From assembly GCF_000166295.1 (NCBI RefSeq), contig NC_017506.1, positions 1,550,001-1,614,000 of the forward strand: a stretch of 64,000 bases of DNA, read 5' to 3'. The DNA is from Marinobacter adhaerens HP15 (lineage in GTDB: Bacteria > Pseudomonadota > Gammaproteobacteria > Pseudomonadales > Oleiphilaceae). Positions 1 through 64,000 of this stretch are shown piece by piece (the stretch's first letter is position 1; each line of letters begins with the position of its first letter). The notes beneath the pieces are model-generated. The model was not told the origin of the DNA. It worked only from the letters and a program-made list of their open reading frames with translations, and made no database searches. A program made the position numbers and the translations under genes.

Positions 1-1
1 C

Positions 2-604
2 CTGCCCGCCCTGAATGCCGAGCTACCCGAGCGGGTTCGGGAGGTAACGTCTGTTGCACAGAAAGCGCCTTCAGCAGTGACGTCGACACCGTCGGACTTG
101 CCGCATCAATTCGAATCTCCGGAGCATTTCGTGGCAGAGCTGCTGCCGGTGGCCGAACGGATTGCCCGGGACTCGGGGATAGACCCGAAACTGATGGTAG
201 CCCAGGCGGCCCTGGAAACAGGCTGGGGCCGGCATATGATCCGTGGGGAGCAGGGCGAGCCCAGTTTTAACCTCTTCGGCATCAAGGCGGACAGCCGCTG
301 GCAGGGTGATGCGGTCTCCATTACCACCACGGAATATCGGGAAGGGCTGCCCATGAAAGAGCAGGCCAACTTCCGGGCCTACAGGGATTACGAATCCAGC
401 TTCCGGGATTATGTCTCTTTCCTGGAATCCAATCCCCGTTACCGGGAGGTCCTGTCGGTAGCAGACCAGCCTGAGGTTTTCGCAGAGAAGCTGCAGGAAG
501 CCGGCTATGCAACCGACCCCAACTACGGCAACAAGATCCGCCAGATCATGAACCGTGACTCATTGATGACGCTGTCCATGGGCAGTGACGGGATGAAGGA
601 GTAA
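2..604 (+). CDS. flgJ: FlgJ, C-terminal part: flagellar rod cap / peptidoglycan hydrolase (partial)
   Basis: The frame is already open at the left edge, so the N-terminal rod-scaffolding domain lies outside the window. What remains is a glucosaminidase-type (GH73) hydrolase domain. Its conserved segment runs from SGIDPKLMVAQAALETGWG, with the likely catalytic Glu in ALETGWG, through NLFGIKA to a Tyr-rich stretch (FRAYRDYESSFRDYVSFL). In the FlgJ family this domain opens the peptidoglycan so that the growing rod can cross the periplasm. The stop lies 5 bases before flgK, and the GGAG just ahead of it probably serves as the flgK ribosome site. An internal GTG at 77 is not taken as the start, because the reading frame continues upstream. 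Confidence 0.9.
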   Translation: MPALNAELPERVREVTSVAQKAPSAVTSTPSDLPHQFESPEHFVAELLPVAERIARDSGIDPKLMVAQAALETGWGRHMIRGEQGEPSFNLFGIKADSRWQGDAVSITTTEYREGLPMKEQANFRAYRDYESSFRDYVSFLESNPRYREVLSVADQPEVFAEKLQEAGYATDPNYGNKIRQIMNRDSLMTLSMGSDGMKE

Positions 605-609
605 AGCTT

Positions 610-2640
610 ATGGCAGGGCTCATAGGTATTGGTCTGACCGGCATCCTCAGTCACCAGGCCGCGCTGAACACCACTGGCAACAATATAACCAACGCCAACA
701 CGCCGGGTTACAGTCGCCAGGAAGTGCTGTTTGAAACCCAGGAAGGCCAGCGAACTGGTGCCGGCACCATAGGCAGCGGCGTGAACGTGGCGGACATTCG
801 CCGCCTGGCCAACGAATACCTGGTTCAACAGGTGCGTGAAGACAGCACCCTCTACGGAGAGCAGGAAGCCCTTAATTCGGAGCTGACCAGGCTTGATAAC
901 CTGCTCGGGGGTGAATCTACCGGCCTCAGCAATGCACTGAACAACTTTTTTGCGAGCCTTCAGAATGCCGCGGAAGATCCGACTTCCTTGCCACAGCGCC
1001 AGTTGGTCCTGAGTGAGGCACAGCAGGTTGTAAACCGTTTCCAGGCGCTGAACCAGGAATTCATCCAGCAGCGGGAATCCATCAAGACCCAGATGCAGCA
1101 GGGTGTGAAAGACGCGAATACCCTGCTGAAAAGCATTGCGGAGCTGAACCTGGCGATTTCTGAATCACCCGGCATTGCCCAGGGGCAAATGCCCAATGAA
1201 TTGTTGGATAAGCGGGATGAGAAACTGCGGCAGCTGTCGGAGCTTATTAGCATAAAAGTCAGTCCGGCGGACGGTAGCCAGGTTAACGTGTCTCTGTCGA
1301 ACGGTTTGTCCCTGGTGGTTGGCAGTAACGCTTCGACCCTCGGCACCCGGGAAAATGCCGAAGATCCGACACGTCTGGAGTTCACGCTGAGCAACGGTGG
1401 ACGCCTCGTCAATATTGATGAACAGATCACCGGCGGCAAGCTGGGTGGTCTCCTGCGTTTCGATACCGAAGGTCTGAAACCGGCATTCGATGAGCTCGGC
1501 AGGATTGCCATTGCCCTCTCCGACACCATGAATCACCAGCATGAAATCGGGATGGATCTGGAGGGCGAACTCGGTGGGCTGTTCTTCACAGATATCAATT
1601 CGCTCGAGGCGCAACGGAGCCGCGTGGTCCCTAACGGAAATAACGCGCCCTCGACCAACGGACAGTTGGCTGTCGAGATAACCGACAGTTCGGCGCTTCC
1701 GGCAGGCCGCTGGACTCTCCAGTTCAGTGGCGATGGGCGAAGCTACGAGTTGATTGATCAGGGTACTGGAAGAACCGTCAATCAGGGCCGGTTGCCCGAT
1801 CCGCCCCAGTCTGAGATTTCCATGCCCGGTTTCAACATCCGGGTGGAGGGCGGCACGTTCAATGCCGGAGACAAATATCTGATTCAACCAAGCCGGAATG
1901 CGGCGGAGAGCATCGGGCTGGTGGTCAATCGGGAGGAGGATCTGGCTTTCGCAAGTCCGGTTCGTGCTACCACCGGCGATGACAATATCGGTACCGGCAA
2001 GATTGATCAGGGCACCATGCTTAACGTCAGGAACCCCTTCACCAACTCCCTGTTGCCCGCGTTCCAATCGACCGGGCAACTGGCGAACGGGCCAATTACC
2101 GTAACATTCGACGATCCGGGAACCGGCCTGGTGTTCACGGTTACGGACGGCGGTGGAAACCCGATAGGTCCGGCAAACCGGCCCTACACGCCGGGCGTTG
2201 CCAATGAGCTGTTCAGCGACAATCCGGCGGATGGTGCCGAGTACCAGGGTTTCCAGTTCAAGATAACGGGCCAGCCGGCTGACGGTGACACCTTCGAGAT
2301 CAATTACAACTCCAACGGTGTTTCGGACAACAGGAATGCGGAACTGCTGGCGGCTCTTGGCACGGCCAACACTCTGAATGGTGGCAGCCAGAACTTTTCC
2401 GAGGGCTATGCCGGGCTTGTTGAAGATATCGGTGTTAAAACACGCCAGAGCCAATTGGATGTGGATGCCGGCAAAACCCTTCTGGAACAGTCGACCAATC
2501 AGCGGGAATCTGTATCCGGCGTTAACCTGGATGAGGAAGCCGGCCGCCTGATCCAGTATCAGGCCGCCTACAATGCCTCGGCCCAGGTCATGTCGGTAGC
2601 CCAGGATTTGTTCAATACCCTGTTACAGAGTTTCCGGTAA
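610..2640 (+). CDS. flgK: FlgK, flagellar hook-filament junction protein 1 (HAP1)
   Basis: This 676-residue protein has the typical ends of HAP1. The N-terminal rod/hook motif is GILSHQAALNTTGNNITNAN followed by TPGYSRQE. The C-terminal amphipathic helix is AGRLIQYQAAYNASAQVMSV and ends DLFNTLLQSFR. These two ends pack as a coiled coil in the axial filament, and the variable middle (about residues 200-560) is surface exposed. FlgK is exported by the flagellar type III system and joins hook to filament together with FlgL, encoded 18 bases downstream. The length is above the enteric one (about 547) and similar to other marine gammaproteobacteria. The ATG at 610 is preceded by GGAG inside the flgJ end. 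Confidence 0.96.
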   Translation: MAGLIGIGLTGILSHQAALNTTGNNITNANTPGYSRQEVLFETQEGQRTGAGTIGSGVNVADIRRLANEYLVQQVREDSTLYGEQEALNSELTRLDNLLGGESTGLSNALNNFFASLQNAAEDPTSLPQRQLVLSEAQQVVNRFQALNQEFIQQRESIKTQMQQGVKDANTLLKSIAELNLAISESPGIAQGQMPNELLDKRDEKLRQLSELISIKVSPADGSQVNVSLSNGLSLVVGSNASTLGTRENAEDPTRLEFTLSNGGRLVNIDEQITGGKLGGLLRFDTEGLKPAFDELGRIAIALSDTMNHQHEIGMDLEGELGGLFFTDINSLEAQRSRVVPNGNNAPSTNGQLAVEITDSSALPAGRWTLQFSGDGRSYELIDQGTGRTVNQGRLPDPPQSEISMPGFNIRVEGGTFNAGDKYLIQPSRNAAESIGLVVNREEDLAFASPVRATTGDDNIGTGKIDQGTMLNVRNPFTNSLLPAFQSTGQLANGPITVTFDDPGTGLVFTVTDGGGNPIGPANRPYTPGVANELFSDNPADGAEYQGFQFKITGQPADGDTFEINYNSNGVSDNRNAELLAALGTANTLNGGSQNFSEGYAGLVEDIGVKTRQSQLDVDAGKTLLEQSTNQRESVSGVNLDEEAGRLIQYQAAYNASAQVMSVAQDLFNTLLQSFR

Positions 2641-2658
2641 CGGTTGAGGTGATGTGAC

Positions 2659-3882
2659 ATGATCAGAATTTCATCACAGCAGATTTTTTCAGGCGGCATT
2701 AATCGGCTCCAGGAGCTCAATACCAGCCTGAATAACACCCAGCAACAGATCTCGACTGGCCAGAGGGTAAACAAACCTTCCGACGATCCGGTCGCTGCAG
2801 CGCGCATTCTGAAGCTGGATCAGGAGCTTTCGCGGGTTGAAACCTATCAGCGTAACGTCGACCTGGCGGACAACCGTCTGAAACAGGAAGAAAATGCTCT
2901 TTCAAGTTCGATCGATGTGATTCAGCGGATCCGGGAGCTGACGGTTCAGGCGGGTAATGGGTCATTGTCGGCCAACGACCGGCGGTCGATTTCTTCGGAG
3001 CTGGAGGAACGCCTGGGCCAGCTCGCCAATATTGCCAATACCCGTGATGCCTCTGGCGAATACATCTTTAGCGGATTCCAGGGCTCGGTAAAGGCTTTTG
3101 AGCAGGATCCCTCTGGCAGTTGGGTCTACCAGGGCGACGAGGGGCAGCGAGTCCTCGAAATCGATGATGGCGTCACCGTTCCGATCAGCGATAACGGCAA
3201 GGACATTTTCGTGAGGGTTCCTGCGGCCATCACCGGCGAACACAGCACGGTGAGCACGCCGGGCGCTTCTATTTCAGGCGTCAAGCTGGTTAACGAGGCA
3301 GATCTGGCTGCCGCCTACCCCAACTCATTCCCGGACGACATTACGGTTGAGGTTGATGCCGGTGGCAATATTATCGCTACGGACAGCCAGGGTGATGTGT
3401 TGACGGTGGATCCGGCAACCTATCAAAGTGGTGAGCCCTTTGAAGTTGCCGGTGTTGAAGTGACTCTGACAGATGCGGTTCCCGGTGCGGGGGATGTGTT
3501 TACGCTGAAGATCAATGAAAAACAGTCGGTGTTCGGCACCATTGAGAACCTGATTTCCGGTTTGAACAACATCGACAAGAGCAGTCCGGATGGGCAGTCC
3601 CAGTACGACGACCTGATTGCCAATTCCCTGATCAACCTCGATAACGCCCAGGAAAGCATTATCCTCAAGCAGACGGAGTTGGGAGGCCGGATGAACGCGG
3701 TGGAATCGACCAAGTCATTCCTGGAGGATTCGTCGGTCTACAGCAATGAAATACGGTCCCAGCTGCAGGATGTGGACTACGCAGAGGCCATCAGCACACT
3801 GAGTTTCCAGAGCTTCGTGTTGCAGGCGGCCCAGCAGTCGTTTGCCCAGGTTTCGCAGCTGTCACTGTTCGATCGATTGTAA
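2659..3882 (+). CDS. flgL: FlgL, flagellar hook-filament junction protein 3 (HAP3)
   Basis: This 407-residue flagellin-like protein starts MIRISSQQIFSGGINRLQEL and contains the conserved block STGQRVNKPSDDPVAAARI at about residues 33-51. It ends with the flagellin-type C-terminus AISTLSFQSFVLQAAQQSF and SQLSLFDRL. It forms the second junction zone, between FlgK and filament. It is about 90 residues longer than the E. coli protein; the extra sequence lies in the middle (about residues 160-290), which is predicted to be surface exposed. The start ATG follows GAGGTGATGTGAC, an adequate ribosome site. It is the last gene of the flagellar run visible here. Confidence 0.95.
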   Translation: MIRISSQQIFSGGINRLQELNTSLNNTQQQISTGQRVNKPSDDPVAAARILKLDQELSRVETYQRNVDLADNRLKQEENALSSSIDVIQRIRELTVQAGNGSLSANDRRSISSELEERLGQLANIANTRDASGEYIFSGFQGSVKAFEQDPSGSWVYQGDEGQRVLEIDDGVTVPISDNGKDIFVRVPAAITGEHSTVSTPGASISGVKLVNEADLAAAYPNSFPDDITVEVDAGGNIIATDSQGDVLTVDPATYQSGEPFEVAGVEVTLTDAVPGAGDVFTLKINEKQSVFGTIENLISGLNNIDKSSPDGQSQYDDLIANSLINLDNAQESIILKQTELGGRMNAVESTKSFLEDSSVYSNEIRSQLQDVDYAEAISTLSFQSFVLQAAQQSFAQVSQLSLFDRL

Positions 3883-3890
3883 AACTCTGA

Positions 3891-3921
3891 GCCGGCGGGC
3901 AGTTGTGTCCGCTGGCTTATT
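3891..3921 (+). terminator. Possible terminator after flgL
   Basis: GCCGGCGG (3891-3898) can pair with CCGCTGGC (3909-3916), giving 8 pairs with one G-U and a 10-base loop. It is followed by TTATT rather than a clean T-run, so termination may be partial. It lies 9 bases after the flgL stop and just before the tRNA-Leu promoter. Confidence 0.4.
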
Positions 3922-3947
3922 GCTTTCGCGATTTAGCTCAGTATAAT
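3920..3947 (+). promoter_or_regulatory. Sigma-70 promoter of tRNA-Leu
   Basis: TTGCTT (3920-3925) and a perfect TATAAT (3942-3947) are separated by 16 bases. The -10 box ends 17 bases before the mature tRNA 5' end, which suits a short leader removed by RNase P. Confidence 0.65.
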
Positions 3948-3964
3948 CCCCAACACTCTCCGAT

Positions 3965-4051
3965 GGCGGCGTGGTGAAATTGGTAGACACGACGGATTCA
4001 AAATCCGTTGGGGTAAAACCCGTGGCGGTTCGAGTCCGCCCGCCGCTACCA
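3965..4051 (+). tRNA. tRNA-Leu(CAA)
   Basis: This 87-base class II tRNA has an acceptor stem GGCGGCG/CGCCGCT (first pair G-U) and a D arm containing TGGTGAAATTGGTAGAC. The anticodon loop TTCAAAA in the stem CGGA/TCCG gives anticodon CAA, decoding UUG. A long variable arm follows (TTGGGGTAAAACCCGT), then the T arm GGCGGTTCGAGTCCGCC and an encoded CCA (4049-4051). The layout matches enteric tRNA-Leu(CAA). Confidence 0.95.
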
Positions 4052-4086
4052 TCTTCTTTTCTTCGGCGTCGTTAACAGTCCATTCC

Positions 4087-6326
<2,240 letters not shown>

Positions 6327-6355
6327 TTTATTCGCTAAACCAACGGAGATATTCA

Positions 6356-6718
6356 ATGAAAGCTTTTAAAATGCTCGTTGCCGGCCTTTTGGCTCTGATG
6401 CCTGCTCTTGCCATGGCGCAGGACCCGGCTGCTCAGGGAATGGGTGTTATGGGCCAGGTGATCTTTTTCGCCGGCTTCATCCTGATTTTCTACTTCCTGA
6501 TCTGGCGCCCACAGTCCAAGCGTGCGAAAGAGCACAAGGCTCTGATGTCCGGCCTGAATAAAGGTGATGAAGTTGTGACCTCTGGTGGTGTTGCCGGCAA
6601 AATTACCAAGGTGACTGACGATTTCATCGTTGTGGAAGTTGCTGACAACGTAGAGATCAAGGTCCAGAAAGTAGCCGTTGCTGCGGCGCTGCCGAAGGGC
6701 ACGCTCAAGGACATCTGA
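6356..6718 (+). CDS. yajC: YajC, accessory subunit of the Sec translocase
   Basis: This 120-residue inner-membrane protein has a short cleavable-looking hydrophobic start (MKAFKMLVAGLLALMPALAM), a main membrane span (VIFFAGFILIFYFLIW) and then RPQSKRAKEHKALMSGLNKG. The cytoplasmic part has the family's EVVTSGGVAGKI and VEIKVQKVAV. YajC associates with SecDF. The start is the ATG at 6356 with GGAG 7 bases upstream; an in-frame extension back to 6323 overlaps tgt and lacks support. The stop lies 95 bases before secD. Confidence 0.95.
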   Translation: MKAFKMLVAGLLALMPALAMAQDPAAQGMGVMGQVIFFAGFILIFYFLIWRPQSKRAKEHKALMSGLNKGDEVVTSGGVAGKITKVTDDFIVVEVADNVEIKVQKVAVAAALPKGTLKDI

Positions 6719-6731
6719 GCGGGGGCCATTT

Positions 6732-6757
6732 AGCCGGCCATCCCTGGTGGCCGGTTT
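6732..6757 (+). other. Hairpin between yajC and secD
   Basis: CCGGCCA and TGGCCGG can form a 7-bp stem with a 7-base loop, followed by TTTGAAT. The T-run is too weak for a convincing terminator. It may mark partial attenuation or an mRNA processing point between yajC and secDF. Confidence 0.3.
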
Positions 6758-6813
6758 GAATCTTCCTGGCTGAAACACCAAGTCTGGCCGCTAGGCCGGC
6801 TACAAGGGATCCC

Positions 6814-8688
6814 ATGCTGAACAAGTATCCGCTTTGGAAAAACCTGGTTATCCTGGTCGCGCTCGTGATCGGGTTTATCTACGCTTTGCCCAACCTCTTC
6901 CCCGACGACTACGCCATCCAGATTACCGGCGCCCGCAGTAGCACCGAAGTGAATGCCGGTGTGCTCGACAGGGCCGTTGGTGTGCTGGAAAGCCGGGGCA
7001 TCGAGGTGAAAAGCAGTACTCTTCAGGATCGGGATGCTCTGATCCGTCTCACCAACTCTGAAGACCAATTGCAGGCCCGCCCCCTGGTGCAGGCTGCTCT
7101 TGGAAACGAATACCTGGTTGCACTGAACATGGCTGCCTCCACACCCGGTTGGCTAAAGAGCCTGGGTGCCGGCCCGATGAAGCTGGGTCTGGACCTTCGT
7201 GGCGGCGTCCACTTCCTGTTGGAAGTCGACATGGAAACCGCAGTCAGCCAGCGTCTGGATGCCATGTCTGGCCAGATCAAGCGAGAGCTGCGGGAAGAGC
7301 GGATCCGCTATCGTGGCGGAGATGTTCAGGATAACCGCGAGATCGTTCTCAGCTTTCGTGATGAAGCCTCCCGCACCGAAGCGTTCAACATGGTGCGTGA
7401 CCAGTACAACGAATTCCTTCTCGATGAGCAGACCGAGGGTGATGAATTCCTCCTTGTCCTGACGCTCTCCGAGGCTGAGGTCACTGCGATTCAGGACTAT
7501 GCTCTGGAGCAGAACCTCACAACGATCCGTAACCGGGTGAATGAGCTCGGTGTTGCTGAGCCCCTCGTTCAACAGCAGGGTGCCGACCGGATTATTGTTG
7601 AGTTGCCTGGCGTACAGGACACCGCACAGGCCAAGCGCGTACTTGGTGCAACCGCGAACCTTGAGTTCCGCATGGAGGCCCGCCAGGACGCCCCCAGCAG
7701 CGAGACCGAGGAGTTTGGTTTCCGGGATCAGCCACAGCGCACCGCGCGCCTCGAGCAGGAGGTGATCGCTACCGGTAACAACGTGGCCAATGCCCAGCAG
7801 GCGTTCGACGAAAACGGCCAACCCCAGGTTAATATCACCATGGATTCCGTCGGTGGCGACCTGATGAACCGGGCCACCCGCAATGCCATTGGCCGCAGGA
7901 TGGCCGTGCTGTTCATCGAGTACCGCACGGAAACCGAAACCAGAATGGTAGACGGCGAGCCTCAGGAGGTGGAGAACCGCGTTGTGGAGAAAGGCATTAT
8001 CAGCCTTGCCACAGTGCAATCCGCTCTGGGCAGCAGTTTCCGGATCACCGGGCTTGATTCTATTCCGGAAGCCGCAGAACTGGCGCTGCTCTTGCGCGCC
8101 GGTGCACTTGCCGCCCCGATGTACTTCGTTCAGGAGAGGACCATTGGTCCGAGCCTCGGCCAGAAAAATATAGACGCCGGCATGATGTCCGTTGCGCTTG
8201 GCTTCGGGCTGGTGCTGCTTTACATGCTTGTCTACTACCGTGGATTTGGCGTGGTAGCGAATATTGCGCTGACACTGAATCTGATGCTGCTCGTTGCGTG
8301 TATGTCGATCCTCTCGGCGACACTGACCCTGCCAGGCATCGCCGGTATCGTTCTGACCGTCGGTATGGCGGTGGATGCCAACGTGCTTATCTTTGAGAGG
8401 ATAAAGGAAGAGCTGAAATCGGGCGTGCCGCCCCAGACGGCCATCAACTCCGGTTATTCCCGGGCCTTTGTTTCCATCTTTGATGCAAACATCACCACAT
8501 TGCTGGTTGCCGTGATTCTTTTCGCGATGGGTTCCGGCCCCGTGAAAGGGTTTGCGGTGACACTCTGCATCGGGATTCTGACGTCGATGTTCTCTGGCCT
8601 GATGGTCAGCCGAAGCATCGTTAACATTGTTTACGGCGGCCGCAGGGTCGAGAAGCTGTCGATCGGAGGAAAGCTCGCTAATGTCTGA
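6814..8688 (+). CDS. secD: SecD, protein-export membrane protein
   Basis: SecD is an RND-type subunit that, with SecF, uses the proton gradient to pull secreted proteins out of the SecYEG channel. The 624 residues have an N-terminal span (NLVILVALVIGFIYALPNLF), the conserved GLDLRGGVHFLLEVDMETA, and a large periplasmic part. The C-terminal five-span domain contains VDANVLIFERIKEE and SGPVKGFAVTLCIG. The length matches E. coli SecD (615). The ATG is preceded by AAGGGA. The last codons overlap the secF start. Confidence 0.97.
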   Translation: MLNKYPLWKNLVILVALVIGFIYALPNLFPDDYAIQITGARSSTEVNAGVLDRAVGVLESRGIEVKSSTLQDRDALIRLTNSEDQLQARPLVQAALGNEYLVALNMAASTPGWLKSLGAGPMKLGLDLRGGVHFLLEVDMETAVSQRLDAMSGQIKRELREERIRYRGGDVQDNREIVLSFRDEASRTEAFNMVRDQYNEFLLDEQTEGDEFLLVLTLSEAEVTAIQDYALEQNLTTIRNRVNELGVAEPLVQQQGADRIIVELPGVQDTAQAKRVLGATANLEFRMEARQDAPSSETEEFGFRDQPQRTARLEQEVIATGNNVANAQQAFDENGQPQVNITMDSVGGDLMNRATRNAIGRRMAVLFIEYRTETETRMVDGEPQEVENRVVEKGIISLATVQSALGSSFRITGLDSIPEAAELALLLRAGALAAPMYFVQERTIGPSLGQKNIDAGMMSVALGFGLVLLYMLVYYRGFGVVANIALTLNLMLLVACMSILSATLTLPGIAGIVLTVGMAVDANVLIFERIKEELKSGVPPQTAINSGYSRAFVSIFDANITTLLVAVILFAMGSGPVKGFAVTLCIGILTSMFSGLMVSRSIVNIVYGGRRVEKLSIGGKLANV

Positions 8689-9634
8689 AGATCAAAAGCA
8701 ACCGTTTGATTTCATGGGGTTACGGAAGATTGCTTCCATAATCTCCATTTCACTGATCGTGGTGTCCATTGCGCTGCTCGCAACACGCGGCCTGAATTTC
8801 GGGATGGACTTCACCGGCGGCACCTCCGTTGAATTTGAATACGCAGAGGCTCCGCAACTTGATGAAATCCGCTCCAGGCTGACAGAGGCCGGGTACGAGC
8901 AGTTTTCTGTTCAGAACTTCGGGGCTGACACGACGGTGTTGGTGCGGATGGCCGAGGCCGACAACGATCAGCTGGCACCGGAGGTTACCCGAACCTTGAA
9001 AGAGGGTGGTGCAGATCTTGAACTGGTCAGTTCCGAGTTCGTAGGGTCCCAGGTTGGTGAAGAGCTCAAGGAAGACAGTGGCCTTGGCTTGCTAATCGCC
9101 CTTGCCGTGGTGCTGATTTACGTGGGTATGCGCTTCCAGTTCAAATTCGGTATTGCCTCGGTGGTGCCTCTGGCTCACGACGTCATTATCGTTCTGGGTG
9201 TATTTGCGTTATTCCAGTGGACCTTCGATCTTACCGTTCTGGCTGCGTTGCTTGCGGTCATTGGTTATTCTTTGAACGATACCATCGTTGTGGCTGACCG
9301 CATCCGGGAGAACTTCCGCAAAATGCGTGTGGGTGAGCCCTGGGATATCATCAACGAATCCATTCACCAGACCATTGCGCGGACAATCAACACCTCGGGT
9401 ACGACGCTCGTGGTCTTGCTTGCTCTCTACTTTCTGGGTGGTGAGGCAATCAACAACTTCGCCCTGGCTTTGATTATTGGTGTGGTCGTCGGTACCTACT
9501 CTTCCATATACGTGTCTGCGAATCTGCTGATGGTGATGGGCGTTTCTCGAGATGACCTGATCGTGCCGGCAAAGGAAGGCGCGGAAAATGCCGAAGAAGA
9601 AGAGCAGCCGCCGGAGTGGCTGAACCGGATGTAA
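8681..9634 (+). CDS. secF: SecF, protein-export membrane protein
   Basis: SecF is the partner of SecD in the proton-driven late step of protein export. The 317 residues start MSEDQKQPFDFMGLRKIASI and have the signature LNFGMDFTGGTSVEFEY, VEVEL-type periplasmic beta elements, and the membrane motif GYSLNDTIVVADRIRENFRK. The start is the ATG at 8681, overlapping the secD end, with GGAGG 11 bases upstream; the longer frame from 8627 lies inside secD and is not used. The tail is acidic (NAEEEEQPPEW). Confidence 0.97.
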   Translation: MSEDQKQPFDFMGLRKIASIISISLIVVSIALLATRGLNFGMDFTGGTSVEFEYAEAPQLDEIRSRLTEAGYEQFSVQNFGADTTVLVRMAEADNDQLAPEVTRTLKEGGADLELVSSEFVGSQVGEELKEDSGLGLLIALAVVLIYVGMRFQFKFGIASVVPLAHDVIIVLGVFALFQWTFDLTVLAALLAVIGYSLNDTIVVADRIRENFRKMRVGEPWDIINESIHQTIARTINTSGTTLVVLLALYFLGGEAINNFALALIIGVVVGTYSSIYVSANLLMVMGVSRDDLIVPAKEGAENAEEEEQPPEWLNRM

Positions 9635-9661
9635 TCGTAGTTGTTCCCCGATTTCCGGGCA

Positions 9662-9699
9662 CAAAAAAAACCGCCACATAATGTGGCGGTTTTTTTTGT
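9662..9699 (+). terminator. Bidirectional rho-independent terminator between secF and the suhB-like gene
   Basis: Eight As, then CCGCCACAT-AATGTGGCGG, then eight Ts make a near-perfect hairpin with T-runs on both strands. It can end secF transcripts and the convergent minus-strand suhB-like transcript. Confidence 0.95.
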
Positions 9700-9719
9700 G
9701 TCTCAAAGAGCCCGGGAGT

Positions 9720-10531
9720 TCAGCGAGGCAGACGGCCCCGGAACGGATGCAGGACCTTGAGCACTTCGCGGAACAGCTTCGGGTTTGCAACCACCAGCTG
9801 GCGGGCGTTCCCGGTGGACGGATTGCCCGAGAAATCACCGGTCAGGGCACCGGATTCCATGGCTAGTGTGACGCCAAGATCCAGTTCTGCCGCTTCTGGA
9901 CGAAAGATGATGGCTGCGTCCATCAATCCGGCGGACACACGGGCGATATCCAGCACCACGCAGCCGGAGGTGCGGAACATACCGGAATCCCTGGCCAGTA
10001 CAGCGGCCATTTCGCCCCAGAGCATCGGATCCTCGCTCTTTCGAGCCTGGTCCAGCAGGTTGGTAGCGATGGCGGCTTTCTCCGGCAGCTTGATTTCCGA
10101 AGCGCGCACGCGGCGGCTGTTGAGCGCCGCACCATGGCCTCGGCTGGCCGAGTATTCCTCTCCGGTAACGGGGTTAACCAGCAGCAGGTTTTCAGTTCGG
10201 TTATTCTTTTCTGGGACAGGGCCAGAGCGAACTCCGGAATGCCCCGAAGGAAATTTTCACGGCCCAGGACAGGGAAAATGTGCCAGCTCTTTTCGCTGGT
10301 TCCGGCATCCGCTTCGTTCAGGGCCGCGATGCTGTGGTCCTTGTAGGCTTTTTCGAGCTGTTCGGCAAAATTGTCATAAATAGATTGCTCAACCCGTTCC
10401 AGCTGACGACGGCGTTCTGAGTCGTCCTTGCCGGTAGGTTCCTGGCGCTCGAAATGGGCTTTCAGATAATCAGACCCCTGACGCGCGACGCGCAGGGCCA
10501 TTTTAATAGCTGGTTGCATCTGAGTGTTCAT
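9720..10531 (-). pseudogene. suhB: SuhB-like inositol-phosphatase-fold protein, metal site lost, one frameshift
   Basis: The gene sits where Pseudomonas has suhB, between secF and trmJ. Read from an ATG at 10531 (MNTQMQPAIKMALRVARQGS), it stays in frame to about 10195, then continues in another frame (NLLLVNPVTGEEYSASRGHG, later SGALTGDFSG) to the stop at 9720. Restoring one base gives about 270 residues, normal for SuhB. The fold is recognisable, but the metal-binding signature normally reading IDPLDGTTNF is IFPVLGRENF, so both Asp ligands are gone. The EE and WD ligand positions are also changed. Catalysis is therefore unlikely. In E. coli SuhB also acts as a Nus factor in rRNA antitermination, a role that could survive without catalysis (inference). 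The frameshift may be real or a sequencing error. Confidence 0.8.
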
Positions 10532-10702
10532 TATCCGGGTGTGTGAAGGCCGGGTATCATAGCAAAAGATCACCCCGCTTGTATGTTTTTTGACTCAGCA
10601 ATAGCACGGATAACCAGAGGTTACGGGTACTCCGGAGGGGCAGGGTGCCTTTGCTTTCTGCTATCATTGCCGCCCTGATCAATAACCTTGGGCCTGCTAA
10701 CA

Positions 10703-11566
10703 ATGCATAAAAGCGCACTTCCACAGGAAGGGACGGAAACATTCCAGGATCAGATCCGGATCGTTCTGGTTGAGACATCCCATTCAGGCAATATCGGCGC
10801 AGTCGCCCGTGCCATGAAAAATATGGGGCTCGGCAACCTGTGGCTGGTCAACCCGTCTTCGTTTCCGGACGAGGCTTCATACGCCCGTGCGGCGGGGGCT
10901 TCAGATGTGCTTGATAGCGCCCACGTGGTGTCTTCGCTCGATGAGGCGCTTGCCGACTGCGTTCTGGTAATGGGTACCAGTGCCCGGGGCAGAAAAGTCC
11001 CCTGGCCGGTGTGCGCCCCGCCCGAGGCTGCGGCCGCGGCCGCAGAGCACGCCGGCAGTGGCCCGGTGGCCATGGTGTTCGGCAGGGAGAACCATGGTCT
11101 CAGCAACGATGAGCTGCAGCGTTGTCATTATCATATTCATATTCCCTCCAATCCCGATTACAGCTCTCTCAACCTGGCCATGGCGGTGCAGGTCATGTGC
11201 TATGAATTGCGGATGTATTACCTCCGAAGCCTTGAAGGCGGTGAGGGAAGCCCATACTTAAAGTCGATGACCCGGCCCGGGGACGAAGGATGGGATGTGC
11301 CGCCGGCGAAAGTCCACGATGTTGAGGGCTTCTTCGGTCATCTTGAGCAGGTGCTTATCGATGTTGATTTCCATCGGCGGGAGAACCCCAGGCAGCTTAT
11401 GACGCGCTTGCGGCGTCTGTTCCAGCGAGCCAGACTTGATCAGATGGAGATCAATATCCTCCGGGGCATCCTCACTGCTGTGCAGAAAGCGGCGGGCACA
11501 CGGAACAACAGCAAATCAACCGAGGCCGATACTGCGGCGACGGAACAGGACAATGGCCATGTTTGA
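10703..11566 (+). CDS. trmJ: TrmJ, tRNA (cytidine/uridine-2'-O-)-methyltransferase
   Basis: This SPOUT-class methyltransferase modifies ribose 32 in the anticodon loop of several tRNAs. The 287 residues contain [37 protein letters not shown] and the trefoil-knot SAM motif [19 protein letters not shown], followed by a C-terminal extension with [12 protein letters not shown] and INILRGIL. I chose the ATG at 10703; an upstream in-frame TTG at 10688 would add five residues. The last bases overlap cysE. The gene is divergent from the suhB-like gene. Confidence 0.95.
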
Positions 11567-12332
11567 GCGTTTGCGGGAAGACATTAACAGCGTGTTCCAT
11601 CGGGACCCCGCCGCCAGGAATACCTTTGAAGTGCTCACCAACTATCCCGGTTTGCACGCACTGCTTTTCCATCGGTTTTCCCATTGGTTGTGGAGTTTGG
11701 GGTTGAAATGGCTTGCGAGGACCATTTCGACGATCGCCCGTTGGCTTACCGGCATTGAGATTCATCCGGGTGCAACCATTGGTCGCCGCTTTTTCATCGA
11801 CCACGGCATGGGTGTTGTTATTGGTGAGACTACGGTGATTGGCGACGACGTAACCCTCTATCAGGGGGTTACGCTGGGCGGAACCAGCTGGAACAAGGGT
11901 AAGCGGCATCCCACGATTGGCAACAGTGTGGTGGTTGGTGCCGGCGCCAAGATTCTGGGACCTTTTGAAGTAGGCGCGGGTGCCAAGATTGGTTCAAACT
12001 CGGTCGTTACCAAGGCTGTGCCAGAGGGTGCAACCGTTGTAGGTATTCCTGGCCGCGTTATTGTCAAACGCCAGGGCGAAGACGATGCCCGCCGCAAGGA
12101 GATGGAAGAGCGAATGGGCTTCGATGCATACGGCGTTACGGAAGAAATGCCGGACCCCGTAGCACGGGCCATGCGCTCTTTGCTTGATCACATGCATGCC
12201 GTGGATGACCGCATAGAGAATATGTGCAAGGCGTTGCGCAAGGTGAACAGTGAATACCAGAATGGTGAACTGCCACCGCTCCACGAGGAAGATTTCGATT
12301 GCGTGCGAGACGACGAAGAGGTGCGGCGCTGA
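11553..12332 (+). CDS. cysE: CysE, serine O-acetyltransferase
   Basis: CysE makes O-acetylserine from serine and acetyl-CoA, the first committed step to cysteine. The 259 residues show the N-terminal helical part with [20 protein letters not shown], then a left-handed beta helix with the active-site region [23 protein letters not shown], and [19 protein letters not shown]. It starts at ATG 11553 inside the trmJ end, with AGGA upstream, and directly precedes iscR and iscS. That clustering links cysteine supply to sulfur mobilisation, as in Pseudomonas. The C-terminal tail is longer and more acidic than the bare catalytic core. Confidence 0.95.
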
Positions 12333-12365
12333 ATACTTGACTGAATTGGTTGGTCAATTCATACT
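12333..12365 (+). promoter_or_regulatory. iscR promoter with a type 1 IscR-like box
   Basis: A -35-like TTGACT (12336-12341) is followed 18 bases on by CATACT (12360-12365). The stretch 12333-12357, starting ATACTTGACTGAATTGG, fits the E. coli type 1 IscR site at about 20 of 25 positions as I align it. In E. coli, [2Fe-2S]-IscR represses its own operon through such sites. The overlap of box and promoter suggests the same autoregulation here. Confidence 0.6.
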
Positions 12366-12410
12366 CTGTTCTGCATTTTTGAGATTCAATCCCGCCATGG
12401 GGCTGACGCT

Positions 12411-12908
12411 ATGAAGTTGACCACCAAAGGCCGCTATGCCGTTACGGCAATGCTGGATCTGGCTCTGCATGGAGACCAGGGGCCGGTGAGTCTGGCCGAT
12501 ATATCGGCGCGTCAGGAAATCTCACTGTCCTACCTGGAGCAGCTTTTCTCCCGTCTCCGCCGCCAGAAGCTGGTTGTCAGTATTCGCGGTCCCGGTGGTG
12601 GATACAGGCTCAGTCGTCCTGCGGCTGATCTCTACATTGCCGAAGTTGTTGATGCCGTCAGTGAATCGCTGGATACCACCCGGTGCGGCAACAAAGGCGA
12701 TTGCCAGAACGGCGAGAAATGTCTGACCCATCACCTCTGGTCTGATCTCAGTGATCAGATTCATCAGTTTCTCAGCGAGATCAGTCTCGGAGACCTGATG
12801 AGGAAGCATGAAATTCGCCAGGTTGCGGATCGGCAAAATCGCCGCCAGTCCGACAGTGGCTCTGAAACCATCAATACCGAACGCCTGTCTGATCAGGCGC
12901 CGGCCTGA
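12411..12908 (+). CDS. iscR: IscR, Fe-S-sensing Rrf2-family transcription regulator
   Basis: This 165-residue winged-helix protein starts [20 protein letters not shown] and has the recognition region [17 protein letters not shown] followed by VRGPGGGY-like [13 protein letters not shown]. The cluster ligands are present as C-x5-C-x5-C-x2-H ([17 protein letters not shown]), as in E. coli IscR, so it should bind [2Fe-2S]. It is the first gene of a reduced isc cluster, with iscS 22 bases downstream. The gene begins 78 bases after its putative IscR box, consistent with autoregulation. Confidence 0.96.
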
Positions 12909-12930
12909 CACCAACAAGTTTCCGGAATCC

Positions 12931-14079
12931 ATGAAAAAGCCCGTTTATATGGACTACGCGGCCACCACGCCCGTTGATCCAGCCGTTGCTGATGAAATGA
13001 TGAAATACCTCACGCTGGATGGTGTATTCGGTAATCCGGCATCCCGCACCCACGCCTATGGTTGGCAGGCAGAAGCCGCAGTGGAAGCTGCACGCAAGAA
13101 GGTCGCCAGTCTTGTCCACGCTGATCCGCGGGAGATTGTCTGGACCTCGGGGGCAACGGAATCAGACAACCTCGCCATCAAAGGGGCGGTTGCCGGCCGG
13201 CAGGGCGCTCATATCGTTACCTCCAGGATCGAGCACAAAGCGGTTGTTGATACCTGCAAGTGGCTGGAGCATCAGGGTACTGAAGTCACCTGGCTGGAGC
13301 CGGCAGCCGACGGAACCATCGGTTTTGATCAGGTGTTGGACGCGCTCAAGGAAAATACCGTGCTCGTCAGTCTGATGTTGGTGAACAACGAGCTTGGAAC
13401 GATCAATGATATTGCCGCCATTGGTGCCGAATTGCGCCAAAGAGGCATTCTTTTTCACGTGGACGCCGCCCAGGCCGCCGGCAAGATGGCAATTGACGTC
13501 GGCTCCATGCCGGTGGATCTGCTGGCGCTTTCCGGCCACAAGGTTTATGGCCCGAAGGGCGTCGGCGCCCTGTACGTCAGGCGGTCGCCGGATGTTCGTA
13601 TTGAGGCGCAGATTCATGGTGGTGGCCATGAGCGAGGAATGCGCTCCGGAACGCTCCCCACCCATCAGATTGTCGGAATGGGAAAGGCGTTCGAGATCGC
13701 CCAGTCCGCGCTTGAACAGGAAGTGGAGAAGCTGGAAGCCCTGCGGGAGGCGTTTCTTTCGGGGCTCCGGCCTCTCGAGGGTGTCACTCTCAACGGCAGT
13801 GAATCCCGGCGCGTCCCGGGCATAATGAATCTTTCCTTTGAAGGCGTCGATGCGGAGTCCCTCATGCTCGGCCTTCGGGATCTGGCGGTATCCTCCGGTT
13901 CGGCCTGCGCTTCAGCCACGGTAGAGCCCTCATATGTGCTTCGTGGCATCGGGTTGAGTGAACAGCAGGCCCATCGTGCGCTGCGCTTTTCCATCGGCCG
14001 CTACACCACGAACGAGGAAGTGGCGTTTGCCAGCGCGCAAATAGTTGATGTTGTTAGTCGCCTCCGCGCAGTGCGGTAG
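12931..14079 (+). CDS. iscS: IscS-like cysteine desulfurase, short C-terminus
   Basis: This PLP enzyme removes sulfur from cysteine as a protein-bound persulfide. The 382 residues include [13 protein letters not shown], the PLP lysine in [17 protein letters not shown], and the mobile active-site loop [19 protein letters not shown] with its catalytic Cys. These features assign it to the IscS group rather than SufS. It ends at [11 protein letters not shown] and lacks the roughly 20-residue tail that E. coli IscS carries and uses to dock IscU. No iscU, iscA, hscB, hscA or fdx follows; the next gene is ndk. Likely roles are tRNA thiolation or feeding another scaffold (inference). The start is the ATG at 12931, chosen by homology. 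Confidence 0.93.
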
Positions 14080-14099
14080 GAAGTTTGCCCCGGACTGCG

Positions 14100-14105
14100 T
14101 ATAAT
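14100..14105 (+). promoter_or_regulatory. Possible -10 element for ndk
   Basis: A perfect TATAAT lies 42 bases before the ndk ATG. No good -35 is visible at the right distance, so an activator or weak promoter is implied. Confidence 0.4.
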
Positions 14106-14147
14106 CGCAGGCCAGAATTTTAACCATCCACAAACTGGAGAAATACC

Positions 14148-14576
14148 ATGGCAACTGAGCGCACGCTCTCGATTATCAAGCCCGACGCGGTAGCAAAGAA
14201 CGTGATCGGCGAAATTTACAGCCGCTTCGAGAAAGCTGGGCTGAACATCGTTGCTGCCAAGATGATGCACCTCACCCAGGAGCAGGCAGAAGGCTTTTAC
14301 GCAGAGCACAAAGAGCGTCCGTTCTTTAACGACCTGGTTGCATTCATGACCTCCGGTCCGGTGGTTGTTCAGGTTCTGGAAGGTGAAGGCGCGATCCTTA
14401 AAAACCGTGACCTGATGGGCGCGACCAACCCGAAAGAAGCCGAGGCGGGCACTATCCGCGCTGATTTCGCATCGTCCATCGACGCAAACGCCGTTCACGG
14501 CTCTGATTCCGCGGCTTCTGCCGAGCGCGAAATCGCTTACTTCTTCAATGACAACGAGATCTGCCCGAGGGGCTGA
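14148..14576 (+). CDS. ndk: Ndk, nucleoside diphosphate kinase
   Basis: Ndk moves phosphate between nucleoside di- and triphosphates through a phospho-His. The 142 residues have the standard length and motifs: [20 protein letters not shown], the nucleotide loop around [17 protein letters not shown], and the active-site His in [21 protein letters not shown] sits 7 bases upstream of the ATG. In Pseudomonas ndk lies at the end of the full isc operon; here it follows iscS after only 68 bases. Confidence 0.98.
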
Positions 14577-14639
14577 TTGCGTTGATCGGGGGCGATCATC
14601 CGGTCGCCTCCGAATTGATTATCTGATCGAGGTTATGAA

Positions 14640-15752
14640 ATGACAGCGGCCGCTGAAAAAACCAATCTCCTGGGAATGCCAAAAGCAAAGCTCGAGGCCT
14701 TCTTCGAGTCCCTGGGAGAGAAGCGTTTTCGTGCCACTCAGGTTTTGCAGTGGATCCATCAGCGTGGCGCCGATGACTTCGATCAAATGACCAATATGAG
14801 CAAGGCGCTTCGGGAAAAGCTGAAGCAGGTTGCCGAGATCCGTGGTCCTGAGGTGGTGTACGACGAAACCTCCAAAGACGGCACCCGCAAGTGGGTGATG
14901 CGCATGGATAACGGCAACAGCGTGGAGACGGTACTGATTCCCGATGGCGAACGCGGCACACTCTGCGTTTCCTCACAGATTGGTTGCAGCCTGGACTGCA
15001 CCTTCTGCTCCACCGGCAAGCGGGGCTTTAACCGTAATCTGACTGCGGCGGAAGTCATTGGCCAGGTGTGGGTTGCGCGCAAGGCCTTCATGCCGTTTGA
15101 GCCGGGCCCCGATCGGCCGATTACCAACGTGGTCATGATGGGCATGGGCGAGCCCCTGCTCAATTTTGACAATGTCGTGGACGCCATGAACCTCATGATG
15201 GAGGATCTGGCGTACGGGATCTCCAAGCGCCGGGTGACCCTCAGTACCTCTGGCGTGGTGCCCGCGCTGGATCGCCTGTCGGAAGTTACCGATGTTTCAC
15301 TGGCCATTTCCCTGCATGCCCCGAATGATGAACTGCGTAACAAACTGGTTCCGTTGAATAAAAAGTACCCGATCTCAGAGCTGCTTGCGGCCACCAAGCG
15401 GTATTTCGCCCGTTTGCCAGACAAGCGTAAGGCTACAATCGAGTACACCGTTATCGAGGGGATGAACGATCAGCCCGAGCACGCCCGGGAACTGGCGGTG
15501 CTGTTGCGGGATCTTCCGTGCAAGATCAACCTGATTCCCTTCAATCCGTTTCCGGAGAGCGATTTCCGGAGACCGAGTATGAATGCCACGCGGCGGTTCC
15601 AGAACGTTCTTAACGAGGCTGGCTACATCACTACCATCAGAACCACGCGGGGCGATGACATTGACGCCGCCTGTGGGCAACTGGTCGGGCGGGTCGAGGA
15701 CAGAACCCGGCGGAGTCAGCGGTATATTCAGGTTCAGCAGGTGAATCCCTGA
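14640..15752 (+). CDS. rlmN: RlmN, dual-specificity 23S rRNA/tRNA adenine-C2 methyltransferase
   Basis: This radical-SAM enzyme methylates A2503 of 23S rRNA and A37 of some tRNAs. The 370 residues show the N-terminal RNA-binding part ([19 protein letters not shown]), the cluster motif C-x3-C-x2-C in [32 protein letters not shown] and [12 protein letters not shown]. The C-terminal Cys used for methyl transfer is in [11 protein letters not shown]. It requires a [4Fe-4S] cluster. AGGT lies just before the ATG at 14640. Confidence 0.97.
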
Positions 15753-15793
15753 ACCAGATACGTCTTGCAGCCCAATCGAGGAAGGGGACACCC

Positions 15794-16600
15794 GTGATAT
15801 CACCACCAGCAAACCGACGTTCATTCGTGTTGGCCACCCTGTTGCTGACCCTGCTGGTTACAGGTTGCGTTACCACTACCGACAGTCGGTTTTCACGGGA
15901 AGCAGATCAGCAGGAAGCGCTCGATAACTATGTGAAACTTGCCACGGCCTATATTGGGCAGGGCAATCTTGAACGTGCACGCCATCACCTCGACAGGGCA
16001 TTGAAACTGGATTCAGATGACCCCGGCGCCAGGGCTGCGATGGGGCTTGTCTATAACGCCGAGGGTGAGCCAGAACTGGCTGAGCGTAATTTCAAACAGG
16101 CTATTTCCGAGGATCCAGGGTACACACGGGCGCGGGTTTATTACGGAGCTTTCCTGTTCGGCCAGAACCGGATGGAAGACGCGCGGGATCAATTCCGTGC
16201 TGCGTCCCGGGATACCGGTTATCAGGATCGCGGCTCGGTTTTCTTTAACCTGGGCATGACCCAGGAGCGCCTCGGAGAACTGGAAGCTGCGGCCACATCC
16301 TATCGCCGCGCAGTGGAGTTGACACGAGGCGATGCACGTTCCCTGCTGGCGCTCTCCCGGGTGTCCGTAGAGACTGGCGACTACGACGACGCGGCACGCT
16401 ATTACTCGCGACTGATTTCATTGATGCAGCGAAATCAGCGTCTGGTCCACTCACCGGAGAGCCTTCTTACCGGAATCCGCATTGCCCGCTTCTACAGTGA
16501 TGAAAACCAGGAGGCGAGCCTTGCGCTTCAACTCAGAAACAAATTTCCGGAGTCAGTCGAATACCAACAATATAAGGTGCTGATTTCTAATGGCAACTGA
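15794..16600 (+). CDS. pilF: PilF (PilW), type IV pilus biogenesis lipoprotein with TPR repeats
   Basis: This 268-residue protein begins at a GTG (15794) with AGGAAGGGGA upstream. It has a lipoprotein signal ending in the lipobox LLVTGC. The remainder is a run of tetratricopeptide repeats, seen in YVKLATAYIGQGNLERARHHL, AAMGLVYNAEGEPELAERNF and FFNLGMTQERLGELEAAATSY. PilF-type lipoproteins help place and multimerise the PilQ secretin in the outer membrane. Its end overlaps the rodZ start by 11 bases, so the two are probably coupled. Confidence 0.88.
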   Translation: MISPPANRRSFVLATLLLTLLVTGCVTTTDSRFSREADQQEALDNYVKLATAYIGQGNLERARHHLDRALKLDSDDPGARAAMGLVYNAEGEPELAERNFKQAISEDPGYTRARVYYGAFLFGQNRMEDARDQFRAASRDTGYQDRGSVFFNLGMTQERLGELEAAATSYRRAVELTRGDARSLLALSRVSVETGDYDDAARYYSRLISLMQRNQRLVHSPESLLTGIRIARFYSDENQEASLALQLRNKFPESVEYQQYKVLISNGN

Positions 16601-17627
16601 AGAAAACTCACAGCCAGCTACGAAGGAGCCCGTAGGGCGGCAGCTTCAAAAGGCACGGGAGAAAACCGGTCTGAGTACCGGTGATGTCGCAGCAGCGCAG
16701 CATTTGCGTCCTTCGGTAATCCAGGCGATCGAGTCGGGAGATTACAGCCAGATTGACAGTGAACTCTTTCTGAAAGGGTATGTCAGGGCTTATGCAAAAC
16801 AGGTTGGGCTGGACGCAGATGCAGTGATTGCCGACCTCGACCAGGAACTGGAACCCATTCGGCAACAGCGGGAACAGGAGCAGGAAGCCAATCCGCTGGT
16901 AGACATCGAACGTCGCAGACGTCGTAAACGTCAGCTTGCCAAGGCTCTGTTTTTCCTGGTGGTGCTGGGCATTGCCGGATACCTTGCTTTCACCTTTCTG
17001 GCTCCTGCACAGGGCCCGGCGCCTTCCGAGCCGACGACAGAACCGGAATCAGTGCCGGAGGAGCCTGCTCCTGCTGAAGCCGAGGAATCGGCTGCGTTGG
17101 CCGAGCCAGAGCGCTCCGAACCTGTGCTTGTTGCCAGTGCTGAAGAGTCGGAATCGGCAGTTATGGAGGCGGAGGCGCCTACCGTGCAGCAGTCTGAAAC
17201 AGAAACTGAGGCTCAAGCGCCTGAAACTGACGTTGGTGAAAATCAGGTGCCTGAAAACACACTGGCTACGGACGATGGCGCGGCTGATGCAACCGAGCCT
17301 GTTACCGATCAGATTCCTGCGGTCGTCCAGACCCCCGAGCCGGTTCTGGAAGACCCGAATGGGCTGTCGGATGCTTCGGACAACGGTCGACTCCAGATTC
17401 GCTTCAGTGACGATTGTTGGGTGCAGATCAGTGACGCAGCCGGTAACCGCCTGGTGAATTCGCTCCAGCGTAACGGGGATCTGATTGATATCGAGGGGCC
17501 GACGCCCTTGAGGGTTGTGATTGGCGCAGTCGATGCGGTTGAATCCATCCGTTTCCAGGGCGAGCCAGTGGATATCGGTGGCTACCGGGTTGTTAACAAC
17601 CGGTCAGAATTCACCCTGACAATCTGA
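16590..17627 (+). CDS. rodZ: RodZ, cytoskeletal membrane protein with Xre-type HTH
   Basis: RodZ links MreB to the membrane and supports rod shape. The 345 residues contain an N-terminal helix-turn-helix (QLQKAREKTGLSTGDVAAAQ and LRPSVIQAIESGDYSQ), a basic juxtamembrane stretch (ERRRRRKRQL), and one membrane span (AKALFFLVVLGIAGYLAFTFL, about residues 115-135). A long acidic Pro/Glu/Ala-rich periplasmic linker follows, then a C-terminal DUF4115-type beta domain with SDDCWVQISDAAGNRLV. The domain order is that of RodZ. Confidence 0.92.
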   Translation: MATEENSQPATKEPVGRQLQKAREKTGLSTGDVAAAQHLRPSVIQAIESGDYSQIDSELFLKGYVRAYAKQVGLDADAVIADLDQELEPIRQQREQEQEANPLVDIERRRRRKRQLAKALFFLVVLGIAGYLAFTFLAPAQGPAPSEPTTEPESVPEEPAPAEAEESAALAEPERSEPVLVASAEESESAVMEAEAPTVQQSETETEAQAPETDVGENQVPENTLATDDGAADATEPVTDQIPAVVQTPEPVLEDPNGLSDASDNGRLQIRFSDDCWVQISDAAGNRLVNSLQRNGDLIDIEGPTPLRVVIGAVDAVESIRFQGEPVDIGGYRVVNNRSEFTLTI

Positions 17628-17642
17628 AATTTGATCAAATTT
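17627..17642. other. Perfect 16-bp palindrome between rodZ and ispG
   Basis: AAATTTGATCAAATTT is fully self-complementary and begins at the last base of the rodZ stop. A second perfect palindrome, GGTTGTTAACAACC (17588-17601), lies 25 bases upstream in the rodZ end. Either could bind a dimeric regulator or be chance; I know no matching operator with confidence. Confidence 0.45.
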
Positions 17643-17662
17643 TCCATATCGGTCAGTAAGAC

Positions 17663-18781
17663 ATGAAACAGGATTCCCCGATTATCAGACGCAAATCCCG
17701 CCAGATCATGGTGGGCAATGTTCCTGTGGGTGGTGACGCGCCGATTGCGGTGCAGAGCATGACCAACACCGAAACCTGTGACGTCGAGGCCACCGTTGGC
17801 CAGATCAAGGCATTGCAGGAGGCAGGTGCGGACATAGTGCGTGTTTCCGTTCCGTCCATGGACGCCGCTGAGGCGTTCGGGAAGATTCGGGAGCAGGTTT
17901 CCCTGCCGTTGGTTGCCGACATCCACTTCGATTACAAAATCGCTCTTCGGGTAGCAGAACTGGGTGTTGACTGTCTCCGGATCAATCCGGGCAATATCGG
18001 CCGTGATGACCGCGTCAGTGCCGTAATCAGTGCGGCCCGGGACGGCAATATCCCCATTCGCATTGGTGTGAACGCAGGTTCGCTGGAGAAGTCTCTCCAG
18101 CGCAAATATGGCGAGCCGACGGCAGACGCGCTGGTGGAGTCCGCCATGCGCCACATCGATATCCTGGATCGTCATGACTTCCAGGATTTCAAGGTGAGCC
18201 TGAAAGCGTCGGAAGTGTTTATGACGGTCGATGCCTACCGTAAGATTGCCCAGCAGATTGAGCAGCCCCTGCACCTTGGCATCACCGAGGCCGGTGGTTT
18301 GAGATCTGGAACCGTGAAGTCCTCCATTGGCCTTGGCATGCTGTTGATGGACGGCATCGGTGACACCATCCGGGTATCGCTTGCAGCGGACCCCGTGCAG
18401 GAAATCAAGGTGGGCTTCGATATCCTGAAGAGCCTGCGCCTGCGCAGTCGCGGTATAAACTTCATCGCCTGTCCCAGCTGTTCCCGGCAGAATTTCGATG
18501 TCATCCAGACCATGAATGATCTGGAAGCTCGTCTGGAGGATGTAAACGATTCTCTGGATGTGGCCATCATCGGGTGCATCGTAAACGGTCCGGGTGAGGC
18601 GAAAGTGGCGGATCTCGGACTTACCGGCGGAAGCCCCAAGAACCTCTTCTACATGGCGGGAAAGCCGAACCAGAAGCTGGACAACGCGACATTGACGGAT
18701 GATCTGGAGCGCCTGATTCGCGAGGAAGTGGCACGGCGCAAGGAACAGGAAGATTCGATTATTGCCCGGTCAGACAACTGA
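17663..18781 (+). CDS. ispG: IspG (GcpE), 4-hydroxy-3-methylbut-2-enyl diphosphate synthase
   Basis: IspG carries out the [4Fe-4S]-dependent reductive step of the MEP isoprenoid pathway, from MEcPP to HMBPP. The 372 residues include [39 protein letters not shown], and the three cluster Cys in [12 protein letters not shown] and [12 protein letters not shown]. Length and motifs match the proteobacterial type. It is one of several Fe-S proteins encoded near the reduced isc locus. Confidence 0.97.
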
Positions 18782-18830
18782 TTGTTTCCAGTTCCCGGCA
18801 TAACCATCCAGAAAAAGTTAAGGGTTAACA

Positions 18831-20111
18831 TTGGCAAAGATTCAGGCAATTCGCGGGATGAACGATATCCTGCCGGAGCAGACGCCGGTTTGGCAGTTTG
18901 TGGAATCCACGGTTCGCAGGGTACTGGCCCAGTATGGCTACCAGGAAATCCGCATGCCGATTGTGGAACAGACCGATCTGTTCAAGCGTTCGATTGGTGA
19001 AGTGACCGACATCGTCGAAAAGGAAATGTACACCTTTGAAGACCGCAACGGTGACAGTCTGACCCTCCGCCCGGAGGGCACCGCCGGTTGTGTTCGGGCC
19101 GCCGAAGAGCACGGTCTTCTGTTCAATCAGACCCGCCGTCTCTGGTACACCGGCCCGATGTTCCGGCACGAACGTCCGCAAAAAGGCCGCTATCGCCAGT
19201 TTCATCAGATTGGCGTGGAGTGTTTTGGCATGAACGGTCCGGACATTGATGCCGAACTGCTCATCTTGACGGCAAGGCTCTGGAAAGAGCTTGGGCTTGC
19301 CGAGCATACCCGGCTTGAGATCAATTCCATCGGAACGTCGGAGTCCCGTCGGGTTTACCGGTCCGCCCTCGTGGATTACCTAGGTCAGTTCAAGGCAGAC
19401 CTGGATGCCGATAGCCAGCGTCGCCTCGAATCGAACCCCCTGCGCATTCTGGACAGCAAGGATCCTTCGACGCGGAAAATCCTGGAAAACGCGCCCAGCC
19501 TTGACGACTATCTCGACGAAGAATCCCGCGAGCACTTCGAGCGTCTGAAGGCGCTTCTTGAGGCCGCAGGGGTGAATTATTCAGTGAATCCAGCGCTGGT
19601 GCGGGGCCTCGATTACTACGGCAAGACGGTGTTCGAGTGGATTACAGACAGCCTCGGCGCCCAGGGTACGGTGTGTGCAGGTGGTCGATACGATGGCCTG
19701 GTGGAGCAGCTGGGTGGCAAGCCGACCTTCGCAGTGGGCTTTGCAATGGGCCTTGAGCGCCTTATCCTGCTGCTGGAAACGCTGGAACTGGTTCCTGAGC
19801 ACGTAAACAGCAATGCCGATGTCTACGTAACGGCGATGGGCGAGGGCGCATTGGCGCCTGCGCTCGTTCTGGCTGAACAGCTCCGGGCAGCCCTGCCAGA
19901 GCGCGTGATTGTTTCCCATTGTGGCGGTGGCAGTTTCAAAAGCCAGATGAAAAAGGCAGACCGCAGTGGTGCCAGGTACGCGGTGATTCTGGGCGAGAAC
20001 GAAGTGGCCAACGGCACCGCCGGGCTTAAACCCTTGCGAGCCGACGAGCCGCAGGCGGAGATCGCCCAGGACAAGCTTGCGGACACACTGGCAGCGGCGC
20101 TGGCCGGCTGA
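18831..20111 (+). CDS. hisS: HisS, histidyl-tRNA synthetase
   Basis: This is a class II aminoacyl-tRNA synthetase. The 426 residues show [19 protein letters not shown], motif 2 in [21 protein letters not shown], and the His-specific loops [15 protein letters not shown] and [13 protein letters not shown]. The C-terminal anticodon-binding domain is at about residues 330-426. The frame starts at a TTG (18831), giving the family's usual N-terminus ([10 protein letters not shown]); the upstream AAGTTAAGGG offers an A/G-rich ribosome site. It is co-directional with ispG and yfgM. Confidence 0.95.
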
Positions 20112-20163
20112 GCCTGAACAAATTTACTGATACAAAAGCAAAAATTCGACTACAGGAGTCCTC

Positions 20164-20820
20164 ATGGCAGAGTTGCGCACCGAAGAAGAACAGATCCAGG
20201 CGATCAAGGACTGGTGGAAAAAGAACGGCAGCTCACTGCTCATCGGTATTGGTGCGGCCCTGGCCATTGTGTTTGGCTGGCAGGCCTGGCAGAACCATCA
20301 GGCCCAGCAGCGCACCGAAGCGGCCAATCAGTTTGCCAACCTGCTGAATGCCTTCAGCGATCAGGCCGATGAAACCAGTGGCGAGACCGTCGCTTTTGTG
20401 GCGCAGACCCTCCGGGAAGACTACACGGACAGTGCCTATGCGGTTTACGGCAACCTGATCCTGGCCCGTCAGCAGCTGATGCAGGATGGCAACGCCGAGG
20501 CCGCCATTGATTCCCTGAAGTGGGCCCTTGAAAACACCGGTGAACACGAGGCACTGGCACTTGTCGTGCGCAATCGTCTGGCGCGCGCCCAGTTTACCGC
20601 AGGCCAGTACGAGGATGCTCTGGCCACCATCGACGGAGCCGGTAATGCCGATGCGTTTGATGCCATGTATTCCGAGCTTCGTGGCGATATCCTGCTTGCC
20701 CAGGGCGATCGCGAGGGTGCGCGTGAGGCCTACCTGGCTGCCCGTGAGCAGAGTCAGCAGGGCCGTAGCGGTATTCTGGAACTGAAACTGGCAGACCTTG
20801 GCGTCGGGGAGGATGCCTGA
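20164..20820 (+). CDS. yfgM: YfgM, membrane-anchored ancillary SecYEG translocon subunit
   Basis: This 218-residue protein begins MAELRTEEEQIQAIKDWWKK and has a single span (SSLLIGIGAALAIVFGWQAW, about residues 23-42). TPR-like helices follow (NRLARAQFTAGQYEDALATI). In E. coli YfgM binds PpiD and SecYEG and helps hand clients to periplasmic chaperones. GGAG lies 6 bases before the ATG. Its TGA shares bases with the bamB ATG (TGATG), indicating coupling to the outer-membrane assembly gene. Confidence 0.92.
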   Translation: MAELRTEEEQIQAIKDWWKKNGSSLLIGIGAALAIVFGWQAWQNHQAQQRTEAANQFANLLNAFSDQADETSGETVAFVAQTLREDYTDSAYAVYGNLILARQQLMQDGNAEAAIDSLKWALENTGEHEALALVVRNRLARAQFTAGQYEDALATIDGAGNADAFDAMYSELRGDILLAQGDREGAREAYLAAREQSQQGRSGILELKLADLGVGEDA

Positions 20821-21992
20821 TGCCGGTTCTCCGCGACAGGATCCCAAGACGCGGATTTTTCCTGGGGCTGGCGCTTCTGGCTGCGCTTTCCGGCTGCAGC
20901 AGCACGGATACGTTCGAGCAACCTGTACCGGTTCCCGAGATTGAGGCGTCCGTCGAATTCGAACGCGTCTGGAGCATGTCTGTTGGCGATGGCCATGATG
21001 GTGATTTTCTCTACCTTGCGCCACTGGTTACCGGGGATCTGATCTACGCGGCCTCCGCAGACGGTGAGCTTTATGCGGTAGCGACGGAGACCGGAGAGGT
21101 TGCCTGGGAATCCGAATTTGAAGATCGCATCTTCTCGGGGCTTGGTGGTGATGGTCAGAATCTGTACCTGACCACCGAGAATGCCGACCTGGTGGCCCTT
21201 TCCCGGGAGGATGGCTCTGAGGTGTGGCGTACGTCTTTGCCGACGGAAGTGCTGTCATCGCCACAATCCAACGGTTCTCTGGTTGTAGCCCAGACGACAG
21301 ACGGCAAGGTACTAGGCTTCAGTGCCACCGATGGCGAGAAGCTCTGGCAGTATGATGGCTCCGTTCCGGTGCTGTCCATGCGCGCTGCCGCGGCTCCCCT
21401 GGTGGGCGGTGATGTGGTTATTGCGTCTTTTGCCAGTGGCAAGCTGATCGCGCTGACGGCAGCATCGGGCCAACCCATGTGGCAATACGAGGTAGGTCAG
21501 CCCCAGGGACGCACTGAGCTCGAGAGACTGGTAGACGTAACCGGCCAGCCGCTTGTCATTGAGACTGCCGTCATGGTGGTTGGTTACCAGGGCAAGCTGG
21601 CCCTTGTTGATATTCGTACCGGGCAGGAGATCTGGAGCCGGAAGGCCTCCAGCCTCTACTCTCCGATGATTGGTGGCGGTCAGATCTATCTTGCCGCTGC
21701 TGATGGCGAGATCATTGCCCTCAGAGGCTCGGACCGTCGCGAGGTCTGGACCCAGGATCGTCTTGCCTGGCGCCAACTGACCCAGCCGATGGTTTATGAA
21801 GACTACCTTGTGGTGGGCGATTTTGAAGGCTACCTCCATGCGTTGGACCGTGAAGATGGCAGCCTGGTTGGGCAGCGCGAATTCGACGATGAGGGTATCC
21901 GCGTACCGGCACAGCGCCTCGCCAATGGTAACCTGCTGGTTTTTGGCAACAGCGGAAAGATGGCCGTATTCCAGGTTAAGCCGCAGGATTGA
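20820..21992 (+). CDS. bamB: BamB, outer-membrane assembly lipoprotein (beta-propeller)
   Basis: BamB is a scaffold lipoprotein of the BAM complex that inserts outer-membrane beta-barrels. The 390 residues begin with a signal peptide whose lipobox is LAALSGC. Repeated PQQ-type blades follow (GDLIYAASADGELYAVATET, NLYLTTENADLVALSREDGS, GQIYLAAADGEIIALRGSD), forming an eight-bladed propeller. It starts in the yfgM stop (TGATG). der follows after 9 bases, as in Pseudomonas and E. coli. Confidence 0.95.
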   Translation: MPVLRDRIPRRGFFLGLALLAALSGCSSTDTFEQPVPVPEIEASVEFERVWSMSVGDGHDGDFLYLAPLVTGDLIYAASADGELYAVATETGEVAWESEFEDRIFSGLGGDGQNLYLTTENADLVALSREDGSEVWRTSLPTEVLSSPQSNGSLVVAQTTDGKVLGFSATDGEKLWQYDGSVPVLSMRAAAAPLVGGDVVIASFASGKLIALTAASGQPMWQYEVGQPQGRTELERLVDVTGQPLVIETAVMVVGYQGKLALVDIRTGQEIWSRKASSLYSPMIGGGQIYLAAADGEIIALRGSDRREVWTQDRLAWRQLTQPMVYEDYLVVGDFEGYLHALDREDGSLVGQREFDDEGIRVPAQRLANGNLLVFGNSGKMAVFQVKPQD

Positions 21993-22001
21993 TCCCCAAT
22001 T

Positions 22002-23423
22002 ATGACCCCAGTTATTGCCCTTGTCGGACGCCCTAACGTCGGCAAATCGACATTATTTAATCAGATGACCCGTTCCAGGGATGCCCTGGTTGCGGACTTT
22101 CCGGGGCTTACCCGAGACCGCAAATACGGTGAGGGTAGTTATGAGGGCCAGCGTTTCATCGTTATAGACACCGGTGGCCTTACCGGTGACGAGCAGGGCC
22201 TTGACCTGGAAATGGCCCGGCAGTCCATGCAGGCGGTAGAAGAAGCCGACATCGTGCTATTCCTGGTGGACGGCAGGGCCGGCCTCACTGCAGGCGATGA
22301 GCTGATTGCAGACAGTCTTCGCCGCTCGGGCAAGCAGGCGCATCTGGTCGTGAACAAGACCGATGGACAAGATCCGGACATCGCCGCGTCGGATTTCTAC
22401 AGTCTTGGCTTTGAATCCACGTTCCTGATCGCAGCTTCCCACAACCGCGGAATCCGCTCCATGCTTGAAATCCTGTTGCCCTCTGAAGAGGAGCGGGAGG
22501 AAGAGGACCGGGCAGATCGCTACCCCGGCATCCGCATCGGTGTGGTGGGCAGGCCGAACGTGGGCAAGTCCACACTGGTCAACCGCATGCTCGGTGAGGA
22601 CCGTGTGGTGGTTTATGACATGCCCGGCACTACCAGGGACAGCGTCTATATCCCCTACGAGCGGCAAGGCAGCCAATACACGTTGATTGATACTGCCGGT
22701 GTCCGTCGAAGAAAGAATGTCAGCGAAGTGGTGGAGAAGTTTTCCATCATAAAAACGCTGCAGGCGATCGATGACGCCCATGTGGTTATCCTGGTTATTG
22801 ATGCCCGGGAAGGTCTGGTTGATCAGGATCTTCACCTGATCGGGTTTGTGTTGGATGCCGGCCGCTCGCTAGTCATTGCCGTCAACAAGTGGGACGGCAT
22901 GGACCCGGAAGACCGTGCCCGGGTGAAAGAACAGGTTCAGCGTCGCCTGGACTTTCTGGATTACGCTGATAAGCACTATATCTCGGCGCTTCACGGCTCC
23001 GGCGTCGGCGTGATGTATGAGTCGGTGCAAGCCTGCTACGAGTCCGCCATGGCGAAATGGCCAACCAACCGCCTGACTGCGATTCTGCAGGATGCTATTG
23101 CCCAGCATCAGCCGCCCATGGTGCACGGTCGTAGGATCAAGCTGCGTTACGCGCACCAGGGCGGTTCCAACCCCCCAGTGATTGTAGTTCACGGTAACCA
23201 GGTGGATTCCCTGCCGGGCGCATACAAGCGGTATCTTGAGAATACCTTCCGTAAGGTTCTGAAGGTAACGGGTTCACCAATCCGCTTCGAGTTTAAATCG
23301 GGTGAAAATCCGTTTGCCGGCAAAGTGGATCGGCTAACTCCGCGTCAGAAGGTCAAGAAGGACAACGACGAGAAGAAGGGCCGTCGTCCGAAAAAACAGC
23401 GCCAGAAGAGCCTCAAGCGCTGA
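22002..23423 (+). CDS. der: Der (EngA), double-domain ribosome-assembly GTPase
   Basis: Der is an essential GTPase for 50S maturation. The 473 residues carry two G domains in tandem: [14 protein letters not shown] with [11 protein letters not shown] and NKTDG, then [14 protein letters not shown] with [19 protein letters not shown] and NKWDG. A C-terminal KH-like domain ([17 protein letters not shown]) and a Lys/Arg-rich tail ([16 protein letters not shown]) follow. It ends the long plus-strand run and converges on pta with a 21-base gap that holds no clear terminator. Confidence 0.97.
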
Positions 23424-23444
23424 GTGAGTGGCCGGGCTCAGGAC

Positions 23445-25607
23445 TTATTCCTGGTCCGGCCCCGCACTTTCCACCTGCTTGGCCTGCACAGCGGTTAACG
23501 CAACCGTAAACACGATATCCTCCACCAGAGCCCCACGTGAAAGGTCGTTCACCGGCTTGCGCAAGCCCTGAAGCATTGGCCCGACACTGACCACATTGGC
23601 ACTTCGCTGAACCGCCTTGTAAGTGGTATTGCCGGTGTTCAGATCCGGGAATACGAATACCGTTGCCTTGCCTGCGACTTTGCTGTCCGGCGCCTTGCTT
23701 CTTGCGACGCTTTCGATGGCCGCTGCATCGTATTGGAGTGGTCCGTCTATCAGCAGATCCGGCCTGCGCTCGCGAGCGATCCTCGTCGCCTCCCTGACTT
23801 TCTCGACATCCTGGCCGCTGCCGGACTCTCCGGTGCTGTAACTGATCATGGCGACCAGCGGCTCGATACCAAAGGCTTCCGCAGACTCCGCACTCTGGAT
23901 GGCGATGTCGGCCAGTTCCTCGGCATTGGGGTCTGGATTGATGGCGCAGTCCCCGTAGACCACCACTTGTTGCGGCAACAACATGAAGAACACGGAAGAG
24001 ACTACCTTTGCATGCTCATGGGTCTTGATCAGTTGCAGGGCAGGGCGCACCGTATTCGCCGTCGTGTGAATGGCACCGGATACCAGTCCATCAGCTTCAT
24101 CCAGAGCCACCATCATGGTACCGAGAACGACGTTGTCTTCGAGCATGGCTTCCGCCATGTCTGATGTCAGTCCTTTATGCTTGCGAAGTTCTACCATCGG
24201 AGCGACGTAGCGTTGTCGCACCTCCCCTGGATCAATGATCTCGATATCCCCGGGCAGTTCCAGATCCTGGGAATCCGCTACCCGTTTTATCTCTGCCGCA
24301 TTCCCGATCAAGGCACACCTTGCTAACCTGCGTTGATGGCAGATGATGGCGGCCTGTACGGTTCTTGGCTCGCTGCCCTCCGGCAATATGATGCGCTTAT
24401 TCGCGGCCCGGGCCCGCTCGGACAGCTGGTATCGGAAGGCGGGAGGGGAAAGCCTGTCCTGCCGGGCAACCTTGAGATGCTGTTGCAACCAGTTGGTGTC
24501 GATACGGGTTGCCACCGCTTCCATCGCCTTTTCAATCCGGTTGGGGTCATCAATCGGGATGGCCGCCGACAGGTTGGCCAGCATATGAGCAGTTTCATAG
24601 GTATTGGCGTCTGACCCCAGAACCGGAAGGCCTGTTTCCAGGGCCCTGTGGCACAGGGTGATCACTCGCTGGTCGGGTATCAGGCCACCGGTCAGCATCA
24701 GGCCGGCGAGGGGAACCCCGTTGAGAGCGGCAACAGCTGTGGCCACCACGATGTCTTCGCGATCTCCGGGCGTGACCAGAAGAGTGCCAGGCCTGAGGGT
24801 TTCCGTCATGTTCCGAATGCTACGGGCGCAAACCGATACCTTCTGGACCCGCCTGGCGTGCATCTGCCCCTCATTGAGGACCGGTAACCCGAGTTCCCTG
24901 GCAATGTCGGATACCCTGGGGGCCAGCAAATCCGCCTGCCATGGAATCTCGGCTAAGAGGTGAAAGCGGCCCTCGCTGAATACCGTGCACTCGGTCTGGT
25001 AGTCGACAGTGACGGGGGCAGGGTGGTTGTTGTTGGAACGAGGCTCAAGGCCCGACTGCTCGGGCTCCCCAACCTTGTTCAGGATGACGCCAATGACGTC
25101 CGGATCACTGGGACTGGCAAACAGGCGTGACGAGAAGTCCAGTTCTTCATCCAGTTGCCTGGCGTCCAGGTCTTTGGGCGTGCTCACCAGGATTACCTCG
25201 GAACCCAGGTTGCGGGCAACTTCCACGTTCAGCCTGGCGATGTAGGCTTCGCTGCGGTCTGGGACGAGGCCTTCGATGATCACCACATCCACATCCCGGG
25301 CAACCTTCTGGTATTCACCCACGACTGTTTCGAGGAGGTAGTCGGCTTTGCCTCTGTTAAGCAGTTGTTGCGCTTCCTTGAGGGCAATCGGGTCTGGCGG
25401 GTTCAGGTGGCTGCTGGCCCTCACAAACGCCACCGACGAGTCCTGGCCAGCGTTGTGCATGGATTCTGCGCGGTGAACCGCCTGGCAGAAGGGTTTGTAG
25501 AAGCCAACGCTGACGCCTACCCGTTCAAGGGCGCGCAACAGACCCAGGCAAACGGAGGTCAGGCCTGAGTCCATGGAAGTCGGTGCAAAAAAGAGACTCT
25601 TTGCCAT
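23445..25607 (-). CDS. pta: Pta, phosphate acetyltransferase (long form)
   Basis: Pta interconverts acetyl-CoA and acetyl phosphate. The 720 residues are the long gammaproteobacterial form. An N-terminal BioD-like part (FFAPTSMDSGLTSVCLGLLR) leads to a DRTGG-type regulatory middle (GDREDIVVATAVAALNGVP). The catalytic PTA domain covers about residues 390-715 (RIILPEGSEPRTVQAA, DADMAEAMLEDNVVLGT-like MAEAMLEDNVVLGTMM, PDLNTGNTTYKAVQRSANVV). It is 27 bases downstream of ackA on the same strand, so the two form an operon for acetate overflow and uptake. Confidence 0.96.
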   Translation of the reverse strand: MAKSLFFAPTSMDSGLTSVCLGLLRALERVGVSVGFYKPFCQAVHRAESMHNAGQDSSVAFVRASSHLNPPDPIALKEAQQLLNRGKADYLLETVVGEYQKVARDVDVVIIEGLVPDRSEAYIARLNVEVARNLGSEVILVSTPKDLDARQLDEELDFSSRLFASPSDPDVIGVILNKVGEPEQSGLEPRSNNNHPAPVTVDYQTECTVFSEGRFHLLAEIPWQADLLAPRVSDIARELGLPVLNEGQMHARRVQKVSVCARSIRNMTETLRPGTLLVTPGDREDIVVATAVAALNGVPLAGLMLTGGLIPDQRVITLCHRALETGLPVLGSDANTYETAHMLANLSAAIPIDDPNRIEKAMEAVATRIDTNWLQQHLKVARQDRLSPPAFRYQLSERARAANKRIILPEGSEPRTVQAAIICHQRRLARCALIGNAAEIKRVADSQDLELPGDIEIIDPGEVRQRYVAPMVELRKHKGLTSDMAEAMLEDNVVLGTMMVALDEADGLVSGAIHTTANTVRPALQLIKTHEHAKVVSSVFFMLLPQQVVVYGDCAINPDPNAEELADIAIQSAESAEAFGIEPLVAMISYSTGESGSGQDVEKVREATRIARERRPDLLIDGPLQYDAAAIESVARSKAPDSKVAGKATVFVFPDLNTGNTTYKAVQRSANVVSVGPMLQGLRKPVNDLSRGALVEDIVFTVALTAVQAKQVESAGPDQE

Positions 25608-25634
25608 AGTGGTATTCCTGATGATGCGTTTGGG

Positions 25635-26831
25635 TCAGGCCTGAATGTCAGAGCCTGCAAGCCGAGTTGCTTCCCGGGCAATGACCAGCTCTTCGTTGGT
25701 GGGAATCACCAAAACCGGAAATCGCGAGTCGGGGCTTTCAATATGTCCGTCGCTGAATTGGCCATGATGGATGTTGAGGTCCTGGCTGAGCTCGAATCCC
25801 GTCAGTTTGAGATGGCGAATGGTCTCTTCCCTGATCCGCGGGCTGTTTTCCCCGATGCCGCCGGTGAAAACCAGAGCGTCCAGCTGGCTCAGGGACGCCA
25901 TCATCGCGCCAACGTAGCGGGCGAGGCGAAAGCAGAACACATCAATAGCGGTTTGTGATGGTTCATGGCCATGGTCCGCGAGTTCACAGAGTGAGCGCAT
26001 GTCGTTCGTCTGGCCGGACAGTCCAAGGAGGCCACTCTCCTGATTCAGAACCCGATGAACCTCATCCGCGGCGATTCCCTTGCTGCGGAGAAAGTCGAAC
26101 AGGCCGGGGTCGACATCCCCGCTACGGGTGCCCATTACCAGACCCTCAAGTGGCGTCAGGCCCATGCTGGTATCCACACTGATTCCGTCACGGATGGCGG
26201 TAATGCTGCACCCGTTGCCCAGATGGGCCGATATGACCGAGGTGGTTGCCGGCGTTTTGCCCAGCAAACGGGCGGCTTCTGATGCCATAAAGGCGTGACT
26301 GGTACCGTGGAATCCGTATCTCCGGATCCCCCAGTCGCGGTACCAGGCCTCTGGAAGCGCATAGAGGAAGGCCCGTCTGGGCAGGGTCTGATGAAACGCG
26401 GTGTCGAAAACGGCCGTCTGCGGTACATCGGGAAACTGTGCCAGGGTTGCCCGAATCCCGGACAGGTTGACCGGGTTGTGAAGAGGGGCAAGGCCTGCGC
26501 AGCTTTCAATGGCCTTGAGCACATCGCCATCAATGAGTACGGCCTCATGGAAGGTCTCACCACCATGAACGACCCTGTGACCTATGGCCGAGGGAGCCGT
26601 TGTCATCAGTCCCAGGTCCCGGAAAGCCGTGACCAGTGTCTCTAGCGCCTGATCATGGCCGGCGCCAGCGTCCAGAGGGATCGTTCCTTCCTGGCCGTCA
26701 ATGTGGGCAAATGCATCGCTCTGGCCCAGGCGCTCGGCCAGAGCGGACACCAGTTTCCTGTGTTGGTTGTTGAACAGTGCGAGTTTCAGGGATGAGCTGC
26801 CGCAGTTCACGACAAGTACGGTGTCTTCCAT
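25635..26831 (-). CDS. ackA: AckA, acetate kinase
   Basis: AckA interconverts acetyl phosphate and acetate with ADP/ATP. The 398 residues have the ASKHA-fold signatures VLVVNCGSSSLKLALFN, IGHRVVHGG, the catalytic Asp/His region TAFHQTLPRRAF and RRYGFHGTSHAFM, and SAHLGNGCSITAI, then MGLTPLEGLVMGTRSGDVDP. It lies between the GGDEF-EAL gene (26 bases upstream) and pta, all on the minus strand. Co-transcription with the c-di-GMP gene is possible. Confidence 0.96.
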   Translation of the reverse strand: MEDTVLVVNCGSSSLKLALFNNQHRKLVSALAERLGQSDAFAHIDGQEGTIPLDAGAGHDQALETLVTAFRDLGLMTTAPSAIGHRVVHGGETFHEAVLIDGDVLKAIESCAGLAPLHNPVNLSGIRATLAQFPDVPQTAVFDTAFHQTLPRRAFLYALPEAWYRDWGIRRYGFHGTSHAFMASEAARLLGKTPATTSVISAHLGNGCSITAIRDGISVDTSMGLTPLEGLVMGTRSGDVDPGLFDFLRSKGIAADEVHRVLNQESGLLGLSGQTNDMRSLCELADHGHEPSQTAIDVFCFRLARYVGAMMASLSQLDALVFTGGIGENSPRIREETIRHLKLTGFELSQDLNIHHGQFSDGHIESPDSRFPVLVIPTNEELVIAREATRLAGSDIQA

Positions 26832-26857
26832 GGGAATAGGCGTCCAACGGTTTCAAG

Positions 26858-29287
26858 TTATACGCGGCGATTGTTGGCCAGCCAGGCATCAAAGTCCGCC
26901 GCCGGCAGCGGACGACTGTAGAAATACCCCTGGGAGAAGTCACAACCTTCCTTCTTCAGGAAGTGGGTCTGAGCCTCTTCCTCAACCCCCTCGGCGATAA
27001 CACGCAGGCCCAAACTATGAGCCATATTGATGATGGCTCTTACCAGTGAGGCGTCCTCAGGCTCCTTCATGACGTCCTGAACAAACGACTTGTCAATTTT
27101 CAGGGTATCAAACGGATAGCTCTTGAGATAACTGAGCGCTGAATAGCCCGTACCAAAATCGTCTACCGACAACCGGATGCCGGCTTTGTCCAGTTGGCGC
27201 AGGATTTCGGCGGTTTCGATCGAGTTGTCCAGAATGAGCCGTTCGGTAATTTCGAGTTCCAGCTGTTCCGGCGCCAGGCCACTGGTCGCCAGGGCGTGCA
27301 TAACAGCCTCGGTAAAACCGGGATCGCGGAACTGACGGGGCGAGACGTTGACGGAAATGCCAATGTCTTTCCCGGTGGCTTCCTTCCAGCCCATGGCGGC
27401 TCGACAGGCCTCCAGGAGAACCCACTCACCGATCGGTGTAATCAGGCCGGTTTCCTCGGCCAGGGGAATGAATCGATCCGGCATTACCATGCCCATGGCC
27501 GGATTGTTCCACCGCAGCAACGCCTCAACCGAGCAAAGCGTGCCCGAGTCGGTATTAACAATTGGCTGGAAATACAACTCGAACTCCTTCAGCTCCAGAG
27601 CCCTGCGCATGCTGGACTCCATCTTCAGGCGTTCATGGGAAACTTCGGTCATTTCCGGCGCGAAATGGGCAAACGAGCTCTTGCCCTTGTGTTTGGCCTG
27701 GTACATGGCGGCATCAGCGTGCTGCAGGAGCGTACCGCTGTTGTCGGAGTCCGTCGGGAAAATGGCGATGCCGATACTCGTGGTTACGAACACCTCCTGC
27801 CCATTCAGAATGTACGGTGGCGAGAAGGTCTTCAGGATACGCTCTGCGACCTGCGAGGAAGCCTCGGGGCCAGTCAGGCCTGGCAGGATCACGAGGAACT
27901 CATCGCCACCCAGGCGGGCAACAGTGCTGGTACCGCGAAGGCAACTTGAAATTCGACGGGCCGCCTCAATCAGCAGGTTATCGCCGGCATCGTGGCCAAG
28001 GGTGTCGTTAATGTGTTTGAAGTTGTCGAGATCCAGGAACATGACGCCCACAAGCGTGCTTTCCCTGCGCGCCTGGGCCAGTGCAAGCTTCAGCCGGTCC
28101 AGGGCAAGCATCCGGTTAGGCAGCCCTGTAAGGATGTCGTAATTGGCCTGACGCAGAAGTTGCTGTTCATAGCGTTTCCGGATGCTGATGTCTTCACCGA
28201 GGATGAGGTACCCGGTGGTGCCGCCGGCCTCGTCCTTGATCGGGGTAACAATCAGTTGCTCCCAGAAGCGTTCTCCGTTCCGGCGCACACTGTTCACTTC
28301 ACCCTGCCAGACTCCGACTCGTTGCACCTGCAAGCGGATGGACTGCCACAAGTGTCGGCTATCACGGTTCTCTATGTCGTTGTCACCCAGTGCGCCAGGG
28401 TGTTTGCCGATGATGGAGGCAGCCTCATAACCGGTTAACTGGGTGAATTTCTGGTTGGCAAACTCGATACGCCATTGGCGGTCGCAGATCAGAACCGAAG
28501 AGGGGCTCTGCTCAATGGCCTTGGAAAACTTGCGGATTTCCGCCGCATCCTTTTGTTGGCGTTCCATGTCTGCGTTGAGACGTTCACGCATCTGGTTGAT
28601 GGCGTCCGTGACACGGCCGAGCTCATCATTCCGGTTAGACGGCGTGTTGGGCCTTTCCAGGGTAAGTGGCTTCGACGTTGTCGTCAGTGAGAAGTCGCGG
28701 GCGTAGTTCGCCATGGTGGTCAGATGGCGCGCAACGAAATGCTGGAATATCCAGATAATCAGTATCGAAACAAAGAACGTCTTCAGGAACTGGGTCAGCA
28801 GAATGACGCCCACCTTGCGCTTCAGTTCGTCGTAGACGCGATCAAGGTCTGCGGTCACCGTCAGTTCGCCCAGCTTGAACATTTCATCGCCCTGATGGAC
28901 AAGGCTGAAGCTGTGAGAGGTGGTTTTCGCGTCCCTGGGTATCTCGCCCATCACCAGTTCAGAATCGGGTTCTATTCGCAAGCGAAGGTGCACCACATCC
29001 GGCAAGCTGAGTATGCCTTCCATCTGGGTTTGCAGGAGCTTCTGGTCCAGGGCCCACAAGCTTCTGGCAAGGCTAGAGGCGTAGCCCGACTCTACAACCT
29101 GCATGCGGTTGTCGATTTGCGAGAGATCTTTTCGATAATCGGAGTAGATCTGGAGCGCGGATGCCACCAGTGTAAAGGCCGAGCTGAATAGCAGAATCCA
29201 CGCCAACAGCCTGAAAGACAGGGGCGAGCCTGTGCGAAAACGTTGAAGACGCGTCGACAGTTTTGGCATGTCTTGAACTTCAGCCAC
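26858..29287 (-). CDS. Membrane-bound PAS-GGDEF-EAL c-di-GMP protein
   Basis: This 809-residue protein has two spans (LSFRLLAWILLFSSAFTLVA near residue 25; ILLTQFLKTFFVSILIIWIF near 160) flanking a periplasmic sensor. A HAMP-like linker follows, then a PAS domain (AIEQSPSSVLICDRQWRIEF, about 255-370). The GGDEF domain (ARLGGDEFLVILPG) has an intact signature, but the usual RxxD inhibitory site five residues upstream reads RGTS. The EAL domain has SVEALLRWNNP, ITERLILDN and the DDFGTGYSALSYLKSYPFDTLK metal/loop-6 block, so it looks catalytically competent. The protein may make or degrade c-di-GMP; phosphodiesterase activity is the safer guess. The signal sensed is unknown. Confidence 0.93.
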   Translation of the reverse strand: MAEVQDMPKLSTRLQRFRTGSPLSFRLLAWILLFSSAFTLVASALQIYSDYRKDLSQIDNRMQVVESGYASSLARSLWALDQKLLQTQMEGILSLPDVVHLRLRIEPDSELVMGEIPRDAKTTSHSFSLVHQGDEMFKLGELTVTADLDRVYDELKRKVGVILLTQFLKTFFVSILIIWIFQHFVARHLTTMANYARDFSLTTTSKPLTLERPNTPSNRNDELGRVTDAINQMRERLNADMERQQKDAAEIRKFSKAIEQSPSSVLICDRQWRIEFANQKFTQLTGYEAASIIGKHPGALGDNDIENRDSRHLWQSIRLQVQRVGVWQGEVNSVRRNGERFWEQLIVTPIKDEAGGTTGYLILGEDISIRKRYEQQLLRQANYDILTGLPNRMLALDRLKLALAQARRESTLVGVMFLDLDNFKHINDTLGHDAGDNLLIEAARRISSCLRGTSTVARLGGDEFLVILPGLTGPEASSQVAERILKTFSPPYILNGQEVFVTTSIGIAIFPTDSDNSGTLLQHADAAMYQAKHKGKSSFAHFAPEMTEVSHERLKMESSMRRALELKEFELYFQPIVNTDSGTLCSVEALLRWNNPAMGMVMPDRFIPLAEETGLITPIGEWVLLEACRAAMGWKEATGKDIGISVNVSPRQFRDPGFTEAVMHALATSGLAPEQLELEITERLILDNSIETAEILRQLDKAGIRLSVDDFGTGYSALSYLKSYPFDTLKIDKSFVQDVMKEPEDASLVRAIINMAHSLGLRVIAEGVEEEAQTHFLKKEGCDFSQGYFYSRPLPAADFDAWLANNRRV

Positions 29288-29429
29288 CCAGACCGGTTAG
29301 GAGATCGGACACTTCCTTTGTTTCCGACTATAGCAGCAGTTTCTTTCGAATGCCTTGCAAATACAGGAAAAATCGAAGGAAATGTGTTGTGGTTCAGTAT
29401 TTATGCGTACATGCGGTCTGACAAATACG

Positions 29430-29471
29430 TTGACCTGGATCAATACCTTGCGGGCGGCCCGGGCGTAACCT
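29430..29471 (+). promoter_or_regulatory. FNR/ANR-type box and promoter ahead of the 50-aa membrane protein
   Basis: TTGACCTGGATCAA (29430-29443) matches the FNR/ANR consensus TTGAT-N4-ATCAA with one mismatch. For a class II promoter the box centre lies at -41.5, putting the start near 29478 and the -10 at 29466-29471, where TAACCT matches the three most conserved positions. The small gene starts about 30 bases after that. Low-oxygen activation is inferred. Confidence 0.65.
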
Positions 29472-29508
29472 GAGTTTAATCAAGTTAATTGCCGGAAGGA
29501 GAAACAAA

Positions 29509-29661
29509 ATGTATATGGACGCCGTTGTGATCGCAGGTATTGCCACTGTACTGCTGATGCTTGGCTTTTTTGTTGGTGTTGGCATCTTCGTGATGAAAGA
29601 TCAGAAGGAGCACGGACACCAGGATAGAAAAGAAGGGAAGCACGGACATAAGCCGGTTTGA
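29509..29661 (+). CDS. Small single-span membrane protein, candidate cbb3 oxidase subunit CcoM
   Basis: The 50-codon frame starts at ATG 29509 behind a strong GGAAGGAG and encodes one hydrophobic helix (VVIAGIATVLLMLGFFVGVG, residues 6-25). FVMKD and a His/Lys/Gly-rich tail (KEHGHQDRKEGKHGHKPV) follow. The short N-terminus, the single span and the KD after it recall CcoM, the small extra subunit of Pseudomonas stutzeri cbb3 cytochrome oxidase; this is from memory and unverified. The FNR-type box upstream fits a low-oxygen role. No other oxidase gene is in the window. It could instead be an unrelated small membrane protein. Confidence 0.72.
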   Translation: MYMDAVVIAGIATVLLMLGFFVGVGIFVMKDQKEHGHQDRKEGKHGHKPV

Positions 29662-29712
29662 CGATGAAGTCGGGAAACCTCGGTTTCCCTGACCCATCAG
29701 CGCAGAAAAAAT

Positions 29713-29788
29713 TGGCGTCCCCTAGGGGGTTCGAACCCCTGTTGCCGCCGTGAAAGGGCGGAGTCCTAGGCCACTAGACGAAGGGGAC
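29713..29788 (-). tRNA. tRNA-Glu(TTC)
   Basis: On the minus strand this 76-base tRNA starts GTCCCCTTCGTCTAGTGG, has the anticodon arm CCGCCCTTTCACGGCGG (anticodon TTC), and the T arm CAGGGGTTCGAACCCCC. It ends GGGGACG-CCA with CCA encoded (29713-29715 on the plus strand). It is nearly identical to enteric tRNA-Glu by eye. Confidence 0.97.
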
Positions 29789-29903
29789 GCAACGTTTTCA
29801 ACACCTTGCCTCGTCGAGGTGGCGCGTATATTAAGAAAGCTTCGAAACGCTGTCAACGTCTTTTGTGAAAAAAATCAGGGGAGCTTGATAAGGCCCCCTT
29901 GGG

Positions 29904-30830
29904 TCATCCTTTTTGTCCGGCTGCCCCTGGAGCAACGGATTGGGTCAATGCCTGATCCAGGTCCGGATACCGGAACTGGAATTGCTGGCTGACCAGCTTC
30001 TCCGGAATAGCCCGCTGGCCCGTCAGAAGAAGCCTCGCCATTTCACCCAGAGCCACCTTGAGCACCGGAGCGGGTGCCGGAAAGAGAGTGGGACGGTGTA
30101 AAACCTTCCCCAGGCTCCGGGTGAATTCTGCGTTCGTTACCGGGTTCGGGCTTACGACATTGTATGGGCCTGATGCGTCCGGGTTTTCCATCATCCAGAT
30201 AAGTGCGCTGACCACATCGTCCCTGTGGACCCAAGGCATATACTGGGTACCGCTACCCAGGCGTCCTCCCAGTCCCAGTTTGAAGGGCAGGAGCATCCGC
30301 TCCAGGAAGCCACCATCCGGGCCTGCCACGACGCCTGTCCGGGAGAAGCACAGGCGAACGCCGTCATCGCAAAGTGGTTTGGCGGCGTTTTCCCAGTCGC
30401 GGCACAGCCGATGCGTAAATTCGTCATTCGGACTGGTGCTTTCGGTGACCGTGGCTGATCCCTGGTCCCCGTAAAAGCCAACAGCCGATCCCGAAACGAC
30501 TACATTCGGCGCTTGATCCCAACTTCGGATGACCTCGACCAGGGTTTCGGTGACGCCAATGCGGCTGTCACGGAGTTCCTGCTTTCGGGACTCCGACCAG
30601 CGTTTATCCGCGATACCTTCTCCGGCAAGGTTGATAACGGCATCGTATCCGGGGTGAGAGCGAAGCTGCTGCAGATCACGGATTGCCTCGACCCGTCCGC
30701 AGCTTGATTTGACCGTTTCGGCCGGTTGCCGGCTGAAAACCGTCAGTTCGTAATCCCGTGCTAATAATTCACGGCAGAGAACGTGGCCAATAAACCCGGT
30801 TCCTCCGGTAATCAGAATCCTTTTCGACAT
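29904..30830 (-). CDS. TIGR01777-family NAD(P)-dependent epimerase (YfcH-like)
   Basis: This 308-residue short-chain dehydrogenase/epimerase-fold protein has the Rossmann motif ILITGGTGFIGHVLCREL, NLAGEGIADKRWSESRK, VVVSGSAVGFYGDQG and PWVHRDDVVSAL. The C-terminal DUF1731-like region covers about residues 255-308. Homologues are widespread in bacteria and include E. coli YfcH; the substrate is not known. The ribosome site AGGAGT precedes the ATG. It follows the CbiX gene on the same strand. Confidence 0.9.
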   Translation of the reverse strand: MSKRILITGGTGFIGHVLCRELLARDYELTVFSRQPAETVKSSCGRVEAIRDLQQLRSHPGYDAVINLAGEGIADKRWSESRKQELRDSRIGVTETLVEVIRSWDQAPNVVVSGSAVGFYGDQGSATVTESTSPNDEFTHRLCRDWENAAKPLCDDGVRLCFSRTGVVAGPDGGFLERMLLPFKLGLGGRLGSGTQYMPWVHRDDVVSALIWMMENPDASGPYNVVSPNPVTNAEFTRSLGKVLHRPTLFPAPAPVLKVALGEMARLLLTGQRAIPEKLVSQQFQFRYPDLDQALTQSVAPGAAGQKG

Positions 30831-30883
30831 AATCGATACTCCTGTCGCGCACCGGCTTCTGGCGCTGTCTCAGAACGCCCGGT

Positions 30884-31258
30884 TCAGGCGGGTGTCTCTT
30901 CCAGTTGAAGCATAACAACATCGCGAATTGCCTCTCCCAGGAGAGGGTTTTCCCCAATCGGAGGCGCCAGCTGAATGGATACGCTGTGGGCTTTTTCGAG
31001 TTCTTCGATCATTGCCGGAACATCCTTTCGCAAGTGGCGGCCGGCCGCCAGGAACAAAGGAACGATTGTAAACTCGGTGATGCCCTCAGCCACACCGTCC
31101 ATGATGATCGTATCAATGGATGGTTCCGCCAGTTCCATATAGGCGACCCTGGCGTTGTCGACAGACGCGAGAGTCGGCGCTGCAAGCTTTTCGAAGGTTT
31201 CACACCAGCGCTTGTCACTGCTTCCATGTGCCAACAGAATAATGCGGGGGCTGCTCAT
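30884..31258 (-). CDS. Small CbiX-type chelatase-like protein (single domain)
   Basis: The 124 residues form one CbiX/SirB domain. The chelatase His sits in RIILLAHGSSDKRWCETFEK and a second His in VPLFLAAGRHLRKDVPAMIE. Single-domain CbiX proteins insert cobalt, nickel or iron into sirohydrochlorin as dimers, but family members of unknown role are common. The ATG at 31258 is preferred over 31279 because AGGAG lies 7 bases upstream of it. No cobalamin or siroheme gene is nearby to fix the metal. Confidence 0.85.
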   Translation of the reverse strand: MSSPRIILLAHGSSDKRWCETFEKLAAPTLASVDNARVAYMELAEPSIDTIIMDGVAEGITEFTIVPLFLAAGRHLRKDVPAMIEELEKAHSVSIQLAPPIGENPLLGEAIRDVVMLQLEETPA

Positions 31259-31361
31259 TGCCGCTCCTGAAGTAGTCAATTTGTTAGGGCCTGTCGTAAG
31301 TCGGGAAAGCCGGCCTCATGAGAGAGGGCCGGTACCATATAAAGTAACAGGGTGACGGTGA

Positions 31362-31964
31362 ATGTTCGATTGGAAAGAGATTCTGGATTTCTGGTTTGGC
31401 GAACTTGACGAACATGGGCTGCCAGACAGCGACCACCGGAACAAGTGGTTCCGATCGGACCGCAGGTTTGACCAGGAGATACGCCGTCGTTTCCTTTCAA
31501 TGGTGTTGTTTGCTTCCGAGCAGGGATTGGACCATTGGCGGAGTGAGGCCGGCGGTATACTTGCCGAGATCATTCTGCTTGACCAGTTTTCGCGGAATAT
31601 CTTCCGCGGCGGTGCCATGGCGTTTGATCAGGATCGCCAGGCGCGCAAGCTATGCCGGCAAGCGATGCAGAAAGGGCAGGATACGATGCTACCGCCCGTG
31701 CACCGAGCGTTTCTCTACATGCCGCTCCAGCATTCGGAACTCAAGGACGACCAGGACATGTCCGTGGAATGCTACGAGCAACTGGCGCGATCAACTGAAG
31801 GAATCCTTTCCGATTTCATGGGTAGCTTTCTGCAATCCGCAAAGGATCACCGGGCGATCATTCAAAAGTACGGACGATTCCCTCACCGCAACAAGGCACT
31901 CGGCAGAACCTCAACGGCGGAAGAGCGGGAGTACCTGGCCGGTGGTCGCCGTTTCGGCCAGTAG
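31362..31964 (+). CDS. DUF924-family protein
   Basis: This 200-residue protein has the family blocks EILDFWFGELDEHG, NKWFRSDRRFDQEI, ILLDQFSRNIFRGGAMAFDQD, FLYMPLQHSELKDDQ and GRFPHRNKALGRTSTAEE. DUF924 proteins are all-helical, TPR-like and uncharacterised; no catalytic role is established. The gene is divergent from the small CbiX gene (103 bases between starts). A longer start is not evident. Confidence 0.88.
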   Translation: MFDWKEILDFWFGELDEHGLPDSDHRNKWFRSDRRFDQEIRRRFLSMVLFASEQGLDHWRSEAGGILAEIILLDQFSRNIFRGGAMAFDQDRQARKLCRQAMQKGQDTMLPPVHRAFLYMPLQHSELKDDQDMSVECYEQLARSTEGILSDFMGSFLQSAKDHRAIIQKYGRFPHRNKALGRTSTAEEREYLAGGRRFGQ

Positions 31965-32109
31965 CGCAATCGCGCTTTCCTTAAAGTTTTGTATAGAAAA
32001 CGTACATTCGGACGGGGTTGGCACTTTTCCCTGATAAACTGCGCAACACTGAGATTGCACGGGATAGCGATCCTTCTTTGGCTTGCAATCATTTTACCGG
32101 GGATCTGGA

Positions 32110-33147
32110 ATGAAAAAGACGCGGCGGCTTTTACCCGCAGGCCTGCTACTGGCTTTTTGGGCGTGGCTACCACTCTCATCGTTTGGCGCCTCTCTGGACG
32201 ACGACCTTTTAGGTCGCCTGAGTGCCGCCGCTCCAAAGCTCGATACAAAGGTCCTCAGGACCGCAATCAGCGCCTCTCGCTGCGCTGTCTCCAGTGGTGT
32301 TCAGATGCCCGAGCGGCTTGCGGTGATTGATTTCTCGTTGCCGTCCAGTCAGGAAAGGCTATGGATTTTCGATCTGGAGAAGGGCGAGCTGTTGCTTCGG
32401 GACCTGGTTGCTCACGGTAAAAATTCCGGAAATTTCAAATCGACCGCTTTCTCCAACGTGGAGGGTAGTTACCAGTCCAGTATCGGGCTTTTCCAGGCCC
32501 GGGAATCCTATTACGGCAAGCACGGCTATTCGCTCAGGCTGGATGGTCTCGAGCCCGGGATCAACGATCTTGCCCGGCAGCGCGCCATCGTTATACATGG
32601 GGCGGATTACGTGAATGATGATTGGGTCAGTAAATACGGCCGCATCGGGCGTAGTCACGGGTGCCCGGCCGTTGATAACCAGATCATCAAGCGTGTTGTC
32701 GACAATCTTAAGGGGGGGCAATTGGTGTTCAAGTACTATCCGGATCAGGAGTGGCTGCACAGTTCCGGATTCCTGAAATGTGATAACCGTACACTGGCAG
32801 GAAAAACCTTAAAAAAAGTGGTTGACGGTTCCGTCGGGATCCGTAGAATACGCCTCCGTTGTCGGCAACAGCCGAACAGCATTGCGGGAATAGCTCAGTT
32901 GGTAGAGCACAACCTTGCCAAGGTTGGGGTCGCGAGTTCGAATCTCGTTTCCCGCTCCAGATTTCGAAAACCCGGTCCTGAAAAGGTCCGGGTTTTTTCG
33001 TTTTCGGGCACCTGCAACCTCTGCGCCGGGGGTTGCGGTCAGGTATACTCATCAGCCTGTTTCGAGTCCCGATTCTCTGTGGGAGGTTGCCTCCATGAAG
33101 GTCCATTCGCTGTTCGTATACCCTGTCAAATCCCTTTCCGGTATTGA
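32110..33147 (+). CDS. L,D-transpeptidase-like (YkuD_2) periplasmic protein, stop codon apparently lost
   Basis: A signal peptide (KKTRRLLPAGLLLAFWAWLP) leads into a murein L,D-transpeptidase catalytic domain family protein with SQERLWIFDLEKGELLLRD, VAHGKNSGN, the active-site block GRSHGCPAVDNQIIK, and FKYYPDQEWLHSSGFL near residue 220, where such proteins normally end. Here codon 224 is TGT (32779-32781) and the frame runs on for about 122 more codons, straight through the tRNA-Gly promoter and gene to 33147. The extension has no recognisable domain. A single TGA-to-TGT change would explain it. The MOSC gene starts inside the extension in another frame. Confidence 0.8.
   Translation: MKKTRRLLPAGLLLAFWAWLPLSSFGASLDDDLLGRLSAAAPKLDTKVLRTAISASRCAVSSGVQMPERLAVIDFSLPSSQERLWIFDLEKGELLLRDLVAHGKNSGNFKSTAFSNVEGSYQSSIGLFQARESYYGKHGYSLRLDGLEPGINDLARQRAIVIHGADYVNDDWVSKYGRIGRSHGCPAVDNQIIKRVVDNLKGGQLVFKYYPDQEWLHSSGFLKCDNRTLAGKTLKKVVDGSVGIRRIRLRCRQQPNSIAGIAQLVEHNLAKVGVASSNLVSRSRFRKPGPEKVRVFSFSGTCNLCAGGCGQVYSSACFESRFSVGGCLHEGPFAVRIPCQIPFRY
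32822..32849 (+). promoter_or_regulatory. Sigma-70 promoter of tRNA-Gly
   Basis: TTGACG (32822-32827) and TAGAAT (32844-32849) are 16 bases apart, and the tRNA 5' end lies 35 bases further on. The promoter lies inside the extended transpeptidase frame. Confidence 0.6.
32884..32959 (+). tRNA. tRNA-Gly(GCC)
   Basis: This 76-base tRNA has acceptor stem GCGGGAA/TTCCCGC, D arm TAGCTCAGTTGGTAGAGCA, anticodon loop TTGCCAA giving GCC, T arm CGAGTTCGAATCTCG, and encoded CCA (32957-32959). A clear terminator follows within 10 bases. Confidence 0.97.
32967..32998 (+). terminator. Rho-independent terminator of tRNA-Gly
   Basis: AAAACCCGG-(TCCTGAAAAGGT)-CCGGGTTTTTT: a seven-pair GC-rich stem (AACCCGG/CCGGGTT) followed by a T-run, 8 bases after the tRNA CCA. 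Confidence 0.85.
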
Positions 33148-33889
33148 GGTGACCAGTTTTCATACCGACGATTTCGGTCCAGTCGGAGACAGGCGATGGA
33201 TGATCGTTGATGATGAGCGGCGTTTTGTCACCCAGAGAGAGCATCCCGAACTCGCCCGCGTGGAAACGCAGTTGGATGGAGATCAGGTTGTTATCAACAT
33301 TCCCGGTGAAGGTGATTTTGGTCTGACAGCCTCCAATGACGAGCTTCGCGTACTGGTGTGGCGGGACTGGGTGAAGGCCTTGGCCGGCTTGCCAGAAGCC
33401 AGTGATGCTCTCAGTCGGTTTTGCCGCAAGCCTGTTAGCCTGGTATTCATGCCGGACAGCTCCTTCCGCCGCGTTGATGCGGGCAGGGTCGATGAGTACC
33501 GGCGTGTGGGCTTTGCTGATGGTTTTCCTTTCCTGGTTACCAACACTGCCTCGTTGGCAGAGCTCAACACCCGGCTGGAGGTGCCCGTGGAGATGCGGAG
33601 GTTCCGTCCCAACATCGTCGTTGAGGGCGCGGACGCCTGGGATGAGGACCATTGGCAGAGCTTGAGCATTGGCAATAACCGTCTGAGCATGGTAAAGCCC
33701 TGTTCACGCTGCGTAATGACGACCGTCGACCCCTCGACCGGCCTGAAGGATGCTGCCGTTCAGCCGCTCAGAACCCTGTCCCGCTATCGCAGGACCGGTG
33801 AGGGCGTGATCTTCGGCCAGAACGCGATTCATGAATCACCAGGACTTATCCGGGTTGGTGAACCCGTTACTGTCAATCAATCGGAGTAA
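33095..33889 (+). CDS. MOSC-domain protein (YcbX-like, no ferredoxin domain)
   Basis: The 264 residues comprise a MOSC N-terminal beta-barrel (KVHSLFVYPVKSLSGIEV, GDRRWMIVDDERRFVTQRE) and a MOSC domain with the conserved Cys in VKPCSRCVMTTVDPSTG, then RYRRTGEGVIFGQNA. MOSC proteins bind molybdenum cofactor; YcbX-type members reduce N-hydroxylated compounds. Unlike E. coli YcbX this one lacks the C-terminal 2Fe-2S ferredoxin domain, so it would need a separate electron donor. The ATG at 33095 has GGGAGG upstream. It is 8 bases from uup. Confidence 0.9.
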   Translation: MKVHSLFVYPVKSLSGIEVTSFHTDDFGPVGDRRWMIVDDERRFVTQREHPELARVETQLDGDQVVINIPGEGDFGLTASNDELRVLVWRDWVKALAGLPEASDALSRFCRKPVSLVFMPDSSFRRVDAGRVDEYRRVGFADGFPFLVTNTASLAELNTRLEVPVEMRRFRPNIVVEGADAWDEDHWQSLSIGNNRLSMVKPCSRCVMTTVDPSTGLKDAAVQPLRTLSRYRRTGEGVIFGQNAIHESPGLIRVGEPVTVNQSE

Positions 33890-33897
33890 AACCAAAC

Positions 33898-35850
33898 GTG
33901 CCATTGTTAACGCTGGACTCAGTCTCCCTGGCTTATGGAATGCATCCGCTGCTTGATCAGGCCTCATTGGTTATCGATGCCGGAGAGCGTGTGTGTTTGC
34001 TGGGACGAAACGGCGAGGGAAAATCGACCCTGCTGAAGATTGTCAGTGGCGAAGTGACACCCGATGGTGGCGTGGTTCGTCTCGATGATGGCGCTGTTCT
34101 GGCGGTGCTGCCGCAGAACCTGCCCTCCGAGGACACTCGCACGGCCTATGAAGTGGTTGCCGGGGCCTTTCCTGAAACCGGCAAGTTGCTGGCAGAGTTC
34201 CACCAGTTGTCCCAGCAGGGCGACGAGGCGAGCCTGGACCGGTTGATGAAAGTCCAGGAGCGCCTTGAAGCCCTGGACGGTTGGCGACTGGATCAAAAGG
34301 TAACCACCATTCTTGGTCAGTATGGCGTTGATCCCGATCAAACCCTCGATACCCTCTCGGGAGGCTGGCAGCGCCGTGTTCTCCTGGCAAAAGCTTTGGT
34401 TGCCGACCCGGATATTCTGTTGCTGGATGAGCCTACAAACCACCTGGACGTCCCCGCGATCGCCTGGCTGGAAGAGGCCCTGGGTCAGTTTCGCGGCGCC
34501 ATGTTGTTTGTCAGCCATGATCGGGCGTTTATCCGGCGGATGGCGACCAGGATTGTAGAGCTGGACCGCGGGAAGCTGGTGAGCTTCGCTGCCACCTACG
34601 ACCGCTACCTGGACCTCAAGGAAAAAGCGCTGGAGGAAGAAGAACGGCAGAACGCGCTGTTTGACAAGCGCCTCAAGCAGGAAGAGGCCTGGATTCGGCA
34701 GGGCATCAAGGCTCGCAGGACTCGTAATATGGGGCGCGTTCGTGCCCTGAAGGCCATGCGTGAGGAGCACAGGCAGCGTCGTGTGCGGGGCGGAACCGCA
34801 ACTTTCGCGGTGGAGGACGCGGCGCGCTCAGGAAAGCTTGTGGTTGAAACCCGGGATGCGGGCTTTGCTTATCCCGACGGCACTCCGGTCATCAGAGACA
34901 TGAATCTCACCATTCTGAGAGGGGACAAGATCGGGCTTGTTGGGGAGAACGGCACAGGCAAGACCACGCTTGTTCGACTCCTGTTGGGGAATTTGGAACC
35001 AACCGAGGGATCCATTCGTCTTGGTACCAATCTGCAGGTTGCCTATTTCGATCAGTTGCGCGGAGAGCTCGATCTGACGCGGAACGCATTGGACAACCTC
35101 TCCGAGGGTCGGGAGTTCATCGACATCAATGGCCAGAGTAAACACGTTCTCGGCTATTTGCAGGAGTTCCTGTTTACCCCGGAGCGAGCCAGATCTCCGG
35201 TCAGTGTTTTTTCTGGTGGCGAAAGGGCCCGGTTGCTTCTGGCCAAGCTCTTCAGCAAGCCCGCGAATATCCTGGTGCTCGACGAACCGACGAATGATCT
35301 GGACGTTGAAACACTGGAATTGCTGGAAGAACAGCTGGCGGAATTTGCCGGCACAGTGATCGTGATCAGTCACGACCGTGAGTTTCTCGATAATGTGATC
35401 ACCGAAACGGTTTTCCTGGACGGTTCGGGCAAAGTGCGTGAGTACGTTGGCGGTTACACGGACTGGCGTCGGCAGGGCGGTTGCTTCCCCTCAGAAGCCA
35501 CGGGTAACCGGCCGGACAAGCAGGATAAAAACGGCAAGACATCCGGTAGCACCGAAAAGGTCGTATCAAAGAAACCGGCAGAGAACGCAAAACCGCGGGC
35601 AGAACCTGAAAAGGGCAAGCCCGTGAAACTGAGTTACAAGCTCAAGCTCGAGCTGGAACAGTTACCAGGGCAGATCGAGGAGCTTGAGCAGGAAGTCGCC
35701 GGCCTGCAGGAAATAATTTCCCAGGCTGATTTTTATTCAGGCCCACCGGATGAAGTCTCGGCCACTCTGGAAGCATTGACGGAAAAGGAAAACCGTCTGG
35801 AGCAGGTCATTGAGCGGTGGATGGAGCTGGAAGAACAGGCAAATCAATGA
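33898..35850 (+). CDS. uup: Uup, ABC-F family ATPase
   Basis: This soluble 650-residue protein has two ABC domains and no membrane spans. Site 1 has GRNGEGKSTLLK, LSGGWQRRVLLAKAL and LLLDEPTNHLD. Site 2 has GENGTGKTTLVRLL, FSGGERARLLLAKLF and LVLDEPTNDLD. They are joined by the charged linker typical of ABC-F proteins (KQEEAWIRQGIKARRTRNMG). A C-terminal coiled-coil (about residues 580-650) marks it as Uup, which acts on ribosomes and on branched DNA. It starts at GTG 33898 and overlaps the next gene by 4 bases. Confidence 0.95.
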   Translation: MPLLTLDSVSLAYGMHPLLDQASLVIDAGERVCLLGRNGEGKSTLLKIVSGEVTPDGGVVRLDDGAVLAVLPQNLPSEDTRTAYEVVAGAFPETGKLLAEFHQLSQQGDEASLDRLMKVQERLEALDGWRLDQKVTTILGQYGVDPDQTLDTLSGGWQRRVLLAKALVADPDILLLDEPTNHLDVPAIAWLEEALGQFRGAMLFVSHDRAFIRRMATRIVELDRGKLVSFAATYDRYLDLKEKALEEEERQNALFDKRLKQEEAWIRQGIKARRTRNMGRVRALKAMREEHRQRRVRGGTATFAVEDAARSGKLVVETRDAGFAYPDGTPVIRDMNLTILRGDKIGLVGENGTGKTTLVRLLLGNLEPTEGSIRLGTNLQVAYFDQLRGELDLTRNALDNLSEGREFIDINGQSKHVLGYLQEFLFTPERARSPVSVFSGGERARLLLAKLFSKPANILVLDEPTNDLDVETLELLEEQLAEFAGTVIVISHDREFLDNVITETVFLDGSGKVREYVGGYTDWRRQGGCFPSEATGNRPDKQDKNGKTSGSTEKVVSKKPAENAKPRAEPEKGKPVKLSYKLKLELEQLPGQIEELEQEVAGLQEIISQADFYSGPPDEVSATLEALTEKENRLEQVIERWMELEEQANQ

Positions 35851-36515
35851 ATGTACATTACGATTTCAGATTTCAGGACGGCCGTAGGGTTGAGTTTAAA
35901 GTAACGGACAAGCCGTCCCGGCCTTCCGGAAAACTTCCGTCCTGGACACAGCTGGAACATTGCCAGTGTAGCAACTGTCCTTTGAAGGCTTCCGAATCCT
36001 CCCACTGTCCCGCGGCAACCGAGATATTGCCGGTTGTGGAGGCCTTTCGGGATGAGGATGCCTACCAGAAGGTGGAAGTGAAGGTAACCGATGATCGTCG
36101 AAGCTATGAGAAGCAGACGGCGCTTGAGGAGGCACTTCGATCGTTGCTTGGGCTGAAAATGGCGACCAGCGGGTGCCCGGTTCTGTCAGAGCTCAAGCCC
36201 ATGGCGGTTCATCACCTGCCGTTCGCAAACACCGATGAATTCATTATGCGCAGCGTTTCCCATTACCTGTTGCAGCAATACTTCGCGAAACGGAATCATC
36301 AGACCCCAGACTGGGAATTGAAGGGGCTGGTGGAGAGGAATCAGAGGCTGCAGCTGGTGAATCAGGCCCTGTGGCAGAGAATACACTCAGTCTGCAAGGG
36401 TGACAGCAATCTGAAGGCACTACTGAACTTCTTCTCGATGGCATCGAGTGTCAGTTTCTCGCTGGAAAGTCAGCTTCGCAAACTTGAGGCGAAAATGGAG
36501 GGGGAAAGGGGCTGA
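35847..36515 (+). CDS. Conserved Cys-rich protein of unknown function (perhaps DUF6901-like)
   Basis: The 222-residue product starts at an ATG overlapping the uup stop (ATGA). The N-terminus is beta-rich (NVHYDFRFQDGRRVEFKV), followed by a Cys cluster HCQCSNCPLKASESSHCP at about residues 38-55 and another Cys in SGCPVLSEL, suggesting a metal site. The C-terminal half is helical and ends in a coiled-coil-like stretch. I do not recognise a catalytic motif; the resemblance to the uncharacterised DUF6901 group is from memory. Tight coupling to uup suggests a shared context but no function can be named. Confidence 0.85.
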   Translation: MNVHYDFRFQDGRRVEFKVTDKPSRPSGKLPSWTQLEHCQCSNCPLKASESSHCPAATEILPVVEAFRDEDAYQKVEVKVTDDRRSYEKQTALEEALRSLLGLKMATSGCPVLSELKPMAVHHLPFANTDEFIMRSVSHYLLQQYFAKRNHQTPDWELKGLVERNQRLQLVNQALWQRIHSVCKGDSNLKALLNFFSMASSVSFSLESQLRKLEAKMEGERG

Positions 36516-36535
36516 TCGCGGCTTTCGTTCTCAGC

Positions 36536-36565
36536 AGGCCCGGGTCCACGCCCCGGGCCTTTTTG
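36536..36565 (+). terminator. Rho-independent terminator after the uup operon
   Basis: GGCCCGGG (36537-36544), a 7-base loop and CCCGGGCC, then TTTTT. Eight GC pairs make it strong. On the other strand it could also serve the convergent uspA, though the minus-strand T-run is missing. Confidence 0.9.
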
Positions 36566-36576
36566 TTGGTCAAGCC

Positions 36577-37008
36577 TTAATGAATGCGAACGGCCAGAAC
36601 ATCGCATTCGGTTCCATGCAGAACCCCGTTTGCGGTGGAGCCCAGCAAAAGCTGAAAACCCTTCCGGCCATGACTTCCCACGATCACGAGGTCTACTTCC
36701 TGTTCCTTCGCAAGCCTGTGGATTTCGGACTCGGGGCGCCCAACCGTCACCACCTGGTTGTTTTTAGCCACACCGTATTTGTCGCCGTAGGTTCCCAATT
36801 GCTCGCGAGCTGCTTTGTCGAGTTGGTCCTGTAGCTCGGTCAGATCCATCGGAATATCGCCACCATAGGCATAGCCGACGGGCTCAACCACATGAACCAG
36901 CATCAGCTCCGCACCATGGGCTTCGCTTATGGCCTTTGCCTTGTCCAGTACCTGTGGGGCTTCTTCTGTCAGGTCAATCGCAACAAGCATCTTTTTATAG
37001 GCAGACAT
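36577..37008 (-). CDS. Universal stress protein, UspA family
   Basis: The 143 residues start MSAYKKMLVAIDLTEEAPQV, with AAGGAG 7 bases upstream on the minus strand; the longer start at 37026 lacks a ribosome site. The C-terminal motif VIVGSHGRKGFQLLLGSTAN resembles the ATP-binding G-x2-G-x9-G-S/T signature but has eight residues in the second gap, so nucleotide binding is uncertain. Family members help in starvation and oxidative stress. The gene stands alone between two convergent or co-directional units. Confidence 0.9.
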   Translation of the reverse strand: MSAYKKMLVAIDLTEEAPQVLDKAKAISEAHGAELMLVHVVEPVGYAYGGDIPMDLTELQDQLDKAAREQLGTYGDKYGVAKNNQVVTVGRPESEIHRLAKEQEVDLVIVGSHGRKGFQLLLGSTANGVLHGTECDVLAVRIH

Positions 37009-37160
37009 CGTATCGCTCCTTCGCACACGGGATATTATTCTGAGGATAGTACCTTAAATCGGGTCGGGAAAGTGTAGCGGGAAACTGACGGGTATCAAAA
37101 ACAGAGGCGGAAAAGTGCTTTTCTGGCAGGCAATTAGGCCTGCCAGAAAGAGCAGGGCGG

Positions 37161-37979
37161 TCAGGCGTTGCCCTTGAGCAGTTCAATGGTTGTCGCAAGT
37201 CCTTTGAGGATACCCTTGGAATAGCGATCGATTACAAAGCCCACGTTGTTTTCGTTGTAGTTAATGTAGGAGCCACGGATAAACTGCCATTTGGCGGAAA
37301 TGTCGTTAAGCGCGTCCTTGAGCTCCGGTGTTCCCTGGCCTTGTATTACGGATGCCAGCAACTGGTCCAGCTCCCGGGCCTGTTCATCCAGCGGGGTTTC
37401 GGTTGAGGAGCCCTGGAAGGTCTGGGCGACAGAGGAGTTTGTCCTGACCGAGTATTTCGCCATCATCTGGGCCATTTTTACGGCCGCCGAACGGGCCGCT
37501 TCTACCCTTGGGTTGGTCTCGGTCTGTGAGCTTTCCTGGGCCACCTTGTATAGCTCGGTGGCTTTCTCGTTCATCGTGAGTGCCTGGTTGGCCATGTCTG
37601 AGACCAGCCGCAAATCGGGGTAGCCCTGGTTGCGCACATCGTTGATGTTATCCCGCATCAGGTTCTTGAACTTGTCGAATTCCTGGTTCAGCCCCTCAAC
37701 TTCCTCGGCTGACAGTACGCCTGAATCGCTGCCCGCGATGGAGTTCATGGAATCGTTGGCCGAGTTGATGCCCTGCACAATCTCGTTCAGGGTGCCGGTA
37801 TCACCGGTTCCGCTGAAACGGTAGTAGGCGTCCAGAGCCATGTAGTTGCTGACCCGGAAATTGTGAAGATCGGAGAGAAATCCGTCGGCACTGTCCTGAG
37901 CGCGGGCACCCATGGACGTGAGTGCAAGGAGAATCAGTGCGGCTACAAGGGAACGTATCCGCAGGTTTGCGTCTTTCAT
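37161..37979 (-). CDS. Secreted helical protein, possibly PilJ N-terminal-domain-like
   Basis: The 272-residue product has a signal peptide (RIRSLVAALILLALTSMGARA, cleavage likely after ARA-QD). The rest is almost entirely helical and polar, with heptad-like Leu/Met spacing and no Cys. Stretches such as DLHNFRVSNYMALDAYYRF and LMRDNINDVRNQGYPDLRLV suggest a four-helix-bundle sensor fold like the type IV pilus chemoreceptor (PilJ) N-terminus, but without its membrane anchor or signalling domain. I cannot assign a function. It is monocistronic, on the minus strand, with its own upstream region before fadB. Confidence 0.8.
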   Translation of the reverse strand: MKDANLRIRSLVAALILLALTSMGARAQDSADGFLSDLHNFRVSNYMALDAYYRFSGTGDTGTLNEIVQGINSANDSMNSIAGSDSGVLSAEEVEGLNQEFDKFKNLMRDNINDVRNQGYPDLRLVSDMANQALTMNEKATELYKVAQESSQTETNPRVEAARSAAVKMAQMMAKYSVRTNSSVAQTFQGSSTETPLDEQARELDQLLASVIQGQGTPELKDALNDISAKWQFIRGSYINYNENNVGFVIDRYSKGILKGLATTIELLKGNA

Positions 37980-38415
37980 CGGATGGGTCTCCGTAATGCG
38001 GTTTTATTATTGTGGACCAAAGTCGTAGATCGAAGGTAAAGTAACTCCGTCAGCCAATCAAGCAGTTTTGGCGGCGGTGTAGCCCGTAAATGTAAATAAC
38101 TTTGAAATTTGCGTGACGAAGTTCCGGTTTTTTCTGAGCAGTGGCTTCCAGTTCACTGAAACATAACAATTCCGCTCCAATTTTCTTCGGTTGCCCCCGG
38201 TATTTCGGGGACTTTTGCAGCCCTCCCGAAAGAAACAAATTGACAAATGCGCCGTTTTTTTTCATCGTGTGCCCTCACGATTCAAACGACTGTATGAATT
38301 TTTGGATCGGATGATCGGGCAGTGACCGAAATCTCGCTGCACAAACAGCCGCGCCGGTAAATCAAAAGTACCGCCCGGTTGGAAGCAGTTCCAAACACAG
38401 ACTGGAGATCAGTTG
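37980..38415. other. Intergenic region between the secreted helical protein and fadB
   Basis: This 436-base stretch is more AT-rich than its surroundings. It holds the divergent promoters of both flanking genes, a PsrA-like site (38280-38299), and a weak -35-like TTGACA at 38240. A 71-codon minus-strand frame (38265 to 38050) has a GAGGG upstream but no recognisable product; I do not call it. Confidence 0.5.
38280..38299 (+). promoter_or_regulatory. PsrA/FadR-like operator upstream of fadBA
   Basis: ATTCAAACGACTGTATGAAT is an interrupted palindrome. Its core CAAAC-GACT-GTATG fits the Pseudomonas PsrA consensus C/G-AAAC-N2-4-GTTT-G/C with one mismatch. PsrA represses fadBA until long-chain fatty acids bind it. 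The site lies 116 bases before the fadB start. Confidence 0.5.
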
Positions 38416-40563
38416 ATGATTTACGAAGGTAAAGCCATCACGGTTAAAGAGATCGAAGGCGGGATCGCTCAGTTGAACTTCGACTTGCAGGGCGAGTCAG
38501 TAAACAAGTTCAACCGTCTTACTATTGAAGAGCTCCGCGCCGCGACTGACGCACTGAAAGCGCAGAAGAACCTGAAGGGTCTGGTAGTCACCAGCTCCAA
38601 GGACAGCTTCATTGTTGGTGCCGACATTACCGAATTCACCGAGCTTTTTGCAGGCTCGGAAGAGGATCTGGTAGCCAACAACCTCAAGGCTAACGAAGTC
38701 TTCAACGCTGTTGAAGATCTGCCGTTCCCCACCGTTACCGCGATCAACGGTATGGCGCTGGGTGGCGGTTTCGAAATGTGTCTTGCAACCGACTACCGCG
38801 TGATGGACAAGAAGGCCAAGGTTGGTCTTCCGGAAGTGAAGCTTGGCATCTTCCCGGGCTTTGGCGGTACCGTGCGTCTGTCCCGTCTGGTTGGCGTGGA
38901 CAATGCCGTCGAGTGGATCAGCGGTGGTACCGAGAACCGTGCTGATGTCGCTCTGAAAGTCGGCGCTGTCGATGCCGTGCTCGATTCCGACAAGCTGGTC
39001 GATGCTGCTGTTGCCATTATTAACCAGTGCAACGAAGGCAAGCTGGACCACGAAGCCCGTCGTGAAGAGAAGAAGGGCAAGATCAAGCTCAATGCCATGG
39101 AAAGCATGATGGCATTCGAGATTTCCAAGGCGTTTGTTGCTGGCAAGGCTGGCAAGAACTACCCGGCTCCTGTCGAGGCCATCAAGGTTATGCAGAAGCA
39201 TGCCGGCATGACCCGCGACAAGGCAATCGAAGTCGAAGCCAAAGGCTTCGCCAAGATGGCCAAGACCAATGTGGCGGCCTGCCTGGTTGGTCTGTTCCTG
39301 AACGATCAGGAATTGAAGAAGAAGGCCAAGGCCTGGGAAAAAGAAGCTAACGACGTGAACCTGGCTGCCGTTCTGGGTGCCGGTATCATGGGTGGTGGTG
39401 TTGCATTCCAGTCTGCCCTGAAAGGCACGCCGATCATCATGAAGGACATCAACCAGGACGGCATCGCCCTGGGTCTGAAAGAAGCCAAGAAGCTTCTGTC
39501 CAAGCGTGTTGAAAAAGGAAAGATGAAGCCGGATCAGATGGCCGACGTGCTCAACAGCATCACGCCGACCCTGAACTATGGCGACTTCAAGAATGTAGAC
39601 CTGGTGGTTGAAGCGGTTGTTGAAAACCCGAAGGTGAAAGATGCGGTTCTGCGTGAAACCGAAGATGCGGTTCGCGAGGACACCATCCTGACCTCCAACA
39701 CCTCGACGATTTCCATCGACCTGCTGGCCAAGAACCTGAAGCGTCCGGAAAACTTCTGCGGCATGCACTTCTTCAACCCGGTGCACATGATGCCGCTGGT
39801 TGAGGTAATCCGTGGCGAGAAGACCAGTGATCGCGCCATTGCAACCACGGTTGCCTACGCCAAGGCCATGGGCAAGACCCCGATCGTTGTAAACGATTGC
39901 CCGGGCTTCCTGGTCAACCGTGTTCTGTTCCCGTACTTCGGCGGCTTTATCGGCCTGGTACGTGACGGTGCTGACTTCCAGCACGTTGACAAGGTTATGG
40001 AAAAGTTCGGCTGGCCCATGGGTCCTGCGTACCTGCTGGACGTGGTCGGCATGGATACCGGCAAGCACGCTGGCGAAGTAATGGCAGACGGCTTCCCGGA
40101 TCGGATGAAGCACGAAGGTACAACCGCCATTGACGTAATGTTCGATAACAACCGTTACGGACAGAAGAACGACAAGGGCTTCTACAAGTATGAACTGGAC
40201 CGCAAGGGCAAGCAGAAGAAGGTTGTCGACGAAGAGACCTACAAGCTGCTCGAGCCTGTTGTTCAGGGTAAGAACGAGTTCAGCGAAGAAGACATCATCG
40301 CCCGTATGATGATTCCTCTTTGCCTGGAAACCGTTCGCTGCCTGGAAGATGGCATTGTCGAAGATCCGGCAGATGCTGATATGGGCCTGATTTTCGGTAT
40401 CGGCTTCCCGCCGTTCCGTGGTGGTGCCCTGCGCTATATCGACGATATGGGTGTAGACAAGTTCGTCGAACTGGCAGACAAGTTTGCAGACCTTGGTCCT
40501 CTTTATCACCCGACCGAGAAGCTGCGTGAAATGGCCAAGACTGGCAAAAAGTTCTTTGGCTAA
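38416..40563 (+). CDS. fadB: FadB, fatty-acid oxidation complex alpha subunit
   Basis: FadB carries the enoyl-CoA hydratase, 3-hydroxyacyl-CoA dehydrogenase and epimerase activities of beta-oxidation. The 715 residues have a crotonase domain ([27 protein letters not shown]) and an NAD-binding domain ([38 protein letters not shown]). The C-terminal HAD domains contain [17 protein letters not shown]. The ATG at 38416 gives the standard N-terminus [12 protein letters not shown] and has GGAG upstream; the TTG at 38413 would add one residue. fadA follows by 33 bases. Confidence 0.98.
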
Positions 40564-40569
40564 CCCTGA

Positions 40570-41772
<1,203 letters not shown>

Positions 41773-41803
41773 TCCAGTAACCGGATTGCATTTCGCGGTT
41801 TCA

Positions 41804-41832
41804 GAAGGCCCGGCAAATGCCGGGCCTTTCTG
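41804..41832 (+). terminator. Rho-independent terminator after fadA
   Basis: AAGGCCCGGC (41805-41814), loop AAAT and GCCGGGCCTT, followed by TCTGTTT. The ten-pair stem is very stable; the T-run is short. Confidence 0.85.
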
Positions 41833-41913
41833 TTTCAGCAGGCGGGACCAACAGGGTTCCCGAATGTGAAAAAAAGCAGGATTGAAACCAAAGAATGGGT
41901 TGTCTTGCTATTC

Positions 41914-41942
41914 TTGACCCTGTAAAACAGTGAGCCTATACA
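41914..41942 (+). promoter_or_regulatory. Sigma-70 promoter for topA
   Basis: TTGACC (41914-41919), a 17-base spacer and TATACA (41937-41942) form a good promoter about 100 bases before topA. Supercoiling-sensitive topA promoters are known in enterics; nothing here tests that. Confidence 0.7.
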
Positions 41943-42044
41943 AAATAGCGGCGTATTTGTGTTTTCTAGCCGACTGATTTTACAGCGAGTTTACGGTTTG
42001 CTGATTTATTGACCGATTTATCGCCAAGGATACAGAACTCCGAT

Positions 42045-44687
42045 ATGGGTAAAAGTCTCGTAATTGTCGAGTCACCAGCGAAAGCGAAGACCATCAACAA
42101 GTACCTGGGCTCTGACTTCATCGTCAAATCGAGCGTCGGGCACATTCGTGATCTTCCCGTCAGTGGCAGCGGATCCCAGTCCGATCCCAAAGAGCGTGCC
42201 AAGCAGGCTGCTATCACCCGGAAGATGAGCCCTGAAGAGAAGGCGGTTCATAAAAAGCGCAAGTCCCGCGAACAGCTGGTCGCCCGGATGGGTGTAGATC
42301 CGGACCAGGACTGGAGTGCCCGTTACGAGATCCTTCCCGGCAAAGAGAAGGTGGTCAGCGAACTCAAGCGTTTGGCCAAATCAGCAGATCATATCTATCT
42401 GGCAACGGATTTGGACCGCGAAGGGGAGGCCATCGCCTGGCACCTTCAGCAGACCATTGGTGGCGAACCAGAGAAGTACCGGCGCGTGGTGTTCAACGAA
42501 ATCACCAAGCGTGCGATTCAGGAAGCGTTCAAGGATCCAGGCACTCTCGACAATAACCGGGTTAACGCACAGCAGGCCCGTCGATTCCTCGACCGGGTTG
42601 TTGGCTATATGGTGTCGCCCCTGCTTTGGGCCAAGCTTGCCCGCGGCCTCTCCGCCGGCCGTGTTCAATCCGTTGCGGTGCGGCTGATAGTTGAGCGTGA
42701 ACGTGAAATCCGGAAGTTCGTTCCGGAGGAGTTCTGGCAGTTGCACGCCGATCTGGCGTCTGCCAAGGCCGATCAACCGGTCCGTTTCGAGGTGACTCGC
42801 CACGAGGACAAGCCCTATCGTCCGGTCAATGAGCAGCAGAGCAGTGACCACGTCAGCCGGCTGAAGGCGGGTACGTTCAAGGTTGCCAAGCGGGAAGACA
42901 AGCCGACCCGTTCGCGGCCGTCCGCGCCGTTTATTACGTCTACGCTGCAGCAGGCTGCCAGTAACCGGATGGGGTTCAGCGTCAAGAAGACGATGATGTT
43001 GGCCCAGCGTCTTTATGAGGCCGGTTTCATTACCTACATGCGGACGGACTCAACCAATCTGAGTCAGGATGCGATCAACAGTTGCCGTGCGTATATCGAA
43101 AAGCAGTTCGGCGACAAATACCGGCCCGAAAAGCCCCGTGTCTACGGCAGCAAAGAGGGCGCCCAGGAGGCGCACGAGGCCATTCGCCCAACCGAAGTCA
43201 GCCGTCGTCCGGCGGATATCAGTGGCCTTGAGAAGGATGCCGAGAAGCTCTACGACCTCATATGGCGTCAGTTTATTGCCTGTCAGATGTCCGACGCCGA
43301 ATTCCTGAGTACGTCCATCGTGGTGGCCAATGGCGACTATGAACTCCGTACCCGGGGCCGGATCATCAAGTTCGACGGCTTCCTGAAGGCAGCACCCCAG
43401 GCCGCCAAGAAAGACGAAGACATTGCTCTGCCTGACATTAAGGTGGATGAAGTGCTGGATCTCAAGAAACTGGATCCTACGCAGCACTTTACCAAGCCGG
43501 CGCCCAGGTACACCGAGGCCAGCTTGGTCAAGGAGCTCGAAAAGCAGGGCATTGGCCGTCCGTCGACCTACGCATCGATTATTTCCACGATTCAGGATCG
43601 CGGCTATGTGAGGCTGCAGAACCGTCGGTTCTACGCCGAGAAGATGGGTGAGATCGTTACCGAGCGCCTGTCGGAATCTTTTCCGAACCTGATGGACTTC
43701 GATTTCACCGCGAGGATGGAAGATGAGCTCGACGAGATTGCCGAGGGCGATGTCGAGTGGAAGAAAGTCCTGAATGACTTTTACGGTCGGTTCCGGCAGC
43801 AGCTGGAAAAAGCCGAGAGTGGTGAAGACGGCGGCATGAGGGCCAACACGCCGACTGAAACGGACATTCCATGCCCGAGCTGTGGCCGGAACATGCAGAT
43901 CCGGGTGGCCAGCACTGGTGTTTTCCTGGGTTGCTCTGGCTATTCCTTGCCACCGAAAGAGCGTTGCAAGACTACCATTAACCTCGTATCCGGTGATGAG
44001 GTTGTCAGCGCCGACGATGACGTAGAGGGTGAGGGCGAAACCCGTCTGCTGCGCAAGAAACGTCGCTGCCCCAAGTGTGGCACCGCCATGGACAGCTACC
44101 TGGTGGACGAAACCCGCAAGCTGCATGTTTGCGGTAACAATCCGGATTGCTCTGGCTACGAGGTGGAAAAGGGCACCTTCCGCATCAAGGGCTACGATGG
44201 GCCGACTCTTGAGTGCGATAAGTGTGGCTCCGAGATGCAGCTTAAAACCGGGCGTTTTGGCAAGTATTTCGGATGCACCAATGCCGAGTGCAAGAATACC
44301 CGCAAGTTGCTGAAAAATGGCGAGCCCGCTCCGCCCAAAATGGACCCGGTGCCAATGCCCGAGCTCCAATGTCAGAAAGTCGATGATACTTACGTTCTCA
44401 GGGATGGTGCGTCCGGTTTGTTCCTGGCTGCCAGCAAATTCCCGAAAAACCGGGAAACGCGGCCACCGCTGGTGATGGAGATTAAACCGCACCGCAAGGA
44501 GATTGATCCGAAGTACGATTACCTGATGGATGCGCCCGAGCGTGACCCCGAGGGTAATCCGACGGTGATTCGCTACAGCCGTAAGAGCAAGGAGCAGTAC
44601 GTCATGTCGGAAAAGGATGGCAAGGCGACGGGCTGGTCTGCGTGGTATGTGAACGGTAAGTGGCAACCACAGGACAAGAAAAAGTAA
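42045..44687 (+). CDS. topA: TopA, DNA topoisomerase I (omega protein)
   Basis: TopA relaxes negative supercoils by single-strand passage. The 880 residues begin [20 protein letters not shown] (Toprim), with [16 protein letters not shown], the active-site Tyr in [16 protein letters not shown], and [21 protein letters not shown]-terminal zinc ribbons follow ([42 protein letters not shown]). The ATG at 42045 is set by homology; AAGGA is 14 bases upstream, longer than ideal. The frame is open back to a TTG at 42009. Confidence 0.97.
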
Positions 44688-44701
44688 CGTCTGCTGGTTT
44701 T

Positions 44702-44736
44702 CGGGGTCGTGGGCTGATTGCCGTCAAACGACCCCG
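44702..44736. terminator. Hairpin between convergent topA and oxidoreductase gene
   Basis: GGGGTCGT (44703-44710) pairs with ACGACCCC (44728-44735) around a 17-base loop. There is no T-run on either side, so its terminator role is uncertain. Confidence 0.35.
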
Positions 44737-44747
44737 GATTCAATACC

Positions 44748-45620
44748 TTAGCGGAATTTCCTCAGTCTCTGTATGAGAGATGAGGTATCCCACCGTTTAC
44801 CGCCCATCGACTGAACATCCGCATAGAATTGATCGACCAGTGCGGTCACCGGCAGAGACGCATTCACTTTTCTCGCCTCCTCAAGGCAAATCCCGAGGTC
44901 CTTGCGCATCCAGTCAACGGCGAAGCCGTGTTCGAACTCTCCTGCAATCATGGTTCCCGAGCGGTTTTCCATTTGCCAGGATTGGGCTGCGCCTTTTGAA
45001 ATCACGTCCACCACTTTCGCCACATCCAGTTCAGCCTGCTCGGCAAAGTGCAGGGCCTCTGAAAGCCCCTGGACGAGACCGGCAATCGCGATCTGGTTCA
45101 CCATCTTGGTTTTCTGGCCACTGCCAGCTGGGCCCATTCGATTGAGTGCCCGCGCATAGTGCTCCATAACCGGCTCGGCTTTCGCATAGTCCTGTTCCGA
45201 GCCGCCGCACATGATGGTCAGTTTGCCGTTTTCAGCGCCTTGCTGGCCGCCGGATACAGGCGCGTCCACAAATCCCATGTTGTTTTTGCTGGCAGCTTCA
45301 GCGAGATACTCGGCAATGCCGGCAGAAGCCGTAGTGTGATCGACCAGCACAGCGCCTTCAGAGGCGTTGGCGAGAATGCCTTCATCACCCTCGTAAACGG
45401 CCATAAGGTCGGTATCGGCCCCAACACAGGTCAAAACAATATCCGCGCCCCTCACGGTCTCAGCAATGGTGGTGCAGCTGGTTCCCGAGTATTCGCTTGC
45501 CCACTGCTCGGCTTTGGCATTGGTCCGGTTCCAGACCCTGACGTCGAGCCCCGCCTTTGCCAGGTGGCCGGCCATCGGGTAACCCATGACGCCCAGGCCA
45601 ATAAATGCTGCTGTAGTCAT
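44748..45620 (-). CDS. Beta-hydroxyacid dehydrogenase family oxidoreductase (3-hydroxyisobutyrate / tartronate semialdehyde reductase type)
   Basis: The 290 residues have the N-terminal NAD(P) motif AAFIGLGVMGYPMAGHLAKA, the substrate loop FVDAPVSGGQQGAENGKLT and the catalytic Lys in GQKTKMVNQIAIAGLVQG, then the all-helical C-terminal half. These are family hallmarks, but 3-hydroxyisobutyrate dehydrogenase, GarR/GlxR and GLYR-type members are too alike to separate by eye. No valine or glyoxylate genes flank it, so the substrate is open. It runs opposite to topA. Confidence 0.9.
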   Translation of the reverse strand: MTTAAFIGLGVMGYPMAGHLAKAGLDVRVWNRTNAKAEQWASEYSGTSCTTIAETVRGADIVLTCVGADTDLMAVYEGDEGILANASEGAVLVDHTTASAGIAEYLAEAASKNNMGFVDAPVSGGQQGAENGKLTIMCGGSEQDYAKAEPVMEHYARALNRMGPAGSGQKTKMVNQIAIAGLVQGLSEALHFAEQAELDVAKVVDVISKGAAQSWQMENRSGTMIAGEFEHGFAVDWMRKDLGICLEEARKVNASLPVTALVDQFYADVQSMGGKRWDTSSLIQRLRKFR

Positions 45621-45683
45621 CGCTTTCTCCTCTTATGTTTTTATCGGGTTAACTTAGCACATTAGGGCAGGGCAGCACGCAAT

Positions 45684-45713
45684 AAAAAAGGCCGCTGAAT
45701 CAGCGGCCTTTAC
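45684..45713. terminator. Terminator between gltA and the oxidoreductase gene
   Basis: AAAGGCCGCTG-AAT-CAGCGGCCTTT is a perfect 11-bp stem with a 3-base loop and an A-run on the plus-strand side, which is a T-run on the minus strand. It therefore terminates gltA transcription. Confidence 0.93.
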
Positions 45714-45736
45714 GTGCTTTACCCGGTAAGTCAGAC

Positions 45737-47011
45737 TTATTTGGCCGGATAATCCCGGGAATCCGAGCCGGTGTAGAGCTGACGCGGACGGCCGATGCGA
45801 TAGTCGCCGCTTACCATTTCGTTCCAGTGCGAGAACCAGCCAATGGTACGCGACAGAGCGAAGATAACGGTGAACATCGAAGTCGGGATTCCGATTGCCT
45901 TGAGGATCAGGCCGGAATAGAAATCCACGTTGGGGTAGAGCTTGCGCTTGACGAAGTATTCGTCTTCCAACGCGATCTTCTCGAGACGCTGGGCGATCTT
46001 CAGCAGCGGGTCGTTTTCCAGGCCCAGCTCGGTCAGCACTTCGTGGGCAGTTTCAGCCATTACTTTGGCGCGCGGGTCGAAGTTCTTGTATACCCGGTGG
46101 CCGAAGCCCATCAGGCGGAACGGATCGTCTTTGTCCTTGGCCTTGGCAATGAATTTCTCGATGTTGGATTCGTCGCCGATCTCGGCCAGCATGTCCAGAA
46201 CCGCTTCGTTGGCGCCGCCGTGGGCAGGTCCCCACAGAGCCGCGATGCCGGAGGCAATGCAGGCGTAGGGGTTGGCGCCGGTAGAGCCGGCGAGGCGCAC
46301 CGTAGACGTTGAGGCGTTCTGTTCATGATCCGCGTGCAGGATGAAAATCTTGTCCATGGCCTTGGCCAGGATCGGGTTCGGCTTGTACTCCTCGCAAGGA
46401 ACGCCAAACATCATCTGCAGGAAGTTCTCGGAGTACGAGAGGTCATTGCGCGGATAAATGAAAGGTTGACCAATGGCGTACTTGTAACACCAGGCGGCAA
46501 TGGTCGGCATCTTTGCAATCAGGCGATGCGCGGTAATTTCCCGCTGCTCCTGGCTGGCAACGTCCATCTCACCGTGGTAGAAGGCGGACAGAGCGCCGAC
46601 CACACCACACATGATCGCCATCGGGTGTGCATCACGACGGAAACCCTGGAAGAAGTTCCGCATCTGGTCGTGGAGCATGGTGTGGTTTTTGATGGTGTCG
46701 TGGAACTTCTGGTTTTCCTCGGCACTCGGGAGTTCGCCGTGAAGGAGGAGGTAGCAGACTTCAAGGTAGTCAGAATGTTCGGCCAGTTGCTCAATCGGGT
46801 AGCCGCGGTGCAGGAGAACGCCGTTTGCTCCGTCGATGTAGGTAATGGCCGATTCGCAGGCTGCTGTGGATACGAATCCGGGATCGTATGTGAAAACGCC
46901 TTCCTGGACTAGGCCTCGTACGTCGATAACGTCAGGGCCGACGGTGCCTGAATAAACCGGTAGCTCAATGGACTTGTCCCCCACCGAGAGCGTGGCTTTC
47001 CTGTCGGTCAT
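45737..47011 (-). CDS. gltA: GltA, citrate synthase (type II, hexameric form)
   Basis: GltA condenses acetyl-CoA with oxaloacetate. The 424 residues start [20 protein letters not shown] and include [18 protein letters not shown], the catalytic His region [21 protein letters not shown], and [17 protein letters not shown]. Length and N-terminal domain mark the NADH-sensitive gram-negative type. The gene is divergent from sdhC across a 478-base region and has its own terminator. Confidence 0.97.
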
Positions 47012-47098
47012 GGTGCTCTCCTATTTATCAGCTTTGACAGCTTTATCTACAGTTATAGATGCGCTAGAAGGCGCGTATTATCGCAAAACTGGCGGCAA

Positions 47099-47126
47099 AA
47101 TATAGGGCGTTGGCTTTTTTTGTCAA
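47099..47126 (-). promoter_or_regulatory. Sigma-70 promoter for gltA
   Basis: On the minus strand TTGACA (plus-strand 47121-47126), a 16-base spacer and TATATT (47099-47104) lie about 90 bases ahead of the gltA start. A run of As follows the -35. Confidence 0.65.
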
Positions 47127-47489
47127 TGGAAGAGTCGGGAAAACCCATAATTTGACATTGGCTGTAAATCAGGGATATCCCGAATGACAACGGATTCGGG
47201 CAGGAAAAGGATTTGTCAATCCTCCTTATAGCTGGCTTAACCCCCTGAAATACGCGGCCTGAGCGACGTTGCACGTTTGTAATTGGTTAGGGTACTCCTT
47301 ATAATCCCTAGCCCGGAATCGGGGATAAACCTTTTATGGCAGCTTTCTAGACAGGCGGTTGTGGAAAAGGTTTCTTCTCTTCCAAGCCAATCGTATGCCG
47401 GTTTCGTAGCGGCATGCCGATCCTTACATACCAACCATCCGCACCCGGTTTTCCGGTCCCGCGGAACTAAGAGAGAGTGTGAGAGCGCT
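47127..47489 (+). promoter_or_regulatory. sdhC promoter and long leader in the gltA-sdhC divergent region
   Basis: TTGTAA (47277-47282), a 17-base spacer and a perfect TATAAT (47300-47305) would start transcription near 47312, leaving a leader of about 178 bases before sdhC. Within it AAACCTTTT (47327-47335) and AAAAGGTTT (47365-47373) form a perfect 9-bp inverted repeat enclosing a four-codon ATG...TAG frame at 47336. The part from 47127 to 47276 shows no gene and no clear operator. Confidence 0.55.
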
Positions 47490-47867
47490 GTGAATAGCAA
47501 ACGACCAGTAAATCTCGATCTCGGCAAGTTTCATTTTCCGCTGCCAGCCATTACGTCCATATTGCACCGCATCAGCGGCATCATCCTGTTTGTTGCTGTT
47601 GCGTTCATGCTTTACGGGCTCCAGCTTTCCCTGTCCGGGGAAGAGGGCTTCAGTCGCGTAAGTGAACTGCTGGACAGCTTCCTTGCCAAGCTGATTACCT
47701 GGGGCATCTTGTCTGCTCTGTTGTACCACCTGGTTGCAGGCATCAAGCACCTGTTCATGGACATGGGCATTGGTGAAGAGCTGGAAAGCGGCCGCCTGGC
47801 ATCAAAGATCACGGTTGCGGTTTCCGTCATTCTCATCCTTTTGGCAGGAGTTTGGGTATGGGCATGA
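47490..47867 (+). CDS. sdhC: SdhC, succinate dehydrogenase cytochrome b556 subunit
   Basis: SdhC is the larger membrane anchor of complex II. The 125 residues begin at GTG 47490 (MNSKRPVNLDLGKFHFPLPA), contain SILHRISGIILFVAVAFMLY with the conserved quinone-site Ser/Arg, and ALLYHLVAGIKHLFMDMG with the heme-ligand His; three spans are visible. A longer frame from 47283 runs back through the promoter and is rejected. It overlaps sdhD by 10 bases. Confidence 0.95.
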   Translation: MNSKRPVNLDLGKFHFPLPAITSILHRISGIILFVAVAFMLYGLQLSLSGEEGFSRVSELLDSFLAKLITWGILSALLYHLVAGIKHLFMDMGIGEELESGRLASKITVAVSVILILLAGVWVWA

Positions 47868-48205
47868 ACAGTGTCACGAATATCGGTCGTAACGGAATTC
47901 AGGATTGGATCATCCAGCGCGTTTCGGCCTACGTATTAGCCCTGTACACGCTGTTTTTACTCGGCTTTTTCATCTCCACCGACGTCGACTACCAAACCTG
48001 GTCTGCTCTGTTCGATCAGGCATGGGTGAAGATATTCACGCTTCTGGCTTTGTTGTCGATTGCGGGGCATGCATGGGTCGGGTTGTGGACAGTTACAACG
48101 GATTACATGAAATCCGCTGGACAACGGTTGCTGGCCCAGGCAGTGGTTATCCTCGGTGTTTTTGTGTACGTCGTCTGGGGTATTCAAATTATTTGGGGGC
48201 TTTAA
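47858..48205 (+). CDS. sdhD: SdhD, succinate dehydrogenase membrane anchor
   Basis: The 115 residues have three spans and the family start MNSVTNIGRNGIQDWIIQRV, with the second-heme-ligand region LSIAGHAWVGLWTVTTDYM. The ATG at 47858 has GGCAGGAG 7 bases upstream; an ATG at 47864 (the better homologue match) is also possible. The gene overlaps sdhC and is followed 3 bases later by sdhA. Confidence 0.93.
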   Translation: MGMNSVTNIGRNGIQDWIIQRVSAYVLALYTLFLLGFFISTDVDYQTWSALFDQAWVKIFTLLALLSIAGHAWVGLWTVTTDYMKSAGQRLLAQAVVILGVFVYVVWGIQIIWGL

Positions 48206-48208
48206 TCG

Positions 48209-49981
48209 ATGGCTAATATCAAGACCATGTCCTTTGACGCAATTGTTATCGGTGGCGGCGGCTCCGGCATGCGTGCCGCGCTTCAGCTGACCGAATCCGG
48301 CGTCAATACCGCGTGTATCACCAAGGTTTTCCCCACGCGGTCTCATACGGTCTCTGCGCAGGGCGGTATTACCTGTGCTATTGCCAGTGCTGATCCGAAC
48401 GACGACTGGCGCTGGCACATGTATGACACGGTAAAAGGCTCGGACTACATTGCCGACCAGGATGCCGTCGAGTACATGTGTTCTGTAGGCCCTCAGGCGG
48501 TGTTCGAGCTTGAGCACATGGGTCTTCCTTTCTCCCGTACCGAGCAGGGTCGTATCTATCAGCGTCCTTTCGGTGGCCAGTCCAAGGGCCCGGATAACCC
48601 GACTCAGGCAGCTCGTACCTGTGCAGCTGCCGACCGTACCGGTCACGCGCTTCTGCATACCCTGTATCAGGCCAACATCAAGGGTGGCACAACGTTCCTG
48701 AACGAGTGGTACGCGGTTGATCTCGTCAAGAACAGCAAGGACGAAGTCGTTGGTGTGGTCGCCATCGAAGTCGAGACCGGCGAAGTTGCTTACATCAAGT
48801 CCAAGGCAACCGTTCTGGCTACCGGTGGCGCGGGTCGTATCTACGCCTCCACAACAAACGCCCTGATCAATACGGGCGATGGTATCGGCATGGCGCTGCG
48901 CGCCGGTTTCCCGATGCAGGACATGGAGATGTGGCAGTTCCATCCGACCGGCATCTACGGTGCTGGCACGCTGGTAACCGAAGGTTGCCGGGGCGAGGGT
49001 GGTTATCTGATCAACGCCGAGGGCGAGCGTTTCATGGAGCGCTATGCGCCGAACGCGAAAGACCTGGCAGGCCGGGACGTTGTTGCCCGCGCCATGGTTA
49101 TCGAGATCCTGGAAGGTCGTGGCTGTGGTCCCGACAAGGATCACGTGCTGCTGAAGCTTGATCATCTGGGCGAAGAAACCCTGAACCTGCGTTTGCCGGG
49201 CATCTGTGAGCTGTCCCGCACCTTTGCACACGTTGATCCGGTGAAAGAGCCGATCCCGGTTGTTCCGACCTGTCACTACATGATGGGCGGTATTCCGACC
49301 AACGTTGGTGGCCAGGCGCTGACCCAGGACGAAAATGGCAAGGACAAGCCGATCCCCGGGCTGTTCGCCTGTGGTGAAGCAGCCTGTGTATCGGTACACG
49401 GTGCCAACCGTCTGGGTGGTAACTCTCTGCTGGATCTGGTGGTCTTCGGTCGCGCAGCGGGTCTGCACATCGAGGAGCAGCTTCGTGGCGGCTTTGAAGT
49501 GGACGGTGCCAGCGAAGACGACATCAAACGCGCGATGGCGCGGCTTGACCGCCTGAACAACGCCTCCGAAGGCGAGAGTGTTGCGGAAGTTCGGAAAGAT
49601 CTCCAGAACTGTATGCAGCTGTACTTCGGTGTATTCCGTGACGGCAAGAGCATGGAAGAGGGTCTCAAGAAGCTGGAAGCCATTGGTGAGCGCGTTCGCA
49701 ACACCAAGCTGGCTGATACCAGCAACGCCTTTAACACTGCTCGTATCGAGGCGCTCGAACTGGACAACCTTTATGAGGTTGCCCTGTCCACAGCGATTTC
49801 CGCGTTCGAGCGTAAGGAAAGCCGTGGTGCCCACGCCAGGAACGATTTCACTGAGCGTGATGACGAGAACTGGCTCAAGCACTCCATGTACTTCCCGCTG
49901 GAAAAGCGTGTGGGCAAGCGTGATGTGAACTTTGCACCGAAGACGGTGGACAAGTTCGAGCCGAAGGTCCGGACTTACTAA
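48209..49981 (+). CDS. sdhA: SdhA, succinate dehydrogenase flavoprotein subunit
   Basis: SdhA oxidises succinate using covalent FAD. The 590 residues show the dinucleotide fold [20 protein letters not shown], the FAD-attachment His in [14 protein letters not shown], substrate residues in [20 protein letters not shown], and [18 protein letters not shown] near the active site. The length matches proteobacterial SdhA. Confidence 0.98.
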
Positions 49982-49995
49982 GGGGGATTCCGAAA

Positions 49996-50700
49996 ATGTT
50001 AGTAAGCCTTTATCGTTATAACCCGGAGACCGACAACGCGCCTTATATGCAGGACGTGGATGTCGAAATTCCGGAAGGCAAGGATCTCATGGTTCTTGAC
50101 GTGCTGAACCTGGTCAAGGAGCGGGATCCTTCAATGGCCTATCGCCGTTCCTGTCGGGAGGGCGTTTGTGGCTCCGACGGCATGAACATGAACGGCAAGA
50201 ACGGGCTGGCCTGTATCACGCCTGTTTCCCAGGTGGTGAAGGGCGATAAGCTGGTTCTGCGCCCGCTGCCGGGCCTGCCGGTCATTCGTGATCTGGTTGT
50301 AGATATGAGTCTTTTCTATAAGCAGTACGAAAAGGTCATGCCGTACCTGATTAACGACAAGCCTGCGCCTGCGATCGAGCGGCTGCAGTCTCCGGAAGAC
50401 CGCCAGAAGCTGGACGGCCTGTACGAGTGTATTCTCTGTGCCTGCTGCTCCACGTCCTGCCCGTCGTTCTGGTGGAACCCTGACAAGTTTATCGGTCCTG
50501 CCGGCCTGCTTCAGGCCTACCGTTTCCTGGCTGACAGCCGGGATACAGCCCAGGAAGAGCGACTTGCCAACCTTGATGACCCGTTCAGCGTATTCCGTTG
50601 CCGGGGCATCATGAACTGTGTAAGTGTCTGCCCGAAAGGCCTGAACCCCACAAGGGCTATCGGCCACATTCGGAATCTTCTGCTGCAAAGGGCTACTTAA
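49996..50700 (+). CDS. sdhB: SdhB, succinate dehydrogenase iron-sulfur subunit
   Basis: SdhB passes electrons from FAD to quinone through three clusters. The 234 residues hold the [2Fe-2S] ligands in SCREGVCGSDGMNMNGKNGL, the [4Fe-4S] set in CILCACCSTSCPSFWW, and the [3Fe-4S] set in CRGIMNCVSVCPKGLNP. GGGGG precedes the start. It ends the sdhCDAB unit; 312 bases separate it from sucA. Confidence 0.98.
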   Translation: MLVSLYRYNPETDNAPYMQDVDVEIPEGKDLMVLDVLNLVKERDPSMAYRRSCREGVCGSDGMNMNGKNGLACITPVSQVVKGDKLVLRPLPGLPVIRDLVVDMSLFYKQYEKVMPYLINDKPAPAIERLQSPEDRQKLDGLYECILCACCSTSCPSFWWNPDKFIGPAGLLQAYRFLADSRDTAQEERLANLDDPFSVFRCRGIMNCVSVCPKGLNPTRAIGHIRNLLLQRAT

Positions 50701-51012
50701 GCAGCAGGATTTGCGACAGACGCTATACTGTTCTGATCAGGTTAGTACCCGGAAGGCCTCGCAAGTTTGCGGGGCCTTCAACCAAAGGCTTATAGTCAAA
50801 GGTCTTACCCGGGTGCACACTACGCAAGCCGTGGCGGGAACTTATAAAGTTTTCTCCCTGTTTTGCTGAGTATAAAAACCACCGGGGAATGGAAAACATC
50901 CATGTCGGGTGTGGTGGCCAAAGTCGATCCCGTAAAAACCCGTATTGACTGAGAAATACCCCTGGCCGACCATATCGGGCTCCCCGCACCAGCCCAAGGT
51001 GAGCTATTCAAG
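50701..51012 (+). other. sdhB-sucA intergenic region with a strong hairpin
   Basis: GAAGGCC-T-CGCAA / TTGCG-G-GGCCTTC (50752-50779) forms a long stem with a small loop and no T-run. TATAAA at 50871-50876 is a possible -10 with a poor -35. I see no gene. The region may hold a second promoter for suc genes, or an mRNA processing site in a single sdh-suc transcript. Confidence 0.5.
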
Positions 51013-53850
51013 ATGCACGAAAGCATAATGGAGCAGTTATGGCAGACTTCCCACCTCCAGGGTGGAAATCTCGCCTATGTTGAACAGCTTTTTGAAACCT
51101 ACCTGACAGACCCCAACGCCGTTCCCGAAGAGTGGCGCAGCTATTTCGACAAGCTTCCCAGTGTCGATGGCTACAAGGGCCGTGACATTGTCCACTCTTC
51201 CATCCGCGAACAGTTTGAACACATTTCCCGCAATCAGCGCTTTCTTGCCAGCGGCGGCGTTCCCGCAAGCGCCACGTCTGATGCGGACAAAAAGCAGATT
51301 CGTGTTCTCCAGCTGATCAACGCCTATCGCTTCCGCGGTCATCAGGAAGCGAAGCTGGACCCGCTCGGTGTATGGCAGCGTCCCCGGGTCGAAGACCTCG
51401 ATCCCGAATTTCATGAGCTATCCGACTCTGACAGGGATCTCGAATTCCAGACCGGCTCCCTGAACCTTGGCTCCGAGACCATGAAGCTCGGAGACATTGT
51501 CGATGGCCTGCGCCAGACCTATTGCGAAAGCATCGGTGCCGAATACATGCACGTGGTGGATACCCGCATCAAGCGTTGGTTCCAGCAGCGCATGGAGCCG
51601 GTTCGTTCACGCCCGGCCTACGAAGATAACACCCGTAAGCATATCCTTGAGCGCCTGACGGCCGCTGAAGGCCTCGAGAAGTACCTGGGGTCCCGCTATC
51701 CCGGCGTAAAACGGTTCGGTCTGGAGGGTGGCGAGAGTCTGATCCCCTGTCTGGACGAGCTGATTCAGCGTGCCGGCTCCTATGGTGCCAAGGAAATCGT
51801 CCTGGGTATGGCTCACCGTGGCCGCCTCAACGTTCTGGTAAACACCCTGGGCAAAAATCCGCGGGAGCTTTTCGACGAATTCGAGGGCAAGAAGCTCGCA
51901 GATTCTGGCTCCGGTGATGTGAAGTACCACCAGGGCTTCTCATCCAACGTGATGACGCCGGGTGGCGAAGTTCACCTGGCAATGGCGTTTAACCCGTCAC
52001 ACCTTGAAATCGTTTCTCCGGTTGTTGAGGGCTCTGTCCGGGCTCGTCAAACCCGCCGTAACGACAATGAGGGCACCAAGGTCGTTCCGATTATCATGCA
52101 CGGCGACGCGGCGTTTGCCGGCCAGGGCGTGGTGATGGAAACTTTCCAGATGTCCCAGACCCGCGGCTTCGGCGTTGGTGGCACCATTCATATCGTGATC
52201 AACAACCAGGTTGGTTTCACCACCAGCAAGCAGGAAGATGCGCGATCCACGGAATACTGTACCGACGTTGCCAAGATGATCCAGGCGCCGATTCTGCATG
52301 TGAATGCGGATGACCCTGAAGCGGTCATGTTCGTGACACAGATGGCCATGGATTATCGCAATGAATTCAAGAACGACGTTGTGATCGACCTCGTCTGCTA
52401 TCGTCGTCGCGGTCACAACGAAGCGGACGAGCCGGCAGCAACCCAGCCGGTCATGTACGAGAAAATCCGCAAGCTCAAGACCACCCGCAACCTGTACGTG
52501 GATCAATTGGTGGAAGCCGGTGTTATCACCGAGGAAGAAGCCAAGCAGATGGAGAACGACTACCGTGACGCCCTGGATAATGGCGAGCACGTGGTCAAGT
52601 CCCTGGTCAAAGAGCCCAACAAAGAGCTCTACGTTGACTGGACTCCTTACCTCGGCCACGAGTGGACAGCCAAGTGCAAGTCCAGCGTTGCGCTGAAGAC
52701 GATCCAGAAGCTGGGCAAGAAACTGACCTCGGTCCCTGAAGGTTTCAGTATCCAGCGTCAGGTCTCCAAGATTGTTTCCGACCGCGAAAAAATGACCGCC
52801 GGCGCCCTGCCTATCAACTGGGGCTACGGTGAAGTCATGGCGTACGCGACGCTGTTGGACGAAGGTCACCCAATCCGTCTTACGGGGCAGGATATTGGCC
52901 GTGGCACGTTCTCTCACCGCCATGCCGTCCTTCACAACCAGAAAGATGGATCGACCCATATCGCTCTGGCGGAATTGTCGGAAGATCAGCCCAAGTTCGA
53001 AATTTACGACTCGCTGCTGTCGGAAGAAGCCGTAATGGCGTTCGAGTACGGCTACGCCACTACCGCGCCTGATGGCCTTGTGGTCTGGGAAGCGCAGTTC
53101 GGCGATTTTGCCAATGGTGCCCAGGTTGTAATCGATCAGTTCCTGACCAGCGGTGAGCACAAGTGGGGACGCCTTTGTGGTCTGACCCTTCTGCTGCCCC
53201 ATGGTTACGAAGGGCAAGGGCCGGAGCACAGCTCGGCGCGCCTTGAGCGTTTCCTGCAACTGAGTGCAGAGCATAATATCCAGGTTTGCGTGCCCACCAC
53301 GCCTTCCCAGGTATTCCACATGCTGCGGCGCCAGGTAAAACGCCCGTTACGCAAGCCGTTGGTAGCCATTACGCCCAAGAGCCTGCTGCGGCACAAGGAA
53401 GCGACGTCTGATCTTGATGATCTGACCAGCGGTACTTTCAAGACGGTGCTGCCCGAGAAAGAACCGTCCGATCCGAAGAAGGTCACCCGTCTGATCCTGT
53501 GCTCAGGCAAGGTGTATTTCGATCTGCTTGAAAAGAAGAAGTCGGACGAGCGTGATGACGTGGCCATTGTCCGGATCGAACAGCTGTATCCTTTCCCTGG
53601 AGACGATCTTGACGAGCTCTTGAGCGAGTACTCCAAGCTCAAGCACGTCGTCTGGTGTCAGGAAGAGCCGATGAACCAGGGTGCCTGGTACTGCAGCCAG
53701 CATCACATGCGTAATGCGCTGCACCGCCTGAACCCCAAGCTGTACCTTCAGTATGCCGGTCGTGACGCTTCGGCTGCTCCTGCCTGTGGCCATATGTCGG
53801 TCCACATTGAAGAGCAGAAGAAACTGGTTAACGACGCGTTTGAAATTTGA
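51013..53850 (+). CDS. sucA: SucA, 2-oxoglutarate dehydrogenase E1
   Basis: SucA is the thiamine-diphosphate-dependent decarboxylase of the 2-oxoglutarate dehydrogenase complex. The 945 residues include the N-terminal E2-binding helix (QLWQTSHLQGGNLAYVEQL), FGLEGGESLIPCLDELIQ, GMAHRGRLNVLVNTLGK, the ThDP Mg site GDAAFAGQGVV...NNQVGFTT, and the transketolase-like half with GQDIGRGTFSHRHAVLHNQ and PHGYEGQGPEHSSARLERF. GGTGAG lies upstream of the ATG. Confidence 0.98.
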   Translation: MHESIMEQLWQTSHLQGGNLAYVEQLFETYLTDPNAVPEEWRSYFDKLPSVDGYKGRDIVHSSIREQFEHISRNQRFLASGGVPASATSDADKKQIRVLQLINAYRFRGHQEAKLDPLGVWQRPRVEDLDPEFHELSDSDRDLEFQTGSLNLGSETMKLGDIVDGLRQTYCESIGAEYMHVVDTRIKRWFQQRMEPVRSRPAYEDNTRKHILERLTAAEGLEKYLGSRYPGVKRFGLEGGESLIPCLDELIQRAGSYGAKEIVLGMAHRGRLNVLVNTLGKNPRELFDEFEGKKLADSGSGDVKYHQGFSSNVMTPGGEVHLAMAFNPSHLEIVSPVVEGSVRARQTRRNDNEGTKVVPIIMHGDAAFAGQGVVMETFQMSQTRGFGVGGTIHIVINNQVGFTTSKQEDARSTEYCTDVAKMIQAPILHVNADDPEAVMFVTQMAMDYRNEFKNDVVIDLVCYRRRGHNEADEPAATQPVMYEKIRKLKTTRNLYVDQLVEAGVITEEEAKQMENDYRDALDNGEHVVKSLVKEPNKELYVDWTPYLGHEWTAKCKSSVALKTIQKLGKKLTSVPEGFSIQRQVSKIVSDREKMTAGALPINWGYGEVMAYATLLDEGHPIRLTGQDIGRGTFSHRHAVLHNQKDGSTHIALAELSEDQPKFEIYDSLLSEEAVMAFEYGYATTAPDGLVVWEAQFGDFANGAQVVIDQFLTSGEHKWGRLCGLTLLLPHGYEGQGPEHSSARLERFLQLSAEHNIQVCVPTTPSQVFHMLRRQVKRPLRKPLVAITPKSLLRHKEATSDLDDLTSGTFKTVLPEKEPSDPKKVTRLILCSGKVYFDLLEKKKSDERDDVAIVRIEQLYPFPGDDLDELLSEYSKLKHVVWCQEEPMNQGAWYCSQHHMRNALHRLNPKLYLQYAGRDASAAPACGHMSVHIEEQKKLVNDAFEI

Positions 53851-53875
53851 CGAGCTACCGAACTAAGGATCTGTA

Positions 53876-56583
<2,708 letters not shown>

Positions 56584-56619
56584 CGCAAACCAGGAATTTT
56601 TTAATTCGGGACATTAACT

Positions 56620-57786
56620 ATGAATTTGCATGAATATCAGGGCAAACAGCTTTTCGCTGAATATGGCCTGCCAGTATCCAAGGGCATTGCCTGTGATACT
56701 CCGAAGGAAGCTGTAGACGCAGCTGGTGAAATCGGCGGTGATGCATGGGTTGTGAAAGCCCAGGTTCACGCAGGTGGCCGTGGTAAGGCTGGTGGTGTAA
56801 AGCTGGTCAAGAGCAAAGAAGAGATCCGCGAGTTTGCCGAGAAGTGGCTGGGCCAGAACCTGGTAACCTACCAGACAGATGAAAACGGCCAGCCGGTGAG
56901 CAAGATCCTGGTTGAATCCCTCACCGACATCGACCAGGAGCTTTACCTGGGCGCGGTTGTTGACCGTGGCACTCGCCGCATCGTGTTCATGGCTTCCACC
57001 GAAGGTGGTGTTGAGATTGAGAAGGTTGCCGAAGAAACGCCCGAGAAGATCCTGAAAGCCGAAATCGACCCGCTGGTTGGCGCTCAGCCGTACCAGGGCC
57101 GCGAGCTCGCGTTCAAGCTGGGCCTGGAAGGCAAGCAGATCGGTCAGTTCACCAAGATCTTCGTTGGTCTGGCCAAGCTGTTCGAAGAGTGCGATCTGGC
57201 ACTGGTAGAAATCAACCCGCTGGTTATTACCCCGGCTGGTGATCTGCACTGCCTGGACGCCAAAGTCGGCGTCGACGGCAACGCACTGTACCGCCAGAAG
57301 AAGATCCACGAGATGCACGATCCCTCCCAGGAAGATTCCCGGGAAGCGGAAGCGGCCAAGTGGGAGCTCAACTACGTGGCCCTGGAAGGCAACATCGGCT
57401 GCATGGTCAACGGTGCCGGCCTGGCCATGGGTACCATGGACATCATCAAGCTGTCCGGCGGCCAGCCTGCCAACTTCCTGGACGTTGGCGGCGGTGCAAC
57501 CAAGGAGCGTGTTTCCGAGGCATTCAAGATCATCCTGTCTGACTCCAATGTGAAGGCGGTTCTGGTCAACATCTTCGGTGGTATCGTTCGCTGCGACATG
57601 ATTGCAGAGGGCATCATCGGTGCCGTGAAGGAAGTCGGCGTCAAGGTTCCTGTTGTGGTTCGCCTTGAAGGCAACAACGCGGAGAAGGGTACTCAGGTAC
57701 TCGCCGAGAGCGGTCTGAACATCATTGCCGCTACCAGTCTGTCGAATGCGGCAGAGCAAGTTGTTAAAGCCGCAGGGGGTAAATAA
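56620..57786 (+). CDS. sucC: SucC, succinyl-CoA synthetase beta subunit
   Basis: With SucD this subunit converts succinyl-CoA to succinate and makes ATP or GTP. The 388 residues begin [20 protein letters not shown] (ATP-grasp) and include [39 protein letters not shown], and the ligase part [19 protein letters not shown] with [16 protein letters not shown]. It overlaps sucD by 1 base (TAATG). Confidence 0.98.
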
Positions 57787-58658
57787 TGAGCATCCTGATT
57801 AACAAAGACACCAAGGTTATCTGTCAGGGCTTTACCGGCGCACAGGGCACCTTCCACTCAGAGCAGGCGATCGCCTACGGCACCAAGATGGTTGGTGGCG
57901 TCAGCCCCGGCAAGGGCGGTACCGAGCATCTGGGTCTGCCGGTGTTCAACACCGTGCGTGACGCCGTTGAAGCAACCGGCGCAGAAGCTACCGTTATCTA
58001 CGTACCTGCGCCGTTCTGTAAGGACGCCATCATCGAAGCGGCGGATGCCGGCATTCAGCTGATCGTATGTATCACTGAAGGTATCCCGACTATCGATATG
58101 CTGTACGCCAAAGAATACGTGGATCGCAAAGGCGTCCGCATGATTGGTCCGAACTGCCCGGGTGTTATCACTCCGGACGAGTGCAAGATCGGCATCATGC
58201 CTGGCCACATCCACAAGAAGGGCAAGGTTGGCATCGTCTCCCGTTCAGGCACCCTGACTTACGAAGCGGTCAAGCAGACCACTGACTTCGGCTACGGTCA
58301 GTCCACCTGTATCGGTATCGGTGGCGACCCGATCCCGGGCTCCAACTTCATCGACATTCTGGCCCTGCTCGAGAAAGATCCCGAGACAGAAGCCATTGTG
58401 ATGATTGGCGAGATCGGCGGTACCGCCGAGGAAGAAGCTGCGGCCTACATCAAGCAGAACGTCTCCAAGCCGGTGGTTTCCTACATCGCTGGTGTTACTG
58501 CGCCTCCGGGCAAGCGCATGGGCCATGCGGGCGCCATCATCTCCGGTGGCAAGGGTACAGCAGACGATAAGTTTGCCGCCCTGGAAGACGCTGGTGTTCG
58601 CACCGTACGCAGTCTGGCCGAGATCGGTCAGGCCCTGAAGGAAGTCACTGGCTGGTAA
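57786..58658 (+). CDS. sucD: SucD, succinyl-CoA synthetase alpha subunit
   Basis: The 290 residues include the CoA-binding Rossmann part [40 protein letters not shown], and [14 protein letters not shown]. The phosphorylated His lies in the power-helix region [18 protein letters not shown]. It ends the sdh-suc block, and a rho-independent terminator follows 15 bases later. Confidence 0.98.
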
Positions 58659-58675
58659 GCTGGCCTTCTTTCAGT

Positions 58676-58716
58676 AAAAACCCCCGTTTCTGCCCTGCAG
58701 AGCGGGGGTTTTTTAT
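58676..58716 (+). terminator. Rho-independent terminator after sucD
   Basis: AAAAACCCCCG, then CGGGGGTTTTTTAT after a 16-base span in which TCTGC and GCAGA also pair. It is a strong stem with a T-run, closing the TCA operon. Confidence 0.93.
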
Positions 58717-58778
58717 TTATAATGCCGGGTCGCCTGAACTATGATGGCGGTTCCAATACCAAATAAGGAGTTCGTGCT

Positions 58779-59993
58779 TTGAGTTCTGTAGATTCCCAGC
58801 AAAGGGTTTTGTCCGGCATGCGTCCGACCGGCAAGCTTCACCTTGGCCACTACCACGGTGTGCTGAAAAACTGGGTTAAACTCCAGCATGAATTCGAATG
58901 TTTTTTCTTTGTGGCGGACTGGCACGCGCTCACCACCAACTACGATGACCCCTCCGGCATTGAACAAAGCGTCTGGGATATGGTCATTGATTGGTTGGCT
59001 GCCGGTGTGAACCCGGGCTCGTCCACGATGTTTATCCAGTCGCAGGTGCCCGAGCACGCCGAACTGCATCTGCTGCTCTCGATGATCACGCCACTCGGGT
59101 GGCTGGAACGCGTGCCGACGTTCAAGGATCAGCAGGAGAAGTTGCGGGAGAAGGATTTGGCGACTTACGGGTTCCTGGGTTACCCGCTGCTTCAGAGTGC
59201 AGATATTCTGGTTTACCGGGCAGGAAAAGTGCCTGTTGGTGCAGATCAGGTTTCCCACGTTGAAATCACCCGGGAAATCGCGCGCCGGTTCAACCACATC
59301 TATGGTCGCGAGCCAGGGTTTGAAGAGCAGGCGGAAGGTGCCATCGTGAAGATGGGCAAGAAAAACGCCAAGCTCTATCGCAATCTCAAGAGGCGTTACC
59401 AGGAAGAGGGCGACATGGACGCCCTGGAAACGGCCCGTGCTCTGCTGAAAGAGCAACAGAATATCTCCCTGGGCGATCGTGAGCGTCTTTACGGTTACAT
59501 TGAAGGTGGCGGCAAGGTGATTCTGCCGGAGCCCCAACCGCTGCTGACGCCGGAATCCAAATTGCCGGGGCTGGATGGGCAGAAAATGTCCAAGTCCTAC
59601 AACAACTACATCGGCCTGCGGGAAGAGCCGGACAGCGTAGCCCAGAAGGTTCGCACCATGCAGACCGACCCCCAACGGGTCCGGCGCACCGATGCGGGTG
59701 AGCCCGAAAAGTGCCCGGTGTGGGGAATGCACAAGATCTATTCTGACGCCGACACTCAGGAGTGGGTGCAAAACGGTTGTCGCAGCGCCGGCATCGGTTG
59801 CCTGGATTGCAAGAAGCCGTTGATTGACGCGATTGTCGAGGAGCAGCGTCCGCTCCACGAACGCGCGCGGGAGTATGAGGGCAATCCGGATCTGGTTCAT
59901 TCCATTCTCCAGGAAGGTCGCGAGCACGCCCGCGACGCCGCCCGCGACACCCTGGAGGAAGTCCGGGCCGCCATGGGGCTTCATTACCGCTGA
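58779..59993 (+). CDS. trpS: TrpS, tryptophanyl-tRNA synthetase with a Cys-cluster motif
   Basis: This class I synthetase charges tRNA-Trp. It starts at TTG 58779, with AAGGAG 8 bases upstream. The 404 residues have the HIGH-type motif GKLHLGHYHG and the KMSKS motif in LDGQKMSKSYNN, and are about 70 residues longer than the E. coli enzyme. In the C-terminal part four Cys are spaced C-x21-C-x6-C-x2-C (KCPVWG, NGCRSAGIGCLDC). This is close to the C-x22-C-x6-C-x2-C [4Fe-4S] site known from the Thermotoga maritima enzyme, which sits near the anticodon-binding region. Confidence 0.96.
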   Translation: MSSVDSQQRVLSGMRPTGKLHLGHYHGVLKNWVKLQHEFECFFFVADWHALTTNYDDPSGIEQSVWDMVIDWLAAGVNPGSSTMFIQSQVPEHAELHLLLSMITPLGWLERVPTFKDQQEKLREKDLATYGFLGYPLLQSADILVYRAGKVPVGADQVSHVEITREIARRFNHIYGREPGFEEQAEGAIVKMGKKNAKLYRNLKRRYQEEGDMDALETARALLKEQQNISLGDRERLYGYIEGGGKVILPEPQPLLTPESKLPGLDGQKMSKSYNNYIGLREEPDSVAQKVRTMQTDPQRVRRTDAGEPEKCPVWGMHKIYSDADTQEWVQNGCRSAGIGCLDCKKPLIDAIVEEQRPLHERAREYEGNPDLVHSILQEGREHARDAARDTLEEVRAAMGLHYR

Positions 59994-60052
59994 ATCCGCA
60001 GGAGTCGGTGCCACGAGCATACAGCCAGTGCGCCGACCCGGAGTGAAAGGTT

Positions 60053-60886
60053 ATGACTGAAGAATCCACCGATCAGGCCACGCCCGAAGCCCAGGACGCT
60101 GCACCGGAGCAGTCGCCCCTGGCGCGGGTGTCCGGCAAGCCGGTGGTGGATCTTCCCAAGGATTTGTACATTCCACCGGACGCCCTTGCCGTCTTCCTTG
60201 AGGCGTTCGAAGGGCCGCTGGATCTTCTGCTGTATCTCATCCGTCGCCAGAACATGAACATTCTGGACATCGACGTCAGCGAAATTACCCGGCAATACAT
60301 GGATTACATTGGTGCCGTGGAGGCCATGCGGTTCGAGCTGGCTGCGGAATACCTGGTGATGGCCGCCACATTGGCGGAGATCAAATCGAGGATGCTGTTG
60401 CCTCGACAGGAAAGCGACGATGAGGAAGAGGTTGATCCCCGGGCCGAGCTGATTCGCCGGCTTCAGCAATACGAACGGTTCAAGCAGGCTGCCGAGGACA
60501 TTGATGAATTACCGCGCCTGGAACGCGATACCTTTGCCGCCTCCGCCGCGCTGCCGAAGATGCCCTCCAGTCAGCCCCATCCGGATGTAGACTTGCGGGA
60601 AATGCTGCTGGCTCTGCAAGGCGTGCTTCAGCGGGCAGACCTGTTCACCAGTCACCACGTTGAACGGGAAAGGCTTTCGACCCGGGAGCGCATGTCCGCA
60701 ATCCTGTCGGTGCTTCAGGATGATCATTTTGTGACCTTCGAAAGCCTGTTTACGATTGAAGAGGGCCGGCTCGGCGTCGTGGTGACCTTCCTGGCCACGC
60801 TTGAGCTGGTCAAAGAGCAGCTGATCGAGGTTGTTCAGGCCGAGGTTCTGGGCCCGATTCATGTTCGAGCCAGGGCAGCCAGCTAG
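60053..60886 (+). CDS. scpA: ScpA, segregation and condensation protein A (kleisin)
   Basis: ScpA bridges SMC heads in the condensin complex. The 277 residues have the family start VFLEAFEGPLDLLLYLIRRQ, then NILDIDVSEITRQYMDYI and the helical AAEYLVMAATLAEIKSRMLL. The C-terminal winged helix follows (VVVTFLATLELVKEQLIEVV). The first 35 residues are a low-complexity extension. scpB follows 42 bases on. No smc gene is in the window. Confidence 0.95.
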   Translation: MTEESTDQATPEAQDAAPEQSPLARVSGKPVVDLPKDLYIPPDALAVFLEAFEGPLDLLLYLIRRQNMNILDIDVSEITRQYMDYIGAVEAMRFELAAEYLVMAATLAEIKSRMLLPRQESDDEEEVDPRAELIRRLQQYERFKQAAEDIDELPRLERDTFAASAALPKMPSSQPHPDVDLREMLLALQGVLQRADLFTSHHVERERLSTRERMSAILSVLQDDHFVTFESLFTIEEGRLGVVVTFLATLELVKEQLIEVVQAEVLGPIHVRARAAS

Positions 60887-60928
60887 GGCCTCCCAACGTT
60901 CAAAGCACGGAAATACGGATCAGACACC

Positions 60929-61567
60929 ATGAACGAAGAACACCTGCTTAGAATACAGGCGATTGCCGAAGCGGCCCTGCTGGCGGCGGGCAAACCCTTG
61001 TCTCTCGACCAGCTCCGGGACCTGTTCAGTGAAGAGGAGCGCCCCGCACGCCAGGTAATGGAACATGTCATGGTACTTCTGGAAGCGGCCTGCGAAGGGC
61101 GCGGTTTTGAATTGAAGAAGGTTGCCAGCGGCTACCGTATTCAGGTACGCGAGGAATTCGCGCCCTGGGTAGGGCGTTTGTTTGAGGAAAAGCCCCAGCG
61201 CTATTCTCGGGCGTTGCTTGAAACCTTGGCATTGATCGCCTACCGGCAGCCCATCACCCGGGGTGAAATCGAGGATATTCGGGGTGTTACGGTAAGCAGC
61301 AATATCATTCGCACCCTGCTTGAGCGAGAGTGGGTTCGCGTCGTTGGGCATCGGGATGTTCCCGGCCGTCCGGCCATGTATGCGACTACGAAACAGTTTC
61401 TGGACTACTTCAACCTCACGGGCCTGGATCAGATGCCGCCCCTGAATGAAGTCCGCGATCTTGAAGAGATCGGCCGGGAAATTGAAAAGAACATGCAGGC
61501 GGAGATCGAGTTCGAATCAACGACTGCCGAGAACGACGACGAATCTTCGAGCCAGACACTTCACTGA
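60929..61567 (+). CDS. scpB: ScpB, segregation and condensation protein B
   Basis: The 212 residues comprise two winged-helix domains typical of ScpB, which dimerises and binds ScpA. Visible blocks are RIQAIAEAALLAAGKPLSLD, ASGYRIQVREEFAPWVGRLF, RYSRALLETLALIAYRQPIT, and GRPAMYATTKQFLDYFNL. An acidic tail follows. The gene is in an operon with scpA and rluB. Confidence 0.95.
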   Translation: MNEEHLLRIQAIAEAALLAAGKPLSLDQLRDLFSEEERPARQVMEHVMVLLEAACEGRGFELKKVASGYRIQVREEFAPWVGRLFEEKPQRYSRALLETLALIAYRQPITRGEIEDIRGVTVSSNIIRTLLEREWVRVVGHRDVPGRPAMYATTKQFLDYFNLTGLDQMPPLNEVRDLEEIGREIEKNMQAEIEFESTTAENDDESSSQTLH

Positions 61568-61606
61568 CGCCATTCGGGTGTCAGTCAGATACTAAGGATT
61601 GATTTC

Positions 61607-62590
61607 ATGGCGGCAGAACGCCCCAACAAACCAGCCAGACCAGCCAAGGACAACGCGAGCCAGGGTGGGCCAGAGCGTATTCAGAAATTGCTTGCCCGTG
61701 CGGGCATCGGTTCGCGCCGGGAAATTGAAGGCTGGATGGAAGCCGGCCGCCTGCTGGTCAACGGGCAACCTGTGGCGCCCGGGCAAAAAGCGACTGTTGA
61801 GGATCGCTTCGAACTCGACGGCAAGCGACTTGAAGTGTCCGGTGCGGCGGAAGTGATGCGCCGGGTACTGATCTATAACAAGCCGGAGGGTGAGGTTACC
61901 ACTCGAAAGGATCCTGAGGGGCGGCCGACGGTGTTTGATCGTTTGCCACGTCTCAAGGAGCATCGGTGGATTTCCATCGGACGGCTGGATATCAATACCA
62001 CGGGTCTGGTGCTCTTCACCACAGACGGCGAGTTGGCGAATCGCCTGATGCACCCGTCCAACCAGATTGATCGGGAATACGCGGTACGGATCTTCGGGGA
62101 AGTGGACGATGCGAAGATCGAGCGCCTGCTTCAGGGCGTTCTCCTGGAAGATGGCATGGCCAAGTTCACCGATATCTCTCCGGCCGGCGGTAGCGGTATA
62201 AATCGCTGGTTCCACGTGACCTTGCTGGAAGGGCGCAATCGGGAAGTACGTCGTCTGTGGGAATCTCAGGGTGTTCGCGTCAGTCGGCTGAAGCGCGTGC
62301 GCTACGGGCCGATCTTCCTGCCGAGCAGGCTGACCGTAGGAAAATGGGAAGAGCTGGATCAGCGGGCAGTAGACACCCTGAGTCGCACGGTTGGTCTCGA
62401 AGCGGTTGAAATTCCGCAGAAAACACCAAATGAGAAAGCGGCCCACGACCGCCAGAGGCGGAAAAGCCCTGGCCGGTCCGGTAAGAAAACCCCCGGCAAC
62501 AAATGGGCGGTCAGCGACACCAAGCCTGCCAAACCGGCCGGGCGTGCTCCCCGGCCAGAGAGAGCCCGAAGCAAGACGCCCCGGGGCTGA
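61607..62590 (+). CDS. rluB: RluB, 23S rRNA pseudouridine synthase
   Basis: RluB makes pseudouridine 2605 in 23S rRNA. The 327 residues start with an S4 RNA-binding domain (RIQKLLARAGIGSRREIEGW). The catalytic Asp lies in ISIGRLDINTTGLVLFTTDG, and EGRNREVRRLWESQGVRVSR follows. A basic disordered tail of about 60 residues (KSPGRSGKKTPGNK) follows, common in proteobacterial RluB. It converges with the GGEEF gene, leaving only 3 bases between the stops. Confidence 0.95.
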   Translation: MAAERPNKPARPAKDNASQGGPERIQKLLARAGIGSRREIEGWMEAGRLLVNGQPVAPGQKATVEDRFELDGKRLEVSGAAEVMRRVLIYNKPEGEVTTRKDPEGRPTVFDRLPRLKEHRWISIGRLDINTTGLVLFTTDGELANRLMHPSNQIDREYAVRIFGEVDDAKIERLLQGVLLEDGMAKFTDISPAGGSGINRWFHVTLLEGRNREVRRLWESQGVRVSRLKRVRYGPIFLPSRLTVGKWEELDQRAVDTLSRTVGLEAVEIPQKTPNEKAAHDRQRRKSPGRSGKKTPGNKWAVSDTKPAKPAGRAPRPERARSKTPRG

Positions 62591-62593
62591 TCG

Positions 62594-63520
62594 TTACGAA
62601 ATGGTGGCAAACACCCGGGTGCAGTTACGGCCCTGGTGTTTGGCACGATAGAGTGCCTCGTCCGCCCTTGCCAGCCAGGCCTGGGGCGCCTCCTTGGGCA
62701 AGAAAGTGGCAACACCACAACTCGTTGTGACCTTCAGCTCCTTCTCTCCGCCATCAACCCGGATAGCGGCAATCGCTTCGCGAACGCGCTCTGCTACATC
62801 CCTGGCATCCTGCTCCGAGGTATGCGGGAGCAGGATAGCAAACTCCTCGCCGCCAAAGCGGTAGACTGAATCCGAGGTTCGGATCGACTTCTCGATCTCG
62901 CACGCAGCCAATTGCAGAAGATGGTCGCCAACCACATGGCCGTGAGTGTCGTTCACCGTCTTGAAGTGGTCCAGATCGCAGAGGACGAGCGAGTAAGGCT
63001 CGCCATGGCGCTCTGATAAAAGGCTGGAGCGCTGCAGAGCGTCGTCCAGGGCGCGTTTGTTGGGTATGCCGGTCAGGGAATCTGTCAGGGATGCCTGTTC
63101 AATGGCCACGTACTGGCAGGCGTTGCGAATCGGGCAGATCGCCGCACTCAGAACCATCTCTACGCCTTCCAGCTCCTGTTCCGAGAACCTCTGCCGACGT
63201 TGCAGTACTAGGGTCCCATAATTGACACCTTCAAGGCTCAGCCGGTACTCGCAGCGGTGTGGGCCCCCCATGCCTGTGGCATAGACGAAATCCTGTTTAC
63301 CGATCCGGTGGCGGTAGTTGAGCGCACTGAAAGGAACAATGGCGACCAGCTCTTCGGCCAGGATCGCCAGCTGCTGTTCCAGCGACAGGGTGGTGGACAG
63401 CCGGCGCGTTAGCCTGGTGAGTACATCCGGCGTGTTGTTCCAGTCCTTGTGTGCCTGACGCAGCGCAGCCAGTTTCTGGGGCTGGGAAGGAGACTGATGG
63501 ATCGACGGTATGTTTTTCAC
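62594..63520 (-). CDS. GGEEF diguanylate cyclase with a GAF-like N-terminus
   Basis: The 308 residues are soluble. The first 150 or so look GAF-like (SLEQQLAILAEELVAIVPFS, LNYRHRIGKQDFVYATGMGG). A complete GGDEF domain follows: SLTDSLTGIPNKRALDDAL, DLDHFKTVNDTHGHVVGDHL, and the active signature RFGGEEFAILLP. An RTSD lies exactly five residues before GGEEF, the canonical RxxD inhibitory site, so the enzyme should make c-di-GMP and be product-inhibited. The ligand of the N-terminal domain is unknown. Confidence 0.93.
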   Translation of the reverse strand: MKNIPSIHQSPSQPQKLAALRQAHKDWNNTPDVLTRLTRRLSTTLSLEQQLAILAEELVAIVPFSALNYRHRIGKQDFVYATGMGGPHRCEYRLSLEGVNYGTLVLQRRQRFSEQELEGVEMVLSAAICPIRNACQYVAIEQASLTDSLTGIPNKRALDDALQRSSLLSERHGEPYSLVLCDLDHFKTVNDTHGHVVGDHLLQLAACEIEKSIRTSDSVYRFGGEEFAILLPHTSEQDARDVAERVREAIAAIRVDGGEKELKVTTSCGVATFLPKEAPQAWLARADEALYRAKHQGRNCTRVFATIS

Positions 63521-63792
63521 TACGGTTCACTCTGTCGCAGAAGTTTACAGTGCTTTGCGTGTGCGAAGCAGAAACCGTGCCCAGTCATAAAAAACGAACA
63601 AAAACAGCGAGTAACGAGGATAACATCACTTGGTTTCTGATTTTTCGGCTGTCGTTCCTGATTCGCCGTCAAAAAACCGGCAGTGATTTGCCGCGATGTT
63701 CCTGAGCTGTGCAAAATGTCAGACAAGGGGTGGGGCTATAGATTCCCTGTGGTAAACTTCTGCGTTTGAAATCGTGCCGTCTTCAGGAATGA
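63521..63792. other. Divergent region between the GGEEF gene and the GntR regulator
   Basis: This 272-base region holds no gene I can support. TAAACT near 63752 could be the -10 of the plus-strand regulator, without a good -35. Confidence 0.35.
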
Positions 63793-64000
63793 GTGACCAA
63801 CTTTATGAGGTTTCAGGCCCCGGAAAGTCTGTCTGAACAAATTGCCCAGCATCTGGGGCAACGAATCATCACGCGAGATCTCAAGCCCGGCGAACGCATT
63901 CAGGAATTGAAGGTGTCGGGAGAACTGAATGTCAGCCGTGGCTCCGTTCGGGAAGCACTGCTCATTCTGGAGCGCCGCCATCTGATCGAGATTTTCCCCC
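63793..64000 (+). CDS. GntR-family transcription regulator (partial, runs off the window)
   Basis: The frame is open to the right edge. The winged-helix domain is visible: LSEQIAQHLGQRIITRDLKP, GERIQELKVSGELNVSRGSV and REALLILERRHLIEI. This matches the GntR/FadR group. The GTG at 63793 has AGGA 4 bases upstream; the ATG at 63805 is the alternative start. The ligand domain lies beyond the window, so the target pathway cannot be named. Confidence 0.88.
   Translation, partial: MTNFMRFQAPESLSEQIAQHLGQRIITRDLKPGERIQELKVSGELNVSRGSVREALLILERRHLIEIFP

Follow-up and report, generated by a model that had tools for sequence, protein, structure and literature searches.

A suhB orthologue without the metal ligands of inositol monophosphatase in Marinobacter adhaerens HP15 and related Pseudomonadales, a probable Nus factor

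The suhB locus and its reading frame

The window, i.e. the whole stretch of 64,000 nucleotides of the Marinobacter adhaerens HP15 genome that was analysed, carries a suhB-like gene flanked by trmJ and secF. The features of this locus, in window positions unless otherwise stated, are as follows.

9720..10531, minus strand: suhB orthologue that has lost its phosphatase site; in the assembly, the frame breaks near 10207
10531 (MNTQM) or 10519 (MQPAIK), minus strand: candidate starts of suhB
10307..10321, minus strand: LNEAD, aligned to the E67-E68 metal-ligand motif (by codon counting from 10519)
10253..10276, minus strand: FPVLGREN, aligned to DPLDGTTN with D84, D87 and T89 (by codon counting)
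9885..9890, minus strand: Ala-Glu, aligned to W211-D212 (by codon counting from the stop at 9720)
9759..9770, minus strand: R-E-V-L, aligned to E. coli K251-L254, the NusA-AR2 site, kept as Arg and Leu (by codon counting)
10703..11566, plus strand: trmJ, diverging from suhB as it does in E. coli (TIGR00050 match at G000:C1:1560751-1561488 of the HP15 genome)
8684..9634, plus strand: secF, convergent neighbour, preceded by secD

The divergent trmJ/suhB arrangement is that of E. coli, and secD, secF and suhB were found together in 40 of 40 regions of the family of Marinobacter and its kin (called f1 here). In the assembled sequence, a frameshift divides a single SuhB-like protein, whose N-terminal part is in the frame of ORF 9923-10573 and whose C-terminal part corresponds to ORF 9720-10109. 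The intact copy of a close relative, genome G009, matches PF00459 with 58.5 bits (cut-off 27), and Marinobacter SuhB, at 92.6 bits, misses the cut-off of 332 of the NCBIfam equivalog PRK10757. In a quick tree, rooted on the long CysQ branch and carrying a long-branch warning at that root, E. coli SuhB groups in one clade (SH-aLRT 98) with the SuhBs of the order, both those with intact ligand sets and those without, which we call degenerate; the branch of this species is represented there by other f1 rows, including that of G009 (L100). By locus and tree, the gene at 9720-10531 is the suhB orthologue, as the sequence-only reading had proposed from its position and overall sequence.

The frame break near 10207 is a single indel, probably resulting from an assembly or sequencing error or from a polymorphism. 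The G009 protein, with 99% identity over the last 129 residues of the window protein, has an open frame of 266 aa and identical motifs, and the near relatives of G009 (98-100% identical to it) show the same motifs in open frames. Alignment of 19 kb to G009 (98.1% identical) revealed that the only net frame-shifting indel within suhB or secF is the one near 10207. Two further indels are intergenic, one pair in secF cancels out, and several clustered at 3355-3382 add up to 15 bases. Furthermore, the database protein P0092 (186 aa, on a 1,679-base contig) has the same private Ala before LNEAD as HP15 and is open across the break point. The break is thus likely technical, given the open frames of G009, its relatives and P0092, and the motif changes are not sequencing noise, since the open-frame relatives carry identical motifs.

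Between the convergent secF and suhB genes, an inverted repeat, ACCGCCACAT / ATGTGGCGGT, with flanking A and T runs at 9663-9697 looks like a bidirectional terminator.

Metal ligands in Marinobacter and other Pseudomonadales

The ligand set of active inositol monophosphatases, E67/D84/D87/D212 in E. coli SuhB numbering, is absent from HP15 SuhB, in which all four ligands are replaced. The motifs picked out from the sequence alone are borne out: LNEAD, FPVLGREN and Ala-Glu (within EAAEL) lie at E67, D84-N91 and W211-D212, respectively, and recur in the open-frame copies of G009 and its relatives. The accompanying statement that all metal-binding motifs are lost holds for HP15 but is too broad for its relatives. 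Full frames were read in 88 distinct f1 genomes from 13 genera (the broken HP15 copy being excluded); E67, D84 and D87 are kept in none of them, and position 212 is Asp in 57 and Glu in 28. Sister strains with intact ligands, which had been named as a sign of simple decay, were thus not encountered in this set. In f1 searches, 161 of 163 genomes gave a best match at E <= 2.5e-35; the two others, G134 and G073, gave weak matches only, and their assemblies are incomplete.

To sample the order independently of SuhB, we used TrmJ as the anchor for finding loci in 136 genomes. We took 90 TrmJ loci, 77 of which have a SuhB-like frame and 76 a sufficiently long one (13 without a SuhB match and one short row were dropped). 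All 54 loci from 29 families have E-D-D-D at the four ligand positions, a set present in 0 of 22 loci from seven families and 0 of 40 f1 loci. None of the families examined mixes intact and degenerate SuhB. The degenerate families are eight in number, namely Marinobacter and its kin, Halomonadaceae, Marinomonas and five more. Names were taken from database proteins (genus g1 of f1, Marinobacter; f36, Halomonadaceae; f26, Marinomonas), and f38 can be named no more closely than as a neighbour of Thalassolituus (its second IMPase, described below, at 68%). That HP15 might be a lone oddity was rejected, as the loss is found in 88 of 88 f1 genomes and in seven further families.

Database proteins with a length of 240 aa or more gave the same picture. 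E-D-D-D is kept in 0 of 117 Marinobacter-type proteins (from the best 120 of 144 matches), 0 of 112 Halomonadaceae-type proteins (from the best 120 of 128) and 0 of 51 Marinomonas-type proteins; shorter proteins were dropped, 3 of 120, 8 of 120 and 3 of 54, respectively. The substitutes at the ligand positions differ among the three groups. In Marinobacter, residue 84 is Phe and residue 87 mostly Leu, with Asp at 212 in 98 of the 117 proteins from the best 120 of 144. The Halomonadaceae-type positions read R-E-H-D in 109 of 112 proteins, and Asp occupies position 212 in 111 of them (from the best 120 of 128); those of the Marinomonas type read R-D-Q-E in 49 of 51. Residual metal binding is conceivable, judging from the Asp at 212 in many rows and from a Glu aligned at 67 in 2 of 117 Marinobacter-type proteins (from the best 120 of 144).

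In the Halomonadaceae-type set (P0121-P0240), the T89 position beside R-E-H-D is Tyr in 103 of 112 proteins from the best 120 of 128. So constant a pocket is unusual and could bind something.

A contig search gave 588 matches. Among the best 80, the first 12 belong to Marinobacter (two), Halomonas (four), Vreelandella, Thalassolituus, a Saccharospirillaceae bacterium and three MAGs, one of them labelled Sporobacter, after which similarity falls to general IMPases.

To follow the history of the loss, we used trees of SuhB and RpoB; for the former, as for the site counts below, the f1 rows were thinned from 40 to 18. With the motif columns removed, the 40 degenerate rows of the SuhB tree form one clade (SH-aLRT 99); this is a quick tree without bootstrap, with a warning of long branches meeting inside the degenerate group. 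An RpoB tree covering 28 of 30 genomes (15 belonging to degenerate families) needs three changes of the label and is compatible with a single clade (p-AU 0.499); the degenerate families cluster in it, with none of 500 shuffles giving as low a number. A single loss, the simplest history, is therefore favoured by the SuhB tree, and one to three losses are compatible with the RpoB tree. Two loci of family f37, L109 (G198) and L156 (G228), have the partial ligand sets E-S-D-E and A-N-D-D and no high-similarity second IMPase; these sets look like a stage on the way to loss.

Selection, Nus-factor sites and the second IMPase

The degenerate suhB is under strong purifying selection rather than in decay, as judged from substitution rates. 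Its median dN/dS is 0.058 (interquartile 0.028-0.127) over 246 of 1953 pairs from 63 Marinobacter genomes. On 156 shared pairs, the medians are 0.040 for suhB, 0.056 for secF and 0.051 for trmJ, so that the relaxed selection put forward beforehand as a second sign of decay is not seen; on its own 72 pairs, trmJ has a lower median of 0.035. In the 37 codons of the former active-site loops, pN/pS is 0.138 versus 0.145 for the rest of suhB. The low dN/dS, these loops included, argues against decay, and, as the loops are as constrained as the remainder, their new sequence seems to matter in its own right.

E. coli SuhB is both a Nus factor and an inositol-1-monophosphatase. PMC6614801 maps K251/L254 by experiment as its binding site for NusA AR2, and changes at this pair lower the affinity for AR2 more than thousandfold. 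PMC6614801 and PMC4807359 describe suhB function in E. coli as independent of IMPase activity, and PMC4807359 leaves a link between SuhB enzyme activity and the rRNA role possible.

Using fixed thresholds, we contrasted three sets of rows, 55 of intact SuhB, 40 of degenerate SuhB and 21 of the second IMPase, the last serving as a control presumed to be selected for catalysis only. Sixteen sites are common to intact SuhB and the second IMPase and gone from degenerate SuhB: K34, V40, D44, E67, E68, D84, D87, T89, I103, G156, P158, R184, A188, E205, W211 and A214. We take these to be mostly active-site or catalytic residues. Both kinds of SuhB, unlike the second IMPase, keep nine sites: P3, E112, E124 (Leu in E. 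coli), R139, R141, A197, K248, K251 and L254. They make up a candidate Nus signature, to be read with the reservation that the alignment of the second IMPase is probably less sure in its C-terminal columns than elsewhere. The chance of finding both AR2 residues among nine of 267 positions is about 0.001 (72/71022), with thresholds of our own choosing. All 40 degenerate rows have Lys or Arg at K251. At L254, 37 of them have Leu, Val, Ile or Met and three have Ser or Ala; Halomonadaceae-type proteins have mostly Val or Ile there (from the best 120 of 128). The AR2 contact may be confined to some proteobacteria, as K251 is Lys in only 5 of 61 more distant intact SuhB matches.

R184 is kept in 0 of 40 degenerate rows. 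In E. coli, this residue is said to have been tied by Wang in 2007 to RNA polymerase binding and complementation, and it presumably forms the core of the SuhB dimer. Its disappearance from all 40 rows counts against a retained Nus role; the dimer of degenerate SuhB may be built differently.

The partners expected of a Nus factor are present. NusA with AR2, 46-63% identical to that of E. coli, was found in 30 of 30 genomes (17 of families with dead SuhB and 13 others). In HP15, an exact boxA follows the 16S gene by about 490 bases, presumably in the spacer, in three of three rrn operons. A leader boxA with two mismatches, CGCTCTTTAAAA, lies about 140 bases before 16S in all three operons (L275-L277).

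Besides SuhB, the HP15 genome encodes two PF00459 proteins. One is CysQ-like; the other, encoded outside the window, is a second IMPase with catalytic residues:

G000:C1:3430905-3431726: second IMPase (L001), with EE, DPIDGTVN and WD kept

L001 has the same PF00459 fold as HP15 SuhB and differs from it in keeping this catalytic set, in missing the SuhB-only sites and in belonging to a separate clade, outside that of SuhB in the quick tree. The sequence-only reading had envisaged a canonical suhB at another place in the genome. There is indeed a canonical IMPase, at C1:3430905, but its placement outside the SuhB clade means that it is not a second suhB. For the same reason, and bearing in mind the long-branch warning at the CysQ root, we rejected its being a recent suhB duplicate.

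Within the order sample, 28 of the 34 genomes from the eight degenerate families have the second IMPase at E <= 1.7e-68, as against 0 of the 102 remaining genomes, in a search that reached matches at 1e-40 or stronger. In f1 outside Marinobacter, 30 of 32 genomes have it at E <= 2.1e-90. A strict dependence of the loss on this enzyme was rejected, as a high-similarity copy is absent from 6 of those 34 and 2 of those 32 genomes. Among 16 weaker matches, 13 lie within 300 bases of trmJ and are suhB itself, that of G258 is about 3.3 kb away, and the remaining two are those of G252 and G270. One of the 21 second IMPases, L259, has lost the first Asp of DPIDGT. L001 adjoins an aminotransferase gene and a TetR-like gene, which are also its neighbours in two of two further Marinobacter loci and in 0 of 18 loci of other families.

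Separation of function and alternative readings

Marinobacter SuhB shares with E. coli SuhB the trmJ locus, PF00459, the K251/L254 site, R139, R141 and E222, and differs from it by the loss of E67, D84, D87, D44, T89 and R184. The best PDB match to the Marinobacter protein is 8wdq / 9j90 (residues 4-264, 115 bits), named 'Nus factor SuhB' by the depositors, which keeps DPLDGTTN, EE and WD, unlike the Marinobacter protein. PDB entries 6ib7, 6ib8, 6tqn and 6tqo we take, partly from PMC6614801, to be E. coli SuhB. We found no report of a catalytically dead natural SuhB among the matches listed for titles and abstracts of open-licence PMC papers. The finding is a variant of a known factor and not a new system.

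We consider it likely that this is a natural separation of function, the degenerate SuhB having been kept as a metal-free Nus factor. The initial proposal of a lineage that dropped the phosphatase site and kept suhB beside trmJ gains support from the ligand positions of the 88 f1 genomes, the strong selection and the placement of the orthologue in the SuhB clade. In one or a few events, an ancestor of several families of Pseudomonadales would have lost the Mg-binding and catalytic residues, with the fold, the NusA-AR2 contact site and the small set of SuhB-only residues preserved by strong purifying selection. Presumably devoid of activity, the degenerate protein would, in the manner of E. coli SuhB, bind NusA AR2 and the leader RNA with its boxA, help NusB/NusE to dock, and suppress termination without metal or catalysis; this Nus role is suggested by residue conservation and by analogy with the E. 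coli work. The second, catalytic IMPase present in most of these genomes could cover any phosphatase need. That one or few ancient steps left SuhB as a Nus factor only in a large branch of the Pseudomonadales, with a separate IMPase taking over the enzyme role in most members, seems to us reasonably probable. A branch whose SuhB has no active site and is yet strongly selected would give an evolutionary answer on the part of enzyme activity in the rRNA role. It also offers ready-made test proteins from the cultured genera Marinobacter, Halomonas and Marinomonas, and the nine-residue signature is directly testable in E. coli.

A repurposed pocket is an unlikely competitor. The protein would then act, without catalysis, as a sensor or scaffold for some new ligand or partner, its Nus role being secondary or gone. 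The constraint on the former active-site loops, equal to that on the rest of suhB, their fixation in lineage-specific forms (Phe with mostly Leu; R-E-H-D; R-D-Q-E) and the disappearance of R184 from 40 of 40 degenerate rows are consistent with such a change. Nevertheless, the published NusA-AR2 contact is among the sites kept across the eight families, and the new loops vary between families.

We regard it as very improbable that SuhB is still an enzyme relying on altered metal ligands, with shifted chemistry or substrate. The Asp at 212 in 57 of 88 f1 genomes and in 111 of 112 Halomonadaceae-type proteins, the latter with Glu and His at 84 and 87 (from the best 120 of 128), would fit such an enzyme. 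Against it, no more than 10% of the 40 degenerate rows keep any given one of K34, D44, E67, E68 and T89, only 23% keep D84 and 20% D87, and Marinobacter has Phe and mostly Leu at 84 and 87.

A decaying pseudogene in HP15, for which the broken frame near 10207 speaks, is the least credible reading and was rejected on account of the open 266-aa frames of G009 (98% DNA identity) and its relatives, the low dN/dS that betrays strong purifying selection, the single indel and the open frame of P0092 with its private Ala.

At least 280 database proteins (117, 112 and 51 of the three types, among the matches listed) have no full ligand set. Those with a source name are annotated as inositol monophosphatase, myo-inositol-1(or 4)-monophosphatase or similar.
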